Shown here: positions 1 through 64,000 of the stretch, piece after piece | How positions within the stretch are numbered: position 1 is the stretch's first letter | Layout of the letters: every line of letters begins with the position of its first letter | NCBI GenBank assembly: GCA_016871015.1 | Contig: VFZX01000003.1 | Coordinates: forward strand, 1-64,000 | From: Acidobacteriota bacterium | GTDB lineage: Bacteria; Acidobacteriota; Terriglobia; Bryobacterales; Bryobacteraceae | Length of the DNA: 64,000 nucleotides | Reading direction: 5' to 3' | Notes under the pieces: generated by a model | The model's database searches: none | The model's input: only the letters and a program-made list of their open reading frames with translations | Told to the model about the DNA's origin: nothing | Made by a program: the position numbers and the translations under genes

Positions 1-63
1 GAGGTATTGACAATCGCGCGGAGAAGGTGTAAGGTGAAGATCGAGCCGCACCCGCCCTTGATA

Positions 64-97
64 AGTGTCAAGCAAGAATCCAGGCTAAAGTGTCAAG
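64..97 (+). repeat. Two short direct repeats at a probable insertion-sequence end
   Basis: The nonamer AGTGTCAAG occurs at 64-72 and again at 89-97, 25 bp apart. It lies just upstream of the point where an ABC ATPase reading frame becomes recognisable. Short direct repeats near an end are typical of insertion sequences that carry several transposase-binding sites, for example the IS21 type. The element body would lie left of this window, so the family cannot be assigned. The junction with the gene is somewhere around 100-118. Confidence 0.35.
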
Positions 98-115
98 GAT
101 GTGTCCGGTCGCGCA

Positions 116-380
116 TGAGGGGATCGACCCCGTAACTGCACGCTCGATTCAGGACCTCCTCCAGAGACTAACGCGCCGGGGGACGACCGTGTTACTTACG
201 TCTCATAGCCTCGCCATCGCCGACCGGATTGCAACCCAGGTGCTGGTCCTGCGTGGGGGAAAACTCGTTTGGGATAGCAGCCTTCAGGATACGGCGGACA
301 GCCTGGAGACGCTCTACTTCCGGCTCACCGGGCAACCACAATCGGAGGATCTGGCATGGCTGGGCTCCGGGCGATCCTGA
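116..380 (+). pseudogene. 3' fragment of an ABC transporter ATP-binding subunit
   Basis: The frame encodes only the last third of an ABC ATPase. Visible are the D-loop region (GIDPVTARSI), the H-loop (TVLLTSHS) and the usual C-terminal stretch VLVLRGGKLVW. The Walker A, Q-loop, signature and Walker B segments are missing. Sequence left of about 116 does not look like an ATPase and contains short direct repeats suggesting an insertion-sequence end, so the gene was probably cut by insertion and deletion. It overlaps the following membrane-protein gene by 25 bp, as expected for an ATPase-permease pair. The fragment cannot hydrolyse ATP. Confidence 0.75.
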
Positions 381-1378
381 CGGCGCTGGCGCGGGTCACT
401 GTACGGAACGTCAGGAGCACCGGATCGTTCCAGGAGAACAACTTCTTCATCCTGGGCTGCGTGCTGCTGGTACAGGCAGGTTGGTTCCTGCGCGCGTTGC
501 TCGGGTCGATGCTGCTGCTGCCGTTGAGTACCAGCTCCACCCGCGCGATTCCACCGGTGCGGTGGGAGCTGTTCCCGCTCGATTCCCGCGAACAATGGCT
601 GATCCGCGCCGGAGCCCTGCTGCTGAACCCGGTGGTTGTGACGGCGCTGGTGGTGATCGCGGTGATGCGGCAATTAAAGCTCGGACTGGCGCTGGTGGCC
701 GCCGTCCTGGCGGCGCAAGCGGCGGCGGTGATCTATGACCGGTTCATTCAGGCCCGGCCCTCGATGAGGCCGTTGCGGTTTGTGCCGGCGTTCCCTGGCG
801 CCGCGGGCCGGATCATCCAAAGCAGCTTGCGCCAACTACTATCCGTGCTCGACTTCTACGCCGCTGCAGTGATTTCCGGGCTGGCCCTGGCCTACCGGTT
901 GTTCGCTCCGTTTCCCGACCCCGACGCGATGATGGGCGCCACGGTACTGATCGTGGTTGCCGCGCTCGGCACGTGTACGCAGTGCCTGTTCGGACTCGAT
1001 GGCGCTTCGGGCGTCGAGCGGCTGCGGCTGATGCCGCTGCGTGGCTGGCGGATTCTGCTGGCCAAGGATGCCGCGTTTTTGCTGGTAGTGGCGGTCCTCA
1101 CGGGTCCGCTGTCGGCGATCACCGGGTTGGCTTCGGCGCTGGCTGCATTGGCGGTTGGCCATCACTTGTCGGTGCTGCGTCCCACGCCACAGCAGCCGTG
1201 GCGGTTCACAAGCGGATCCCTGGCGGTGATGTTGCTGCAGGCTCCGCTAAGCGTGGCAGCGGGCGCGGCTGTGTACCGGGACAGCGTCTGGTGGCTGGTG
1301 CCGGCCGTGTGCATGTGGGCCGTTTCGACTGCCGTGTACGGCTGGATCTGGGATGAGGACGAGCCTCTACGCGGATAG
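356..1378 (+). CDS. Polytopic membrane protein, probable ABC exporter permease
   Basis: This 340-residue protein is almost entirely hydrophobic, with roughly eight to ten possible membrane segments (for example around residues 30-55, 95-115, 165-185, 195-215 and 240-270). A charged cytoplasmic stretch with FIQARPSMRP lies near residue 130. I recognise no sequence family. The 25-bp overlap with the upstream ATPase stump argues that it was the membrane half of an ABC-2-like transporter. With the ATPase truncated, it is probably orphaned unless another ATPase serves it. It ends 13 bp from a convergent gene. Confidence 0.6.
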   Translation: MAGLRAILTALARVTVRNVRSTGSFQENNFFILGCVLLVQAGWFLRALLGSMLLLPLSTSSTRAIPPVRWELFPLDSREQWLIRAGALLLNPVVVTALVVIAVMRQLKLGLALVAAVLAAQAAAVIYDRFIQARPSMRPLRFVPAFPGAAGRIIQSSLRQLLSVLDFYAAAVISGLALAYRLFAPFPDPDAMMGATVLIVVAALGTCTQCLFGLDGASGVERLRLMPLRGWRILLAKDAAFLLVVAVLTGPLSAITGLASALAALAVGHHLSVLRPTPQQPWRFTSGSLAVMLLQAPLSVAAGAAVYRDSVWWLVPAVCMWAVSTAVYGWIWDEDEPLRG

Positions 1379-1391
1379 TGCGCGCGCCGGC

Positions 1392-2363
1392 TCAACGCAC
1401 CAGCTTCCACCCAGCCGGATCCACCCGGATCCTCCGGTTCCCCCGGTACCGGTCGTACACTTGCTCCATCTCTTCAATCGAATCAAAGTACCCGATTACG
1501 AACGCTGCCCCAAACGACTCCCCAGCCCGCACCTGCCGGCCCCCGATCTCCTCGATCATGCACACATACCCGCGCTGATGGCACCACGCCTCATGGACCA
1601 CCCCCGGGTCGAGCGTCATCCCCGCCAGCCACGGACCCTCCGCTCCCGTCTTCGGATCCCGCAGCCGGTAGGCCCGGATGAACCGCTTCGGCACCGGACC
1701 CTTCCCCCGCTGGTAGAGGAACTTCGCGTCCGGCGGAAAGTCGCGCAGGAACTCGGCTGACGCCAGCCGTCCCACGTAGCTCAGGTAGATCTCGGAAAAC
1801 GTGTCACCCTGATTGTGTTTGATATGCCCGGGGAGATCAATCCGTAGAAACATCGCCTCAGACGAATTCACCGCATCGATCCGGTCGGCGGAAATGAAGT
1901 AGCGCTTTCCCTCCGGAAACACGAGGGTCTGGGTCCACAGCGATCCCGTCTTGTACCCCGGCGCCGCCGTCTGATAGCGGAAGCTCTGCTCGACCGCCAC
2001 GAACTCCTTCCCCCGGATCACTCGCGGACTCAACTCACGCGCCTTCGTACAGATCTGCGGACCCTCGAGCGAGCGCTTCGCAATCGAGCCGTGGAACAGG
2101 TTGTTGAACTGGTACACCATTTCCTGCGGCAGGCTCCCGCGCCAAGCCTCGTCGCTACCCGGCTCCATGATCCAGTCGACAATGTCCAGACCGAAGCCCG
2201 CGTCACGGAATCCGGTCTTCTTGTCGACGAACGACCCCGCCGCGACGCCCGACACGTAGCCCCGCTTGCGCACCGACGCATCAATCAGCGGACCCGAAAT
2301 CGTGATCCGCTCGGGATCCTCGGTTATCTGGAATGCAGAGAAGAGAAGCAAAGCAATGGGCAT
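1392..2363 (-). CDS. Secreted protein of unknown function
   Basis: The product is 323 residues with a short hydrophobic start (MPIALLLFSAF) that resembles a signal peptide. The rest is a soluble, aromatic-rich domain with DAGFGLDIVDWIMEPGSDEA near residue 55 and QTLVFPEGKRYFISADRID near residue 145. Three cysteines are present, two in the C-terminal third (AWCHQRGYVCMIEE), which could pair in the periplasm. I do not recognise the family. Neighbours are unrelated: convergent with the membrane protein on the left and divergent from a small secreted protein on the right. Confidence 0.6.
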   Translation of the reverse strand: MPIALLLFSAFQITEDPERITISGPLIDASVRKRGYVSGVAAGSFVDKKTGFRDAGFGLDIVDWIMEPGSDEAWRGSLPQEMVYQFNNLFHGSIAKRSLEGPQICTKARELSPRVIRGKEFVAVEQSFRYQTAAPGYKTGSLWTQTLVFPEGKRYFISADRIDAVNSSEAMFLRIDLPGHIKHNQGDTFSEIYLSYVGRLASAEFLRDFPPDAKFLYQRGKGPVPKRFIRAYRLRDPKTGAEGPWLAGMTLDPGVVHEAWCHQRGYVCMIEEIGGRQVRAGESFGAAFVIGYFDSIEEMEQVYDRYRGNRRIRVDPAGWKLVR

Positions 2364-2459
2364 AGGGATGTTCTGATTCTACGCGCCGGCGGCCCGTGCG
2401 GGCGAACGAAAATTCATGTAACCTTGCGCCGGGTTCCGTGTTCTTCCCAGTAGGAGGAT

Positions 2460-2912
2460 ATGATGACCAAACTGATCACCGCCACCGCCCTCACGGCCCT
2501 GACCCTGTTCGCCCGTAGCGAGACTACTGTGGCAGACGCCGCCGAGGATCTCGCCGTCATCGCCGCCCGCCTGTCTACGGATACCGAAGAAGTGGCTCAC
2601 TACAACGGCGTCAGTTGGACTTCGTACGCACTGGTCCTGCGCGGCCTCCGTTCCGATGTCAATCTCTTCGCTGCCCGGTCGGCCCAGTTCGAGGAGATGC
2701 TGCCTGCGCTCCCGCCCGCCAAAGCCGTGCTGTGGAGGAACGTCGTCCTGCTTTTGCCCACGCTCACCCGTCAGGCCCAGGCGGCCACCGCGCATGCCCT
2801 CGAACATCAACACGCGACGCGAATGTTGCTCTACTCCCGGGAGTTGAGCGCTTTCAGCAAAACCGCCGCCGAGCTGGAAACGCGCCTTCGCGCGTTTCGC
2901 CACGCCAACTGA
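2460..2912 (+). CDS. Small periplasmic helical protein of unknown function
   Basis: About 150 residues beginning with a hydrophobic leader (LITATALTALTLFA), followed by an alanine/leucine-rich, mainly helical domain. A TAGGAGG ribosome-binding site at 2451-2457 precedes two adjacent ATG codons at 2460 and 2463; the second has the better spacing. No cysteines or obvious catalytic motif are visible. It is followed 44 bp downstream by an S9 peptidase on the same strand and may be cotranscribed with it. The family is not recognised. Confidence 0.55.
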   Translation: MMTKLITATALTALTLFARSETTVADAAEDLAVIAARLSTDTEEVAHYNGVSWTSYALVLRGLRSDVNLFAARSAQFEEMLPALPPAKAVLWRNVVLLLPTLTRQAQAATAHALEHQHATRMLLYSRELSAFSKTAAELETRLRAFRHAN

Positions 2913-2956
2913 GTCACGGCCTCAGCTCAGCCTCCGGCGCGATACACTCGATCGTC

Positions 2957-4804
2957 ATGATCACTCGCGCCGGAGCCTTCCTTCTTTTTCTCGCCGCCAC
3001 TCACGCCCCCGGGATCACGGTCGACCAGATCCTCGCGTTCCGCACCGCGGCCGACCCCGAAATCTCACCCGACGGCACCCGCGTCGCCTACACCGCAGGC
3101 GGCGACATTCGCATTGTGGAGATTGCTTCGGGCAGCGATACCACCGCCGGATCCGGCGCCTCCCCGCAATGGCGGCCCGACGGCCGTGCGTTCGCCTTCC
3201 TCCGCAACCGCCAGATCTGGACTTCCGATCCGGCCGTGCAGCTCACTCAGGAACCGCGGGCCATCGAGCGCTTCGAGTGGTCACCCGACGGCAGCCGGAT
3301 CGCCTACCTCATCACTTTCCCCGGATCCCGCAAGCCGAACGAGCCGACCCTCGAAGGCGTCAACAACCTGCCGCGCGGACAGATCAAGGTCGTGGACATC
3401 CGCACGAAAGCCGTCACCACGGTGACCTCGCCCGAGTACTCGGCTCTCGGCAACGCGCAGTGGTTCCCGGACGGATTCTCCTGGTCCCCTGACTCCAAGC
3501 GCCTCGCCTTCACGCACCGCCCCCACTCCAAGCCCGGCAGCCATCATTGGGGCGATCTCGCGGCCATCAACGCCGACGGCACCAGACTCGAGTTCCTCCT
3601 CAACCGCCCGGGATTCGACGGATTCCCTCGCTGGTCGCCGGTGGGTGGCGTCATCGCTTTCATCTCGACGGGACGATATGACTGGGTCCGCATCTCGAAC
3701 CTCTATAGCCTCGATCTGGCCACGCGCAAGGCCCGTAACCTCTCGGCGGAATTTGACGAGAGCGTCAAGGAGTTTCACTGGCAGGCGGACGGGCGGCGGA
3801 TTTTTTTCATTGCCATGCAAGGCACGGCGACGCAGTTGTTCACCGCCGATCCGCATGCGGGCGGCGTCCGCCAATTGAGCCGTGGATCTCATGTTCTCAG
3901 CCAACTCAGCATCAGCCGGGACGGGCGCACAGCCGCGTTCCTGCTGCAGCATGGCTCGCAGCCCGCCGAGGTCCACGTGTCCCCTTTGGACGCCTGGAAG
4001 CCCCGCCGCCTGTCGGGCGCCGCCGTGACTACTGGCCTGTCCCCGATCGAATCGGAAATCCTCCGCTGGAGGAGCTTTGACGGAATGGAAATCGAAGGCG
4101 TTCTGTACAAGCCCGCGAGGTACAAAACCGGAAACCCGTATCCACTTCTCGTTATCCCTCACGGCGGACCGCACAGCGTGAGCACACACGTCTTCCCCGG
4201 CGGCGCCACACGGCTGTTCACGGAGCGCGGCTGGGCCGTCTTCCTCCCGAATTTCCGTGGCAGTGGCGGATACGGCGAGCGTTTCCTGCGCGCCAACCTC
4301 TACGGCTGGGGACTCGGCGACTACCAGGATCTGATGACCGGCGTCGACCACCTGATCGCCCGCGGCATCGCCCACCCGGAACGCCTCGCCATCTCCGGCT
4401 CTTCCTACGGCGGCTACATGACCGCCTGGACCGTCTCCCAAACCTCCCGCTTCAAAGCTGCGGTCGCCGGGTGCGGGATCACCGACGTCCCCAGCTTCAT
4501 GCGGACCACCGACGTACCGGACCGCTTCGCCGACTACCTCGGACTCGACGACCGCCTCTACGCCCGCCACTCGCCCATGACTTACGGCGCCAACATCACC
4601 ACCCCCACCCTCATCTGGCACGGCGACGCCGACGAGCGCGTGCCCCTCATGCAGTCGCGCCACCTCTATACACAGTTGCTGAAGAACCGGACCCCCACGG
4701 AACTCGTGATCTACCATGGTGAAGCGCACGGCGCCCGCCGTGCCGATGTCCGCCGCGACCTGCTCGAACGCGAGTGGCGCTGGATCACTCGTTGGATCCA
4801 ATAA
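2957..4804 (+). CDS. S9 family prolyl oligopeptidase/dipeptidyl peptidase
   Basis: A 615-residue exported serine peptidase. The N-terminal hydrophobic leader (GAFLLFLAATHAPG) is followed by a beta-propeller made of PD40-type repeats such as DPEISPDGTRVAY and FEWSPDGSRIAY. The C-terminal alpha/beta-hydrolase domain starts near residue 390. The triad is complete: Ser483 in GSSYGGYM, Asp559 in HGDADERVP and His591 in YHGEAHG. Such enzymes release dipeptides or short peptides from oligopeptides, here probably in the periplasm. The start at 2957 was chosen because longer upstream extensions lack a signal sequence. A TonB-dependent receptor follows 31 bp downstream, suggesting joint peptide uptake and degradation (inference). 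Confidence 0.9.
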   Translation: MITRAGAFLLFLAATHAPGITVDQILAFRTAADPEISPDGTRVAYTAGGDIRIVEIASGSDTTAGSGASPQWRPDGRAFAFLRNRQIWTSDPAVQLTQEPRAIERFEWSPDGSRIAYLITFPGSRKPNEPTLEGVNNLPRGQIKVVDIRTKAVTTVTSPEYSALGNAQWFPDGFSWSPDSKRLAFTHRPHSKPGSHHWGDLAAINADGTRLEFLLNRPGFDGFPRWSPVGGVIAFISTGRYDWVRISNLYSLDLATRKARNLSAEFDESVKEFHWQADGRRIFFIAMQGTATQLFTADPHAGGVRQLSRGSHVLSQLSISRDGRTAAFLLQHGSQPAEVHVSPLDAWKPRRLSGAAVTTGLSPIESEILRWRSFDGMEIEGVLYKPARYKTGNPYPLLVIPHGGPHSVSTHVFPGGATRLFTERGWAVFLPNFRGSGGYGERFLRANLYGWGLGDYQDLMTGVDHLIARGIAHPERLAISGSSYGGYMTAWTVSQTSRFKAAVAGCGITDVPSFMRTTDVPDRFADYLGLDDRLYARHSPMTYGANITTPTLIWHGDADERVPLMQSRHLYTQLLKNRTPTELVIYHGEAHGARRADVRRDLLEREWRWITRWIQ

Positions 4805-4835
4805 GGGCTATACTGCATGCATCAGGAGATCGCTG

Positions 4836-7800
4836 ATGGAATTCAAAACAAAACTCATCGCCCTTGTTTCGTCCCTGGCCATCTCAGGGGCCGCTCTCGC
4901 TCAGAATGTCACCGGCAGCATTGTCGGCACACTCACCGATCCCACCGGCGCCGGCGTCCCGGGCGCCACGATTACGGCGGCCAACGAAGGCACCGCAATC
5001 GAGACCAAGACGCAGTCGAACAGCTCAGGCGAGTTCATCTTTCCTGGCCTCCAGGGTGGGACCTATTCGCTTCGTGTCGAAGCCTCAGGATTCCGCTCCA
5101 ACATCGCCAAGGGACTCCTTCTGCTCGCCAACCGGTCCCTCCGGCAGGACTTCGCCCTTGAAGTGGGCACCGTGCAGCAAGCGGTCGAGGTGAACGCGGC
5201 GCCGCCCGTACTCAACACCGAAAACGCGACCATCGGCAACGTGATGCAGTCCCAGCAGATCACCACGATCCCGCTGAACGGGCGTTTCCTCGACCGGCTC
5301 ATCCGCATCTCGGCGGGTGTCACTACCGACAGCGCGTCGAATCCGCGTGTGGCCGGCAGCTCCTACTGGGGCGGCATGTCGTTCAACGTCGACGGCGTCG
5401 CCTTCAACGACCCCGGCAACGGCGGGGGCGCGTATTCGTTCCGTCACGGCATGTCGACCCTGCCGTCGGTCGACGCGGTGAGCGAATTCAAGATCGATTC
5501 CAACAACCAGAAGGCGGAATTCGACGGGGCGGCCGCGGTGACCATTGCCACCAAGAGCGGCACCAATGACATCCACGGAACGCTGTTCTATTTCAACCGG
5601 AACAAGGTATTCACCGCCCGGAACTTCTTCGCTCTCAACACTCCTCCCTTCAACCGCAACGAATTCGGCGGCATGGTGGGCGGGCCAATCGTCAAGAACC
5701 GGACCTTCTTCTTCGGCGGCTACGAGACCATGCGCGAGCGCTCTCCCCGCACCTTTACTTTAAGCGTCGCCACGCAGGCCATGCGCACGGGCAACTTCGC
5801 CGGACTCGCCACTCTGATCGATCCCCTGTCCGGCGTTCCATTCCCGAACAACCAGATCCCCGCCACGCGTATCGATTCGCGCGCCTCCACGCTGATCAAC
5901 CGCGTCGCGCTGCCCAACACCGCCGGGCTCGGCGCCGCGGGCACGGTGAGCAACCACATCACCAATATCAAGAACGATTCCGACATCACCCGTTACTTCC
6001 TGCGTCTGGACCACAAGCTGACTGACCGCGACAACCTCTCGTTCACTGGCAACATCTCGAAGGCGTTCCCCTACTTCGTGGCACAAGCCTATCCGCAGGG
6101 CTACGGATCCTGGGACAACGGCGGCAACGACACGCGCGTCGGCAACTTCACCTGGACTCGCAACATCTCCGCCCGCGTGTTGAACGAGTTCCGCACCGGC
6201 TACACCTATCACGGCCCGGTGCGCCAGGGCATGAACCGCGACTTCGATCCGCGCAGCCTGTTCCCCGACCTGCACAGCGGACTTCCGCTCGGTGGACTCC
6301 CCGTGGTCAACATCGCGCAGCACGTCTCGATCGGCGACTATGGCGGAAGCGAGCGCGGAAAGCAGCTCACGCGCCAGATCATCGACAACCTGACGTTCAT
6401 CCGCGGCAGCCACACCATCAAGACCGGCATCGACTTCGCGAACTTCCGGATGTCCTCGCCCCCAGGCGCCTTTGGCCTGGGAACCAACGTTGCCAACAAC
6501 GCCGCCTTCGGCCGCTTTGATTTCAGCGGCCGCTTCACGCTCGATAGCGGCGCGGTCACGCCGGCCAACCCCTTCGCGGATTTCCTGCTTGGCTACGCGA
6601 ACTTCACCTACCGCTCGACGCCCACGGCGGTGAACCTGTTCTACAACACCCGCTACAGCACCTACATCCAGGACGACTGGCAGGTAACCCCGCGGCTCAC
6701 GCTCAGCCTGGGTCTCCGCTACATGGTGCAGACCACCTGGAAGGAACGCGACCGTGCGCAAGCCAACTTCGACTTCGCCACCGGCCGCCTGGTGATCCCG
6801 CGGTCGAGCCTGCCCCAGCAGGGCCAGCAGCGGCTGTTCAACGCTTATCCGATCGGCCTGGACGAGAACGCGACGATCCTTTCCGCCGACAAGAACAATT
6901 TCGCCCCGCGCGCCGGCTTTGCCTGGCGTCCGTTCGCGGGCAACAAGACGGTGGTGCGCGGCGGATTTGGCCTTTACCACAACTTCCTGCCCGTGTTCAT
7001 CGGCTTCCGCCAGATGGGCTTCTCGAACCCGCCGTTCCTGCTGGCTGAGACCTTTGAGTCGACTCCGGGACGCACGCCGTCGCTCACCCTGGCGCGGCCG
7101 TTCCCCGGCGGCGGCGCGATCTCGCCGAACCCGGCGATCACGATCGTCGAGAACAAGATCCGCAACAGCGAGTCCTACCAGTGGAATTTTACGCTGGAGC
7201 GCGAGGTGCGCGGTCTGGGTCTGCGTGCTTCCTATGTCGGCAACCACAGCACGCATCTGCCGTTCTACAACTACAACATCAACCTGCCTTCGGAGATGCG
7301 CGCCGGGACGCTGCAGGCGCAGCGGCCGTATCAACCCTGGGCGGAAGTCCTGATGCTGAGGGGCGCTGGCGACTCGACGATCCACCAGTTGCAGTTGGAG
7401 GCGGTGAAGCGCTACTCGTCGGGCGTGAGCCTGCAGATTGAGTACTCGTGGAACCGGTCATTGGACAATGTCGCCATCGTCGGCGGACCCCAGAATCCGT
7501 ACAACACGAGTCTCGACCGGGGCAATTCGGACCAGGTCCGGCGTCACATCTTCACCGCGGCTTACACTTATGAGCTGCCGTTCGGCCCCGGAAAGAAGTT
7601 CCTGGCCGGGGGCGGCGCGGCGGGTAAAATCGTGGGCGGATGGCAGGTGGCGGGGATCACCTACCTGCGGACCGGACAGCCCTTCTCGGTCGGCTTCAGC
7701 TCCCCCCTTGGAACCTGGTTCGCGACGCGGGTCAATGCGGCCAAGGTGGGTAACCTGCCACGTGGTGAGCGCGATATCACGCGCTGGTTTGACGCCTCGG

Positions 7801-8072
7801 GTTACTCGATCCCGGCCCAGTTCACGTTTGGCAATTCCGCCCGCAACCACTTGTTTGCCCCGGGCGACATCGTGTTCGACGTGAGCGTGATCAAGGACAC
7901 CAAGCTCACCGAGCGGTTCACCACCCAGTTCCGGGCTGAGTTCTTCAATATGCCCAACCACGCCAACTTTGGCGGGCCGGGTGCGAACCTATCGGTTGCG
8001 GCGAGTTTGGGGCGGATTACCAGCGCGGGGGATCCGAGGCAGATTCAGTTCGGGCTGAAGTTGCTGTTTTGA
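4836..8072 (+). CDS. Oar-like TonB-dependent receptor 1
   Basis: The product is 1078 residues with signal peptide (ALVSSLAISGAALAQ). A carboxypeptidase-regulatory beta-sandwich follows (GSIVGTLTDPTGAGVPGATI), then the plug segment with the family motif IPLNGRFLDRLIRIS, and a long outer-membrane barrel ending in the aromatic residue F (IQFGLKLLF). AGGAG at 4824-4828 lies 7 bp before the ATG at 4836. Oar-type receptors import large substrates or anchor surface functions; the ligand cannot be read from sequence. The upstream S9 peptidase makes peptide uptake plausible but unproven. Confidence 0.88.
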   Translation: MEFKTKLIALVSSLAISGAALAQNVTGSIVGTLTDPTGAGVPGATITAANEGTAIETKTQSNSSGEFIFPGLQGGTYSLRVEASGFRSNIAKGLLLLANRSLRQDFALEVGTVQQAVEVNAAPPVLNTENATIGNVMQSQQITTIPLNGRFLDRLIRISAGVTTDSASNPRVAGSSYWGGMSFNVDGVAFNDPGNGGGAYSFRHGMSTLPSVDAVSEFKIDSNNQKAEFDGAAAVTIATKSGTNDIHGTLFYFNRNKVFTARNFFALNTPPFNRNEFGGMVGGPIVKNRTFFFGGYETMRERSPRTFTLSVATQAMRTGNFAGLATLIDPLSGVPFPNNQIPATRIDSRASTLINRVALPNTAGLGAAGTVSNHITNIKNDSDITRYFLRLDHKLTDRDNLSFTGNISKAFPYFVAQAYPQGYGSWDNGGNDTRVGNFTWTRNISARVLNEFRTGYTYHGPVRQGMNRDFDPRSLFPDLHSGLPLGGLPVVNIAQHVSIGDYGGSERGKQLTRQIIDNLTFIRGSHTIKTGIDFANFRMSSPPGAFGLGTNVANNAAFGRFDFSGRFTLDSGAVTPANPFADFLLGYANFTYRSTPTAVNLFYNTRYSTYIQDDWQVTPRLTLSLGLRYMVQTTWKERDRAQANFDFATGRLVIPRSSLPQQGQQRLFNAYPIGLDENATILSADKNNFAPRAGFAWRPFAGNKTVVRGGFGLYHNFLPVFIGFRQMGFSNPPFLLAETFESTPGRTPSLTLARPFPGGGAISPNPAITIVENKIRNSESYQWNFTLEREVRGLGLRASYVGNHSTHLPFYNYNINLPSEMRAGTLQAQRPYQPWAEVLMLRGAGDSTIHQLQLEAVKRYSSGVSLQIEYSWNRSLDNVAIVGGPQNPYNTSLDRGNSDQVRRHIFTAAYTYELPFGPGKKFLAGGGAAGKIVGGWQVAGITYLRTGQPFSVGFSSPLGTWFATRVNAAKVGNLPRGERDITRWFDASGYSIPAQFTFGNSARNHLFAPGDIVFDVSVIKDTKLTERFTTQFRAEFFNMPNHANFGGPGANLSVAASLGRITSAGDPRQIQFGLKLLF

Positions 8073-8081
8073 GGCAGCGGT

Positions 8082-8407
8082 CAGCTTTCAGCTTCGATCC
8101 ACGTGTGAAGAACTTCCTGGATTTGTCTGCCTGGCAAAAGGCGCATCAATCAATTGACGCTTGCCGTTTACCAGGTCACTGAGGGCTTCCCCCGCCAGGA
8201 ATTGCATGGATTGACCTTGCAGCTTCGGCGTTCCGCATCCTCCGTTCCAGCAGATCTGGAATACCATCTCTTGCTCGCCCACGATCTCAAGCTCATCCGA
8301 ACAACCGAATACAGCGATCTCTCCACCCGGGTGATCGAGGTCAAACGCACGCTTACAGGGCTGCTGCAAAAGCTGAGAGCTGACGGCCGATAGCTGACAG
8401 CTTTCAG
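8082..8407 (+). repeat. CAGCTTTCAG direct repeats flanking the broken S23-type gene
   Basis: The decamer CAGCTTTCAG occurs at 8082-8091, just before the broken four-helix-bundle gene, and again at 8398-8407, just after it. The right flank is further enriched in AGCTGA-like units (AGCTGAGAGCTGACGG). Paired flanking repeats suggest that the gene arrived or moved as a small cassette. No transposase is associated. Confidence 0.4.
8105..8393 (+). pseudogene. Broken four-helix-bundle protein of the S23/IVP type
   Basis: The first frame, from GTG at 8105, reads VKNFLDLSAWQKAHQ, a typical start for 23S rRNA-intervening-sequence-type four-helix-bundle proteins. At 8146-8153 the tetramer TCAA is duplicated, which shifts the frame. 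After removing one copy the sequence continues as LTLAVYQVTEGFPRQELHG and LTLQLRRSASSVPA. The usual middle helices that follow (ANIAEG and about 30 further residues) are absent, and the frame jumps directly to DLEYHLLLAHDLKLI. The gene therefore carries a 4-bp tandem duplication and an in-frame internal deletion and cannot make a normal bundle. The family role is unclear. Confidence 0.8.
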
Positions 8408-8437
8408 AACTGACGTACCGGTTGGCCTCTTAGCTGA

Positions 8438-8899
8438 TCAGTCCGGCCTTGCTCCGAACATCGACAGCAAGTGACTCCGGGCGGCGTCCTCGTCTTTGAT
8501 CCCACGCCACTTCTCAAACACCTCTTCGGCAAGTCCGGTTGAATTCCGTACGTCAGTTTCGACCAATCTCCAGCCGCTATCGTAGTCTGCCCTTTGCCGG
8601 TCCTTCTGAAGCTGGGCGAAAGCGGTGATTACGTCGTGGAGCGCCAATTCCACAGGTGTGGGCTTATTCTTGTCTCTTGCCGTGAATCCCGTGCACATCT
8701 TGCGGTGTTCGAACATTCTTCCTAACCGGGCCCGTTGATCAGGGAACTCCCAGTGCTCCACGAAATCTTCTATAAACAGGTGGAAAGCTGCATAGTAGGC
8801 CGTCGAAATCGAGCGCCGCATTAGTGTTTGACGTTGCTCCGCGACCCCCTTATCAGCCAGAAAGCGGGCATCGCTGAGCAACTCGTCCGCTAAGCCCAT
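8438..8899 (-). CDS. HEPN-domain protein (UPF0332-like)
   Basis: A 153-residue helical protein. The segment RRSISTAYYAAFHLF (residues 28-42) matches the AYYAxFH core of HEPN proteins, and QRADYD near residue 110 resembles the C-terminal ADY motif of the UPF0332 group. Arg58 and His65 (around GRMFEHRKM) have Rx6H spacing, which in other HEPN proteins forms an RNase site; whether it is catalytic here is unknown. Its ATG lies inside the end of the upstream 103-residue gene (10-bp overlap), so the two are translationally coupled. HEPN proteins often act as toxins with a small partner, so the pair is a candidate toxin-antitoxin or defence module. Confidence 0.65.
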   Translation of the reverse strand: MGLADELLSDARFLADKGVAEQRQTLMRRSISTAYYAAFHLFIEDFVEHWEFPDQRARLGRMFEHRKMCTGFTARDKNKPTPVELALHDVITAFAQLQKDRQRADYDSGWRLVETDVRNSTGLAEEVFEKWRGIKDEDAARSHLLSMFGARPD

Positions 8900-9201
8900 G
8901 CAGGCTCCTGCAACACCGCCTGTTCCGACACACTGCGGAAATTGTGGTACGGGAACACGCCCAAGCCGGGGTAGTCCAGTTGCTGAGCCAATCCCCGCAC
9001 CACCCGCGTCGCAACATCGCGGAGGCGGATCCGGGCGGCGTCGTCTGTGAGTACGATGCGGAAGAAGATGGCCCACTGGCCGCTCCAATCCTCACCGATC
9101 TCGTAGCGAATCCGCACAACGTCCGGACCGATGGACTGCTGGACACGGGCGACAGCTCCGTCGATCTCGGATTGTCTAGTCACGGCGGAGGGGAGAAACA
9201 C
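8890..9201 (-). CDS. Small conserved partner of the HEPN protein
   Basis: The protein has 103 residues with a mixed alpha/beta pattern. Features include VRIRYEIGEDWSGQWAIFFR near residue 30 and a C-terminal VFPYHNFRSVSEQA followed by EPAWA. No signal peptide or membrane segment is visible, so it should act in the cytoplasm. It precedes and overlaps the HEPN gene by 10 bp. I recall similar small proteins encoded next to HEPN-type genes, which would suit an antitoxin or partner role, but no function is established to my knowledge. An alternative start 15 bp downstream cannot be excluded. Confidence 0.55.
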   Translation of the reverse strand: MFLPSAVTRQSEIDGAVARVQQSIGPDVVRIRYEIGEDWSGQWAIFFRIVLTDDAARIRLRDVATRVVRGLAQQLDYPGLGVFPYHNFRSVSEQAVLQEPAWA

Positions 9202-9275
9202 CTTGACTTGATTCTACAACCTCCAAGGCCCGTGCGAGGCGGCCGGCCTGACAGATCGGCTCGATGTGCCGGATC

Positions 9276-9689
9276 TTATTTGGACGTTGGAGCCGGGATC
9301 GCCGCGCCATGGAGAGCGGCGATCCGCTCCACTTCACGGAAGCTCGCCTGGATTTTCTGATTGGCCTGGACTGCGTCACCGAGCGTGAGTACACCGACGC
9401 CGAAGCGGAGCGCGGTTCCCCAGCCCCCTTCGACATCCGCCACGGTGTCCTTAACTGCTTGAACCTTTGACAAGTCCTCGACAGCGTGAATGTGGTTGAG
9501 GTAGGCCGCGCTGAAATCGCCCGGGCAGCCGGACAGACTGATCGCACGCATCCTGGCCGTCGTGTCGCTGAGGCGCTTGGCGGATCCCGCCTCTTGGTCT
9601 TGCCTGAGGACGCGCTCGATGCAAGTGCGCTCGCGCCAACCGCATCCAGGCAGCAAGGCCAGGGTCAACAACAATAAATCGAGCCGCAT
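9276..9689 (-). CDS. Small predicted lipoprotein of unknown function
   Basis: A 137-residue protein with leader LDLLLLTLALLPGCGW. The Cys at residue 16 fits a lipobox, although the -2 position is Pro, which is unusual. The mature part is helical and alanine-rich, with one further cysteine pair (CIERV and SGCPGD). It starts 16 bp after the end of a receptor gene on the same strand and is probably expressed with it. The family is not recognised. Confidence 0.55.
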   Translation of the reverse strand: MRLDLLLLTLALLPGCGWRERTCIERVLRQDQEAGSAKRLSDTTARMRAISLSGCPGDFSAAYLNHIHAVEDLSKVQAVKDTVADVEGGWGTALRFGVGVLTLGDAVQANQKIQASFREVERIAALHGAAIPAPTSK

Positions 9690-9705
9690 TGCAAATAAAT
9701 ATAGC

Positions 9706-12700
9706 TCAGAACTGATACCGCAGCGCCAACTGGAACACCCGCGGCGGACCCGACCCGGTAATCCGACCTACATTCGGTGCCAGCAGATTTCCATTTGGAT
9801 TGTCCAAATTCACCCGGTTGAACGCGTTGAACGCCTCCGTCCGGAATGTCACCCGGTGCCGCTCGGTAACATAGAAAGTCTTCACCAACCCCAGGTCCAG
9901 CACCGCCTCGCCCGGACCCGGAATCAGATTCCGCCCCGCATTCCCCAGCGTTCCCGCCGCATTCTGCCGGAACGCCGCCGGATCGTAATAGCGCGCGATC
10001 TGCTCCCCCCGCGGCCGCGACGTCGGTAAGAAGGGGTTCCCCACAAGATCCGGACGGTCCTGATTCACTCCCGTCCCCGTATTGTCACGCCCGGACACCA
10101 CCGTGAAATACAGCCCGGACTCCACCGACGCGATCCCGTTCAACTCCCATCCATCAATCAGGAACCGCGCCGCTTTGGACGCGTTCCGGAGCCGCGGCAG
10201 CTCCCAGATGAACGAGCCCACGAACCGGTGGTCGATGTTATTCGACGACACCGCTTTCTCGCGGTTGAAGTCCTCTCCATCCTGCGGATTCCCAAGGTTG
10301 TCGATGTTCCGCGCCCACGTGTAACTCGCCAAGACCGTCAGTCCCCGCGTCAACCGCTTATTCGCCGTCAACTGCATCGAATGGTAGGTCATGTTGCCGT
10401 CCGAGGCATTGGGAGCAATCCCCGAGAAATCCGGGAACCGCCGCCGCTGCTGCAGGTTGCCGGGACGGCCAAACACGCCCGGATTAATCTGCGGCGATGT
10501 CTCCAGGTGATTGCCCTTGCTCGCCACGTACGCCGCCGTCACCACCCAACTGCTCCAAAGCTGGCGCTGGACACTGAAATTCCACTGCTGGACCACGGCG
10601 TTGCGGAACCCCTCCGCCCACCCGCCCACCGACACCGGACGCACGAACTCGAACGACGCCCGCGCCGAGTCCGTGCCCGGCGGGTCGAACGGGTATGGAT
10701 TCCCGCCAATCGACTGGTAGGGATTCGCCATTCCCCCCGGCACCGGATTCAAATTGATGCCCAGCACGTAGCCTGGGCCCCCGCCGCCGATCTGCTGCAA
10801 CGCGCGCGCTCCATAAAAGATCCCGTAGCCGCCGCGCACGCTGCTCTTGCCATCTCCGAACGGATCGTACGCGAAGCCGAACCGCGGGGCGAAATTTGCC
10901 AGCAGGTTGCCGAACCCGTACGGCTCCGGCACGCTTGGATCCTTGGCCCAGTAAACCATCCCCAGGGGCGCGCGGGGGAAGAACCTCGACTGCTGCCCCG
11001 CGCGGAACATCGCGCCCGTGCCCCGCTTGTCTGAAGGCGGAAGGAACGGATCCCAGCGCAGACCGAGGTTCAGAGTCAGCCGCCGCCGCACCTTCCAGTC
11101 GTCCTGAATGTAGAGGCTCATCTCCTGGCCGATCGGAAAGCTCTCCGCGCCCGAGCTCTGCACGACGCTGTCGGGACGCCCGATGATCAGGTCGGCCGCC
11201 GCGTCCCCCGTGATCTGGCCGCGGAATGTGATCGCCGGATCGCCCTGGAAGCGCTCCACGCGGTCCACCTTGTCGTAGCGCCACTCGCCGCCGGCCTTGA
11301 TCAGGTGCGCCTGACGCGTCACAATCAGGTCGTTCTTGATGTGGAAGAAGTGGCGCTCCTGAAACAGCGGATGCCGCGTGAAGGCCTGAAAATAGCCGGT
11401 GACCGTGGTGTCGGTCGCCGCCACGGTGTCCTCGCGGTGCGCGCGAACGATCCCCGATCCGAAATCGCGCCAGCCCATGTTGCCCGGCGTGATCGCGGCC
11501 TGCTGGCGCCGGATGTTCTGCGCCGTGAAGGTGAGGCTGTTCACCATCGTGGGACTGATCAGCCACGTGTCGCCGTAGGTCCCGTTCCAGTTGCGGTAGA
11601 CGATCGAGGCGAGCAGCTTCGGGATGGTGCCCACCGCCTGGCGCGTGTCGTTAAAGTTGTACAGCAGCCGCCAGAACATGCGGTGCTTCTCCGACCACTG
11701 GTGGTCGATCTTGGCGACCGCCTGATCGTCGTCGATCCCCTGGTCGCTCGCAAAGCTGAGCAGCCCGCCGGGCAAGTTCGGCAGCGGTACGAACGTCTCC
11801 ATGAACTTGATCGACGGCTGGTAAATCCGGCTCGCGGGAATGATGTTGCCCGCGAATGGCTGGTTGTTGTTTGGATCGCGGACCACGCGTGGCACGCCGG
11901 AAAAGTCTCCCCGCCGCATATCCGCCGTGGGCACCGTCGATGTCGTCACGCCGGGAGCGCTGCGCTCGCGCGTCGCCTGGTAGGAACCGAAGAAGAAAGT
12001 CCGGTCGCGCCGCACAGGACCGCCCACCGTGCCGCCGAACTGGTTCCGCTTGAACGGCGGAACGCGCGTAGCGAAAAAGTCGCGCGAATTCAGCTTGTCG
12101 TTGCGCAGGTACTCGAACAGCGTCGCATGGATCTGGTTTGTGCCGGACTTGGTCACCGCGCTCACAAACACGCCCGAGTTCCGCCCCTTTTCCGCCCCGT
12201 AGCCGTTCGTCTCGATGCTGAACTCCTGTAGCGCATCGGGATTTGGAAACGGCGCCGGAGTATTGAAAAAGGGATCATGATTGTCGCCGCCGTCGAGCGC
12301 GTAGTTGTTGTTCCGGAACCCGGACCCGTTCACCGAGATCGTTTCGTTTTGCTGCTGATCGCGTCCTCCACGCCGCCCCGCGCCCGCCACCAGCAACTGC
12401 AGCGACACCGGATTGCGCCCGTTCAGCGGCAGATCCGTGATGCGGCGCGAGTCGATCACTTCGGCGATGGTCCCGTTGCGCGTTTCCACCTGCGCCGCCT
12501 GTGCGGACACCTCCACCTGCTCGGTCACCTGTCCGAGTTGCATCGAGAAATCGGCGCGCCGGTTCTCGTTCACCTGAAGCAGGATTTCGTTCTGGACGTA
12601 CTCCTTGAATCCCTGCGCCTGGGCGCGCAGCGTGAACACGCCCACGGGAAGCTGCACGAGCGTGTAGCCGCCCGTGCTGTCGGTAGTGGCCTGCCGCGTG

Positions 12701-12843
12701 ACGCCCGTCTGGACATGGGTCGCCGTGATGGCGACGCCGGGCATCACCGCTCCCGCGGAGTCCGAGGCGGTGCCAAAGAGCGTGGCGGTGCCCTGGGCAA
12801 ACAGCGCGCCCGCCGAAGCTATCAAGAGCAGACTAGATTTCAT
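9706..12843 (-). CDS. Oar-like TonB-dependent receptor 2
   Basis: The 1045-residue protein has a signal peptide (SSLLLIASAGALFAQ), a carboxypeptidase-regulatory domain (DSAGAVMPGVAITATHVQ), the plug motif ITDLPLNGRNPVSLQLL and a barrel ending in FQLALRYQF. Its first 11 bp overlap the end of the upstream DUF885 gene, and that gene overlaps a PQQ dehydrogenase gene. The three are therefore almost certainly one operon, which suggests that the receptor imports or binds a substrate processed by the two periplasmic enzymes. The substrate is unknown. Confidence 0.88.
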   Translation of the reverse strand: MKSSLLLIASAGALFAQGTATLFGTASDSAGAVMPGVAITATHVQTGVTRQATTDSTGGYTLVQLPVGVFTLRAQAQGFKEYVQNEILLQVNENRRADFSMQLGQVTEQVEVSAQAAQVETRNGTIAEVIDSRRITDLPLNGRNPVSLQLLVAGAGRRGGRDQQQNETISVNGSGFRNNNYALDGGDNHDPFFNTPAPFPNPDALQEFSIETNGYGAEKGRNSGVFVSAVTKSGTNQIHATLFEYLRNDKLNSRDFFATRVPPFKRNQFGGTVGGPVRRDRTFFFGSYQATRERSAPGVTTSTVPTADMRRGDFSGVPRVVRDPNNNQPFAGNIIPASRIYQPSIKFMETFVPLPNLPGGLLSFASDQGIDDDQAVAKIDHQWSEKHRMFWRLLYNFNDTRQAVGTIPKLLASIVYRNWNGTYGDTWLISPTMVNSLTFTAQNIRRQQAAITPGNMGWRDFGSGIVRAHREDTVAATDTTVTGYFQAFTRHPLFQERHFFHIKNDLIVTRQAHLIKAGGEWRYDKVDRVERFQGDPAITFRGQITGDAAADLIIGRPDSVVQSSGAESFPIGQEMSLYIQDDWKVRRRLTLNLGLRWDPFLPPSDKRGTGAMFRAGQQSRFFPRAPLGMVYWAKDPSVPEPYGFGNLLANFAPRFGFAYDPFGDGKSSVRGGYGIFYGARALQQIGGGGPGYVLGINLNPVPGGMANPYQSIGGNPYPFDPPGTDSARASFEFVRPVSVGGWAEGFRNAVVQQWNFSVQRQLWSSWVVTAAYVASKGNHLETSPQINPGVFGRPGNLQQRRRFPDFSGIAPNASDGNMTYHSMQLTANKRLTRGLTVLASYTWARNIDNLGNPQDGEDFNREKAVSSNNIDHRFVGSFIWELPRLRNASKAARFLIDGWELNGIASVESGLYFTVVSGRDNTGTGVNQDRPDLVGNPFLPTSRPRGEQIARYYDPAAFRQNAAGTLGNAGRNLIPGPGEAVLDLGLVKTFYVTERHRVTFRTEAFNAFNRVNLDNPNGNLLAPNVGRITGSGPPRVFQLALRYQF

Positions 12844-14545
12844 AGAATCTCCACTCAGGCCTGAAGTCTTTCCCCGGAGCGCGGCCGGTCACCGCGGCCC
12901 GCACCATTTCCACGGGCATGGCATGTTCCCGCAGGACCGCGTCATGGAACTGCCGCGCCGTAATCTTCCTGGATCCCACCAACTCGCGATGCAACGCCCG
13001 GAACTGCAGCGCCCCGAGCATGTACGCGCACTGATATAGCGGACTGTAGCCATTATCCTCCACGCTGCGGCGGACTTCTCCGGCCGCGTTCTCCCGCTCG
13101 TGGCCCACCCGCTCCACCAGGAAATCCACCGCCTCGGCCGCGGTCATCTTCTCCATGTGGTAGCTCAGCGAAAAGATGATGCGCGCGCACCGGTGCATGC
13201 GCCAGAACAGCGCGCCTACGCGATCCGCGGGAGACGCGTGGAACCGCATGTCCCACAGCAGCATCTCCCAGTACAGCGCCCAGCCCTCGGTCCAAAACGG
13301 CGACCGGAACAATGACCGGTACGGCCGGTTGCGCGCATTCATGAACTGCTGGAGATGATGGCCGGGGATCACCTCGTGGAACACCGTGGCTCGCGAGAAG
13401 TGGACGTTGTTCCCGCGCATGCTCATCATCTTCTGTTCATGCGTCATTGACTCCGCCGGATAGGAAACGCTGATCGTCTCTCCACCCGTAAAGAACGGAT
13501 TGATCCGCTGCTGCTCCGGCGTCATCATCCGCATGCGCCAGGTCTCGCGCGCCAGCGGCGGAATCGTGATCAGGCTGTGCTTTTCGAGGAAATCCACGGC
13601 CTCCTGCGCCAGCATCCGGATCAGCTCCGGCTGCTTGCCCGGACCCACGCCGAGCGTCTTTACATGTTCGAGAGCCTTCTTCCACTCCTCGCCGAACCCC
13701 AGCTCGCGCGACGCCTTGAGCATCTCCGCGTCACACCAGGCGAACTCCCGCCGCGCCACTTCGATCAACTCCTCGGGAGTGTACGGGATCATCTCGAACG
13801 CCAGGTCGCGGACCAGCGCCTCCCGCCCCACCGGATCTCCGGCGATCGTGTCGCGGTCCTTGATCCCAGCCACCTTTTCCCGCAGGAACGTGCCGTATCC
13901 GGCCAGGCTCTTGTCCAGCCGTGTGTAGGGATCGCGAATCCACCACGTGAACACCGGATCGTAGCCGTTGAAGAACCCGAACCAGTCGCGCAGGGCCGCG
14001 CGCAAATCCTTCGTGGCTTGCGCGGCGCGGACCGCAATCGCGGGCTTGGCCTCCGGCGCCTGTCTCTGCAACTCCGCCATCCGCTTGTCCGCGCGGTCGA
14101 GCAGCGCCGCCGCCTGTTGCGGCTCGCTCCATTCGAGATTCCGGCGCGCTTCTTCCAACCGCAACAGATCATCGAGGAAGGGAAGTAGGGACGCTATCTC
14201 CGCGTTCCGGCGCTCCCGTACCGTCGCCATGTGGACCGCGTAGTCAAGATGGTTGCGGAACAGCACCCACTCGATTTTCCCAGCCGCAGTCAGCTTATCG
14301 AACGGGATCCGCTCGATCGCGGTACGCCAGCCGCGATCGAAGGTCCGCAGCCGGTCCCAGCGGCGTGCGGAGAGCCCCAGCGGGTAGCGCCGCCGCAGCG
14401 CTTCTGAGTTTGCGCCGTACTGTTCGATCGCCAGGCGCAACGACTCCGGCGCCGGACCCAGCAGTGCGGCCAGATCCGGCACGTCGCCCACGGTGGCGCC
14501 GAGCGGCGCCGCAACCGCCGCGGCGATCCACTCCCGCCGCGTCAT
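12833..14545 (-). CDS. DUF885 family protein, probable zinc metallopeptidase
   Basis: The product has 570 residues. MTRREWIAAAVAAPLGA at the N-terminus resembles a Tat leader (twin Arg), implying export after folding. The core carries the DUF885 hallmark HEVIPGHHLQQ (His390-Glu391, His396-His397) and EGWALYWEM (Glu420), the expected metal ligands of a gluzincin-like peptidase. Family length is usual. The gene overlaps the PQQ dehydrogenase by 4 bp upstream and the receptor by 11 bp downstream. A periplasmic peptidase or amide hydrolase acting on the imported ligand is a reasonable guess. The substrate class is not known from sequence. Confidence 0.82.
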   Translation of the reverse strand: MTRREWIAAAVAAPLGATVGDVPDLAALLGPAPESLRLAIEQYGANSEALRRRYPLGLSARRWDRLRTFDRGWRTAIERIPFDKLTAAGKIEWVLFRNHLDYAVHMATVRERRNAEIASLLPFLDDLLRLEEARRNLEWSEPQQAAALLDRADKRMAELQRQAPEAKPAIAVRAAQATKDLRAALRDWFGFFNGYDPVFTWWIRDPYTRLDKSLAGYGTFLREKVAGIKDRDTIAGDPVGREALVRDLAFEMIPYTPEELIEVARREFAWCDAEMLKASRELGFGEEWKKALEHVKTLGVGPGKQPELIRMLAQEAVDFLEKHSLITIPPLARETWRMRMMTPEQQRINPFFTGGETISVSYPAESMTHEQKMMSMRGNNVHFSRATVFHEVIPGHHLQQFMNARNRPYRSLFRSPFWTEGWALYWEMLLWDMRFHASPADRVGALFWRMHRCARIIFSLSYHMEKMTAAEAVDFLVERVGHERENAAGEVRRSVEDNGYSPLYQCAYMLGALQFRALHRELVGSRKITARQFHDAVLREHAMPVEMVRAAVTGRAPGKDFRPEWRFYEI

Positions 14546-16860
14546 TTCCCGAACAGTCCAAACGTGAACACGTCGGACTCGGCGGCGATCGTCACATACT
14601 GCTTGCCCTCCACTTCAAACGTCACCGGAGAAGCGTAGAGCGTCTGACCGGTGGGGAAGTGCCAGAGGTCGGCGCCGGTTTTGGCGTCCAGCGCCACCAG
14701 GTTGCCGTCGTCATCGCCAGTGAACACGAGCCCGCCCGCTGTCGACACCGTACCGGCCCACATCGTCGCCGGACCCGGCATCCGGTACTGCCACTTGATC
14801 GCGCCCGATTTCGCATCCAGCGCCCGCAGATAGAATGCGCCCGGCTCGGTGGGAATCTGCTCGCCACCCGTGCCGCGGAATCCGGTGGATGGTACCGGAT
14901 CTTTCGCTGACGTGGTGTAGGCGTCGCACTGTTCGAGCGTCACCACGTACAGCAGCCCGGTGGCCGGATTGTATGAAGGCGAATTCCAGTTCGTCGCACC
15001 GCGCACCGACGGGCAGATCCGCTTGCCGCCGGTGGTGGGCTCCATGCCCGGAACCAGGATCGGACGCCCCTTGGCATCGAGTCCCTTGGCCCAGTTCAGC
15101 CTTTCGATGAACGGGGTTCCGTGCAGGTACTCACCCGTGGCACGGTCGAGCACGTAGTAGTAGCCGTTGCGATTGGCTTGCAGCAGCAGCTTTCGGGGAC
15201 GCCCCTTCCACTCCGTGTCGATCAGCACGAGCGGCTCGTTCGCGTCCCAGTCCCAGACATCGTGGGGAGTGAACTGGAAATACCATTTCATCTTGCCGGT
15301 ATCGGCATCGAGCGCGACGACGGAGTCCGAGTACAGGTTGTCGCCCTTGCGGTCGCCGCCATGAAAATCCGGCCAGGGATTCCCGGTCGCCCAGTAGACG
15401 ATATTCAGATCGGGATCGAACGAGCCAGTGGTCCAGGTCGGCGCGCCGCTCCATTCGGTGGGGAACCCGCCCCAAGTCTCACTACCCGGCTCGCCCTTGG
15501 CCGGCACAGTCCAGAAGCGCCACGCTTCCGATCCATCATGGACATTCAACGCGGCGACAAATCCGCGCTGTCCGGATCCGCCGCCGGCCACGCCCACCAG
15601 GATCTTGTCCTTCACCGCCAGCGGCGCGATCGAAGTCTGGTAGCCCTTCGCGTTCGACGCGTACTCATGCACCCACTGAACAGCGCCCGTCAACCGGTTC
15701 AGCGCGATCGCATGGCAGTCCGATGTCACCAGGAACACTTTGTCGCCATGGATCGCCACTCCGCGATTGACGCGTGCTGGTTTGGACTCAGCGCGATGCT
15801 GCCAGATCTTGCGTCCGGTGCGCGCATCGAGCGCGATCACGTAGTTCGAATCGGTGACGTACATCACGCCCTGGTAAACGATCGGCGACACCGCCAGCCG
15901 GCGGGCCCCCTCCACCTTGTGGACCCACTTGGCGACCAGCGACGGCACGTTCGACGCGGTGATCTGTTTCAGCGGACTGTGGCGGGTCGAGGCGTAGTCA
16001 CCCGAATACGTGAGCCAGTCGCGGTTCGGGCTCTGGCGGATCTCGGCCTCGGTCACACCCACGGGCGCCGGCTTGGCCTTTGACGCCGCTTCGCGCAGGT
16101 TCAGCCTTGCAAGATACGCGAGCAGGTCAGCCCTCTGTGCGCCGGTCAGCCGCTGCTCGTAATCCGCTGGCATGAGCGACTCCCGCGCATGTTCCAGCCG
16201 CGAGATGTCCTTGCGCCACAGCATGTGCAACGCCCCGCGCGAGTCGCTGATCTGGACCGAGTAGTTGTTCCAGTTTTTCGCAACGCCTTCGAGCTTCCGC
16301 CCGTCCTTCATATGCGCGGTGATTCCCGCAAAGCCCGCTTCAATCCGTTCGCTTGGCTTGTAGATCGCTTCTTCGAGCTGCTGCACGGTGCGTTGACCAG
16401 CGTCGGAAAGATCCGGACCCAACACTCCGCCCGACCCGTGGACGGCATGGCACTTCGCGCACCCGGCCGCTCCTTGGAACAGTTCGCGGCCCTTCGCCGC
16501 ATCCCCGGGAAGCTGCGCGCGGATGGCCGGCGCGCTCAGGCTGCGAACGAACGCGACCAGGCTCCACAGTTCGTCATCCTTGAAGTTCGGGAACGGCGGC
16601 ATATCGGTCCCGCGCACTCCGCCACGGATGGACTGAAACATCTGACGGTCGTTCGCGCGCCGGACCTGGAGCCCGCGGACCAGGCTCGGTCCCGTCCCGC
16701 CGTTGCCCGACATGCCGTGGCAGGCGCTGCACGCGCCGCGAAAGATCTCGCCGCCTTTGGCGATCGCGGCTGGCTGTCCGGCGAGCGGATTGCGGTCGCG
16801 ATCACGGTCCTGGCCCGGAAGGGCCACCGCAATAAGGAGTGCTATAAACGGAATGCGCAT
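14542..16860 (-). CDS. PQQ-dependent dehydrogenase with two N-terminal cytochrome c domains
   Basis: A 772-residue periplasmic quinohaemoprotein. After the leader come two c-type haem sites, CSACH (Cys44, Cys47, His48) and CAKCH (Cys134, Cys137, His138). The second sits in a domain like TIGR02603, with GPDLSDAGQR and DGRKLEGV. From about residue 270 an eight-bladed quinoprotein propeller follows, with typical repeats such as VYWATGNPWPDFHGGD and GKMKWYFQFTPHDVWDWDAN. Such enzymes oxidise alcohols or sugars and pass electrons to cytochromes. Haems at the N-terminus rather than the C-terminus set this architecture apart from classical quinohaemoprotein alcohol dehydrogenases. It is the first gene of an operon with DUF885 and a receptor. 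Confidence 0.88.
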   Translation of the reverse strand: MRIPFIALLIAVALPGQDRDRDRNPLAGQPAAIAKGGEIFRGACSACHGMSGNGGTGPSLVRGLQVRRANDRQMFQSIRGGVRGTDMPPFPNFKDDELWSLVAFVRSLSAPAIRAQLPGDAAKGRELFQGAAGCAKCHAVHGSGGVLGPDLSDAGQRTVQQLEEAIYKPSERIEAGFAGITAHMKDGRKLEGVAKNWNNYSVQISDSRGALHMLWRKDISRLEHARESLMPADYEQRLTGAQRADLLAYLARLNLREAASKAKPAPVGVTEAEIRQSPNRDWLTYSGDYASTRHSPLKQITASNVPSLVAKWVHKVEGARRLAVSPIVYQGVMYVTDSNYVIALDARTGRKIWQHRAESKPARVNRGVAIHGDKVFLVTSDCHAIALNRLTGAVQWVHEYASNAKGYQTSIAPLAVKDKILVGVAGGGSGQRGFVAALNVHDGSEAWRFWTVPAKGEPGSETWGGFPTEWSGAPTWTTGSFDPDLNIVYWATGNPWPDFHGGDRKGDNLYSDSVVALDADTGKMKWYFQFTPHDVWDWDANEPLVLIDTEWKGRPRKLLLQANRNGYYYVLDRATGEYLHGTPFIERLNWAKGLDAKGRPILVPGMEPTTGGKRICPSVRGATNWNSPSYNPATGLLYVVTLEQCDAYTTSAKDPVPSTGFRGTGGEQIPTEPGAFYLRALDAKSGAIKWQYRMPGPATMWAGTVSTAGGLVFTGDDDGNLVALDAKTGADLWHFPTGQTLYASPVTFEVEGKQYVTIAAESDVFTFGLFGK

Positions 16861-16923
16861 TACGCCTTATGATAATTTACCTGCGTAACGTGCGGCGGCG
16901 GTGGCACGTCTGGAAGAGGCGAA

Positions 16924-19900
16924 ATGCGCAGAGCAGGACTGGTTCTATTGATCGCGGCGGTACAGCCGCTCCTTTGGGCGGAAGGGCGGAGGACGCGGTA
17001 CGCTCTCATCCTGCACGATCCCCCCGTGGCGGAAGCGATCGCCGCCAAGGGATCGCACGCCGCCCTCGCCGACGCCGAAACGCGCGTGGCCGCGGCGCAA
17101 CGCACGCTCGAAGCGACGCTCGACGACCGCCGCATTGCGATCACCGGCTCCGCCCGGAATGTGCTCAACGCCGTGTTCGTCGTGGCGGACGAGGGCCAAC
17201 TGGACTCGCTGCGTGCGCTCCCCGGTGTCGCCCGCGTCGAAGAGATGCAGCCATTGAAGCGGCTCGCGGTCCGGGCACTGGACTTGGTCCGGATCCAGGA
17301 GGCCTGGCGCAATACCGGCGGCGAGGCCAACGCCGGGGCCGGTGTCCGGATCGCCGTGCTCGACACCGGCATCGACCAGAATCACCCGGCGTTCAGCGGA
17401 TCCCGGCTCAGCGTTCCCGCCGGATATCCGCGCTGCGCCGAACCTGACTGCCGCTTCACCAACAACAAGGTGATTGCCGCGCGCAGCTACGTCGAAATGC
17501 TCGTGCTCGGCGACAATCCGGTGGACTCGCGCCCGGACGACCTCTCTGCTCGCGACCGTGTGGGACACGGCACCGCGGTCGCAATGCTCGCCGCCGGACA
17601 CCGCCACGCGAGCCCACTGGGTTCGATGGCGGGCGTGGCCCCTGGCGCGCAACTGGGCAACTACAAGATCTTCGGATCGCCCGGCGTGAACGATGTTACG
17701 TTTGACGATGTGGTGATCCGGGCGCTGGATGACGCGGTCCGCGACGGGATGCATATTGCGGTGCTGTCGCTTGGCCGCCCGGCGATCTGGGCTCCACAGG
17801 ACCGGGGCAACGCCTGCGACCGTCCGAACGACCGTCCCTGCGATCCCTGGGCCGATGCGGTCGACCAGGCCACTCGCGCCGGCATGACGGTTGTAGTGGC
17901 CGCGGGCAACGACGGCGATGTTGGACTGTTCGCGCCTAGCTACAACAGCATTCACACGCCGGGTTCGGTCCCCACCGCCCTGACCGTTGGATCTTCGACC
18001 AACGTGCAGCGCTACTTCTCTCAGGTGCGCGCCGCGGGCCGCGATCCGCTGCCAGCCTTGTTCGGCGACGGCCCGAGGCTCTCGAATCCGGTTCAAGGGC
18101 CGGGCCGCGATGTCGCCGCGATGACCGGTGAGGACGCTCGCGCCTGCACGCCGCTCTCGAACGCGTCACTGGCCGGCGCCATCGGGATTGTCCAGCAGGG
18201 TGGATGCTCGTTCGCCACCAAGGTGAATCATGCGCAACGCGCCGGAGCGCTCGGCGTCATCGTACAGCGGCCCGAGGGCAGCAACGCGATTTTCAAGATG
18301 ACCAACCTGAAGGAGACCGGAATCCCCGCCGTGATGGTTGGATCCAATAGCGGCCGGGCGTTGCAGGACCTGCTGCGGGCAGCACCGGGCTCTCTCGTCA
18401 CCCTGGACCCGGCGCTGATCACCTCAGGATTCGACGAGGACGATGTGGCCTTCTTCAGTTCCTACGGACCCGGTATCGGAGGCGGCGCCATCAAGCCGGA
18501 AGTGGTCGCACCCGGCCACGCGGTCTACATGGCCACGCAGAGCTTTGATCCCTACGGCGACATGTACTCGCCCGATGGCTTCATCGCCGCGCAGGGCACG
18601 AGCTTCGCCGCACCGGTGGCGGCCGGTGCCGCCGCTCTGTTCAAACAGCGATTCTCGGATGCCACCGCGGCGCAAGTGAAATCCGCCGTTGTGAACACCG
18701 CGCTGGCCGAGATCGGCGACTACGACCGCCAGGACCGCCGCGTCCAGGCAAGCGTCCTGGCTGTCGGCGCTGGTAAGGTAAACGCCGGTGCCGTGACCAC
18801 GACGAACGTCACCGTCGAGCCCGCGGTCCTCTCGTTCGGCTATCTAACCGCAACGCTGCCCGCGATCGGTGTCCGGGTGAACAACCACACGGCCAACACG
18901 ATCAACCTCACCGTCGCGATCCAGCCGCGGGGACCGGCGCCGTCGGCCACCGTCGCCGTGGACGTCACCAACTTCCAGCTCGCGGGCCGTTCGTCGCGTC
19001 AGCTCTCGTTCCAATTGCGCGGCACGCGCCCCGCGGCCGGGATCTATGAGGGCGATGTCGTAATCACGGGTGGCGCCGTCCGCCTCCGCGTTCCGTATCT
19101 CTATCTCGTCGGCGACGGCGTTCCGGACAACCTGATCCCGCTGCGTGGCTTCGATTTCGTGAGCCAGGTGGAAACGCGCATGCGGATCGCGTTCAAGGCA
19201 ATCGACCGCTTCGGAGTCCCGGTGCGCGACATCAGTGTGCGATACCGCGCGACGCTCGGTGACGGATCGATCGCCGCTGCCTTTCCTCGCACGGACATGC
19301 TCGGCATCTCCGATGCCACGGTGGTGATCGGCCCGCGCGTCGGCGATCAGGAGTTCAGCGCCGAAGCGGGGAATTTGACCGTGTTCTTCCAAGGCGCCGG
19401 ACGTCTGAAACCAGCGGTCCGCACCGATGGCGTTGTCAACGCGGCGAGCGGAACCGTGGGCCGCGGCGTCTCGCCTGGCTCTTACGTATCGATCTTTGGC
19501 CGCAATCTCAGCGACTCGACACGCATCGCTTCCACGCCCTGGCTGCCGCCCGCGGTCGCCGGTGTCAGTGTGAGCTTCGACGTTCCCGAGCGGCGGATCA
19601 GCGTGCCGGGCCGCGTGCACTTCGTCAGCGACGGACAGGTGAACGTCCAGGTCCCCTGGGAGCTGCAGGGACTCAACTCGGCCATCATGAAGGTCAGCAT
19701 CGGGAACGCGCAGAGCGATCTTTACACGGTTCCGTTGAATGACCACTCGCCCGCAATGTTCGAATTTACCGATCCGGGAAGCGGCCGCCTGCTCGCCGCC
19801 ACGCTCGACGAAAATTTCAGGATTGTAACCACTGGCAACGCGATTCCACAAGGCCGTGTGGCTCAAATATTTGCCAACGGTCTAGGACCAGTTGAGAACC

Positions 19901-20136
19901 GTCCTGGAACCGGAGAGCCCACTTCCAGCGAGACATTGGCCCCCTGCCGCGTGTTACCAATAGTGAGTGTCGGTGGGCGTCCAGCCGAAGTTCTCTATTG
20001 CGGATTAGCTCCTGGAAATGTGGGTCTGTACCAACTCAACGTGCGCGTACCAACCGGCATTGCCAGCGGCGTCCAACCTGTAGTGGTGACGTCGAATGGC
20101 ATTGATTCCAAAACATCTAATCTTCCGGTTCAGTAG
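16924..20136 (+). CDS. Subtilase (S8) with PA insert and TIGR03437-type C-terminus
   Basis: A 1070-residue exported protease with leader MRRAGLVLLIAAVQPLLWAE and an inhibitor-I9-like propeptide. The triad is Asp147 in VLDTGIDQNHP, His215 in VGHGTAVAM and Ser560 in GTSFAAPVA. A PA domain (about residues 400-470) is inserted between His and Ser. Fn3-like sandwiches follow. The last roughly 235 residues, from GVVNAASGTVGRGVSPGSYV, match the domain first described from Solibacter (TIGR03437), with the typical end YQLNVRVPTG. The 63-bp gap to the PQQ operon is a divergent promoter region. The following paralogous protease gene overlaps it by 41 bp. Confidence 0.9.
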   Translation: MRRAGLVLLIAAVQPLLWAEGRRTRYALILHDPPVAEAIAAKGSHAALADAETRVAAAQRTLEATLDDRRIAITGSARNVLNAVFVVADEGQLDSLRALPGVARVEEMQPLKRLAVRALDLVRIQEAWRNTGGEANAGAGVRIAVLDTGIDQNHPAFSGSRLSVPAGYPRCAEPDCRFTNNKVIAARSYVEMLVLGDNPVDSRPDDLSARDRVGHGTAVAMLAAGHRHASPLGSMAGVAPGAQLGNYKIFGSPGVNDVTFDDVVIRALDDAVRDGMHIAVLSLGRPAIWAPQDRGNACDRPNDRPCDPWADAVDQATRAGMTVVVAAGNDGDVGLFAPSYNSIHTPGSVPTALTVGSSTNVQRYFSQVRAAGRDPLPALFGDGPRLSNPVQGPGRDVAAMTGEDARACTPLSNASLAGAIGIVQQGGCSFATKVNHAQRAGALGVIVQRPEGSNAIFKMTNLKETGIPAVMVGSNSGRALQDLLRAAPGSLVTLDPALITSGFDEDDVAFFSSYGPGIGGGAIKPEVVAPGHAVYMATQSFDPYGDMYSPDGFIAAQGTSFAAPVAAGAAALFKQRFSDATAAQVKSAVVNTALAEIGDYDRQDRRVQASVLAVGAGKVNAGAVTTTNVTVEPAVLSFGYLTATLPAIGVRVNNHTANTINLTVAIQPRGPAPSATVAVDVTNFQLAGRSSRQLSFQLRGTRPAAGIYEGDVVITGGAVRLRVPYLYLVGDGVPDNLIPLRGFDFVSQVETRMRIAFKAIDRFGVPVRDISVRYRATLGDGSIAAAFPRTDMLGISDATVVIGPRVGDQEFSAEAGNLTVFFQGAGRLKPAVRTDGVVNAASGTVGRGVSPGSYVSIFGRNLSDSTRIASTPWLPPAVAGVSVSFDVPERRISVPGRVHFVSDGQVNVQVPWELQGLNSAIMKVSIGNAQSDLYTVPLNDHSPAMFEFTDPGSGRLLAATLDENFRIVTTGNAIPQGRVAQIFANGLGPVENRPGTGEPTSSETLAPCRVLPIVSVGGRPAEVLYCGLAPGNVGLYQLNVRVPTGIASGVQPVVVTSNGIDSKTSNLPVQ

Positions 20137-22399
20137 TTTTTTCCTCGCCGCGGTACTGGCCGCGCAGATTGTTCCGGATCAGTTCATTATTGAGATGGCG
20201 GAGGCGCCCGCGGCCAAAGGGGGCGTGAGCCGCGCGGCCTTGGTGGAAAAGCAGTCCTTGCGCCGGTCACTCGAAGGCCGTGGCGTCACAACGCTGGCCT
20301 CCTACGAGACACTGTTGAACGGACTCGCGATCGAGGCCCCCGGCGCAACCATCGAATCTCTCGAGTCGATGCCGGGCGTCCGCAAGGTTTATCCGGTGTA
20401 CATGGTGTACCCGTCGCTCGACACCGCCACGATGATCACGCGGGTCCGCGATGCCTGGCACAGCGTCGGCGGAATGGACAAGGCGGGAGCCGGAATCAAG
20501 ATCGCCATCATCGACACGGGAGTCGACCAGGATCATCCGGGCCTCAGTGATGCCTCGCTGGTGGTGCCCGCCGGATATCCAAAGGGCGGCAGCGATTCCG
20601 ACCTTACCGGCGTCAGCAACAAGGTGATCGTCGCACGCAGCTACGCCACGCAGACTCCCGCCGACCGCGTGGGGCACGGAACCGGAGTCGCCATGGCCGC
20701 TGCGGGACGCCTGGTCACCGCGCCTTTCGCCGAGGTCTCTGGCGTGGCCCCGAAGGCCTTCATCGGCAACTACAAGGTCTTCACGGACAACGGCGGCGGC
20801 GCGACTACCGCGAATATCGTCCGGGCCATGGAAGACGCCGTGAACGACGGAATGGACGTGCTGAACCTGAGCCTCGGCGTCGCGCCTGCCGGCCTCCCCG
20901 GCAACGACGTCACGGTGCAAGCCGCGGCCCGGGCGGTCGAACGTGGCGTCGTGGTGGTCACTGCCGCGGGCAACGATGGCCCCGGACTCGGAACCCTGAG
21001 CACGCTTTCGGCAGGATCTCAGTCCGTGATCGCGGTAGGCGCCTCGGCGAATGGACGCCAGTTCGGCGGCGGCGTGGCGGTGAACGGCGAAAGCTATCGC
21101 GCGGTTCCCGGATCGGTGGTGCCTGCTACCCCAGTCACCGGTCCGTTAGGCGACGCGGGACTCGCCTGCGCGGCGCTTCCCGAAGGATCGCTCACCGGGC
21201 GTGTGGCGTTGATCCTGCGCGGCGAGTGCTTCTTCTCGGAGAAGCTTGATTTCGCGCAGCGCGCCGGAGCCGCCGGCGCGATTATTTATACCGATGACCG
21301 TCCCGTCGACCCGTGGACCCAAGGAACCAACCGGCTGCCCGGAGTCATGGTCAGCAACCAGGACGGGCAGCGGCTCAAGGCCATCGTCGCGGACCAGCCC
21401 GGTGTCTCCGCGGAGATCCGGTTTTCCGGTCTTTCATTTCCCCTGAATTCCGGCGTCATTACCGGCTTCTCCTCGCGAGGACCCAGCTTTGCCGACCTGA
21501 TCAAGCCTGACCTCGTCGCGCCGGGCAACAACTTCTACACCGCCACCCAGGTGGTCGCGCCCCAGGGCGAGTTGTTCAACGCATCGGGATTCCGGATCAC
21601 AAGCGGCACGAGCTTTGCCTCACCGCTGGTGGCGGGCGCGGTGGCCGTCGTGAAGTCTGCCCGTCCGAACCTGACGGTCGACCATCTCCGGTCGCTCGTC
21701 ATCAACACCGCCGAGCCTTTCCCGGATCCAGCCGGGTTGCGGGACGCGGGCGCGGGAATGCTCAATGTCGACCGCGCGGTGCGGTCGATGATTGCCGCGG
21801 CTCCCGTGTCGGTCCACTTCGGATCCGGCCAGGGCCCGGTCGACGTGACACGCGCGATCCGCATCACGAACCTGGCTGCAGCGCCGGATACGCTGCAGGT
21901 CATCGCCGAGCCGGCTGCCGGGTCACCGGCGCCGCAGTTCTCGGACTCGAGCTTCCACGTTCCGCCGAATGGCACGGTTTCCGTCATGCTCCGATGGAGC
22001 GTCGCCGGGCTGGCGCCGGGTGAATACCGTGGCGTGATGACCGTGCAAGGAAATGCCAGCGACGTGGCCATCCGGATCCCATACGCGTACCTGGTGCGCG
22101 ACTCCGTGCCCCGCTTTCTGACCGTCATCACGCCGGAACTGAACGGCACGCCCCGTGCCAGGAGCGCGGTGAACCTGTGGATCCGCGTCGGCAGCGCCTC
22201 GGGCGCGGCCATTTCCGACGTCCAGCCCAAGGTTGAAGTGATCGATGGGGGCGGCGACGTGAACGGCATTCTCTCTTTCGACCGGACGATTCCGGGGTTC
22301 TGGAGAGCGCAGGTCCGTACAGGTCCCGCGCCCGGCCTGAATTCGTTCAAGGTGTCGGCGGGGGATATCGAGGAAGCCGTGCAGTTGACGACGAATTAG
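20096..22399 (+). CDS. Second subtilase (S8) with PA insert
   Basis: The product is 767 residues with leader FRFSSFFLAAVLAAQ. Triad residues are Asp140 in IIDTGVDQDHPG, His194 in VGHGTGVAM and Ser506 in GTSFASPLVAG; a PA domain lies between His and Ser. It shares long stretches with the upstream protease (both have VPAGYP and NKVI.ARSY), so the pair arose by tandem duplication. This copy lacks the TIGR03437 domain. The ATG at 20096 lies inside the last 41 bp of the upstream gene, and this start is needed to include the signal peptide. Its 3' end overlaps the convergent PLP-enzyme gene by 4 bp. Confidence 0.88.
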   Translation: MALIPKHLIFRFSSFFLAAVLAAQIVPDQFIIEMAEAPAAKGGVSRAALVEKQSLRRSLEGRGVTTLASYETLLNGLAIEAPGATIESLESMPGVRKVYPVYMVYPSLDTATMITRVRDAWHSVGGMDKAGAGIKIAIIDTGVDQDHPGLSDASLVVPAGYPKGGSDSDLTGVSNKVIVARSYATQTPADRVGHGTGVAMAAAGRLVTAPFAEVSGVAPKAFIGNYKVFTDNGGGATTANIVRAMEDAVNDGMDVLNLSLGVAPAGLPGNDVTVQAAARAVERGVVVVTAAGNDGPGLGTLSTLSAGSQSVIAVGASANGRQFGGGVAVNGESYRAVPGSVVPATPVTGPLGDAGLACAALPEGSLTGRVALILRGECFFSEKLDFAQRAGAAGAIIYTDDRPVDPWTQGTNRLPGVMVSNQDGQRLKAIVADQPGVSAEIRFSGLSFPLNSGVITGFSSRGPSFADLIKPDLVAPGNNFYTATQVVAPQGELFNASGFRITSGTSFASPLVAGAVAVVKSARPNLTVDHLRSLVINTAEPFPDPAGLRDAGAGMLNVDRAVRSMIAAAPVSVHFGSGQGPVDVTRAIRITNLAAAPDTLQVIAEPAAGSPAPQFSDSSFHVPPNGTVSVMLRWSVAGLAPGEYRGVMTVQGNASDVAIRIPYAYLVRDSVPRFLTVITPELNGTPRARSAVNLWIRVGSASGAAISDVQPKVEVIDGGGDVNGILSFDRTIPGFWRAQVRTGPAPGLNSFKVSAGDIEEAVQLTTN

Positions 22400-23586
22400 G
22401 CGGTCAGAATTTCCCGGATCCGGTCGGCGATAATCAGTTCCTCGCCCGGCTTCAGGTTGTACGGAAAAACTCCCAGGCCCTTCCACGGGGGATTGAAGTA
22501 CCGCATGTCGCTCGCCTCAATCGACGGCGTCCCACCCCGAAGCCGTTCGACCATCTGGGGCACGGTGACGCCCAGCTTGGCCTCGTTCCATTGCACCGAC
22601 AAGCGCGGCGAGTGGGAGTAGTCGTTGTTGGTGATGTACTCCGTGGTGACGGCCGGTGCGCCCTTCAGCCGCGCGGCCAAACGGTCGAGCATCGCGTGCC
22701 ATTCCTTGCGCTCAGCCTCGTGATCCTTGCCGAGATAGATTTCCAGTGCCGTGAGCAGCCCGACAATCTCCTCTTTGCCGACCTTGGCGATCCGCGCAAA
22801 GTAGTTGTGCGGTGACGCGTTGGCGTAAGCCTTCTTGACCCACTCCTTCTTGCCGAGCAACAGTCCGCTCGACTGCGGCCCGCGGATGTTCTTGCCACCC
22901 GAGAATGCCACCATGTCGACGCCCATCTTGACGAACGCCGACAAGTTGCTTGCGGGCGGGACCTCGGCCGCGGCGTCGAGAATCACCGGGACTCCGGCGG
23001 CGTGAGCGATGGCCACAACATCGGCCAACTCCACTTTGTGGCCCAGCGTGTGATGGCTCGCGACAAAGGCGACGGCAGCGGTGTTGGGTCCGATCGCCTG
23101 CTTCATCTCGTCCGCGGTCTCGACAATCACCAGCTTGACGCCCACCATCCGGAATGCGTGGTCGTACATGTTGCGATGGCGCTTCTGGATCACGATCTCG
23201 CTTTTCATGCCGGTGAGATCGGGGAGCCGCGACATCCGGGTGCGGTCGTCCCCGGCCGTGACGGCGCAGGTCGACAGGCACAGGGCGCAAGATGCGCCGT
23301 TGGTGACAAACGCAGCTTCCGCGCCCGTCAGCGCGGCGATCCGCGCTCCCACCTTGTCCTGCAACTCATGAATCGCGACGAAATTGCGCGAAGCTTCCTC
23401 CATCGCGCGCAGCACACGCGGATCCATCAGCGTTCCGCTGAGTGTGGTGATCGTGCCGACAGCGTTGATGAAGGTCCGGACACCGAGCTTCTCATAGATC
23501 GGCGCAATACCAGTCACCGGCGCGGCGAACGCGGGAACAGCCGCGGAGGAGGCAAGGACAGCGCGGCGGGATACGGATTTCGGCAT
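22396..23586 (-). CDS. SelA-like PLP-dependent protein with a Tat-type leader
   Basis: About 396 residues, fold type I PLP enzyme of the SelA/COG1921 kind. The schiff-base lysine is expected in FSGGKNIRGPQSSGLLLG, and LTGAEAAFVTNGASCAL forms the cofactor phosphate region. Relatives include selenocysteine synthase and ammonia lyases or aldolases acting on amino sugars and amino acids; no tRNA-binding role is implied. The N-terminus SVSRRAVLASSAAVPAFA looks like a Tat signal. I prefer the ATG at 23586 over one 18 bp upstream because GGAAGGA lies well spaced before it. It is last in a run with an FmdB-type protein and a carboxypeptidase. Confidence 0.75.
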   Translation of the reverse strand: MPKSVSRRAVLASSAAVPAFAAPVTGIAPIYEKLGVRTFINAVGTITTLSGTLMDPRVLRAMEEASRNFVAIHELQDKVGARIAALTGAEAAFVTNGASCALCLSTCAVTAGDDRTRMSRLPDLTGMKSEIVIQKRHRNMYDHAFRMVGVKLVIVETADEMKQAIGPNTAAVAFVASHHTLGHKVELADVVAIAHAAGVPVILDAAAEVPPASNLSAFVKMGVDMVAFSGGKNIRGPQSSGLLLGKKEWVKKAYANASPHNYFARIAKVGKEEIVGLLTALEIYLGKDHEAERKEWHAMLDRLAARLKGAPAVTTEYITNNDYSHSPRLSVQWNEAKLGVTVPQMVERLRGGTPSIEASDMRYFNPPWKGLGVFPYNLKPGEELIIADRIREILTA

Positions 23587-23588
23587 GG

Positions 23589-23819
23589 TCAGTTCCTTCC
23601 GCACAAATCAGGCGTCCGGCACATGCCCGCGGGGCAGCCTCCGCCCATCGGCGCAGCGGGACGGCTGTCGCGCCCGCCATGAGCGGCAAAGACAGAGAGT
23701 TCCTGCTGCAAGCGCTCCGTGCCACACGAGGGACACTGCACTCCGTTCCCATTCGAGCCGCGGACCAGCTTCTCAAACCGCGTTCCGCAATCCTCGCACT
23801 TGTATTCGTAAATCGGCAT
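23589..23819 (-). CDS. FmdB-type zinc-ribbon regulatory protein
   Basis: The 76-residue protein begins MPIYEYKCEDCGTRFEKL, the FmdB signature. CEDC and CPSC form a zinc ribbon. The C-terminal tail adds three more cysteines (GGGCPAGMC and DLCG). Members are small, putative nucleic-acid-binding proteins of uncertain function. A strong GGAGGG site precedes the ATG. It lies 2 bp before the PLP gene and 16 bp after the carboxypeptidase gene, so the three are probably cotranscribed. Confidence 0.85.
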   Translation of the reverse strand: MPIYEYKCEDCGTRFEKLVRGSNGNGVQCPSCGTERLQQELSVFAAHGGRDSRPAAPMGGGCPAGMCRTPDLCGRN

Positions 23820-23835
23820 ATTTGCCCTCCACGCG

Positions 23836-25221
23836 CTATTCCAAAAGCGCTACCACGATTCTATCAATGAAGTCCCGGATCGCGGCGGAGTTGGCATTGG
23901 CGTTGTTCACCATCACGGAGAACACGATTCGCGCGCCCGAGGCGTTTTCAGCGTAGCCGGACAGAGTCCCCACGTGGCTCAGAGTGCCGGTCTTGGCGGT
24001 GATGCGGCCGTTCTTGAAATCGCGGTAGCGCAGGTAGAGCGTGCCATCAACGCCGCCCACAGGCATCAGATCCTGCCACTCGGGGCGGTCCATGAACTTC
24101 AACAGTGTGACGGCGGCGAGGGGCGAGGCAAGGGTCAGGCGCGAGAGTCCGGAACCATCCTGGAAGTTGTAGTTCTCCCCTCCGATGCCGATCTCCGTCA
24201 GGAACTTCTTCAGCTCTTCGATCCCCGCAGCGCGCGCCGGTTCCGCGCCGGTCTGCCGCGCTACTTCCCGCAGCACGACTTCCGCCTGCAGGTTCTGGCT
24301 CACCTTGTTGATCGTCTTCAGGGATTCAATTAGCGGTGGCGACACGCGGCGTGCGATCTCGCGTCCAGCCGGCAGGTCCGCGGGAGGATCCCCGGGCCAG
24401 CGGTGGCGCGCCACAGGCTCGCCGCGGATCACCACGCCTTGCCGCGTGAGCGCGTCCCGGAACGCGAACGCCGCATAGCGTGCAGGATCGTCGACAGCGA
24501 GCTCCAGCAGCGTCTCGCGGTTGAGCAGGCCGGTGAGCTCGACATGACGCCGTCCCGGCGCGCGGTGAATCGCGACCTTGTTGAGCCGTCCGCCGTCGCG
24601 CCGCAGCCGGACATCGAAGGTGAAGTAGGGCACGGCGGGGACAACGGACAATTCCGCGGGACTTCCCGGCTTCAGCTTTACTGACAGGAAGTTATCATGA
24701 ACGATCAGCGCGCTCACCGGTGCTCCGTACTCGAACATCGTGTCGTCCTGGGACCAGCCATCCGGATAAGGCTCCCAAACATAGGCGGTGTCGTCACCGA
24801 TCACGTCGCCGCGGACCTCCCGGATTCCCGCCCGGACCACATCCGCCGCCAATGCCTCCAGGGGCGCCAGCGGATTCCCGTTGCCACCGTTGCGCTTGTA
24901 CGGGATCGGCCGGGCCGAAAGCGTCGGGTCGCCGCCTCCGGCCAGCCGCAAGTCCCCGTTTTCGTCCAGCCGCACGGTTGTCACGAAGCGGTGGTCCGGC
25001 CCCAGCCGCTTGAGCGCCAGCGCGGTGGAGAACAGCTTCGTGTTCGAAGCCGGCACGAACGTCTGTCCCGCGTTTCGCGAGAACACGACGCGCCCGGTGG
25101 CGGCATCCACCGCGTGCGCGCCCCAGTGCGCACCCTGGAGATCGGGTAGTTGCTTGAGCACCGCGGCGATCTTGTCCTCGATCGCCACGGCCAGCATCAG
25201 GCACAGCGTAAGAGTCGTCAA
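23836..25221 (-). CDS. dacB: D-alanyl-D-alanine carboxypeptidase/endopeptidase, PBP4 type (S13)
   Basis: This 461-residue periplasmic protein trims or opens peptidoglycan cross-links. The penicillin-binding motifs are complete: SxxK at Ser59-Lys62 (PASNTKLFS), SxN in VSQNLQAEV and KTG in ITAKTGTLSHVG. The inserted domain between SxxK and SxN, typical of class C PBP4, is present. The N-terminus TLTLCLMLAVAIE is a short export signal. It is the first gene of a run with the FmdB-type and PLP genes, and 46 bp separate it from a divergent small gene. Confidence 0.88.
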   Translation of the reverse strand: MTTLTLCLMLAVAIEDKIAAVLKQLPDLQGAHWGAHAVDAATGRVVFSRNAGQTFVPASNTKLFSTALALKRLGPDHRFVTTVRLDENGDLRLAGGGDPTLSARPIPYKRNGGNGNPLAPLEALAADVVRAGIREVRGDVIGDDTAYVWEPYPDGWSQDDTMFEYGAPVSALIVHDNFLSVKLKPGSPAELSVVPAVPYFTFDVRLRRDGGRLNKVAIHRAPGRRHVELTGLLNRETLLELAVDDPARYAAFAFRDALTRQGVVIRGEPVARHRWPGDPPADLPAGREIARRVSPPLIESLKTINKVSQNLQAEVVLREVARQTGAEPARAAGIEELKKFLTEIGIGGENYNFQDGSGLSRLTLASPLAAVTLLKFMDRPEWQDLMPVGGVDGTLYLRYRDFKNGRITAKTGTLSHVGTLSGYAENASGARIVFSVMVNNANANSAAIRDFIDRIVVALLE

Positions 25222-25267
25222 GCCGCCATTGTCTCAAACCCGGGCCAGGTGTGCCGATGAGGGATTC

Positions 25268-25645
25268 GTGAGCCGGAACGAACCGTTCGCCCAAAACGCC
25301 GCGAACCTGCTGGACGCGGCGCAAACGGCGGCGGCACAAGGCGCGGTGACCGGCTTCAGCGTCCTCATTGGTGGCGACGGAGCGATCCGGATGATCGCGG
25401 AATCGGACTGGCCGCTGGCTTCGCTCCAAGCCCACCACGGCGCGCGGATGGCATTCCGGGTCGGCCAAACGGCGGATCAGCGCATCCGGGTAGAGGGACG
25501 GGACGGCTCCCGTACCTGCCTGTTCGAGACCGCCAAACCCAGTGGCGCGGCTCGCGTCCTTCTTACCAACTCGCCCTGCTACGCCGCTACAACGTACCCG
25601 CGTCCCGGAGAAACCGCGCTGCTTCTTCCGGCGGCGTGGGATTGA
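25268..25645 (+). CDS. Small conserved protein of unknown function
   Basis: Starting at GTG 25268, with GAGGG just upstream, the frame encodes 125 residues beginning VSRNEPFAQNAANLLDAAQ. The middle (GFSVLIGGDGAIRMIAESDW and LQAHHGARMAFRV) looks like a compact alpha/beta domain. No signal peptide or catalytic motif is visible. The last 59 bp overlap the convergent galT gene tail to tail, which is unusual and means the C-terminus is under constraint from both strands or that the real product is shorter. The family is not recognised. Confidence 0.5.
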   Translation: MSRNEPFAQNAANLLDAAQTAAAQGAVTGFSVLIGGDGAIRMIAESDWPLASLQAHHGARMAFRVGQTADQRIRVEGRDGSRTCLFETAKPSGAARVLLTNSPCYAATTYPRPGETALLLPAAWD

Positions 25646-26585
25646 TATAGAATCCGGTGCCCCATTCGAATCCGGCCACTTTGGTGAGCTTCGGAATCAC
25701 CTCGATATGCCAGTGGTAGTGCGACAGCGGGCCTTCCTGCAGCGGCGCCGTGTGGATCATGAAGTTGTAGGCCGGGCGTTCGAGCATCCGGTCCATCTTG
25801 CGTAGCAGCGTCTGCATGACCCAGGCCAGATTCGGATAGTCGCTGTCGGCGCCCTCAAAATGGGAATTGTGGTTCTTGGGGATGATCCAGCTCTCGAACG
25901 GGAACCGCGGCGCGTACGGCGTTACCACCAGGAAGCGGTCGCTTTCGAGGATCAGCCGCACGCCCTCGCGCGACTCCTGCCGCAGGATGTCGCAGTAGAC
26001 GCAGCGCCGGCGGTGTTTCCAGTGCCGGCGTGAACCCTTGATCTCCTCGGCGACACGGCGCGGAACCACTGGCAACGCGATGAGCTGTGAGTGCGTATGT
26101 TCGATCGAAGCGCCCGCCGCCTCGCCGTGGTTCTTAAACACCATCACGTACTGAAGCCGCGTGTCCTTCTTGAGATCGGAAAAGCGCTCGCTGAACATCC
26201 AAAACATCTCTTCAACGCGCTTTTCGGGCATTGTGGCGAGCGTCAACTGGTGGTCGGGTGACTCGATGATTACCTCGTGCGCTCCCACGCCGTTCATCCG
26301 GTCGTAGATGCCCTCGCCTTCTTCGTCCAGGTGGCCTTCCACCTTGAGCGCCGGAAACTTGTTGGGCACCACGCGGATCGACCAGCCCGGTGCGTTCGCC
26401 GCGGTTCCAGCCCGGAAGGCGCGCACCTCGGGTGGCGTCTTGTCCTCATTGCCCGGGCAGAACGGACACACACGCACGCCTTGAATCACGACCGGCGAAC
26501 GGATAAAGTCGGTCGGACGCCGCGACCGTTCCGTGGCGATGATCACCCACGAGCCGGTAACTGGATCCCTGCGCAGCTCTGGCAA
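25587..26585 (-). CDS. galT: Galactose-1-phosphate uridylyltransferase
   Basis: The 332-residue protein begins PELRRDPVTGSWVIIATER, the standard GalT N-terminus. It has a zinc-type pair in CPFCPGNEDKTPPEV, the HIT-like active-site segment EHTHSQLIALP and the C-terminal HYHWHIEVIPKL. The enzyme exchanges UMP between UDP-glucose and galactose-1-phosphate in the Leloir pathway; it is cytoplasmic. It starts 3 bp after the sialate-esterase-like gene, at the end of a five-gene run. Related nucleotidyltransferases acting on other sugar phosphates share this pattern, so the substrate is likely but not certain. Confidence 0.85.
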   Translation of the reverse strand: MPELRRDPVTGSWVIIATERSRRPTDFIRSPVVIQGVRVCPFCPGNEDKTPPEVRAFRAGTAANAPGWSIRVVPNKFPALKVEGHLDEEGEGIYDRMNGVGAHEVIIESPDHQLTLATMPEKRVEEMFWMFSERFSDLKKDTRLQYVMVFKNHGEAAGASIEHTHSQLIALPVVPRRVAEEIKGSRRHWKHRRRCVYCDILRQESREGVRLILESDRFLVVTPYAPRFPFESWIIPKNHNSHFEGADSDYPNLAWVMQTLLRKMDRMLERPAYNFMIHTAPLQEGPLSHYHWHIEVIPKLTKVAGFEWGTGFYINPTPPEEAARFLRDAGTL

Positions 26586-26588
26586 CGC

Positions 26589-28070
26589 CTACTCCGAACG
26601 GAACACCGAAGCGGGAAGCCCCTCGGCGTTGATCAGATTTGCCATTGGGTCGCTCGCCCACGCGTATCGCACGTGGACCGGAGCCGTCACCTGCGGACTG
26701 AACACCACGACCGTCTTGCCCTCAACCTTGGCTTCTGCGGCGTGGAACTGGCTATCCGCACCCGCGATCTCGAACCCCGTGAGATCGCCGCCTCCGCGCG
26801 CCTTCATTCCCCCGCCCACGGAATCGAACCAGACGCGCATCTTCGCGCCCTCCGTGGTGGCCTGGCGGAACCGCGGACCCGAATAGACAAGCTGCTCGCC
26901 GTATGCGATGTGGCGGGCGGCAAGCGCCAGCCGCATGCCAACGTCCTGCTTGTTCCGCGGATGGATGTCAGTGGCTTCACCGATGTCGTTGATCACCGCC
27001 ATTCCGGTGCGCCGCAACTCGAGGGTCTTGTTCTGCGCTTCTTGTACGAGCACCCAATCATGCGGCGAGCCGGCCTTGGCGAAGTTGGCAAGCTGGACAA
27101 ACAGAAACGGAAAATCGCCCTGTCCCCACGCGCGCCGCCAGTCGAGGATCATCGTCTCGAACAGCCGCCGGTAGAGCGGAGCTTGCACCTTGCCCGCGTT
27201 GCTTTCGCCCTGATACCAGATTGCGCCTTTGATCGTGTAGGGCGTCAGCGGATGGATCATCGCGTTGAACAGACCGGCGGGCGTGTGGGAGTGGCCGGGG
27301 CCCATGGGAGCGCCGATCCTCGGAGCATTCCGTCCGGCTCTGCGCGCTTCAGCGGCTTCCGCAACGGCCCGCTGGTAGCGCTCGTTGGCCTCGGGATAAT
27401 TCTCCAGTGCCCGGTTCCACTCGGCCAGGATCGGGAACAGCGAGGAGTCGGCGTACAGGGCGCGGCGCGATGTCCATGCCTGCGCCGGAGTTCCGCCCCA
27501 GGCCGACTGGATCATTGCGAACGGCACGTTCATCTTCTTGTGCAGCGCCCGCACAAAGAAGTAGCCGACAGCGGTAAAGCTCGCGATTGTGTCGGGTGAG
27601 CAGACCATCCACTTGCCCTTGACGTCGTCTTGCGGATCGGGTGTCGTGGTGAGTGCCACCTGGAACAGGCGCAGTTGAGGATAGTTGGCGGCCGCGATCT
27701 CCTGCGCGGGATCGTTCGATGCCTTGACGCTCCACGCCATGTTGGACTGGCCGGATCCCACCCACACCTCGCCAACCAGCACGTCGCTGACCGTGATCGA
27801 GTTCTTGCCGCTGATCTTGAGATCAGCCCCGTCGGCCGAGGCTTCCATCGGCGCGAGCCAAACATGCCAGCGCCCTTTTTCATTGGCCGTGGCGCTAACG
27901 GTTTGTCCTTTGAATTGCACCGTCACCTGTTCGCCGGGATCGGCCCATCCGAAGATACGGGCCGGGGATTGGCGCTGCAGCAGCATATGATCGGAAATCA
28001 GCGCCGGCAGCCGGACGTCGGCTTGCGATGCGAGCGCACACACCGCGATCGAGAGTGGGAGTCTGAGCAT
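26589..28070 (-). CDS. Sialate O-acetylesterase-like SGNH hydrolase
   Basis: The 493-residue secreted protein has leader LRLPLSIAVCALASQ and an immediate LPALISDHMLLQRQSPARIF, the usual start of the SASA/DUF303 family. The nucleophile motif is EVWVGSGQSNM, and the catalytic His is probably within EATDIHPRNKQDVG. These enzymes remove acetyl groups from sugars such as sialic acid or xylan residues. The ATG at 28070 was chosen because longer versions lack a leader. It is followed 3 bp later by galT, which supports a role in sugar breakdown. Confidence 0.85.
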   Translation of the reverse strand: MLRLPLSIAVCALASQADVRLPALISDHMLLQRQSPARIFGWADPGEQVTVQFKGQTVSATANEKGRWHVWLAPMEASADGADLKISGKNSITVSDVLVGEVWVGSGQSNMAWSVKASNDPAQEIAAANYPQLRLFQVALTTTPDPQDDVKGKWMVCSPDTIASFTAVGYFFVRALHKKMNVPFAMIQSAWGGTPAQAWTSRRALYADSSLFPILAEWNRALENYPEANERYQRAVAEAAEARRAGRNAPRIGAPMGPGHSHTPAGLFNAMIHPLTPYTIKGAIWYQGESNAGKVQAPLYRRLFETMILDWRRAWGQGDFPFLFVQLANFAKAGSPHDWVLVQEAQNKTLELRRTGMAVINDIGEATDIHPRNKQDVGMRLALAARHIAYGEQLVYSGPRFRQATTEGAKMRVWFDSVGGGMKARGGGDLTGFEIAGADSQFHAAEAKVEGKTVVVFSPQVTAPVHVRYAWASDPMANLINAEGLPASVFRSE

Positions 28071-28072
28071 GG

Positions 28073-28831
28073 TTACTCTCCTTTGAACAGGAAATCCGCG
28101 GACGCGGATCCTGACGGGGCCACGGTGGCCTTGGCGGTCTGCTGGCCGAGCTTCTCGTGCCACGCTTCGACCATGTATTCGCCCGGAGGCAGGTTGCCGA
28201 TCTCAAACGAGCCGTCGGCCGAGGAGACAGCGAAGTAGGGGTGATCGAGCACGTGGATGTAGGCACGCATCCAGGAATGCACGTTGCACTTGACGGCGAT
28301 GCCGATTTCAGGCTTGACGAACTCGCGCTGAATGGGAGGCGAGCCGGAGGGCTGGCCCTGGTTCCACTCCCGGTTCTCCCGCGGCAGCGGATGCACGTTA
28401 TGGGTGACCTTGTCGCTGTTGGTCACCTCGAGCGGCTGGCCCGCCCGCATGGCGGTGACATGGGGGCGGAAGGCGCATCCATTCTGATCAAACACTACGG
28501 GAGTCTTCACCGGCTCGAACGCCTTGCCCTCGAGTCCGCTCTTGACGTGGACGAGAACATTGGCGACCGCGCCGCCCGGAGTGATGACCACGTCTTCCGC
28601 GAAGAGCTGGCCCTTCATCGTCTTCTTGCAGTCGTCGTCATCCACGTTGATCAGCTTGCGGGCGGGCTTGCGCCCCGTGAAGCTGATCTTGCCGGTGATC
28701 TTGCCGGCCGAGGCCGAATCCACCTTGAAGTAGGCAACGGGCGGCGGCTCGCTCTTGGACGCCTTTTGCGCGTCCGGACCGAGGCCGGAGCAGCCGGCCA
28801 GAATCAGCGGGATCGAGAGCCAGCCCCGCAC
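28073..28831 (-). CDS. Cupredoxin-like lipoprotein with carboxypeptidase-regulatory domain
   Basis: A 252-residue lipoprotein with lipobox LAGC at residue 14. The middle domain is plastocyanin-like: HNVHP near residue 145 and CNVHSWM near residue 184 give the His, Cys, His, Met set of a type 1 copper site. The C-terminal part (YFAVSSADGSFEIGNLPPGE) is a carboxypeptidase-regulatory-like sandwich. It is 4 bp downstream of the dihaem cytochrome c peroxidase gene, so it may be that enzyme's electron donor (inference). Confidence 0.8.
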   Translation of the reverse strand: MRGWLSIPLILAGCSGLGPDAQKASKSEPPPVAYFKVDSASAGKITGKISFTGRKPARKLINVDDDDCKKTMKGQLFAEDVVITPGGAVANVLVHVKSGLEGKAFEPVKTPVVFDQNGCAFRPHVTAMRAGQPLEVTNSDKVTHNVHPLPRENREWNQGQPSGSPPIQREFVKPEIGIAVKCNVHSWMRAYIHVLDHPYFAVSSADGSFEIGNLPPGEYMVEAWHEKLGQQTAKATVAPSGSASADFLFKGE

Positions 28832-28835
28832 CGGG

Positions 28836-29915
28836 TTAGCGCCCCTCCGCGGGCGGACCCGTCGTGGCGGGCAGCGGACCGGTCAGCGCTTCCATGAACG
28901 CCACCAGGTCGGCACGCTCCTGTTTGGTCAGGTGTTCGAGCGCCTTGATTTCTTTGTCGCGGAAGGGATTGGAATTCCCTCCGCCCACGTAGAAGTCCAC
29001 CACCTCGCGCAACGTTTGAAGGCTTCCGTCATGCATGTACGGCGCCGTCGTGGCGATGTTGCGCAGAGTCGGGGTTTTGAACGCGCCCTTGTCGGCTTCC
29101 ATCTTGGTGACGTTGAAGCGGCCGAGGTCCTTGAGTTCACCTTTGCTGTCGACGCCCACGCCGAGGTTATGGAACTTGTTGTCGGTAAACAGCGCGTGAT
29201 CTTTTTCCACCGTGTGGCACACGGCGCAGTTGCCCTTCTTGGCATCAGAAAACACGCTGAAGCCCCGGATCGCTTCCGGCTTCATCGCCTTGGGGTCCTT
29301 GCCGTACTTCCATTTGTCGAACGGCGAGCCGCCGGCCACCACGGTACGCTCAAACGAGGCGATGGCGAACCGGATCTTTTGGAACGTCACCGGACCAGGG
29401 CCGAACGCCTTCTCGAATTCGGCGCGATAGCTTGAGTCCTCAGCCAGATTCTTTACAAGATCATCCGCCTTGTGCGCCATCTCGATCGGATTCTCGATCG
29501 GCCCACCGGCTTGATCTTCCAGGCTCGGCGAGCGTCCGTCCCAGAACTGGACTGAATTGTAGACGGCGTTGATCACAGTGGGGGCGTTGCGGTTCCCTTG
29601 CTTACCGCCCACTCCCACCGAGCCGGGCCGGATGTCCTGAAAGCCGTTCTTGGGATCGTGGCAGCTTGCGCAGGCCACGGTACCGTCCTTTGACAACCGG
29701 GTGTCGAAATAGAGACGGCGTCCGAGGGCGATCGAATCGGCCGTCGCGGGATTGTCGGCCGGAATCGGGACCGGAGGCAAACCAAGCGGAGCCTGGATCT
29801 CGATGGCTGCGCCCACTGGACGCGCGGGCGTGGACGGCTCAGCTTTTTTTTCAGGTGCGGGCGTGGTGCAGGACGCCATCAAAATGGCGGCGATTGCAAA
29901 GGTCGATTTGTTCAT
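28836..29915 (-). CDS. Dihaem cytochrome c peroxidase, MauG/CcpA family
   Basis: The 359-residue protein has a lipoprotein leader (IAAILMASCTTP). Two haem sites are present, CASCHDPKNGFQD and CAVCHTVEKDHALF, with the family motif RNAPTVINAVYNSVQFWDGR between them and TAPYMHDGSLQTLREVV near the C-terminus. Such enzymes reduce hydrogen peroxide in the periplasm or carry out MauG-like oxidations. The neighbouring cupredoxin lipoprotein is a plausible redox partner. Confidence 0.88.
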   Translation of the reverse strand: MNKSTFAIAAILMASCTTPAPEKKAEPSTPARPVGAAIEIQAPLGLPPVPIPADNPATADSIALGRRLYFDTRLSKDGTVACASCHDPKNGFQDIRPGSVGVGGKQGNRNAPTVINAVYNSVQFWDGRSPSLEDQAGGPIENPIEMAHKADDLVKNLAEDSSYRAEFEKAFGPGPVTFQKIRFAIASFERTVVAGGSPFDKWKYGKDPKAMKPEAIRGFSVFSDAKKGNCAVCHTVEKDHALFTDNKFHNLGVGVDSKGELKDLGRFNVTKMEADKGAFKTPTLRNIATTAPYMHDGSLQTLREVVDFYVGGGNSNPFRDKEIKALEHLTKQERADLVAFMEALTGPLPATTGPPAEGR

Positions 29916-29926
29916 AGGTCCAAATC

Positions 29927-31258
<1,332 letters not shown>

Positions 31259-31325
31259 GGAGGGTAGTCCAAAAGTGTAACACTTCGGGATCACGCGCCG
31301 GCCGGACTTGATTGGCCCGTGGAGT

Positions 31326-33428
31326 CTAGGCCGGCGCGCTGTCCACCCGCCGTTCAACGGCCGGGATCAGCCGCTCGGCTTCATCCGCTGGCAGTGGACG
31401 GGAGAAGAAGTAGCCTTGCGCCAGTCCGCAGTCAACAGATGCGAGATGTTCGAGTTGTTCCGCGGTCTCGACACCCTCTGCCGTGACCGCAAGCCCGAGA
31501 GTTTTCGCAAGGGTCAGCACCGCCTGGACAATACCCGCATGTTCAAGATTGTGCGGCAGGTCACACACGAACGAGCGGTCGATCTTCACCGTGTCAACCG
31601 GGAAGCGGTCCACGTAGCTCAGTGACGAGTAGCCGGTTCCAAAGTCGTCAATCTGGAGACCGACACCGAGCGTCTTGATCTCCGTGAGCACCTGTGTCAC
31701 GGCCTCCGGGTCGTCGACGAGTGCCGTCTCGGTGATTTCGAGCCGTAGGCAGTCCGCAGGCAGTCCAGTCTTGTCGAGAACCGCCCGGACTTCTGAAGGG
31801 AACTCCGGCCGTTTCAATTGGCGTCCGCTCACGTTGACGCTGACGCTGAGGACGGGATCTGTACGATGCTCCCGGTGCCAACGGCAGAGCTGGCGGCAGG
31901 CCTCCTCGAGAACCCACGCGCCAATCGGGACGATCATGCCCGTCTCTTCAGCGATCGGGATGAATACGCCCGGCGGAATCATCCCGCGCGTTGGATGATT
32001 CCATCGGATTAGCGCCTCGAATCCGATCATCCGGCGCGGCGAGAGCGAGTGGACCGGCTGGTAGTGCAGACTGAACTGCCGCCGGTCTACGGCGCGGCGG
32101 AGCTCACTTTCAAGCTGAAGCCGCGCGAGCACGGCGTCGTGCATGGCCTTATCGAACACCTCGGCGCGGGCCTTGCCCAGTGCCTTGGCGCGGTACATAG
32201 CCGTGTCCGCATCCCGTAGCAGGTCGGCCGTACTCTCGTATTCACCGGATCCGATCGTGATGCCGATGCTGACGCTCGCAAAGACTTCCTGGCCGCCCAG
32301 ATGATAAGGTTCGTGGAACCGGTCAAGCATCACCTGCGCGGCTCTTTGTGCCTCGGCTGCTGAGGGAACCGGATCGAGCAGCACGGCGAACTCGTCTCCG
32401 CCGAACCGCGCGGCGACAGAGGCGCCTTTGGGATTGATGCTTGGAATGCGCAGGATGTCGCGCAGCCTCTTGGCGACATCGAGCAAGAGGTCATCACCGG
32501 CGCTGTGCCCGAGGCTGTCGTTGATCACTTTGAACCGGTCCACATCGATGAACAGCAAGCCGAATGAATAGCTGCTGTCGTTGCGGGCGCGCTCCAGGCA
32601 GGCGTCGAGCCGTTCCTGGAACAGGAGCCGGTTCGGCAGGCCCGTAAGCGGGTCGGACACCTTGGACGCGGTTAAATCCGTAAGCGAGCCTGCCATCCGG
32701 TATGGCTTTCCGTTTTCGTTCCGGACTGCCGCGCCGCGGCACAGCACCCACCGGTAGGCGCCCGACCGGTGCCGCAACCGGTGCTCGCTTTCAAATGATC
32801 CTTGAGCCGCCGCCCAGTGCGTCTCCACCTCAGATTTGACTCGCGCGCTGTCCTCCGGATGAATCCGGGAAAACCACTCCTCCGGATCATCGGTCACTTC
32901 GTCTTCCAGATACCCGAGGATCTGCTTCCACCGCGCCGAGTAGAACACACGGCGGGCCCCGAAATCCCAATCCCACAGGCCATCGTTCGATCCACGGGCC
33001 GCGAGCATGTACCGCTCCTCGCTCTCCCGCAGCGCCCGGGCTGAGTGTAGCGCCTGCAACTGGGTGCCCAGCCGCGCGAGCATCACGGGAAAATTGACCG
33101 GCTTGGTGAGGTAGTCGTTCGCCCCCAGGCTCAGTGCATCGACGATGTCGCCGGTCTGGTCACAGGCGGTGACCATTACCACCGGGAGCTCGGCTGGTGA
33201 ATATCGCTCCCGCATCAGCTTGAGGACATCGATTCCGCTTTGGCCGGGCATCATGACATCGAGCAGCACCAGATCGACCGTGGTGGCCCGCAGCTTTTCG
33301 AGTGCCTCAGCGCCGCTCGCGGCCAGGACAACTTGGAAACCCTGGCGTGCCAGACGCCTCTCCAGCATGTCGCGGTTGTAATCTTCGTCGTCAACGATCA
33401 GGAGCCGGTCCGGCCGGGAGGAAGTCAT
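31326..33428 (-). CDS. Response regulator REC-PAS-GGDEF-EAL protein
   Basis: The protein has 700 residues. The REC domain has LIVDDEDYN at the N-terminus, phospho-acceptor Asp57 in VLLDVMMPG and the conserved Lys near residue 109 (YLTKP). A PAS domain (about residues 135-260) follows. The diguanylate cyclase motif is canonical, GGDEF at residues 343-347, and the phosphodiesterase motif is EAL at 471-473 in FEALIRWNHP, so both could be active on cyclic di-GMP. The start at 33428 puts REC at the very N-terminus. The nearest histidine kinase is about 3.6 kb away and may be its partner. Confidence 0.9.
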   Translation of the reverse strand: MTSSRPDRLLIVDDEDYNRDMLERRLARQGFQVVLAASGAEALEKLRATTVDLVLLDVMMPGQSGIDVLKLMRERYSPAELPVVMVTACDQTGDIVDALSLGANDYLTKPVNFPVMLARLGTQLQALHSARALRESEERYMLAARGSNDGLWDWDFGARRVFYSARWKQILGYLEDEVTDDPEEWFSRIHPEDSARVKSEVETHWAAAQGSFESEHRLRHRSGAYRWVLCRGAAVRNENGKPYRMAGSLTDLTASKVSDPLTGLPNRLLFQERLDACLERARNDSSYSFGLLFIDVDRFKVINDSLGHSAGDDLLLDVAKRLRDILRIPSINPKGASVAARFGGDEFAVLLDPVPSAAEAQRAAQVMLDRFHEPYHLGGQEVFASVSIGITIGSGEYESTADLLRDADTAMYRAKALGKARAEVFDKAMHDAVLARLQLESELRRAVDRRQFSLHYQPVHSLSPRRMIGFEALIRWNHPTRGMIPPGVFIPIAEETGMIVPIGAWVLEEACRQLCRWHREHRTDPVLSVSVNVSGRQLKRPEFPSEVRAVLDKTGLPADCLRLEITETALVDDPEAVTQVLTEIKTLGVGLQIDDFGTGYSSLSYVDRFPVDTVKIDRSFVCDLPHNLEHAGIVQAVLTLAKTLGLAVTAEGVETAEQLEHLASVDCGLAQGYFFSRPLPADEAERLIPAVERRVDSAPA

Positions 33429-33517
33429 TCTGCAATACATCGGCGGAACCAGCGAAAATCTTTGAGGTTTGGCCAGAGCAGCTTGCGGCTGGGCCAAAAC
33501 GCTGCAATCCTGATCTC

Positions 33518-34390
33518 ATGCCTGGACCCATCAACAAAACCGTACTTGTGGCTGCCGCATTTGCTACCACGGTTTGGGGCCGCCGGATCGAGTTGATTGC
33601 CGGGCCGCCCAGCCACGGTCCGCTTGCGCACGAACACAATGCCGGGGTCCTGATCTTTGAGAAATGGCTGAACCGCGTTCCGGGCATTCAGGCCAGAGCC
33701 CACCTGAATGGGTGGCCGGCGGATCCCGCAATCATCGAGGCGGCCGATGCGGTGTTCGTCTTTTGTGACGGCTCGGAGAAACACCTGATGTTCCAACCGG
33801 GCCGCGAAGAGCTGGTGTCCAAAGCAGTCAAACGTGGAATGGGACTCGTCCTGTATCACTACGCCGTGGAGCCGCCAGCCCAGCGCGGCCATCAGGAGAT
33901 GCTCAACTGGACCGGCGGATTCTTCGAACTCCGTTACTCCGTCAACCCGGTCTGGGAAGCCAGCTTCGAGCGTCTCCCCCACCACCCGGTCACCCGTGGA
34001 GTCCAGCCATTCCGGATCCGCGACGAATGGTACTTCAATATGCGGTTCCGGGATGGCATGGCCGGAATCACACCGATCCTCACCGCCGTCCCGCCGGCAG
34101 CTCTCTCCGAACGGCCCGATGGACTCCGAAGCGGCAACGCAGATGTCCGTGCCAAGTCCGGCCAGCCGCACACGGTTATGTGGGCGTTTGAGCGCCCGGG
34201 CGGCGGCCGCGGCGTGGGCTTCACCGGTGGCCACATGCATCTCAACCTCGGCGATCCAAATTTCCGCAAGGTTGTCCTGAACGCGATTGTTTGGGCTGCT
34301 GGGGGCGAGGTTCCCGCTGGCGGCGTCCCCTCCGAGGTCTCGAAAGACGACCTCATGGCCAACCTGGACCCGAAACCGGCGCGGAAGTAG
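33518..34390 (+). CDS. Secreted ThuA-like protein
   Basis: A 290-residue product with leader KTVLVAAAFATTVWG and a ThuA/trehalose-utilisation fold of the class I amidotransferase type: IELIAGPPSHGPLAHEHNAG at the start, ADAVFVFCDGSEKH and MGLVLYHYAVEPP in the middle, and GFTGGHMHLNLGDPNFRKVV near the end. These proteins are common in Acidobacteria and Planctomycetes and are linked to carbohydrate use without defined chemistry. It is divergent from the REC-GGDEF-EAL gene across 89 bp and convergent with the peptidase gene. Confidence 0.8.
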   Translation: MPGPINKTVLVAAAFATTVWGRRIELIAGPPSHGPLAHEHNAGVLIFEKWLNRVPGIQARAHLNGWPADPAIIEAADAVFVFCDGSEKHLMFQPGREELVSKAVKRGMGLVLYHYAVEPPAQRGHQEMLNWTGGFFELRYSVNPVWEASFERLPHHPVTRGVQPFRIRDEWYFNMRFRDGMAGITPILTAVPPAALSERPDGLRSGNADVRAKSGQPHTVMWAFERPGGGRGVGFTGGHMHLNLGDPNFRKVVLNAIVWAAGGEVPAGGVPSEVSKDDLMANLDPKPARK

Positions 34391-34397
34391 CCCGGTT

Positions 34398-35531
34398 CTA
34401 CCGGCCGTACTTCTTGAGCGCCGCCTGCAGCAGATCGTGCGGGAGCGCCTCGACCCGGTGCCCGTCACGGCCCACCATGGTCCGCGCCGCCACGATCGCG
34501 TTGATGATCGCCTCCTCGACTGACTCGACGGTGGCGTCAAAGATGGGATCCATCCGGCCATTCGGAAGCATCGAAACCGCGGGCGTGCCGGACTCGCTCG
34601 CCGCGGCCTGGTTCGCCGTCGAGAATGCGATGAAGATGTCGCCGGAGCCGTTTCCTGACGTACCGCCGGTCCGCGCGATCCCCAATGAAGCACGCCGCGC
34701 CAGCCGCTTCAACTGGTGTGGAAGCAGCGGCGCGTCCGTCGCCACCACGATGATGATCGAGCCGTCGCGGGCCGCCGGCTGTGGCGCGGGCCTCGACCTG
34801 CACGGGACCCGGTCGCATCCGACCTCCTTGCCCACTGGAACTCCGCCCGCCATCAGGTGGTCCCGCCGTCCGAAGTTGGCCTGCACCAGCGCTCCCACCG
34901 TGTATCCACCGGCGGTGAGCCTCCGCGATGCGGTGCCGATTCCGCCTTTGAATCCATAACAGCTCATTCCGGTCCCCCCGCCCACGTTCCCCTCGGCGAC
35001 CCGTCCCCCCGCAGCCGCCTCGATCGCCTGCCGGACATGCTCGGGCCGGACATGGAATCCGTTGATGTCGTTCAACCAGCCATCGAACGTCTCGGCCACT
35101 ACCGGCAGCGCGAAGCTCCGCTGCATCTTCCCGCGCCGGACCTGCCAGTCCACAATCGCGTCCCGCACCACACCCACGCTGTGGGTGTTGGTGATCGCCA
35201 TCGGACCTTCCATGAAGCCTGATTCTTCAACCCACGTAGTCCCGGTCATCTCGCCATTCCCGTTCAGCGAAAACCAGCCCGCGAATACCGACGCTTCGGG
35301 ATTCGCCGCAACCGGCAGGACCACGGTGACGCCGGTCCGCACCGGCCCTTCTCCCACCTTGAGTGGACCGTCGCCCCGGATCAGCGTCGTGTGCCCCACG
35401 GCTACTCCCGGGACATCAGTGATCGCGTTGTGGGTCCCGGGCGTGCCGTCAAACCGCGCGCCCAGGTCGCGGGCGCGGGGCTGAGCCATCGCAGCGGCAG
35501 GGATCAGGAAGAGGACAAGCAGGCGTCGCAC
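34398..35531 (-). CDS. P1 family peptidase, DmpA-type (S58)
   Basis: The 377-residue protein with leader LLVLFLIPAAAMAQ is an N-terminal-nucleophile aminopeptidase. The family core GNVGGGTGMSCYGFKGGIGT is present. Ser258 in RDGSIIIVVATDAPL is the expected nucleophile, exposed by self-cleavage after Gly257. Family members release N-terminal residues from peptides or act as D-esterase/beta-peptidases. The signal peptide indicates periplasmic action. It is probably transcribed alone. Confidence 0.88.
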   Translation of the reverse strand: MRRLLVLFLIPAAAMAQPRARDLGARFDGTPGTHNAITDVPGVAVGHTTLIRGDGPLKVGEGPVRTGVTVVLPVAANPEASVFAGWFSLNGNGEMTGTTWVEESGFMEGPMAITNTHSVGVVRDAIVDWQVRRGKMQRSFALPVVAETFDGWLNDINGFHVRPEHVRQAIEAAAGGRVAEGNVGGGTGMSCYGFKGGIGTASRRLTAGGYTVGALVQANFGRRDHLMAGGVPVGKEVGCDRVPCRSRPAPQPAARDGSIIIVVATDAPLLPHQLKRLARRASLGIARTGGTSGNGSGDIFIAFSTANQAAASESGTPAVSMLPNGRMDPIFDATVESVEEAIINAIVAARTMVGRDGHRVEALPHDLLQAALKKYGR

Positions 35532-35547
35532 CGTCTCATCATATACC

Positions 35548-36966
35548 TCAGGCCGCGCGCCGTTGGCTTACGCCCACCGTCACCTTTTGGGTTTCGAGAC
35601 CAATGCAGACGACAAACCGCACCCGCCCCTGTTCGTCCCGCATCGCCGACCTCGCCCATGTCATTGGGACAGACCGGCCATCCCCCGCCCGCCAGGTCTG
35701 CTGAACGGAATCCGGCAGCTTCATGGATGCCAGCAGGAGCCACTCGCGCCGTGCACGTTCGGCCTGCTCCCCCTCCATGAACAGTTTCCAGTACGGGCGG
35801 CTCTGGATTTCGTCAAAGCCCGCCCGCATCACGTCGGCAAACGCCTGATTCACGTGCACGACCACGGCTTCGGTGTCGAAGATCACCAACGGCGCCGGAC
35901 AGTGTTCCGCCATGTCGGCCACTACGCTCGCGCTGGTGTCGGTGGTGTTATCCATCGCCGCCGCCGCGCTCACCGCTTCCCGCGCCAGCGCGATGACCAC
36001 CCGCCTCCCCTGCCGGTTACTGAGATGGAGTGACAACTCGATCGGCACCTGCTTCCCCGACCCGCGGAGCGCAGTCTCAAACGAAGGCTCCACCGTCGCA
36101 TTGTCAGGAATCTCGCCCTTCAGGTTCAGGCTGGGTACCAGTGACTGGAGATAGACTCCCATTGCCTGCGCCGACCGGTAGCCAAACAAGTGCTCCGCCG
36201 CCGGATTCATTGCCAGGACGCGTAGCGTCGGGTCGAGCGTGACCACAGCCTCGCGCGTGAACTGCAGCGCTACACCGGCCGCGTTCTCAATCATCGACGG
36301 CATCGCCGGATTCACGGCTGGTTTGGCGGCGCTCTGCCGCTGCTCACTCGCCCGTGCTTTTCCGGACCGCACCGCTACAAAGATCGCCCCGAGCAACAAT
36401 CCAATAGAAAGACCAAGAAGCGTGAACAGGTTCGCCATCCGGCTGGCCCGTTCCTTCTTAAGCGCCTGCACCGGAACGCTGCGTAGATTCAGGACCGCCG
36501 TCCGCAACTCAACGACCGCCTGCGCACCGTTTGCCCGCCAGTCAGCTTCAGCGGCCCGCGTGGCCGGCTCCGCGGTATCGGGCCTGATGGTTTCCCGGGC
36601 CCGAGCCACCCGGGCCATCCACTCATGCGCCCGGACCAGGGATTCCTCGGTCTCTCCGAGCCCTGCCGCTGCCGCGTTCACCGAAACGATCTGGCGCTGG
36701 TAGATCTCGTAGAACCGGTCCACCCGCGCACGGGCGCTGTTCCCATCGAACTTCCGGTCAGGACGCGCGCCCTGATCCTCCAGGTCCTCCATGAGATAGA
36801 AGGCGAGCGACTCCAAACGTTCCACGAGCAAAGGTGCACGCCCATCCTGGATAGGCTCGATCAGCAGCCGCATCATCGACACCCCGGTCCACAGGACCAG
36901 AATCCCCGCGCCAGCCGCGATCCAGCCCCCCGGGCCGATCCGGTTGACCAGGTTGCTCAGACTCAT
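35548..36966 (-). CDS. Membrane sensor with two PAS domains and no kinase domain
   Basis: The protein has 472 residues. A first membrane helix (about 13-33) and a second (about 185-205) enclose a helical periplasmic domain. Two PAS domains follow, the first around ALQFTREAVVTLDPTLRVLA and the second around CPAPLVIFDTEAVVVHVNQA. After the second PAS the protein ends (QKVTVGVSQRRAA) with no histidine-kinase, GGDEF or methyl-accepting part. It lies 33 bp downstream of a histidine kinase that has the same membrane layout but no PAS, so the two may work as a split sensor (inference). Confidence 0.75.
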   Translation of the reverse strand: MSLSNLVNRIGPGGWIAAGAGILVLWTGVSMMRLLIEPIQDGRAPLLVERLESLAFYLMEDLEDQGARPDRKFDGNSARARVDRFYEIYQRQIVSVNAAAAGLGETEESLVRAHEWMARVARARETIRPDTAEPATRAAEADWRANGAQAVVELRTAVLNLRSVPVQALKKERASRMANLFTLLGLSIGLLLGAIFVAVRSGKARASEQRQSAAKPAVNPAMPSMIENAAGVALQFTREAVVTLDPTLRVLAMNPAAEHLFGYRSAQAMGVYLQSLVPSLNLKGEIPDNATVEPSFETALRGSGKQVPIELSLHLSNRQGRRVVIALAREAVSAAAAMDNTTDTSASVVADMAEHCPAPLVIFDTEAVVVHVNQAFADVMRAGFDEIQSRPYWKLFMEGEQAERARREWLLLASMKLPDSVQQTWRAGDGRSVPMTWARSAMRDEQGRVRFVVCIGLETQKVTVGVSQRRAA

Positions 36967-36999
36967 TCCCTAGTCTATCGGTCTGAGCGGGCAAAGGCC

Positions 37000-38565
37000 T
37001 TAGCGCCTTCGCACAAACGTCCGCGGCGCCACCGACACCCGCGGGATCAAAAGATGGAACGACGACCCCTGCCCCGGCTGGCTCTCCAGCTCGACGTGCC
37101 CCTGATGCTGTTCGAGAATCGATGTCACCACCGGAAGTCCAAGACCGGGCTCGACTTGGTTCTCCGAAGGCGCCGGCAGCAGGATCTTCCGCTGTCGCGG
37201 AGCATCGATTCCCAGGCCAGTGTCGGTAACCGTAATCGAGGTCCAGAATTCGCCCTTCGACGGCTCGTGGAATCCGGTTTTCAAAGTCAATCCGCCGCCT
37301 GAAGGCATCGCGTTAGTCGCATTGAGGATCAGACTCTTCACCGCCTGCTCCAGGTGATCCGGATCGCCGCGCACGATTCCCGCGTGCGGACTCAGGTCGT
37401 AGCCCAGCTTGACCTCCCCCGGAAGCAGCGCTTCAAACCTGGTGCGCGCCGATTCGAGCCACTTGTTGACGTCGACCTGCTCCCACCGGTCCGGCTTCGT
37501 GTTGCCGTAAATCTGCAACTGGCCTGCCAGGACGTTGGCGCGCTCGCCAGCGCGGCGGATCGCCTTGAGATCGAGGCGGATCGGATCCTCCTCGGCGATC
37601 GAGTCCAGCAGCAGATCCGAATAGCCATTGATCACCGTCAAGTCGTGTTGGAAACTCCGCGCGGCGGATGCTGCGATCTGCCGGGCGGCATCGGTGCCGT
37701 GCGCCGGCTCGGCTGCAGCCATCGTGGCAACCGGCGCCGGCTTGGACTCCGGCATCCGGACGCCCTCGGACTGGGGCGCCGCGGCACTGGAATCCGTACC
37801 GCCGCGTACGACGCTCGTCTCATCGATCGTCACCACCATATCCCCAGTTTTCGGCTTGGCGCTCCCGCCCACGGCCCACGGCGGCGGGTTGGCGACGGCA
37901 AACGAGGTCATCACATCGTGAGCCTCCATTTCCTTGAATCTCCGGTCCATGAACAGGTACAGCAGGAGGCCCGTGCATAACGCGCCGAACCCCAGGTTGA
38001 TGGCGATGTGCTGGATCCTCGAGTCCCGCTCGTATTTCACCAGGTCCCAGGGAGCCGCGCCCACGCTGATCACCGCCGACCGGATCTCGGAAAGCGCCAT
38101 GAGGATGTTCGCCCGCGCCTCGGACTCCATCCCCTTGACGTTTTCGTCCTTGACCATGCGCCGCAGTTCCCAGCCCGCCAGCGACGCCAGCGACAGGTAC
38201 TCCGAAGCGCGCCGCAACGCGGGCCGCACATCGCCCATGCCCTCGGCGTTCAAGTGCAACTCTGGCATGCTGGCCTCGTAAATCTTGAGCAGCGCTTCCA
38301 CCCGCTTGGCGGCCGCCGCCGGGGCCTGGAGCGGATCGCTCTTTTGCCGGTCCATCTCGTCTAACAGGGTGCGGTACAGGTTTTCGAGTCCTTCGTGGAC
38401 CACCGCGGACCGGGGCGAAGGCAGCGGATCGACGAGAAGGTAGTACAGGTCCCGGCCGTTCCATCCGACGAAAAACAATCCGATTGCGAGGGTCAGAACG
38501 TGGAGCAAGCTTCCCACCACGGGGCTCGGTTTGGTCCGGGCTGGATCTGGCATTTCGGGGTTCAT
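37000..38565 (-). CDS. Membrane histidine kinase
   Basis: A 521-residue protein. The first membrane helix is VVGSLLHVLTLAIGLFFVGW, then comes a helical periplasmic region and a second helix (LGFGALCTGLLLYLFM). After a long linker the HisKA domain carries His307 in SFQHDLTVINGYSDLL. The ATPase domain has the N-box LILNATNAMPSGGGL, G1 DTGLGI and G2 GLGLPVV. The start at 38565 is preferred because further upstream sequence is low-complexity. No response regulator is adjacent; candidates are encoded elsewhere or by the REC-GGDEF-EAL gene upstream in the window. Confidence 0.85.
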   Translation of the reverse strand: MNPEMPDPARTKPSPVVGSLLHVLTLAIGLFFVGWNGRDLYYLLVDPLPSPRSAVVHEGLENLYRTLLDEMDRQKSDPLQAPAAAAKRVEALLKIYEASMPELHLNAEGMGDVRPALRRASEYLSLASLAGWELRRMVKDENVKGMESEARANILMALSEIRSAVISVGAAPWDLVKYERDSRIQHIAINLGFGALCTGLLLYLFMDRRFKEMEAHDVMTSFAVANPPPWAVGGSAKPKTGDMVVTIDETSVVRGGTDSSAAAPQSEGVRMPESKPAPVATMAAAEPAHGTDAARQIAASAARSFQHDLTVINGYSDLLLDSIAEEDPIRLDLKAIRRAGERANVLAGQLQIYGNTKPDRWEQVDVNKWLESARTRFEALLPGEVKLGYDLSPHAGIVRGDPDHLEQAVKSLILNATNAMPSGGGLTLKTGFHEPSKGEFWTSITVTDTGLGIDAPRQRKILLPAPSENQVEPGLGLPVVTSILEQHQGHVELESQPGQGSSFHLLIPRVSVAPRTFVRRR

Positions 38566-38711
38566 TGCAGTTCTACTGCTCACAGGGTACGTCGTTTGTG
38601 GAAGAATTCGAATAGGCCGCTGGGCCGGTTCTGTTCCAGTTCCGGCGGCATCTGGTTCTGGTACGTTCGTTACGCCCGCCTGGCGGGCAATCTCCGAGGC
38701 TGCCTTATATT

Positions 38712-38741
38712 GGAACTTTTTTCGCGCCCGGGCGCAACTAC
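38712..38741 (+). promoter_or_regulatory. Possible ECF-type promoter of the sigma-factor operon
   Basis: GGAACTT at 38712-38718 fits the -35 consensus GGAAC used by many ECF sigma factors. It lies 31 bp before the sigma-factor ATG at 38750, which leaves room for a -10 element near 38735-38741. Self-activation is common for ECF operons. The -10 sequence is not convincing, so this is a candidate only. Confidence 0.3.
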
Positions 38742-38749
38742 CATTTAGG

Positions 38750-39325
38750 ATGGACGCGGATCCGATCACGGCTGAGGCGCTGCTCGAACTGGTCCGCAAG
38801 GGTTCCGCCGATGCGGCCGAACGGGCCTGGACCGCCCTCTACCGCCGTCATCAGAAGGGGATTCACCGGTTTGCGCTGCTGATGACCGGGTCGCCGGACA
38901 TCGCTGAGGAGGCCGTCCAGGAAACGTTCGTCACTTTTCTCGAACTGATGCCCAGATTCGACCCCGCACGCGGAACCCTGGCCGGATTCCTCTCCGGCAT
39001 CGCCCGGAACCGTGTGTTGCGGATCCTCGAACAGCGGCACCCGGGCGAGCAGCCAGTGGACTTCGATCCGGTGGATGGCGCCGGACATCCGCTCGACAAC
39101 ATAGTCCGGGACGGCACGGTGGACCAGGTGCGGCGCGCGGTGCTCGCATTGCCCCTCGCCTACCGCGAAGTGGTGATCCTGTGCGACCTCGAGGAGCGGC
39201 CCTATGAGGAGTCGGCGGCGATTCTCGGGTGTCCGGTGGGGACGGTCCGGTCGCGCCTGCACCGCGCGAGGAAGCTGTTGCTCGACCGGCTGGAGCCCGT
39301 GATCGCGGGCAGGGGAAAGGAGTAA
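38750..39325 (+). CDS. ECF RNA polymerase sigma factor
   Basis: The 191-residue protein has region 2 (YRRHQKGIHRFALLMTGS, then IAEEAVQETFVTFLELMPRF and GTLAGFLSGIARNRVLRILE) and region 4 (LALPLAYREVVILCDLEERP, YEESAAILGCPVGTVRSRLH). Region 3 is absent, as in all ECF factors. The next gene begins 3 bp after its stop and encodes a short membrane protein that fits an anti-sigma factor. It is divergent from the histidine kinase across 184 bp. Confidence 0.9.
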   Translation: MDADPITAEALLELVRKGSADAAERAWTALYRRHQKGIHRFALLMTGSPDIAEEAVQETFVTFLELMPRFDPARGTLAGFLSGIARNRVLRILEQRHPGEQPVDFDPVDGAGHPLDNIVRDGTVDQVRRAVLALPLAYREVVILCDLEERPYEESAAILGCPVGTVRSRLHRARKLLLDRLEPVIAGRGKE

Positions 39326-39328
39326 GGC

Positions 39329-39802
39329 ATGCACGACGGAGAATTTGACGAAAGCGGGAGGCTCGCCGCCGCGATGCGGCAATTGGCCGAAGCGTCGGCT
39401 GTGGATGCTCCGCCACGAGTGGAAGCGGCGGTGGTGGCTGCCTTCCGCGCAAGGCGCCGGGCAGGCAGGCGCTGGATCCCCGCCGCGGCGCTGGCGGCGG
39501 CAGCGGCCGTCCTGCTGATGGCGGTGTGGCTGCGTCCGGAAAGGCCGCCGTTCGTGCGCGAACCGGCGCCGGCCGGATTCTTCGCGATCACCCCGGGTCC
39601 GCTGATCGAGCCCTGGGAAGTGGCGCCTGTGGTCCGCGTGCGGCTGGGGCGGAGGGACGCTGAGCGGCTCGGACTGCCGGTCCAGTGGCACTCCCAGATC
39701 ACCGCGATGGAAGTGGACGTATTGGTGGGCCGGGATGGAGTGGCGAAGGCCGTCCGCCTGGCGGGTTACCCTGAACAGAATTTGAAAGGAACAAAGCAAT
39801 GA
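39329..39802 (+). CDS. Probable anti-sigma factor, single-pass membrane protein
   Basis: A 157-residue protein: a cytoplasmic N-terminus rich in acidic and alanine residues (residues 1-45), one membrane helix (IPAAALAAAAAVLLMAVWL, about 50-70) and a periplasmic part of about 85 residues that resembles a TonB-C-like fold. No zinc-binding HxxxCxxC motif is present, so it is not a ZAS-type factor. Position directly after the sigma factor and the 4-bp overlap with the next gene support its role. The family itself is not recognised. Confidence 0.65.
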   Translation: MHDGEFDESGRLAAAMRQLAEASAVDAPPRVEAAVVAAFRARRRAGRRWIPAAALAAAAAVLLMAVWLRPERPPFVREPAPAGFFAITPGPLIEPWEVAPVVRVRLGRRDAERLGLPVQWHSQITAMEVDVLVGRDGVAKAVRLAGYPEQNLKGTKQ

Positions 39803-40680
39803 TGAATCGCTGTTTGATGGTGGTGGTCCTGGCGTCCGGAGTGTTAGGCGCCCAGGAGCGGACCGTGAAGACCGAGGTCCGGGTGGAGACGCATACGTTC
39901 GACAAGGCGGTGCCAGCGCTGGGATCCGTACAGTTCATGGCCGCCGGACCGCTGGCCCACCAGCCCGTCGCCGGGGCGCCCTATTCGGCCGAAGGCATCA
40001 CCGACCACGTGAAGACCTTGGCCGACGGCACCCGGATCACCCGCCGCAGCACGGCCCGCTATGCCCGGGACGGCAAGGGCCGGACCCGCGAAGAGCACAT
40101 GATCCCCGGCATCGGCCCGTGGACCTCAGCCGAAGGAGAGCGGATCGTGACCATCTCCGATCCGGTCGCGAAAGAAGTCAATATCCTCAACGAAAAGAGC
40201 CGGACCGCGCGCCGCGTGAAGCTGCCGGGGACCGGGTCCGGCACCAGCTTCTCCCGCCGCGAGATCCGCATCGAGCGCCACTCGGTCTCGGCCGGGACTC
40301 CTCCCGCGGGATTCAGCGGCGCCTGGCTGGCGTCTGGCCCCGATGTCGGGCTGCGCACCATGGGAACACCCAAGACTGAGACCCTGCCCAACCAGACCAT
40401 CGAAGGACTCGTCTGTACCGGGACACGGACCACTTATACGGTCCCTGCAGGTGAGGTTGGCAATGACCGGGCGCTGGTTACTACCGTCGAGCGTTGGGAA
40501 TCGGTGGAGCTGAAGACCCTGGTCCGCAGCACGACCAAGGATCCGGAGAACGGAGAGACCACCTACCGCCTGTCTGGAATCAACCGCGCCGAGCCGGCGG
40601 CGGCATTGTTCACGGTGCCCGCCGACTACAAGCTGGATGACGGCCCGCCGGTGATGCATTTCATGGAGCGGGCGAAGTAG
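39799..40680 (+). CDS. Secreted protein encoded in the ECF sigma operon
   Basis: The 293-residue product has leader RCLMVVVLASGVLGAQ. The soluble part has an early DGTRITRRSTARYARDGKGR, which resembles the strand pattern of outer-membrane lipoprotein-sorting-like domains, and QTIEGLVCTGTRTTYTVPAG later. It overlaps the anti-sigma gene by 4 bp. Proteins of this kind next to ECF factors occur in Acidobacteria, but no function is known to me. It could be the envelope target or sensor partner of the regulon. Confidence 0.6.
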   Translation: MMNRCLMVVVLASGVLGAQERTVKTEVRVETHTFDKAVPALGSVQFMAAGPLAHQPVAGAPYSAEGITDHVKTLADGTRITRRSTARYARDGKGRTREEHMIPGIGPWTSAEGERIVTISDPVAKEVNILNEKSRTARRVKLPGTGSGTSFSRREIRIERHSVSAGTPPAGFSGAWLASGPDVGLRTMGTPKTETLPNQTIEGLVCTGTRTTYTVPAGEVGNDRALVTTVERWESVELKTLVRSTTKDPENGETTYRLSGINRAEPAAALFTVPADYKLDDGPPVMHFMERAK

Positions 40681-40716
40681 CGTCGACAGGACCGTCCACG
40701 ACGGACGCCCCCCCTC

Positions 40717-40833
40717 ATGATGATGGAATTCTGCCCCGGCGGCGACCTCGGCACGTATGTCAAGGAGCACGGCCCGCTCGATATCCCCGCCATCCTCGGC
40801 GTCCCAAGAGCAACGCAGGCTCTACCCGTCTGA
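40717..40833 (+). pseudogene. Fragment of a Ser/Thr protein kinase
   Basis: A 38-codon frame reads MEFCPGGDLGTYVKEHGPLD, which matches the hinge and alpha-D region of bacterial Hanks-type kinases. The glycine-rich loop, catalytic HRD and DFG segments are absent on both sides, and the frame ends 30 codons later. It lies between the ECF operon and the gltS gene and is a dead remnant, probably left by recombination. Confidence 0.6.
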
Positions 40834-40835
40834 CG

Positions 40836-42041
40836 TTAGTCCGTCGTCGCAAAATAGGCACACCCGAGTGCGATCAAAAGGGCGTTTATGAAGTCGGACA
40901 GGAATCCGCCCACCAGAGGAACGATGAGGAACGCCTTGGGCGAATCGCCGAACCGTTCGCGCAGTTCCTCGAGCGCCGCCATGCTGTTGGCCGTGGTCCC
41001 GAACATGAATCCGCAATAGCCTGCCGCGATGAGTGCCGCATCGGAGTCGCGGCCTTGCGTGCGCCAGACAAGCCAGGAAAGCGCAAACGTGACGGGCACT
41101 TGCGCGAGCAGGATCAGAAAGACCGGCCCGGCAAGGCCGCGCAGTTCCCAATATTTCAGCGTCCACAGGGCAAGCGGAATGAACCAGGCGAGCGCCACCG
41201 AGCCAGCCGCCTGGCCCCATCCGGCGGGGAGGGCGAGAGCGGGCACCCGGGTCGAGCAGGCTCTCAGCAACGCAGCGACTATCATTGCCCCGATGTAGCC
41301 GGGCAGCGAAAAATGAATTCCGGCAACGCGGCCAGTCAGCATGAGGTTAAGGGCATGGCCGAGTCCCATCGCCACGCCGAACAACACCGAGACTCGAGCG
41401 AGAACCGCTCCCATCAGCGGTTCGTTCGCAAGCGGCGACGGCTGGGAAGCCGGAGCCGGTCGCTCCGCTGGCTCCGGTGAGCTCCGCGCGATCAGGAATG
41501 CGCCGAAAGCGCTGCTCACCACGCCCGCGAACAGGATGCCAGCGAGCGCGGATCCCATGGCCACGGAGGCTGCGCCGCGAGCACCGGCCTCCTCGAAACT
41601 CAGTCCAAAGGCCAGGCTCGTGGCCGGCCCACCGGCCAACGCCATTCCGCTAGCGGCGATTCCGAGCAGCGGGTCAAGGCCCTGCGAGCGCGCCACCGCC
41701 ACGCCCGTCACGTTCTGCGCGATCGCGCCCGCGGCGAACATCGCCAATAGCCGCAGCATCGGCGCGCCGCCGCGCCGTAAGGCCTCGATGTCCAGGCTGA
41801 AGCCAATCGAGGTGAAGAAAGTGACCATAGCGAGGTTCTGAATGGTCGAGTCGACCACCAACTCGAAGTCGATGGCGCGCAAGGCGAGCGTTATGGCGGC
41901 GAGCAGAAATCCGGCGACGATCGAGGAGGGAATCGACCAGCGGCGCAGGAACACGAGCCGCGAGTGCAGTGCGTTGCCCGCGGCAATGGCGATGGCGCCC
42001 GAGCCCAAAACCCACAGGCTGTTTACGGCAAGCGTTCGCAT
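40836..42041 (-). CDS. gltS: Sodium/glutamate symporter
   Basis: A 401-residue membrane protein of the GltS family, with about ten helices. Family features are NLAMVTFFTSIGFSLDIEAL near residue 75, GIAASGMALAGGPATSLAFG near residue 130 and the second-half repeat CGFMFGTTANSMAALEELRE near the C-terminus. It imports glutamate with sodium. It starts 17 bp after the last mgd gene and so ends that operon. Glutamate is the carrier molecule of the N-methylglutamate cycle, so its presence fits that pathway. Confidence 0.85.
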   Translation of the reverse strand: MRTLAVNSLWVLGSGAIAIAAGNALHSRLVFLRRWSIPSSIVAGFLLAAITLALRAIDFELVVDSTIQNLAMVTFFTSIGFSLDIEALRRGGAPMLRLLAMFAAGAIAQNVTGVAVARSQGLDPLLGIAASGMALAGGPATSLAFGLSFEEAGARGAASVAMGSALAGILFAGVVSSAFGAFLIARSSPEPAERPAPASQPSPLANEPLMGAVLARVSVLFGVAMGLGHALNLMLTGRVAGIHFSLPGYIGAMIVAALLRACSTRVPALALPAGWGQAAGSVALAWFIPLALWTLKYWELRGLAGPVFLILLAQVPVTFALSWLVWRTQGRDSDAALIAAGYCGFMFGTTANSMAALEELRERFGDSPKAFLIVPLVGGFLSDFINALLIALGCAYFATTD

Positions 42042-42058
42042 GGGGCCTCGCGCGAGCC

Positions 42059-43273
42059 TCAGTGGGAGACCGCAGCGGCCGCCTTTTCGCCGAGCAGCTT
42101 CCCGGCGCGGAAACGAGCGGGAGTGAACGGCGCGATGATCCCGGGTGTGCTGCCTGTGGCGATCATTTCGGCCGTGAACTTGCCGGCCGCCGGCGCCGCC
42201 TTGAATCCGTACGTTCCCCAGCCGACGTTCATGTAGAAGCGGTCCACCTCCTCGGCGCATCCGATGATGGGTGCGAAGTCCGGTGTCATATCGCAGATGC
42301 CGCCCCACTGCCGCAGCACGCGGATGGCATGCAACTGCGGGAACAACTCGAGCGTGTAGGTGGCCATCTGCTCGAGCGTAGGCAGCGTGGCTCGCATGTT
42401 GTAGGACTGGTAGGGATCGATCTCGGCTCCGATCACGAGTTCGCCCTTGTCGGTCTGATTGACGTAGACGTGCAGTGTCGCCGAAACAATCACGTGATGT
42501 AGGAACGGCTTCAGAGGCTGCGTGACACAGGCCTGCAAAGGATAGGAGACGATCGGTAACGGCACTGACACCATGTCGGAAATCGTCGTGGCCCAACCGG
42601 CGGTGCAGTTCAACACCGTTTCGGTGGCGATCTCGCCGCGATTCGTGACGACGCTCTCAATCTTACGGCCGTTGCGCCGGATGCCCGTCACTTCGGTGTC
42701 AGTATGGATCTCGATGCCCATCCGGTCGCAGGCGCGGGCGTAGCCCCACACCACCGCGTCGTGGCGGATGACGCCGCCCGGCGGATGGTACAGCGCAGCC
42801 AGGATCGGGTAGCGGGCGCGATCGCTGAGATCCATGCCCGGGACCAGGCGGCGGATCTCGCCGAGGTCGATGAGGCGGCTGTCGACTCCCATCAATTGGT
42901 TGTTTTCAGCACGGACGCGCAAACCCACGATGCCCGCGTCTGAGTGTGCCAGCGTGAGGTGGCCGCACTGGCTGAACATTACGTTCCACCCTAGTTCCTC
43001 GGACATTTGTTCGTAGAGCTTGACCGAGGCATCGTAAAAAGGGATACCTTCGGGCGTACGGTAGTTGGAGCGCAGGATGGCGGTGTTGCGGCCGCTGTTG
43101 CCGCCGCCCAGGTAGCCCCGGTCCAGCAGCGCCACGCTACGCACGCCGTGCAACTGGCCCAAGTGGTAGGCGGTCGAAAGTCCGTGCACGCCGGCGCCCA
43201 CGATGACGACATCATACCGGCGGCGGAGATCGTGAGAGCGCCACATTCGTTCTTTGCGAAGCAGGGAGAACAT
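42059..43273 (-). CDS. mgdA: N-methylglutamate dehydrogenase subunit A (sarcosine oxidase beta-like)
   Basis: The protein has 404 residues, a DAO-type flavoprotein of the heterotetrameric sarcosine oxidase beta class. The FAD-binding motif is YDVVIVGAGVHGLSTAYHLG, followed by GGNSGRNTAILRSNY. GGVIRHDAVVWGYARACD near residue 170 is the region that in sarcosine oxidase carries the covalent flavin. It would demethylate N-methylglutamate to glutamate and formaldehyde. Choice of substrate rests on context: mgsABC and gmaS are divergent neighbours, and no glycine or one-carbon genes typical of sarcosine operons (glyA, purU) are present. It starts 4 bp after the gamma subunit. Confidence 0.78.
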   Translation of the reverse strand: MFSLLRKERMWRSHDLRRRYDVVIVGAGVHGLSTAYHLGQLHGVRSVALLDRGYLGGGNSGRNTAILRSNYRTPEGIPFYDASVKLYEQMSEELGWNVMFSQCGHLTLAHSDAGIVGLRVRAENNQLMGVDSRLIDLGEIRRLVPGMDLSDRARYPILAALYHPPGGVIRHDAVVWGYARACDRMGIEIHTDTEVTGIRRNGRKIESVVTNRGEIATETVLNCTAGWATTISDMVSVPLPIVSYPLQACVTQPLKPFLHHVIVSATLHVYVNQTDKGELVIGAEIDPYQSYNMRATLPTLEQMATYTLELFPQLHAIRVLRQWGGICDMTPDFAPIIGCAEEVDRFYMNVGWGTYGFKAAPAAGKFTAEMIATGSTPGIIAPFTPARFRAGKLLGEKAAAAVSH

Positions 43274-43277
43274 GCTG

Positions 43278-43775
43278 CTATAGAGCCTCCAGGGCGCTTG
43301 GCTCGACCGGCGTCAGATGGTACTCTTCACCCGCGTGAAGCAACGCCTCCCAAACATATTGGCCGTAGTCTCGCGCGACCAGCAGATGGAAGGCCGGGAC
43401 CCCGCCACGATCGTCGCGCAGCACGATGCAATGCGTGTGGGCGAGCGAGGTCTGGCCGGAAGCTCCGTCGGGGAGCGCGCGGTCGCTCACATTCAGCGAA
43501 GTCAGCTTCGACAGAATGTCGCGCGCTCGCGGTCCGATGAGCAGAAAATCGGCGTAGACCGAGGTGACATCGATCGTATAGACGGCGCTCTGCGGGAATG
43601 CGCAATGGATCGGCGGCTTTCCGGTGAGAAGCGCGCGAGTGCGTGCCAGACGCCAGATCCGGCAGCCTACCGGTGGCGTGAGATCGCCGGCCACCGCGAA
43701 CCCTTGCAGTTCGATTCTGGCGAGCCATGTGCATCGAACCAAGCCCGCCGATGCGCGGATCGGTGAGTCGGTCAC
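43278..43775 (-). CDS. mgdD: N-methylglutamate dehydrogenase subunit D (sarcosine oxidase gamma-like)
   Basis: A 165-residue subunit of the SoxG kind, with the aminomethyltransferase-like fold. Recognisable stretches are VTSVYADFLLIGPRARDIL and HIEDNT-type hydrophobic alternation toward FHLLVARDYGQYVWEAL. It overlaps the alpha-subunit gene by 4 bp (ATGA) and lies 4 bp before the beta-subunit gene. It is a structural subunit without a redox motif. Confidence 0.72.
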   Translation of the reverse strand: MTDSPIRASAGLVRCTWLARIELQGFAVAGDLTPPVGCRIWRLARTRALLTGKPPIHCAFPQSAVYTIDVTSVYADFLLIGPRARDILSKLTSLNVSDRALPDGASGQTSLAHTHCIVLRDDRGGVPAFHLLVARDYGQYVWEALLHAGEEYHLTPVEPSALEAL

Positions 43776-46396
43776 TGGCGGAGCCGGCCCCCTTCCGGAT
43801 CATGGAAGGCGGCCTGTTTCACCAGCGCCTGGACTAGCCGGCCGCCGCTGCGTATGGCAATTGCCGAGCCCTCCGCGGCATGATCCACCGGGACCCAGGC
43901 CATGCCGATGGTCCGCTGGCGCACCGGCGAATAGCGGGCGCTGGTGACTCGTCCCACGGGGCGGCCGCCGAGGACGACTGGCGCGCCGTCGTCAGGCAGG
44001 GTATCGTCCTGCATCTCGAAGCCGACCAGGCTCTCTCGCGGAGGCGCCTGCGAAGCCTGCGTGAGCGCGGCGCGGCCGACGAAATCGGGCTTATCGAGGC
44101 GAGCCACCCACGTCATGCCGGCATCGATCGGCGTGGTGAGGGCATCAGTGTCGACACCTACGATCACGTGTTTCTTCTCGAGCCGCAATAAGCGCTGCGC
44201 TTCGATCCCGAAGGGCCGGATATCGAATTCGGCCCCGGCCTTCATTAGAGCCTGCCAGACCTTCGGCCCTTCCTCGGCCGGGCAGTGGATCTCCCAACCC
44301 GTCTCACCCACGAAGCCGATGCGCACCAGCAGCGATCGCACACCCGCCACCTCCGCCTCCCGGCAACCCATATAGGGGAACGACTCGCTCGACAGATCGC
44401 AGTCCGTGATCTTGCGCAGCGTCTCGCGAGCCTTGGGTCCAGCCAGGTTCACGGCCGCGAAACCGGAGGTCATATTCGTGAGCCAGGCGTCCCAACCCGT
44501 GCCCGCCAGCCACCAGCGCAGCCACTGGTCGACGAACTCGAGGTTGCCAGTGGTCGTGCTGATGAAATAGCGGTCGCCGGCGAGCGCCGCGATCGTACCG
44601 TCATCGAGAATCACACCGGACTCGTCACAGATGACGGCGTAGCGCACGCGCCCCGGTTTGAGGTCCGAGAACCGGTGCGTATAGACCTTGTCGAGCAGCT
44701 TGCCTGCATCCCTTCCCTGCAGAATCAGCTTGCCGAGCGTGCTCACGTCAATGAGTCCCACGCGTTCGCGAACGGCCTGATACTCGGCCCGTACGCACGC
44801 CGTTTCGTCGCCGCTCCCGGCGCGGTAGTAGCGGGGACGCTTCCAATCGCCCATGTCGAGCCACACGGCCCCGAGTTGTTGGTGCTCGTCATGCATCGGC
44901 GTACGGCGAATGGGGTGATGGCGGGGACCCGCCAGCGCTCCCAGGCTCACCGGCGGATTGGGTGGGCGAGAAGTGGTGACGCCGGTGGCGTCCATCGAAC
45001 GGCCGGTCAGTCCGGCGCAGATTTCGACGGCGGCCAGTTGGCACATCCGGCCTTGGCAGGGTCCCATGGTCGTGGTGGTGTAGCGCTTCAACGTCTCGAT
45101 ATGATCGAATCCTTCGCGGACGGCGCCGTCGAGATCGGCAGTGGTCACGTCGCTACAGACACACACGAACGAGCGCTTGGAAGCGCCGCCGCGGTTGGCC
45201 GGTGTGCCCGCGAGGCCGGTGCCACACACCGAACCCACGGCCGAGACATTCGGCGGCAGACCCGTGGGCAGGAAAGCTCCGTGCGCCTGGTTCCAAACGA
45301 GTTTGGCGCCCGCTTGAGCCAGTAGTCCCGCATCCGGAACGAGTGGCCCGCAAATTACCAGCAGGTCACACGGAATGCTTCCCGTATCGGTTTTCACTCC
45401 GGTAACACAGTGGCCGCCGGACGCCGAGCGAATCGCTGCTGGCTCGACCACGCCCGCGATACGTACTCCGGCGTTCTTCAAGTCCGCCACGACGCCGGCG
45501 GCTCGCGGACCGCCGCCCACCACGACGGCCGTCGCCGCGGGCTTGATGCCATGCAGCCGGATCAGCCGCTGCGCTGCCGTCGACAGCATCACGCCCGGCA
45601 GGTCGTTGTTGGCGAAAACCAGCGGTGTTTCGTATGCGCCCGCCGCTACCACGACGTGGCCGGCCCGCAAGTGAATCAGACGCTCCTTCACCGCGCCATG
45701 CGGATTGGGTTGCAGCACCCCCAGCAGATTGCCTTCGAACAGACCGAAGCAGTAGCTCCGGCTCAACACCCGGACACCAGCCTCGTTGGACACGCGCTCG
45801 CGAACTGCTGCCAGGTCTGCGGCCGATGACTGGTAGCGGGCGCGACCGCCGAGCGAAGGTTGATCGTCGATGAGCACAACACTCGCGCCCCGGCCTGCGT
45901 ATTCCAGCGCCGCGGCCATACCGGAAGAACCGCCGCCCACGACGGCCACCTCCGCGTGCCACCAAGCGTGTTCGTACTCGCCTTTGATTTCGTCTACGCC
46001 AGGAGGCTCGCCCAGCCCCGCTACCGCGCGAATGTGCGGTTCCACCATGTGCCACAGTTTCAAGCTGCGGAAGACCTTGTAATACCAGCCCACCGGCATC
46101 AGGAAATCGAAGTGCTGCGCGGCGCTCAGCGCATCCGTCTCGAGAGACGGCCAGGCGTTTTGGTGCCTGACCACCATGCCCTCGCGCGCCGGGGTCACAC
46201 AGGCGGGCATGTTGGGAACGCCGTTGACGTTTACCAGGCAGTTGGGACAACGTCCGGCGGCGCAGAGCAGGCCGCGCGGGCGGTGGTACTTGAAGCTCCT
46301 GCTGAAGACTCGCTGGCCCGCCCGATACAGCGCGGACCCGACGGTGTCTCCCGGCTCCGCATTGACAGAGTGGCCATCGAAATCGAACGTGCTCAC
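43772..46396 (-). CDS. mgdC: N-methylglutamate dehydrogenase subunit C (sarcosine oxidase alpha-like)
   Basis: An 874-residue subunit. The N-terminal ferredoxin-like domain has Cys45, Cys50, Cys53 and Cys66 (LCAAGRCPNCLVNVNG). A Rossmann domain follows (VAVVGGGSSGMAAALEYAG) for NAD or FAD, then a BFD-like cysteine set in VCVCSDVTTADL and MGPCQGRMC. The C-terminal 370 residues are a GcvT-like folate-binding domain (GLIDVSTLGKLILQGRD), which in the sarcosine enzyme passes the methyl group to tetrahydrofolate. It overlaps the delta gene by 4 bp and the gamma gene by 4 bp. Confidence 0.8.
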   Translation of the reverse strand: MSTFDFDGHSVNAEPGDTVGSALYRAGQRVFSRSFKYHRPRGLLCAAGRCPNCLVNVNGVPNMPACVTPAREGMVVRHQNAWPSLETDALSAAQHFDFLMPVGWYYKVFRSLKLWHMVEPHIRAVAGLGEPPGVDEIKGEYEHAWWHAEVAVVGGGSSGMAAALEYAGRGASVVLIDDQPSLGGRARYQSSAADLAAVRERVSNEAGVRVLSRSYCFGLFEGNLLGVLQPNPHGAVKERLIHLRAGHVVVAAGAYETPLVFANNDLPGVMLSTAAQRLIRLHGIKPAATAVVVGGGPRAAGVVADLKNAGVRIAGVVEPAAIRSASGGHCVTGVKTDTGSIPCDLLVICGPLVPDAGLLAQAGAKLVWNQAHGAFLPTGLPPNVSAVGSVCGTGLAGTPANRGGASKRSFVCVCSDVTTADLDGAVREGFDHIETLKRYTTTTMGPCQGRMCQLAAVEICAGLTGRSMDATGVTTSRPPNPPVSLGALAGPRHHPIRRTPMHDEHQQLGAVWLDMGDWKRPRYYRAGSGDETACVRAEYQAVRERVGLIDVSTLGKLILQGRDAGKLLDKVYTHRFSDLKPGRVRYAVICDESGVILDDGTIAALAGDRYFISTTTGNLEFVDQWLRWWLAGTGWDAWLTNMTSGFAAVNLAGPKARETLRKITDCDLSSESFPYMGCREAEVAGVRSLLVRIGFVGETGWEIHCPAEEGPKVWQALMKAGAEFDIRPFGIEAQRLLRLEKKHVIVGVDTDALTTPIDAGMTWVARLDKPDFVGRAALTQASQAPPRESLVGFEMQDDTLPDDGAPVVLGGRPVGRVTSARYSPVRQRTIGMAWVPVDHAAEGSAIAIRSGGRLVQALVKQAAFHDPEGGRLRQ

Positions 46397-46656
46397 TCGT
46401 TGTCCTCATCCGGAAACCAGGTTCGCTTCACTTCATTGCTTATCGTATTGCGAACCGCCTGGAGCCATTGCCGGCAGCCAGACCGGTGAAACCACCATTC
46501 CATCTGCTCGCCGGCCTGGTTTTTTTTCGTGTGCACGTAGCGGTACCACTCCTCTTGCGCCGCATCCGGCAGAGGCCGCTGCCTCACTTCGCCACCGAAT
46601 CGAAACTCGTAGACGCTCCGCGGCCCGCATTGCGGACAGCGCAACTGAAATGACAA
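46393..46656 (-). CDS. mgdB: N-methylglutamate dehydrogenase subunit B (sarcosine oxidase delta-like)
   Basis: An 87-residue zinc-binding subunit of the SoxD family. It begins LSFQLRCPQCGPRSVYEF (first residue read as Met) and ends with EWWFHRSGCRQWLQAVRNT; CPQC, His and Cys form the zinc site. The start is a TTG at 46656, with GAGGAGG 5 bp upstream, and gives the usual family length; longer in-frame extensions have no similarity. It is the first gene of the operon and overlaps the alpha gene by 4 bp. Confidence 0.78.
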   Translation of the reverse strand: MSFQLRCPQCGPRSVYEFRFGGEVRQRPLPDAAQEEWYRYVHTKKNQAGEQMEWWFHRSGCRQWLQAVRNTISNEVKRTWFPDEDNE

Positions 46657-46711
46657 GGGAACCTCCTCGGCGGAACCGAATTCACTTTTATAGCAGATAT
46701 CGCCGAGGCTC

Positions 46712-46739
46712 TTGCGGCAGTTGACCGCCGCTGTATACT
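46712..46739 (+). promoter_or_regulatory. Candidate sigma70-type promoter for mgsABC-gmaS
   Basis: TTGCGG at 46712-46717 and TATACT at 46734-46739 are separated by 16 bp, a good match to the -35/-10 pattern, and lie 34 bp before the mgsA ATG. In the same 117-bp divergent region the opposite strand shows TATAAA (complement of 46688-46693), a possible -10 for the mgd operon. Divergent control from a shared operator region is therefore plausible. No regulator gene is adjacent. Confidence 0.4.
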
Positions 46740-46773
46740 GGACGATTGCGAGTACAGGTGGATTCGTAACGTC

Positions 46774-47679
46774 ATGTGCGGAATCGCAGGCTATCTCCAT
46801 TTCTCCGGCGAACAGGCGCCGCCCATCGGACGCGTCGTACTCTCCATGCTCGAGGCCCTCGGTTGCCGCGGACCGGACTCGGCGGGCGTGGCGCTTTGCG
46901 GGCCGCGGCACGCAGATTCGCTGGTCTTGCGCGTGAAATTAGGAGATCATGCGGACTTCGCCGCCCGGGGCGCCGATGTCGAAGCAGCCACCGCGCGTTT
47001 TCAGGCGGGCGGGTTCACACGTACCGGACCCTATCTGCGATTCACTGTGCCGGCGGCGGGGGAATTGACGGATCTGACGCGGGCTATCGAAGCGCTGTCG
47101 CCGGATATCGAAGTGGTGAGCGCGGGCACGGCCCTGGAGATCGTCAAGCAAGTAGGCTCTCCGGCGAACCTGGAGGCGACTTATCAGGTTTCCCGGTTCG
47201 AGGGAAGTCACGGGATCGGCCACACCCGCCTGTCCACCGAATCGCGCGTCGACCTCAGTCATTCACAACCGTTCTGGGGCCACGGCTGCGCGGATCTGGC
47301 GATCGTTCACAATGGCCACATCACCAACTATCATCAATTGCGACGCCGGTACGAACAGAACGGCGTCCGCTTCTATACCGAGAACGATTCCGAAATCATC
47401 GGCATCTATCTGGCGCGCCACTTGAACCAGGGCAAGAGTCTCGAATCCGGACTGCGGGCGATGTTGCGCGACATGGACGGCTCGTTCAGTTGCCTGGCGG
47501 TCACGGCGACCGAGTTGGGCTTCATCAAGGATCCGTTCGCGTTCAAGCCGCTGCTGGTCGCCGAGACGGAGCGGTTCGTGGCCGTGGCGACCGAAGAGGT
47601 GGCGATCCGCGCGGCGATCGCGGGCGATTACACGGTGCGCGAGGCGCAGGTGAGAGAGTTCAAAGTATGGCGGAGATAA
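46774..47679 (+). CDS. mgsA: N-methylglutamate synthase subunit A, class II glutamine amidotransferase domain
   Basis: The protein has 301 residues. It begins MCGIAGYLHFSGEQ; Cys2 becomes the N-terminal nucleophile. Other family segments are RGPDSAGVALCG, GIGHTRLSTESRVDLSHSQP and LAIVHNGHITNYHQLRRR. In N-methylglutamate synthase this GlxB-like subunit resembles the amidotransferase domain of glutamate synthase and would cleave the gamma-glutamyl amide, here methylamide. It overlaps mgsB by 13 bp. The reading of the whole operon as N-methylglutamate synthase rests on its combination with mgd and gmaS. Confidence 0.82.
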   Translation: MCGIAGYLHFSGEQAPPIGRVVLSMLEALGCRGPDSAGVALCGPRHADSLVLRVKLGDHADFAARGADVEAATARFQAGGFTRTGPYLRFTVPAAGELTDLTRAIEALSPDIEVVSAGTALEIVKQVGSPANLEATYQVSRFEGSHGIGHTRLSTESRVDLSHSQPFWGHGCADLAIVHNGHITNYHQLRRRYEQNGVRFYTENDSEIIGIYLARHLNQGKSLESGLRAMLRDMDGSFSCLAVTATELGFIKDPFAFKPLLVAETERFVAVATEEVAIRAAIAGDYTVREAQVREFKVWRR

Positions 47680-48395
47680 CCCCGCTGGCAACGGTCGAGT
47701 GCGGGCAGCGGCCCATTCGCGAAATCAACCAGGAGATCAAAGCGCTCATCGCCGCGGGCCGGACCGGGATCGAACTCGCCGGGCCAGGGGCGCGCCACAA
47801 CCTCGGCGTCGGTATTGTGCAGCTGGCCCGGATCCATATCCGGGGCAGCGCGGGATATTACTGCGCCGGGCTGATCGACGGACCGGAATTCGAGGTCGAC
47901 GGGAGCGCCGGCTGGGGCTTGGCCGAGTCGATGATGAGTGGCAAGGTGGTGGTGCACGGCAACGCCGGCAACGGCGCGGCGGCAGCGATCCGGGGCGGAA
48001 CCGTGGTGATTCATGGCGACGCCGCGGCACGCCTCGGCGTGTCCATGAAGGGCGGGCTGGTGCTGGTGGGCGGCGACTGCGGCTATATGGCCGCTTTCAT
48101 GGGCCAAAAGGGAACACTGATCGTCTGCGGCAATACGGGCGAAGCCTTCGCCGATTCCATGTACGAGACGACGTGTTTTGTCGGAGGCAAAGTGGGCGAT
48201 CTCGGCACCGACGCCGTCATTGAACCTTTGTCTGAAGAAGACATCGCGATGCTCGACTCCACATTGGCCACTCATTTTTCCGCCGGAGAGCGGGCGCGGA
48301 AACCGGCGCCGCGCGCCTTCCAAAAGATCGTGGCCGGGCGAAAACTGTGGAACTTCGACAAACGCAACTGGCAGTGGTGGCGGGAGGCGCTCTAG
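47667..48395 (+). CDS. mgsB: N-methylglutamate synthase subunit B, GXGXG beta-helix domain
   Basis: A 242-residue protein resembling the C-terminal beta-helix (GXGXG) domain of glutamate synthase, also called GlxC. Repeated turns are visible: GSAGWGLAESMMSGKVVVHG, GNAGNGAAAAIRGGTVVIHG and GDCGYMAAFMGQKGTLIVCG. The subunit is structural and helps couple the amidotransferase and synthase parts. The ATG at 47667 lies inside the end of mgsA, and the stop directly abuts the mgsC ATG. Confidence 0.82.
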   Translation: MAEITPLATVECGQRPIREINQEIKALIAAGRTGIELAGPGARHNLGVGIVQLARIHIRGSAGYYCAGLIDGPEFEVDGSAGWGLAESMMSGKVVVHGNAGNGAAAAIRGGTVVIHGDAAARLGVSMKGGLVLVGGDCGYMAAFMGQKGTLIVCGNTGEAFADSMYETTCFVGGKVGDLGTDAVIEPLSEEDIAMLDSTLATHFSAGERARKPAPRAFQKIVAGRKLWNFDKRNWQWWREAL

Positions 48396-49709
48396 ATGGC
48401 TGATCCTATCTTGCAACAAAGCGGCATCTTCACTCCGGCCGTCATCGATGACATCCAAACCAAGGCGGCTTCAGGGCTCTACCAGATCCGTGGGTACGGG
48501 ACGCTCCGCCAGCGGCGCTGGGCGACCTTCGACGATTTGACATTCCTGCCGTGCTCGCTGACGCGCATTCCCCTCGAAGGGTATCGTGAAAAGTGCACCA
48601 CCGCGGTCACCCTCGGGACGCGTTACGCCAAGCGGCCCATTCAGCTCGATGTGCCGATCATGATCACGGGCATGAGTTGGGGAGCGCTCTCGCTCAATGC
48701 CAAGGTCGCCTTGGCGCGAGGAGCACGCGCGGCCGGTTCCTCCAATACTACCGGCGACGGCGGCATGCTCATGGCCGAGCGCGAAAACAGCCGCACCCTC
48801 ATCTATGAGGTCTTGCCCTCGCGTTACGGCATTAACATCCATCACATGCTGATGGCCGATGGCATCGAACTCACCATCGGCCAGGGCGCAAAGCCTGGCA
48901 CTGGGGGGCTGCTGTTGGGTAGCAAGGTCTCCGAGGTCATCGCGCGGCAACGCGATCTGCCCGCCGGTGTCGACCAGCGCAGTCCCGCGCGCCACCCTGA
49001 CTTCCTCGGACCTGATGACATGATCGTCAAAGTTGAGGAATTGCGCGAAGCCACCAACGGAGAGGTGCCGATCTTCGTCAAGATGGGCGCCAGCCGCGTC
49101 TACGACGATGTGAAGCTCGCCGCCAAGGCGGGCGCCGACGTGATTGTGGTGGATGGGATGGAAGGCGGCACTGGCGCCTCGCCAGCGATTCTTCAGGAGC
49201 ACACGGGAATCCCGACGCTCGCGGCCGTATGCGAGGCGCGCGCGGCGCTGGAGGACATGGCCTTGTACGGTGAAGTCCAACTCGTCATCGCGGGCGGCAT
49301 CCGCGATGGGGTAGACGCGGCGAAAGCGATTGCACTGGGCGCCGACGCCTGTTATATCGGAACCGCCGCGCTCATCGCGCTCAATTGCAACCGCCCGCTG
49401 CATGTTGAGGACTACGCTAAGATCGGCGCCGCGCCATACGCTTGCCATCACTGCCACACCGGTCTCTGCCCGGTGGGTGTTACGACGCAGGATCCCGAAC
49501 TGATGCGGCGCCTTCCGATTGACGAAGCGGCGGAGCGCGTCTCCAATCTGCTGCACGCAATGACGCTCGAAATTCAAATGCTGGCGCGCGCTTGCGGCAA
49601 GTCTGATGTGCGCCGCCTGGAACCCGAGGACATGGCTGCCCTCACGACGGAGGCGTCCGCCATCTGCGGCATCCCGCTTGCGGGCACGCGTAAGGTGTAC
49701 GGCCACTGA
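48396..49709 (+). CDS. mgsC: N-methylglutamate synthase subunit C, FMN glutamate-synthase domain
   Basis: A 437-residue TIM-barrel protein of the glutamate synthase FMN domain (GlxD-like). Visible are IMITGMSWGALSLNAKVALA, SNTTGDGGMLMAERE, VDGMEGGTGASPAILQEH and the cluster segment CHHCHTGLCPVGVTTQ, which matches the 3Fe-4S site of glutamate synthase. It would join the released methylamine to 2-oxoglutarate to make N-methylglutamate. It starts right after mgsB and ends 19 bp before gmaS. Confidence 0.85.
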   Translation: MADPILQQSGIFTPAVIDDIQTKAASGLYQIRGYGTLRQRRWATFDDLTFLPCSLTRIPLEGYREKCTTAVTLGTRYAKRPIQLDVPIMITGMSWGALSLNAKVALARGARAAGSSNTTGDGGMLMAERENSRTLIYEVLPSRYGINIHHMLMADGIELTIGQGAKPGTGGLLLGSKVSEVIARQRDLPAGVDQRSPARHPDFLGPDDMIVKVEELREATNGEVPIFVKMGASRVYDDVKLAAKAGADVIVVDGMEGGTGASPAILQEHTGIPTLAAVCEARAALEDMALYGEVQLVIAGGIRDGVDAAKAIALGADACYIGTAALIALNCNRPLHVEDYAKIGAAPYACHHCHTGLCPVGVTTQDPELMRRLPIDEAAERVSNLLHAMTLEIQMLARACGKSDVRRLEPEDMAALTTEASAICGIPLAGTRKVYGH

Positions 49710-49728
49710 GATCAAACCGGAGATGATC

Positions 49729-51057
49729 ATGGACCCTCGATTGAAGGCTCAATTCACCGACAAGGGAATCCGTTTTCTGCTCTGCTCGTTCGTGGAGCTG
49801 GCGGGAACGCCGAAAGCGAAACTGGTGCCGGTGACTCATCTCGAAGACACCGCCCGTGACGGTGCCGGATTTGCGGGCTTCGCGGCGGGAGACGTCAACC
49901 AGGGGCCCCACGACACCGACATCTGCAGCGTGCCGGATTTCGGGGGGCTGGCCGTGTTGCCCTGGAAAAAGGATATTGCCTGGGTGCCGGGTAACCTGCA
50001 CGTCAACGGGAGACCGTGGCCTTTCTGCCCGCGCACCACGCTGTGCCGTCACGTGGACGCGCTCGCCCAGCGCGGACTGACGCTCAATATCGGCGTCGAG
50101 CCGGAGTTCATGATTCTCGCCAAAGATGGTGAGCAAGTGCGCCCATGGGACACCCTGGACACTCTGAGCAAGCCTTGTTACGACCTCCGCGCGCTGCATC
50201 GCAATCTGGACTTGATCACAACGGTGGTGGGCGCCATGCAGGAGCTCGGCTGGCAACCCTACGCCGCCGATCACGAAGACGCCAACTGCCAGTTCGAGAT
50301 CAACTGGACCTACTCGGACGCGCTTACGACCGCGGACCGCCACGTGTTTTTCAAATGGATGGTGAAGACGCTCGCCGAGCAGCGCGGCCTGTTCGCGACT
50401 TTCATGCCCAAGCCGTTCCAGCACCTCACCGGCAACGGGTCCCACTTCCATCTCAGCCTCGCATCGGCCGCGACCGGCGAAAACGTCTTCGCCGGCGAAG
50501 AAGATCCATTGGGGCTTTCGCAAACAGCGCGATGGTTTCTGGGCGGGGTGCTCCATCACGCGCGGGGGCTCGCGGCCATCGTCGCCCCAACGGTGAACAG
50601 CTACAAGCGGCTGGTCCGCCGCGCCACGCGATCGGGGGCGACCTGGGCGCCCGTCTATGTTACCTATGGCGCTTCCAACCGCACGCAGATGATCCGCGTT
50701 CCAGGACCCGGGCGCATCGAAGTGCGCGTCGTGGACGGCGCAGCCAATCCGTACCTGACTCCAGCCGCGTTGCTGGCCGCTGGACTCGACGGGATCGACC
50801 GGCAACTGGACCCAGGACCTCCGAACACGGCCAATCTATACGAGGCGTCCGAGGAGTACCTGGTCAGCCGCAAGATCGATTTCCTTCCCGCGACACTAGC
50901 GGAAGCGCTGGACGCGTTCGCAGAAGACAGCGTCCTGCGCGGCGCCCTCGGAGAAGAGTACGCCGCCTATTACCTGGCGGTGAAGCGCCGGGAGTGGAAC
51001 GCTTATCACGAAAGCGTCAGCGCATGGGAGACGGACCGGTACCTGCTTCATTGCTGA
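49729..51057 (+). CDS. gmaS: Gamma-glutamylmethylamide synthetase (glutamine-synthetase family)
   Basis: The 442-residue enzyme is of the type III-like glutamine synthetase group. Motifs include the Mg-binding glutamate segment LNIGVEPEFMIL, the ATP/metal loop KPFQHLTGNGSHFHLSLAS and RRATRSGATWAPVYVTYG. In the N-methylglutamate pathway it ligates methylamine to glutamate with ATP. The start at 49729 is chosen over the ATG at 49723 because GGAG at 49719-49722 is 6 bp upstream of it. It closes the operon. A plain glutamine synthetase role cannot be ruled out from sequence. Confidence 0.82.
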   Translation: MDPRLKAQFTDKGIRFLLCSFVELAGTPKAKLVPVTHLEDTARDGAGFAGFAAGDVNQGPHDTDICSVPDFGGLAVLPWKKDIAWVPGNLHVNGRPWPFCPRTTLCRHVDALAQRGLTLNIGVEPEFMILAKDGEQVRPWDTLDTLSKPCYDLRALHRNLDLITTVVGAMQELGWQPYAADHEDANCQFEINWTYSDALTTADRHVFFKWMVKTLAEQRGLFATFMPKPFQHLTGNGSHFHLSLASAATGENVFAGEEDPLGLSQTARWFLGGVLHHARGLAAIVAPTVNSYKRLVRRATRSGATWAPVYVTYGASNRTQMIRVPGPGRIEVRVVDGAANPYLTPAALLAAGLDGIDRQLDPGPPNTANLYEASEEYLVSRKIDFLPATLAEALDAFAEDSVLRGALGEEYAAYYLAVKRREWNAYHESVSAWETDRYLLHC

Positions 51058-51084
51058 TGGGATCCGCTGCGCAGAACTGGGAGA

Positions 51085-51204
51085 TCAACCAGACACTTGC
51101 GGAGGACCGGTTGCGGGGGCCACACTAGCCTTCGCCGCAGTCACCTCAACTCCGTTTGAGTTCAATAACTCCACAAACTCGCCCAAGTCTTTGGTTAGCC
51201 GCAT
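51085..51204 (-). pseudogene. 5' fragment of a nucleotidyltransferase-like gene
   Basis: The frame opens MRLTKDLGEFVELLNSNGVE, which matches the first helix of small bacterial nucleotidyltransferase-like proteins (the genuine continuation would be a strand such as YLVVGA). It then loses similarity and stops after 39 codons. The 5' end overlaps, in a different frame, the 3' part of the preceding remnant. The rest of the gene is gone. Confidence 0.45.
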
Positions 51205-51335
51205 CGGGGTGCGCTTGATTCCTGATCTCCAAAAGAAGGGCGATGCGCTGTTCGGGAGTCATCGCCATGGCGTCGGCAACATCCGCCCGCGCCGGCCTCC
51301 TGGAGGCTGTGAAAGACACGGACGACCCGCTCCAT
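51146..51335 (-). pseudogene. Frameshifted small gene of a TA-like pair
   Basis: The start MERVVRVFHSLQEAGAG is read in one frame and the remainder, AMTPEQRIALLLEIRNQA then RLGRVCGVIELKRS and stop, in another, so there is a frameshift between about 51270 and 51295. Small proteins beginning MERVVRVF are, as I recall, encoded just before a nucleotidyltransferase-like gene in many bacteria. Here 59 bp of the 3' end overlap the start of such a gene. Both frames remain recognisable within the overlap. Confidence 0.5.
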
Positions 51336-51511
51336 ATTTTGTAGACTCGTACATCCTCAGCGGCGCTCTGCTACGCTTAGTACACGTCACAGTAGAAAAG
51401 GTGCCAAATTGGCGGTGGGCGGAATGTTGAGGCGGACCGAGGACTGAACGGGGTTCGCCGAGCCGTGTGGCCTCCATCCGATCCGGCAAGTCGATGGATG
51501 ATTGATGGAGA

Positions 51512-52196
51512 GTGTCTGAAACAATTTCGACACAAAATGTTTTCGCGGAGCAGGCCCCTCAGGGCGTGTGCGCGATCGAGGAGCAACCGGCACGCCGGGG
51601 ACGAAAGACTGCATTGAAGATCGTGCCCGGCACGGCGGTGTTGAGCGCGTTGTTGGCGCTGCAACGAAGAACAACGGTTGCAGCCGGTTTCGCGCGGAGA
51701 TCGAGAGCCATCGTGTTGCTGAACGCCGGGCGCGAGGTCACCAGTGTTGCACGCGAGGTGGGAATGTCGTCCCGGCAAGTGCACAAGTGGGCCCGGCGGG
51801 CTCAAAGACTTGCCCCGGCCCGATGGCTCGCCAATTGCAAGCCGAGGGCGTGGTGGAATCCATCTCGCCTGAAACGGTCCGGCGCCTGCTCGCCAACCGC
51901 CGTCTCAAACCATGGCGTCATCATCTCTGGCTTTCGCCCAAGGTCCCGCGTGATGCGGCCTTTTGCCGCGGTTACCAATCTCAGTGATCTGTACTGCCGC
52001 GCGTTGTTGCCCCATGAGGTGGTGCTGCCGGTGGACGAGAAGACCAGCCTTCAGCCCCGCACCCGCAAAGCCAAGACACTGCCTCCGGAACCCGGCAGGC
52101 CCTCGCCTCAACCCGGCTAGCCGCCGGTGCCGGGCAAACCGGTCCGCGTCGAGCATGAATACGAGCGCAAGGGAGCACTGAATCTGTTCGCCGCTT
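51512..52196 (+). pseudogene. IS630-type transposase remnant
   Basis: The N-terminal HTH reads AREVGMSSRQVHKWARRAQR. A second frame carries MARQLQAEGVVESISPETVR and LLANRRLKPWRHHLWLSPK, and the first frame resumes with ALLPHEVVLPVDEKTSLQPR, where the Asp of VDEKT is a DDE catalytic residue. A TAG interrupts the following VRVEHEYERKGALNLFAA, and the gene is cut there. At least two frameshifts, one stop and a missing C-terminus make it dead. No clear terminal repeats were found. Confidence 0.7.
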
Positions 52197-52429
52197 CCGC
52201 TCCTGTCCGAAGACGCCATCCGCAGGCACTGGCCCGCCCTTGGAAAGGGCATTCAGATCAACTCCGGCACGGGAGTGAGGTGTCGGGTGTATACTGTGTG
52301 GGTCCGGAAAACCAAAACGGAAATCCCGGTTAGGTCCAATCCACGGGAACCCAGTGACGCATCTATCTATACCGGCAAGGTTGGAGCTCGTAAGTCATAT
52401 TCTCTTTCACGGACGAAAAGGAGAAGACC

Positions 52430-55400
52430 ATGATTCGCAATGTGCTGTTGCTGATTATGCTCATCGCGCCATGCGCGTTTTCGCAAGCGATCACCGCGAC
52501 GCTGTTGGGTACCTTGACGGACTCGACAGGCGCCGTCGTGCCCAACGTGACGATTGTTGCCACCGAAGTGGCCACCGGCGTCACTCGCCGGACGGAAACC
52601 AATCAAGAGGGCATCTAAATCAAGAGGGCATCTACACGATTCCCTATCTCGCGCCGGGAACCTACCGGTTGGAGATGGAGGCCAAGGGGTTCAAGAAGGT
52701 GGTGCGCGATCGCGTCCAATTGACGGCCACCGTTTCCACTCGTGTCGATGCAACACTCGAACCCGGCCAGGTGAGCGAAGTGGTGGAGGTGACGGCGGAG
52801 AGTCCGATTCTGCAAACCGACCGCTCGGAAGTCGCCCGCAACTTCAACGCCAAGGCTGTAACGGAGTTGCCCCTGGTGAACCGCAGCTTTCAATCGCTTG
52901 TTGGACTGATGCCCGGCGTTGCCCCGCCGAGTGTGGACTTCACTGCTGCCGAAGACCCCCAAGGCACCACGTTCTTCCGCGCCAACGGCCAAGGCAACTC
53001 AGCGAACAACACGCAGGTGGACGGCGTCGATAACACCAACCCGACGCTCGGCTTGTCCATCTACATCCCTTCGGCGGAAGTGGTGCAGGAAGTGAATATC
53101 ACCACCACGAACTACAACGCCGAGTTCGGCCGGGCTGGCGGCGCCGTGCTCAACGTGGTGACCCGCGGTGGCACCAATCAGCTTCACGGCTCTCTGTTCG
53201 AATTCAACCGCAATCGCGCGCTACGGGCCCGCAACATGTTCAATGTCGCGCCGCAGCCACAGCCAAACTTCGTGCGCAATGAGTTCGGCGGTACGCTCGG
53301 CGGCCCCATCGTCAAGAACAAGACGTTCTATTTCGGCGGCTTCCAGGGACGCACGCTGCGCCAATCGAACACGGTGACCACCACGCTCCCGGTCGACTCC
53401 TGGCGCCGAGGCGACTTCAGCGGCGTGGCCGGCCTCACCATTTACGACCCGGCGTCGGGAAACCCGGATGGCACCGGCCGGACACCTCTCGCCGGGAACC
53501 AAGTCCCCGGGTCACGAATTCATCCGCTTGTCGGCAAGTTGCTGCCCGATTTCGCGGCCCCCAATGAGCCCGGCCTGCTCAGCAATCTCATCTTCAACGT
53601 GCCGTTCCGCTACAACGGCTACTCCTACGACGGCCGCGTCGATCACGTGTTCGGGCCCAACACAAGAGGCTTCGCGAAGTTCAACTATTCGGACTACGAA
53701 GTGATCACCCGCGCCGCGCTGGGAGACCGCATTGGCGATGGCACCATCAGCACTCCGTACACCGTGACAGCGATTCTCAACTTGTCGCACAACTTCAGCC
53801 CGACGCTACTGGCGGAGTTCCGCGGTGGCTACAACCGCTACTACACGAACGTGAACGGGCTCGACCTGACGAGTGTTACCAACCAGTCTCTTGGGATCGT
53901 CAATCCGAATCCCGACTCGATCTCCTCCCAAGGCATGGCACGCATCAACATATCCGGCGGCATGCCCGGCATCGGAACTCCGGTTGTGTATCCGCTCATC
54001 AACGCCGACAACCTGTTCAACTTCGTCAACACCTGGAACAAGCAATTAGGCAGGCACACGTTCAAGTGGGGTGTGGACCTGCACCGGAACCGGATGGACC
54101 GCTTCCAGCCGCAGGGCTTGAACTTCGGGCCTCGCGGCATGTTCAATTTCAACCCGGGCACCACGGCCTTGCGCGGCGGGCCGGGACTGGGACCCTTCGG
54201 CCAGTTCGGAAACTCGTTCGCCGCTTTCCTGCTTGGAGCGCCGGATCAGACCAGCCGCACTTTCATGCCGATCACGCCGACCAATCGTCAAACCCAAGCG
54301 TTTCTCTTCTTCCACAACACGTTCCAGTTGTCGCCGAAGCTGACGCTCGACTTGGGCATGCGGTGGGAGTTGTACACGCCGATCAAGCCGCGCTACGCGG
54401 GGGGAGCGTCCAACTACGACACAGAGACGAACAGCCTGCTGGTGGCCGGCTTCGGCAGCAATAACCTCGCGAACAATATCAAGACCGACTGGAACAACTT
54501 CGCGCCAAGGGTGGGATTCTCCTACCGCCTGGGTTCGAAGAGCGTTGTCCGCGGCGGATACGGCATCAGTTACTACTCCGGCCGTTTCGGCTTCACCGGC
54601 GGCACGCTCTCCACGCAGTTCCCCGTGCTCTACAACATCCAGAATGGCGTGGAGAACGACTTCGTCGTGAATGGCACCTTCGGCGTGTTGCCTCCGGTTC
54701 CGGTGATCCCCATCCCGTCGAACGGAGTGATCAGACCGGCTCCGAACCAGGCGTTCTTCACCATGCCGCAGAACTACCCCGCGCCCATGGTGCAGAGCTA
54801 CAACCTTACCATCCAGCGCGATCTGGGCTGGGGGGTGGCGTGGGACGCCGGCTATGTCGGATCGAGAGCTCGCAACATCCCCTATCAGCGCCAGTTGAAC
54901 GCTGCGTTGCCGGGCTCTGGTGCGAATGGCAGACCCTTTTTCTCGAAGTTCGGCCGGACCGCCGATGTCGCTCTCCGCGCAAACGGTCTTGATAACAACT
55001 ACAACTCGCTGCAGACCAACCTGAGCAAGCGCTTTTCCAACGGACTGCAATTCACTGCGGCCTACACCTACAGCAAGACCTTGGGTGTGGGCGACGATCA
55101 AGGCGGCTTCATCGTGCAGACCGACATCAACCGGAACTACGGGCCCACCGGATATGACCGCACGCACATGTTCGTGGCGAGCCACGTCTATGAACTCCCC
55201 TTCGGCAAGGGGAAGCGGTTCGTGACCGAAGGGCCAGTGGCGCAAGTGGTGGGCGGATGGCAGTTCAACGGCGTCTTCCGCAAAGTGAGTGGCGCCCCGT
55301 TCACACCCGTGGCGGACGTCACTCCGTGCAATTGTCCGGGAAACAACAACTTTGCCGACTCAGTGAATCCGGTGAAATATCTTGGCGGCACGGGACGTGG

Positions 55401-55692
55401 ACCGCTGTGGTTCGATGTCACGGCGTTCGCGGCTCCCGGAGCCAACCGCTTCGGCAACGCTGGCCGCAATAGCCTTCGCGCGCCCGGCTTCACCACCTAC
55501 GATGTGTCGATGGTCCGGAACCTGCGCTTCTCGGAAAAATTCCGCCTCGAGTTGCGTGGAGAGGCCTACAACATCTCGAACACGCCCCGTTGGGGGAATC
55601 CGACCAACAACGTGAACAACGCAAATTTCGGCCAGATTCTGGCGGCCTCGGGCGAGCGCGAACTCCAGATCGCCGTCCGCCTCACGTTCTGA
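52430..55692 (+). pseudogene. Oar-like TonB-dependent receptor 3, broken by a 17-bp duplication
   Basis: From the ATG at 52430 (AAGGAGA upstream) the signal peptide LLLIMLIAPCAFSQ and the start of the carboxypeptidase-regulatory domain (LLGTLTDSTGAVVPNVTIVA) are intact until TNQEGI, then TAA at 52616-52618. A perfect tandem repeat of 17 bp (52601-52617 and 52618-52634) causes the stop. With one copy removed the frame runs on as YTIPYLAPGTYRLEMEAKGF to the terminal LQIAVRLTF, about 1080 residues including VTELPLNGR-like VTELPLVNRSFQSLVGLMPG. The rest appears undamaged, so the lesion may be recent or reversible. Confidence 0.85.
52601..52634 (+). repeat. 17-bp perfect tandem duplication inside receptor 3
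   Basis: AATCAAGAGGGCATCTA is present twice head to tail, at 52601-52617 and 52618-52634. Because 17 is not a multiple of three the second copy shifts the frame and creates TAA. Loss of one copy by slippage would restore a full-length receptor. Confidence 0.95.
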
Positions 55693-55814
55693 TGCGGAGC
55701 GGCCTGTCGATACGCAAGCGAGGTCTTCCACTCGTTTCGCAAGAGCCGGCAGGTTCGGATCGAGAGGTTGCGGAAGGCATCGCGGATGCCGGCCTTTGGA
55801 GCTTTGACCGAGGG

Positions 55815-56047
55815 CGATCTCCAGGATCGAAGCCACACCATTGGTGAAAATGCTATAAGTTACAAGTTCTCCGTCGAGGACCCGGCCATCTGGACCAAGC
55901 CGTGGAGCGGGGAACTCGCCTGGCCTCTCAGCGGGCAACGGCTGTTCGAGTATGCCTGCCACGAAGGCAACTACTCATTTGCGGAATATTGAAGGGGGCG
56001 CGGGTCCTCGAAGCGGATGAGCTCAAGAAGCTGTCGAAGGAGCCATG
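55815..56047 (+). pseudogene. 3' fragment of a secreted acidobacterial protein
   Basis: The frame ISYKFSVEDPAIWTKPWSGE and LFEYACHEGNYSFAEY ends at a TGA. Adding one A near 55988 would restore a continuation as ILKGARVLEADELKKLSKEP ending at 56045-56047. The motif EYACHEGNY marks the C-terminus of a secreted protein family that I associate with Acidobacteria. Its N-terminal part is missing, so the gene is both truncated and frameshifted. It is followed 8 bp later by the DUF6152 gene, suggesting a former operon. Confidence 0.55.
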
Positions 56048-56055
56048 AGGATTGC

Positions 56056-56489
56056 ATGAAGAGGATGCTGATCGTACTGGCGCTCGCGGCGGCGCCTTGG
56101 TGTTTCTGAAAGTGGGCCGCGTCCACGCTCACCACGCCTTCGGCGCGGAATTCGATCTTAATCGTCCGGTACTCCTCAAGGGCCCCCTGGTGCGCGTGGA
56201 ATGGATCAGACCGCACACCTGGATTCACCTGGAACACACCGCGGAAAACGGTAAAAAGGAGATCTGGATGGTGGAAGGGGGCACGCCGAACAGCTTGCTG
56301 CGGCGCGTTCTCAAGCGCGATTCGATCAAGCCCGGGCAGGTCATCATCGTGGATGGCTACCAGTCCAAAGACCGCTCCAACCGCGCCAATGGCCGCGACG
56401 TCACGCTTCCCGACGGCCAGAAGTTCTTCCTGGGTTCTTCGGGCACCGGCGCTCCCTGCGACCAGCCCGGCAAGGACCAGCGCAAGTAA
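56056..56489 (+). pseudogene. DUF6152 family gene frameshifted in the signal peptide
   Basis: The ATG at 56056 reads MKRMLIVLALAAAPWCF and stops. One frame over, the sequence continues LVFLKVGRVHAHHAFGAEFD and then DUF6152 features: VRVEWIRPHTWIHLEH and GQVIIVDGYQSKDRSNRANG. A missing C near 56094 would join the two into one protein of about 145 residues. DUF6152 proteins are periplasmic and of unknown function. The rest of the gene is clean, so the defect is a single base. Confidence 0.7.
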
Positions 56490-56496
56490 GCTTGCG

Positions 56497-57372
56497 TTAC
56501 TTCACCACGGTCACTCGCAAATCGGATGGCGTCTCGAGCAAGCCGTCGGAGGCGATGGCGCGCAGCCAGTAAACACCGGGATCGCTGAACGTAGCCGCGG
56601 TGACAAGCTCCGCCGACGTAGCGCCAAGCGCTGGAGCCGTCCCCCGCGGCTCGAACGTGACCCGGCCTGCGGTTTCCGGCGCCCGGTAGAGGATCCATCT
56701 GATACGGAGTCCGCGGACCGCGCGTGGCGGCACGGTGACCGGTATCGGCACCGCGGGGGGCGCCGGCCCGCTCAACTGGAAATTCGTGGGCCGTCGCGGC
56801 TTTGGAATCCCGTCATCCGCAGCCGATGCGGACAACCGCAGTGGGCGGCCGGCGGAGGCCGTGGTATCGCCTTTCACCACGATGGCGGGCGGCGAGTTCG
56901 GCGGATCGGGTGGCGCGGTGTCCAGCCCGAGGTTCATCTGGATGACACCGTCGTCCACTTCCCACTCCGGTTGCAGCCATCCGTTGGCTGAGTTCGATTG
57001 GCCGTGCACCGTCAATGTCCACACCAGCCTTTTGTCCTCCGTCCAATTCGCGGGAACCTCCACCTGGAAAACAAAGCGGTTCCGCCGAGGGTAGAAATGC
57101 GTTGGCTGGCCCATGTCCGGCTGCAGGCTGAAGCGGTTATTCGTCCCCACCGGCACTTCGACTTCTTCTTCGAAATTGCGGTTCAGGTAGCCGAACCACA
57201 TCACGGTTTTTCCGTTTGGAAGCTTCCGCCAACCCTCATAATACGGTTGGATGTTTTGGCCTCCGCGTATGGCATAGCCGCTGTCGGGCGGAAGAGCGCT
57301 CACCCCCAATCCCTGCCCAAGCAAGTCACCCGGAAAACATAAGACGGCCAAGAGAATCCAGCGAGCGGGCAT
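56497..57372 (-). CDS. Secreted beta-rich protein next to the monooxygenase-like gene
   Basis: The 291-residue protein has leader ARWILLAVLCFPGDLLGQG. The first part (VSALPPDSGYAIRGGQNIQP and GKTVMWFGYLNRNFEEEV) is beta-rich, and the second part has Ig-like features (ASDGLLETPSDLRVTVVK at the C-terminus). Its ATG overlaps the stop of the upstream cytochrome/monooxygenase-like gene (TGATG), so translation is coupled. The product is probably periplasmic; the function is unknown, perhaps a partner of that enzyme. Confidence 0.65.
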   Translation of the reverse strand: MPARWILLAVLCFPGDLLGQGLGVSALPPDSGYAIRGGQNIQPYYEGWRKLPNGKTVMWFGYLNRNFEEEVEVPVGTNNRFSLQPDMGQPTHFYPRRNRFVFQVEVPANWTEDKRLVWTLTVHGQSNSANGWLQPEWEVDDGVIQMNLGLDTAPPDPPNSPPAIVVKGDTTASAGRPLRLSASAADDGIPKPRRPTNFQLSGPAPPAVPIPVTVPPRAVRGLRIRWILYRAPETAGRVTFEPRGTAPALGATSAELVTAATFSDPGVYWLRAIASDGLLETPSDLRVTVVK

Positions 57373-58685
57373 CAGCGATTCCCCGCGACCACATTGGTCT
57401 TGTTTTGCCTTTCGCTCAGCATCTCGCGGTATTCCGCGTCGCTCAAATAGTAGTAGCTGAGCCAGGCGAAGCTCATCTCGTCGATCGAGCGCTGCCCGAA
57501 TGAGACCGGATTGGAGGGGTCGGGGTTGAACCGGTTCCCCGGCGTGTTGTCGTACCACGAGGTGACGTGAATTACAGTTCCCGCCGGCACGATCGGCTGA
57601 ACGTCTTCCTGATAGTGGTAGACGATGTGCCAGTTGAAGCGGAACTTGTCCACGCAACTCACCGTCTGCGCCGCCGCCCTGCCACCGCTTTGCGCGGGCG
57701 GATAGATCAGCTCCAGGCATTGCGCCTGCCCGCGGTTATGCAGGTGCGGCTGGAAGGCCGTGATCCGGGCCGGTTTCAACAGCATCGTATAGCCTTCGCT
57801 GCGGACATTCTTCGTATTCGGCGGAATGTCGATGTCCTCGTTGTCGCCCACGTGTGCCATGATCAAGAGCCGTTTGGGTACGTAGTTTTCCGGATATAAA
57901 CGGATTCCCACGTAAATGTCGGCCGGCGTATCCGTCCCGTTGGAATGCAAGTGGGCGTTCATGACCACCCGTGTGCCCACCTTCAGCAACCGTCCGGTGC
58001 CTTCCGGAAAGATGTCGCCAAACTTGCCGACGGCGTATTCTTCCAGCAGCCCGCGCTCCTCGCCGCCGGCCCCATCCGGAGTGTGAACGTAAGACACCGC
58101 GTGATGCACGACCGCCGCACCCTTGGACGGCTTGACCTCCACCGCCCGTATGTAGCGGTCCGTTTTGAGACCCAGATCCTCCATCGCCAGGTCCACCCAT
58201 TGGTCGGGAGCCTTGGCCTTGACGATGACCTCTTTCCTCAGCTTGATGACGATATCGGGCTCACCAATGTGCCAGCGTGTGCCATCGTCGAATTGGCGCG
58301 GCGGAGGCATGTCCGCCGGATCGCCCGCGGGGGCGCCTCCATCGGCCCAATCGGCGATCAATTTGATATCTGCCTGGCTGAGCGAAGGATCGTTCTTGAA
58401 CTGGTGTATTCCGACAGTCCGGTCGATGTACCAGGGAGGCATGTTGCGTCGAACCACCTGGTTCCGGATCGAGCGCGCCCAGGGACGCACCTCCTGGTAT
58501 GTCAACAAGGACATGGGCCCGATGCCGCCGGGCCGGTGGCAGTCCTGGCACGACTTCTGGAAAATCCGCGAGATGTCCTTTGTGAATGTGATCGAGGCCG
58601 GCGTTTGCGCCGCCGCCGGCAGCAAGCATGTGAACAATGTCATCACCCCGGCAAAGGCAACCCGGAACGGCTGATGGTAAGACAT
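57372..58685 (-). CDS. Cytochrome c/copper monooxygenase-like protein
   Basis: About 437 residues. After a leader (FAGVMTLFTCLLPAAAQ) one haem-type motif CQDCHRP is followed by GGIGPMSLLTYQEVRPWARS, as in acidobacterial cytochromes. The second half resembles the copper type II ascorbate-dependent monooxygenase fold, with possible copper ligands in VVHHAVSYV, MNAHLHSNG and QPHLHNRG. I chose the ATG at 58685 over 58700 because GAGGGG lies 5 bp upstream. Oxidative hydroxylation in the periplasm is plausible, but the substrate is unknown. The downstream gene is coupled by overlap. Confidence 0.7.
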   Translation of the reverse strand: MSYHQPFRVAFAGVMTLFTCLLPAAAQTPASITFTKDISRIFQKSCQDCHRPGGIGPMSLLTYQEVRPWARSIRNQVVRRNMPPWYIDRTVGIHQFKNDPSLSQADIKLIADWADGGAPAGDPADMPPPRQFDDGTRWHIGEPDIVIKLRKEVIVKAKAPDQWVDLAMEDLGLKTDRYIRAVEVKPSKGAAVVHHAVSYVHTPDGAGGEERGLLEEYAVGKFGDIFPEGTGRLLKVGTRVVMNAHLHSNGTDTPADIYVGIRLYPENYVPKRLLIMAHVGDNEDIDIPPNTKNVRSEGYTMLLKPARITAFQPHLHNRGQAQCLELIYPPAQSGGRAAAQTVSCVDKFRFNWHIVYHYQEDVQPIVPAGTVIHVTSWYDNTPGNRFNPDPSNPVSFGQRSIDEMSFAWLSYYYLSDAEYREMLSERQNKTNVVAGNR

Positions 58686-58809
58686 GGCATCCCCTCGCAC
58701 GGGTTGTCACCCGTGAATTGCTATTTTCGCATCCCGCGCTCAAGTATACACCAAATCGCCATCACCCGCTCTCATCCGGCGCCTGTGCATATCGCAAATC
58801 CCGAACCAC

Positions 58810-59515
58810 ATGAGAACATGGGGCTTGCTTGTTTTCCTCCAAACCCTCCGTTCGGCGCTCAGCGCGTTTCGCGTGTTGGCCGCTGCCCTGTCCGCGACCT
58901 TCCAATCCGAGCCGCACTCCATCTGGAGAACCTGGCGCTCCGGCACCAGCTCGGCGTCCTGCAGCGCTCCGTGAAGCGGCCCAGACTGGCGTTTCCGGAT
59001 CGACTCCTCTGGGCCTGGTTGTGCGAGATCTGGACCGACTGGCGATCGGCGCTTGTCATCGTCAAGCCACAAACCTTGATCACCTTGCACCGAAAGGGCT
59101 TCCGTCTGCCTGGCCAATCCACTCTGGGGAGCACCGCGCATCTCTGGGGAGCACCGCGCATCCACGGCGAACTTCTCAAACTGGACATCGACATCGGCGA
59201 GACCAGCGTCGGTAAGTACATGGTCCGCCACCGGAAGCCGCCGTCGCAAACCTGGCGGACGTTCCTCGACAATCACCTCAAGACCATGGTCTCAGTCGAC
59301 TTTTTCACCGTGCCGGCCATCCCGTTCCAGGTGCTGTACGTGTTTCTCGTGCTGGCACACGACCGCCGCCGGATCGTCCACTTCAATGTCACGGCGCACC
59401 CCACTGCGGAATGGACGGCGCAGCAGTTGCGAGAGGCGTTTCCGTTTGACCAGATTCCGCGATACATGCTTCGGGACCGCGACGGCATTTTCGGCCGTGA
59501 GTTTCGCAAAGATGT
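58810..59515 (+). pseudogene. Integrase-type (rve) transposase remnant
   Basis: An N-terminal piece from the ATG at 58810 reads WGLLVFLQTLRSAL. In another frame follow LENLALRHQLGVLQRSVKRP, then LWGAPRIHGELLKLDIDIGE, MVSVDFFTVPAIPFQVLYVF and YMLRDRDGIFGREFRKDV, the integrase-core catalytic region. About 25 residues between GFRL and LWGAP are missing, and a 20-bp tandem duplication sits at the gap. The part after DVKAI is lost. The element is inactive. Confidence 0.75.
59123..59162 (+). repeat. 20-bp perfect tandem duplication in a dead transposase
   Basis: TCTGGGGAGCACCGCGCATC occurs head to tail at 59123-59142 and 59143-59162. It sits where the transposase has also lost a stretch of coding sequence. 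Confidence 0.95.
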
Positions 59516-60215
59516 AAAGGCGATTAGCTGCCGGATGAAGATCTTGGGTGACGGTTCTTGCGACCCGGGGGTCCCGTGTGAGTACCAAGGATTTCTGCGC
59601 GATTCCCGCCGCGCGACCAGGGGGAAGGTCCGAGTGTGATCCAGATCCGTTCGGACGATGTGAGCCCGGAAGCGGCGGCGTCCAGTGTCATTGCGGCGAT
59701 TCGCAGGATTGCCTTCGAGCTCGGGCAAGGGGTGTTGGTGACAGTCGAGCCGCCCGGGACCTTGCTTCGACATAGCGGTCGAGCACGGCCAGAATCCACT
59801 GTTCCATCTGCCGCAGCCAAGCCCCCCCCTGCAGCGGCGCAATCTCCATACCTCGCTCCCGGGCACCGGGCGGTTTGCACTCCCCGGCGGCCACATCACC
59901 GCCCTTTGAGGACCTTGTGCGCCGCCGTGGGAGAAGCGTTTTTTCATTGTCCGCACAATGAACTTTATTTTTCCTTTAGTATGAACGGGTTACTGCCACT
60001 CGGTTCGCGATCCGCTCTGTCCAGGATGCCACAATTGAGGCGTCTGGTTCGTTGTCCGCGCACGATGCCCGGCCTCACTGGGTGCCGGTGCCGCGTGGAA
60101 GTTCTGCAAAACGTGAACAGCGTTTTTGCAAAACGAACCCAGGAACCGATTGAAAACAAACAAAACCAGGGGAAATCACGTGTCATGCAGGCTCGCCGAA
60201 AGAATTCAATCCGAC
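59516..60215 (+). other. Intergenic stretch without a supported gene
   Basis: I found no recognisable coding sequence on either strand here. Frames that stay open contain no family motifs and look like high-GC chance ORFs. The left part may be debris of the adjacent transposase. The 59940-60000 stretch is AT-richer than its surroundings (for example CTTTATTTTTCCTTTAG), which might hold a terminator or promoter, but no clear hairpin was seen. Confidence 0.5.
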
Positions 60216-63200
60216 TCAAAAGAACAACTTCATCACAAACTGGATCTGCCGGTTTGTCGCAAACCGCGTCGAGCTGATCCGGCCCGCCTGCGGCGTCCCG
60301 ATCGAATTCCCCGGCGAGTTGAACTGCGGCGTGTTGGCGGCGTTGAACAGGTCCGTCCGCCATTGCAGACGGAACCGCTCGGTCAACTGCGTATCCTTGA
60401 TCACCGACACGTCCCAGGTCTTCACTCCCGGACCCCGCAACACGTTCCGTCCCGAATTGCCGAACGTGAACGCGGCCGGTGCGCGGAAAGCCGCGGTATC
60501 GAAGTAGCGGTCGATCGTCCAGTTCGAGATTCGGCCATCGGCGAATCCGGTCCGGCCGCGCGTGGTGCCGGAGTTGAGCGTCGACGCCTGCATGAGCACG
60601 TCGAACGGATTGCCCGCCGAGAACGTCGTGATCCCGCTGATCTGCCATCCCCCGAGCAGCCGGTGCTTGCGGAACAACGGCAGTTCCCAGCCGTAGCTCG
60701 CCACCAGCCGCTGCGGGACGTCGGTGTCGGAAAGGCTGCGATCCGCCGCGCGGTTCCGCGCATCCTGCGCCTGCCCGAACGAGGCGACCCCCGGCACCGC
60801 GTTCGAGAAATTCGAGTCGACGCTGCCGATCACCTTGGCCAGCGTGTAGGATCCCAGCACGTAGAATCCGCGCGCGAACCGCTTCTGCACCTTCAACTGG
60901 AACGAGTGGTAGATCGAGTTCCCCACGCTCGCGCCTTCGTTGAGCGTCACGTTCGGCGCCAGCGCGAACAGCGGCCTTCGCGGATTGATCGCACCCGGAC
61001 CCGGAACCGGCTGGTTCGGATCCGTGATCTCCAGCAGGTGCGTCCCCTTGCTGCCGACATAGGCCGCGTCGATCAGCCACGACTGGCCAAACTCCCGCTG
61101 CAGGCTCAGGTCCCAGCTCTGCGCGTACGCCGCCACCGCCCCGTAGGCGACCTGGCGGTATTGTCCCGATGGACTCGAAACGTTCACCGGCTGCGGAATT
61201 GGAATTCCCGCCGAGAGCCGCGTGCCCGGGAGCTGCGTCGGGGCGTAGACGAGCTGCTGCGTCGTCGAGCCCGGCGGATTCTGGATCGGATTCGTGCCGT
61301 TGCCCCCGAACTCTTCGACGTAGGAGAGTCCGTAGCCGGCGCGGACCACCAGCTTCGGCCAGGATGGCATGCGCCAGGCGAGTCCGGCGCGCGGTGCGAA
61401 ATTGTTCTTGTCGCCGCGCCGCAATGCGCGTCCGAACTTGTTGTCCTTGCCCGCGAACACCACGCGTCCGGTCTCCTGGTCGAGCGCGCTCATGCGGTCG
61501 CCGATCTCATACCACGGCTGGTAGTATTCGTAGCGCAGGCCGTAGCTGAGCGAGAGCGCGTTGCTCACCTTGAAGTCGTCCTGGACGTAGAGGCCCCACT
61601 CGGTGTTGCGGCGTCCGGTGCGGCCGTCGACCACGCCGCGGTTGATGCTGTCGGGCGTGCCGAGCAGGAACGAGGCGAATCCGGCTCCGCCCGCGCCGAG
61701 TCCATTCTGGCTCGTGAAATTCGGATTGAAGGCGAATGATCCCGTTGGCTGCGCGGAGATGAAGTAGTTGTTGCGCTGGTGGCGGCGCGCGTCGAGTCCG
61801 GTCTTGAAGCTGTGACGGCCGCGCGTCCACGACGCGTTGAAGACCCACTGGTAGAGATTCTGGATGGACGAATTCGGAAGTCCGCTGGTGGGGCCGAACG
61901 CCGTCAGTCCGCCGATGGTGATGGCGGTGATGGAGCGCGCGTTTTGGGCGATGTGCGAACCGGGGAGCTTCAACTGATCGATGAGCGGGTCGTCAGCGCC
62001 GAGCGGCAGTCCCAGGAAGTTGTAGCGGTTGAATCCGAGCCGGCCTTCGAGCACCAGCGACGCGGTGGCTACGTAGGTTCCGTTGATGACGGCGCTCTGC
62101 GCGGTGAGGTCGAGGTTGTTCGCACGGCCCCCGCCGCCGAATGGATTGCGGGCGGTGGTCAGGTCGTTCGGAAAATTCTGTCCGGCGCGGTCCTTGGAAA
62201 AGCGCCCGAACAGCGTGCCCTTCGATCCGGCATTGTAGTCGACGCGAAGGTCGCCCTGGTTTCCGTGCCGGGTCCACTTGGGATTGTTGATGAAGTTGAG
62301 CGCGATCGCGTCGGCGCCGCCCGTGTTCGCCTGCGGCATGATGTCGAGGTAGCGCGGCACAACGGGATCAAAGCGGCTCGCCGGGATGCGGCGGTCCGGG
62401 AACGGATCGCGCGTGATGCCGGTGCCTTGGGCCCGCGTCGTGAAGGGATCGTAGATTTGGCCGAAGCGCGTGCCGGAGAAGTCGCCGCGCCGCATCGCGT
62501 CGTTCGCCACGCTAGCCAGGTAGGTCATGCCGCGGACCTGGCGCGTGCCCTGGTAGTCGGCGAAGAAGAACAGGCGGTTGCGGCGGACCGGGCCCCCGAA
62601 CGTCGCGCCGAACTGGTTCTGCCGGAATCCGGGCCGCGGCTGGTTCGACGCGTTGTTGAAGAAGTCGTTTGCGTCGAGCGCGGAGTTGCGGAAGAACTCG
62701 AACAGGTTCCCGTGGAACTCGTTCGTGCCCGAGCGGGTCTGCACGTTCACCACGCCGCCGGCCGAGCGCCCGAACTCGGACGAAAAATTTCCTGTCGAGA
62801 CCTTGAACTCCTGGATCGCGTCGATCACCGGCAGAAGAATGATACCGCCGGAGTTCCACGCGCTCTCGTTGTTGTTCACGCCGTCGAGAATGTAGTTGTT
62901 GTACCAGGTCCGCATGCCGTTGGCGGAAAAAAACGCGGAGCCGCGAAAATGATTGATCACCAGGTTGCTCTGCTGGTCTCCGGCCGCGCCAGTATTGGTT
63001 CCGGTGGTGAGCTGGATCAGTTGCGTGAAGTTGCGGCCGTTCAAGGGAAGCTGTTCGATGCGCGTACGTTCGACCACTTCAGCCGTTTCGGCGTTGGTGG
63101 TGTTGACGAGCGGCGCCTCGGCGGCGACCACGACTTTTTCAGCCACATTGCCGACGCGCAGCACCACATCGACGCGCGCCTGCTGGTCCACTTGCAGCGT

Positions 63201-63464
63201 GATGCCCTCCTGGACGAACTGGCCGAATCCGGTGTGCTCGACCGTCAACGTGTAGGAGCCAAGCGGTAGCGACGGGAAACGGAAGCCGCCGCCGGCGTCC
63301 GTCGAGGCTGTGCGGTTGTAGTTGGTGGCGGCGTTGCGGACGGTCACCTGGGCGCCGCTCACCGCCGCCTCCGAAGGATCGCGGACCTCGCCGAAAATCG
63401 TCCCGGATACGGCTTGCGCGAAAAGCGAAGCCGGAATCAAGAGAAGGAGACTCAGCCACATCAT
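60216..63464 (-). CDS. Oar-like TonB-dependent receptor 4
   Basis: The 1082-residue protein has leader MMWLSLLLLIPASLFAQ and the carboxypeptidase-regulatory domain (GTIFGEVRDPSEAAVSGAQV). The plug motif is IEQLPLNGRNFTQLIQLTTG, and the barrel ends in IQFVMKLFF. All parts are in one frame and look intact, unlike receptor 3 in the neighbouring decayed belt. It is divergent from the dehydrogenase at the right end across 35 bp. Confidence 0.88.
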   Translation of the reverse strand: MMWLSLLLLIPASLFAQAVSGTIFGEVRDPSEAAVSGAQVTVRNAATNYNRTASTDAGGGFRFPSLPLGSYTLTVEHTGFGQFVQEGITLQVDQQARVDVVLRVGNVAEKVVVAAEAPLVNTTNAETAEVVERTRIEQLPLNGRNFTQLIQLTTGTNTGAAGDQQSNLVINHFRGSAFFSANGMRTWYNNYILDGVNNNESAWNSGGIILLPVIDAIQEFKVSTGNFSSEFGRSAGGVVNVQTRSGTNEFHGNLFEFFRNSALDANDFFNNASNQPRPGFRQNQFGATFGGPVRRNRLFFFADYQGTRQVRGMTYLASVANDAMRRGDFSGTRFGQIYDPFTTRAQGTGITRDPFPDRRIPASRFDPVVPRYLDIMPQANTGGADAIALNFINNPKWTRHGNQGDLRVDYNAGSKGTLFGRFSKDRAGQNFPNDLTTARNPFGGGGRANNLDLTAQSAVINGTYVATASLVLEGRLGFNRYNFLGLPLGADDPLIDQLKLPGSHIAQNARSITAITIGGLTAFGPTSGLPNSSIQNLYQWVFNASWTRGRHSFKTGLDARRHQRNNYFISAQPTGSFAFNPNFTSQNGLGAGGAGFASFLLGTPDSINRGVVDGRTGRRNTEWGLYVQDDFKVSNALSLSYGLRYEYYQPWYEIGDRMSALDQETGRVVFAGKDNKFGRALRRGDKNNFAPRAGLAWRMPSWPKLVVRAGYGLSYVEEFGGNGTNPIQNPPGSTTQQLVYAPTQLPGTRLSAGIPIPQPVNVSSPSGQYRQVAYGAVAAYAQSWDLSLQREFGQSWLIDAAYVGSKGTHLLEITDPNQPVPGPGAINPRRPLFALAPNVTLNEGASVGNSIYHSFQLKVQKRFARGFYVLGSYTLAKVIGSVDSNFSNAVPGVASFGQAQDARNRAADRSLSDTDVPQRLVASYGWELPLFRKHRLLGGWQISGITTFSAGNPFDVLMQASTLNSGTTRGRTGFADGRISNWTIDRYFDTAAFRAPAAFTFGNSGRNVLRGPGVKTWDVSVIKDTQLTERFRLQWRTDLFNAANTPQFNSPGNSIGTPQAGRISSTRFATNRQIQFVMKLFF

Positions 63465-63499
63465 GCATGACAGTGTATCGAACCTGATAGCATGTGCTG

Positions 63500-64000
63500 A
63501 TGCACGGCGAGATCACGCAACTGTTCGACTTAGGCGGCAAGTGCGCCCTGGTGACTGGCGGCGCGCGGACCATGGGGTGGGACGCGGCTTGCGTGCTCGC
63601 CGCGGCCGGATGCCGTGTGGCGATCACGAGCCGGTCGGCCGAATCGGCCCGCGAGTCCGCCGCGCGCCTCAAGGATCAGTACGGCGTGGACGCGGCTGGC
63701 TGGCAGCTAGACCAGACGAGCCATGCCGAGGTCGCGCGTGTGGCCGGCGAGGCAATCGTCTGGGCCGGCCGCGTCGACATCCTGGTGAACAACTCGGGCG
63801 GCGGCGTGGGCGCGAGTCCGCCGCCACTGCTCGACCGCGATGTCGCCGACCTCGACTTGCTTCTCCAGTTGAATCTGAACGGCATGCTCTACTGCTGCCG
63901 CGAGGTGGGACGGCACATGGTGGAACAAGGAGGCGGCAAGATCATCAACATCGCCTCGATCGCCGGACTTTGCGGGCGCGACCGGCGGATGTACGTCGAG
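63500..64000 (+). CDS. Short-chain dehydrogenase/reductase, 5' part
   Basis: The gene runs off the right end; 167 codons are present. The cofactor motif is ALVTGGARTMGWDAACVLA, a slightly altered TGxxxGxG with Trp and Asp after the last Gly. RVDILVNNSGG is the conserved NNAG-like motif and IINIASIAG the strand with the catalytic Ser. The YxxxK pair lies beyond the window. The substrate is unknown. Confidence 0.85.
   Translation, partial: MHGEITQLFDLGGKCALVTGGARTMGWDAACVLAAAGCRVAITSRSAESARESAARLKDQYGVDAAGWQLDQTSHAEVARVAGEAIVWAGRVDILVNNSGGGVGASPPPLLDRDVADLDLLLQLNLNGMLYCCREVGRHMVEQGGGKIINIASIAGLCGRDRRMYVE

Follow-up and report, generated by a model that had tools for sequence, protein, structure and literature searches.

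A Predicted Iron–Sulfur Variant of the N-Methylglutamate Pathway in a Bryobacterales Genome

Introduction

Bacteria of the order Bryobacterales occur commonly in soil and in sponges. The window analyzed here, a stretch of 64,000 nucleotides from one contig of a soil-type acidobacterial genome, carries a set of genes whose products would singly be named sarcosine oxidase, glutamate synthase, and glutamine synthetase. The question raised by this locus is whether the genes serve separate functions or together encode the N-methylglutamate pathway for methylamine, as was proposed in a first-pass annotation. The pathway was described there as known mainly from Proteobacteria, a statement that is now dated: its genes have been reported in Mycobacterium (PMC5023230) and Binatota (PMC8262859), and further phyla are added below. 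No paper in the literature searched assigns the pathway to Bryobacterales. The region very probably encodes the complete route, consisting of GmaS, MgsABC, and a predicted iron–sulfur form of MgdABCD, and this route would supply nitrogen and some energy.

Results and Discussion

Organization of the Gene Cluster

Eight genes of the N-methylglutamate pathway, all with intact reading frames, are found between positions 40836 and 51057 in two divergent, tightly packed operons (Table 1), as the first-pass annotation had described. The order on the minus strand is mgdB, mgdC, mgdD, mgdA, followed by the gene for a GltS-like carrier, and the order on the plus strand is mgsA, mgsB, mgsC, gmaS. Neighboring genes overlap by 4–13 bases or are separated by at most ~20 bases. 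Four start sites were corrected: mgdB to a TTG near 46656 that follows GGAGG (instead of 46911), mgsB to 47667, gmaS to 49729, and gltS to 42041. Neither a sigma-70-type promoter match nor an Rfam match to a structured RNA was found in the divergent gap. Chance is excluded as an explanation: the E-values for the locus are as low as 1e-179 and 1e-215, and many genomes carry the same set of genes.

Table 1. Features of the Methylamine Locus
Feature	Coordinates	Strand	Product or assignment	Support
gltS-like	40836..42041	-	sodium/glutamate symporter, ~401 aa, last gene of minus operon	PF03616 216 bits; ATG at 42041
mgdA	42059..43273	-	beta (SoxB-like) subunit, predicted N-methylglutamate dehydrogenase, FAD/FMN amine dehydrogenase, 404 aa	PF01266 250 bits, TIGR01373 449 bits
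mgdD	43278..43775	-	divergent gamma (SoxG/GcvT-like) subunit, 165 aa	PF01571 48 bits
mgdC	43772..46396	-	alpha (SoxA-like) subunit, 874 aa	Pfam Fer2_4, SO_alpha_A3, GCV_T, Fer2_BFD
mgdB	46393..46656	-	delta (SoxD-like) subunit, ~87 aa, TTG start after GGAGG	PF04267 87 bits
divergent intergenic region	46657..46773		~117 bases, presumed site of both promoters	position alone
mgsA	46774..47679	+	class II glutamine-amidotransferase subunit, putative N-methylglutamate synthase	PF13522 69 bits
mgsB	47667..48395	+	GXGXG beta-helix subunit, putative N-methylglutamate synthase	PF01493 55 bits; ATG 47667 overlaps mgsA
mgsC	48396..49709	+	FMN glutamate-synthase-domain subunit, putative N-methylglutamate synthase	PF01645 317 bits
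gmaS	49729..51057	+	gamma-glutamylmethylamide synthetase (type III GS), 442 aa	TIGR03105 596 bits, cutoff 469.6

The same eight genes and domains occur in the mgsABC-mgdABCD-gmaS clusters of Methyloversatilis, Methylobacterium, and Rhizobiales, and the N-methylglutamate cluster of Rhizobium johnstonii 3841 has a similar divergent layout. The order of the mgd genes in the window is BCDA, in contrast to ABCD in the proteobacterial pathway. Relative to the alphaproteobacterial proteins, GmaS is ~48–50% identical and MgsC is 53–57% identical. The glutamate carrier noted in the first-pass annotation is present in the operon and passes the Pfam cutoff; its naming as GltS does not reach the cutoff of the NCBIfam equivalog TIGR00210 (217.3 vs 310.75 bits). 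No GltS homologue was detected by tblastn near any other cluster scanned among the relatives.

Identity and Active Site of GmaS

The window GmaS exceeds the cutoff of the NCBIfam type III family (Table 1). Its best match in the PDB is the GmaS from Rhodovulum (7cql), and the second is a glutamate-methylamine ligase (9qur). In the phylogenetic tree, the clade of the window protein (98/95) is found beside the Rhodovulum/alphaproteobacterial clade, with a joint branch at 89/98 that is not starred, and both the GlnA and the second glutamine synthetase of the same genome fall outside of the GmaS grouping. The phylogenetic check suggested in the first-pass annotation thus separates this protein from ordinary glutamine synthetases and places it next to the crystallized Rhodovulum enzyme.

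The catalytic and methylamine-pocket residues of RhGmaS have been reported, including an aspartate proposed to deprotonate methylamine (PMC7948447). Of the 21 catalytic and ligand residues in that list, 20 are retained. The catalytic residues Asp177, Glu186, and Arg312 of RhGmaS correspond to Asp181, Glu190, and Arg318 in the window protein, and the aspartate proposed to deprotonate methylamine is replaced by histidine in the GlnA of the same genome. The sole exception is Gln175 of the methylamine pocket, which is alanine in the window GmaS and its clade, unlike in the proteobacterial pathway. The same alanine is present in a Mycobacterium GmaS that is linked to mgsABC.

MgsABC and the [3Fe-4S] Cysteines

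The amidotransferase, GXGXG, and FMN domains of MgsABC are three separate subunits linked to gmaS. MgsA begins with MCGIAGY, which provides the catalytic N-terminal cysteine, and is 51–66% identical to members of its clade. MgsC is 86% identical to a protein from a Solibacteraceae MAG, and its tree supports the assignment to the N-methylglutamate pathway. From family and gene linkage, we infer that MgsABC is an N-methylglutamate synthase.

Both the FMN domain of glutamate synthase GltB (1ea0, 7mfm) and its cysteine region for the [3Fe-4S] cluster are retained in MgsC. In the region aligned with 1ea0, the glutamate-synthase-type cysteines are Cys331, Cys350, Cys353, and Cys358; a [3Fe-4S] cluster like that of glutamate synthase is therefore predicted for MgsC. 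MgsABC differs from GltB in being split over three genes and in lacking the central domain, and the genome has a separate GltB. The four cysteines are invariant within the clade and absent from the proteobacterial MgsC sequences compared, so MgsC does not share the absence of iron–sulfur cysteines that is a trait of those N-methylglutamate synthases and is not known to be required. It is because these cysteines are present and invariant that the window MgsABC is called a variant.

Iron–Sulfur Motifs and Phylogeny of the Mgd Subunits

MgdC is composed of a Fer2 [2Fe-2S] domain, an FAD/NAD domain, a BFD-type [2Fe-2S] motif, and a GcvT tetrahydrofolate domain. The cysteines of the Fer2 domain (Cys45, 50, 53, and 66) and of the BFD-type motif (Cys412, 414, 447, and 452) are invariant in nine sequences of the window clade, and all eight are absent from proteobacterial MgdC and from the alpha subunit of sarcosine oxidase. 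MgdC is ~100 residues shorter than its proteobacterial counterpart; an assembly error was ruled out as the cause, the proteins of same-family relatives being 873–885 aa. The AlphaFold model of MgdC is of low confidence (pLDDT 66) and does not bear on the clusters.

The two [2Fe-2S] motifs of MgdC, Cys-X4-Cys-X2-Cys-X11-12-Cys and Cys-X-Cys ... Cys-X4-Cys, are those of the dye-linked opine, D-hydroxyproline, and L-proline dehydrogenases (OdhABC, HypDH, and ProDH), which, to our knowledge, have neither a GcvT folate domain nor a delta subunit and act on other substrates. The motifs have been described for these enzymes, and the opine enzyme is a dehydrogenase rather than an oxidase (PMC4575208). 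The predicted electron path in MgdC leads over two [2Fe-2S] clusters and ends at a respiratory acceptor, not at oxygen.

The four subunits, linked to mgsABC and gmaS, resemble the heterotetrameric sarcosine oxidase SoxBDAG (1vrq, 2gag), including the FMN-linking histidine and the folate-binding GcvT domain. In MgdA, the FMN-linking His171 as well as Arg68, Lys358, and His268 align with the beta subunit of sarcosine oxidase. No convincing residue that separates N-methylglutamate from sarcosine was found in MgdA, all of the catalytic positions checked being common to sarcosine oxidase. As a family name, sarcosine oxidase was ruled out and was kept as a substrate rival: the NCBIfam cutoffs for soxA, soxB, soxD, and soxG were all missed (717/1164, 449/529, 78/116, and 35/144 bits, respectively), and the window subunits do not group with characterized sarcosine oxidase in the trees. 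They form a separate iron–sulfur clade outside the one that joins proteobacterial MgdA with sarcosine oxidase. The match to mgdBCDA made in the first-pass annotation therefore does not extend to descent from the proteobacterial clade, and the substrate of MgdA rests on gene linkage. MgdABCD is predicted to be an N-methylglutamate dehydrogenase by function and linkage. MgdD is 27–55% identical to the proteins in the same operon slot of relatives, and mgdD is known as divergent (PMC5023235). MgdB is 44–70% identical to the proteins of same-family relatives.

The iron–sulfur sites of MgsC and of the alpha subunit are not strictly coupled throughout: in Pseudonocardia loci, an alpha subunit free of clusters is paired with an MgsC whose cysteines belong to a second type. 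The cysteine sets of MgsC and MgdC are not mentioned in the first-pass annotation.

Distribution of the Cluster

In a sample of 396 genomes from the phylum, MgsC is found in seven, and a close MgdA (at least 57% identity) is found in these same seven. GmaS is found in six of them; in G188, the seventh, the contig that carries mgsC-mgdBCDA ends short of gmaS. The mgd genes of another genome (G110) lie on more than one contig. A gmaS over the cutoff is present in eight same-family genomes, including that of the window. The operon mgsABC-mgdBCDA-gmaS is conserved in same-family genomes and in other phyla, with one-operon relatives in Bryobacterales/Solibacteraceae, Planctomycetota, Latescibacterota, and SAR202. 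Together with the GmaS and MgsC results, this co-occurrence and conservation support the pathway proposed in the first-pass annotation. In relative L031, a gene for an ammonium transporter adjoins the cluster, which also speaks for the pathway; in L035, a betaine-type transporter is encoded nearby.

Alternative Explanations

Two unrelated functions might adjoin here, namely a sarcosine dehydrogenase for glycine betaine breakdown and an ammonium-assimilating glutamine synthetase/glutamate synthase pair. Each protein singly matches one of these families, the catalytic residues of MgdA are those of sarcosine oxidase, MgsC retains the [3Fe-4S] motif of glutamate synthase, and L035 has its betaine-type transporter. 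This reading is nevertheless unlikely. The genome encodes a separate canonical GlnA and GltB, so the window genes are not the only route of ammonium assimilation, and an ordinary GS/GOGAT role for them was ruled out. The methylamine-site aspartate is kept in GmaS, whose nearest group is characterized GmaS; co-occurrence is strict and the operon is shared across phyla; and the cluster contains no glycine-betaine or dimethylglycine gene. The first-pass annotation had also counted the absence of glyA and purU against sarcosine use, which is a weak argument because the N-methylglutamate cluster of Rhizobium has purU directly after glnT.

The same route could act on another short primary amine, such as ethylamine, or on several, with methylamine as a minor substrate. 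GmaS-type enzymes also take ethylamine, making theanine (PMC7677707), and the substrate of the window pathway is therefore not fixed; the change of Gln175 to alanine points in the same direction. The full GcvT tetrahydrofolate domain of MgdC, however, suits a methyl carbon, alanine also occupies this position in the mycobacterial GmaS from an mgsABC-linked gene, and mycobacterial clusters of this type have been proposed for methylamine oxidation (PMC5023230). A different principal amine appears less probable still. Least credible of all is contaminant or recently acquired foreign DNA misbinned with an acidobacterial genome. The source is a draft MAG in 720 contigs, and its contamination is 2%, but the closest relatives of MgsC, GmaS, MgdA, and MgdC in the trees are acidobacterial, mostly from the same family, and gmaS recurs in that family as given above. 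A CarboxypepD_reg/OMP_b-brl_4 outer-membrane gene is found on the window contig as well, and such a gene adjoins the cluster in relative L030. The acidobacterial origin suspected in the first-pass annotation is supported by two base-identical loci: one is shared by a same-family genome and a named Solibacteraceae MAG, the other by a same-order genome and a named Bryobacterales MAG.

Proposed Pathway and Its Implications

In the N-methylglutamate pathway favored here, GmaS would convert methylamine, glutamate, and ATP to gamma-glutamylmethylamide, as its family and active site suggest. MgsABC, with the predicted [3Fe-4S] cluster in MgsC, would move the methylamine group to the alpha position to give N-methylglutamate. 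Judged from domains and linkage, MgdABCD would then oxidize N-methylglutamate back to glutamate. Tetrahydrofolate at the GcvT domain of MgdC would accept the methyl carbon, and the electrons would leave by way of the two predicted [2Fe-2S] clusters for a respiratory acceptor. Methylene-H4F may be oxidized through FolD and Fhs, both of which are present in the genome. None of the proteins of the genome reaches the PurU cutoff, and a candidate formate dehydrogenase falls below its own (562 vs 666 bits). The pathway probably serves methylamine nitrogen and folate-linked C1 oxidation. The likely benefit is nitrogen and some energy and not classical methylotrophy, because the H4MPT marker Fae is absent from the genome.

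By sequence, the window cluster is a new iron–sulfur variant of the known pathway and one of a family in several poorly studied phyla that keeps iron–sulfur sites missing from the known proteobacterial versions. A broader proposal is offered tentatively and is rather doubtful as a whole: that Acidobacteriota, Planctomycetota, Latescibacterota, SAR202, and probably Poribacteria run the iron–sulfur pathway, with MgsABC as a reductive methylamine glutamate synthase acting via [3Fe-4S] (gamma-glutamylmethylamide + 2-oxoglutarate + 2 electrons → N-methylglutamate + glutamate) and MgdABCD as a dehydrogenase acting via two [2Fe-2S] clusters without peroxide, the cluster-free proteobacterial form being derived. 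If the pathway works, part of soil methylamine consumption would be carried by such lineages, and gene searches tuned to proteobacterial sequences would overlook these genes or wrongly label them sarcosine oxidase and glutamate synthase. In addition, the iron–sulfur form provides a way to test how N-methylglutamate synthase and dehydrogenase carry out their redox steps.

Organization of the Gene Cluster

The draft genome holding the window is 8.66 Mb in size, with a completeness of 99.7% and a contamination of 2%. The contig contains 64,676 bases, the first 64,000 of which are covered by the window. The first-pass annotation had described two divergent, tightly packed operons with eight genes of the N-methylglutamate (NMG) pathway, and this arrangement was confirmed with the revision of four start codons. 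Every frame is intact, and adjacent genes of both operons overlap or almost abut. The description of the genome as apparently acidobacterial also holds, because the closest relatives of MgsC, MgdA, MgdC, and GmaS are all from acidobacteria, and two loci from one same-family and one same-order genome are base-identical over 14 kb to a Solibacteraceae MAG and a Bryobacterales MAG, respectively.

Features of the NMG pathway cluster in the window
Feature	Position	Strand
Entire cluster (8 pathway genes and 1 carrier gene)	40836-51057	
mgdB (SoxD-like), mgdC (SoxA-like), mgdD (SoxG-like), mgdA (SoxB-like), GltS-family carrier, in that order	outward from ~46.66 kb	minus
mgsA, mgsB, mgsC, gmaS, in that order		plus

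Previously, the NMG pathway was reported outside the Proteobacteria in Mycobacterium (PMC5023230) and Binatota (PMC8262859). The Binatota study also counts Acidobacteria among the phyla whose genomes give some indication of methylotrophy, and it does not name the NMG pathway for them (PMC8262859). No report of the pathway in Acidobacteriota was found in a literature search that covered few subscription papers. The pathway itself is already known; its predicted iron-sulfur form is new.

Identity of GmaS

The window GmaS (γ-glutamylmethylamide synthetase) scores 596 bits against the curated type III cutoff of 469.6 and therefore passes. Among solved structures, it matches Rhodovulum GmaS (7cql) best and a glutamate-methylamine ligase (9qur) next. 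The reported binding sites of Rhodovulum GmaS for ATP, glutamate, magnesium, and methylamine comprise 21 residues (PMC7948447), and 20 of these, including all three catalytic residues, are retained. Asp177, the proposed methylamine base, is conserved in the window GmaS and is a histidine in the GlnA of the same genome. The sole alteration, Gln175 to Ala, is common to the whole clade and to one Mycobacterium GmaS. In the GmaS tree, the window protein groups with those from Acidobacteriota, Planctomycetota, and Poribacteria and adjoins the clade with Rhodovulum GmaS; the branch uniting the two is labeled 89/98 and is not starred. The clustering with ordinary glutamine synthetases that the first-pass annotation named as contrary evidence did not occur, and those of the same genome fall apart from the window GmaS.

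Predicted Iron-Sulfur Sites

MgsC of the window clade retains Cys331, Cys350, Cys353, and Cys358. The surrounding region corresponds, in an alignment with glutamate synthase (1ea0), to the [3Fe-4S] part of that enzyme. Other residues occupy the four positions in the proteobacterial and mycobacterial MgsC compared. MgdC contains two motifs, Cys45-X4-Cys50-X2-Cys53-X12-Cys66 and Cys412-X-Cys414...Cys447-X4-Cys452, and all eight cysteines are invariant across nine sequences from several phyla. The cysteines of both proteins are predicted to bind clusters. Both kinds of MgdC motif are known from the dye-linked dehydrogenases for opines, hydroxyproline, and proline, and the characterized opine enzyme has dehydrogenase rather than oxidase activity (PMC4575208). 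The gap of 32 residues between the cysteine pairs of the second motif is longer than the 15-20 in the legend of that paper. Proteobacterial MgdC and the α-subunit of sarcosine oxidase lack both motifs.

In the α-subunit tree, the second (BFD-type) motif is explained by only two changes. The iron-sulfur state is probably ancestral, since such sites occur both in glutamate synthase and in the dye-linked dehydrogenases. When the MgsC and MgdC cysteines were scored jointly per locus, most loci contained both and four proteobacterial loci neither, where L171, L176, and L179 are repeats of L031, L035, and L030, and L012 was counted without cysteines only through a broken mgsC frame, the motif itself being present. 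Three loci contain the MgsC cysteines and lack those of MgdC, and therefore the coupling of the two traits is not absolute. The mgsC of L012 (7055-8752, genome G298) lies in two overlapping frames, probably from a sequencing or assembly frameshift.

Assignment of MgdABCD

The predicted name N-methylglutamate dehydrogenase rests on gene linkage and the folate domain. The FMN-linking histidine and the other catalytic residues checked in MgdA are common to all compared sequences, so none marks the substrate; the Mgd subunits form their own clade outside proteobacterial MgdA and sarcosine oxidase; and the wider group has members without mgs genes. The mgdD sequence has diverged, and the same has been reported of mgdD in the known clusters (PMC5023235). 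The first-pass annotation had also argued from missing glyA and purU against sarcosine use; this argument is weak, as a rhizobial NMG cluster itself carries purU.

SoxBDAG-like sets without mgs genes occur in other genomes of the phylum (L141, L142, L144, and L145), where other substrates are likely; that of L142 contains both iron-sulfur motifs. SoxBDAG-like sets accompanied by folD-purU lie on plasmids of P. aeruginosa RW109 (L018, 28397-35271) and A. vitis (L019, 8436-15442); among cluster-free relatives on plasmids, these come closest to the window Mgd. RW109 carries mgsABC-gmaS-dmm genes ~20 kb from its set.

Proposed Pathway

GmaS would convert methylamine, glutamate, and ATP to γ-glutamylmethylamide, from which MgsABC (N-methylglutamate synthase) would make N-methylglutamate. 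MgdABCD would then yield glutamate and methylene-tetrahydrofolate, in the step order of the Methyloversatilis pathway (PMC5023235). Nitrogen supply with some energy appears more likely than the use of methylamine as sole carbon source, because FolD and Fhs are available in the genome for folate-linked oxidation, Fae (an H4MPT enzyme) is absent from it, PurU gave no match above the cutoff, and formate dehydrogenase is uncertain. The cluster is not simply the ammonium-assimilation route, since the genome has separate GlnA and GltB (glutamate synthase).

Distribution of the Cluster

MgsC was found in 7 of the 396 genomes sampled from the phylum, and MgdA (≥57% identity) in the same seven; these represent four genera and are therefore not seven independent events. 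GmaS is above the cutoff in six. The seventh (G188) has mgsC-mgdBCDA on a 5.6 kb contig cut at both ends, and thus its gmaS would lie beyond the contig end. Within the order, GmaS occurs in 12 of 200 genomes (8 of 75 genera), nearly all of which, given sufficient contig, have a single collinear operon, mgsABC-mgdBCDA-gmaS. The divergent layout is found only in the window among the loci compared. Related clusters appear in Planctomycetota, Latescibacterota, and SAR202, and a Poribacteria locus has mgsABC and gmaS with mgd absent within the stretch seen.

In a same-family genome (L178, 4396-8638), mgsABC-gmaS without intervening mgd resembles the plus-strand operon of the window; mgd genes were not seen on this short contig. 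An ammonium-transporter gene just past gmaS of a relative (L031, 17940-19226) is a candidate methylammonium importer.

A second MgsABC-like set lies beside a divergent glutamine synthetase-like protein (~33% to GmaS) in L045, L046, L049, L053, L054, L071, L074, and L015. Its MgsC is 56-60% identical to that of the window, with the iron-sulfur cysteines present. The set is often accompanied by a DAO-type FAD oxidoreductase and is common in Actinomycetota and in alpha- and gammaproteobacterial MAGs; in L046 and L071 it occurs together with a true NMG cluster.
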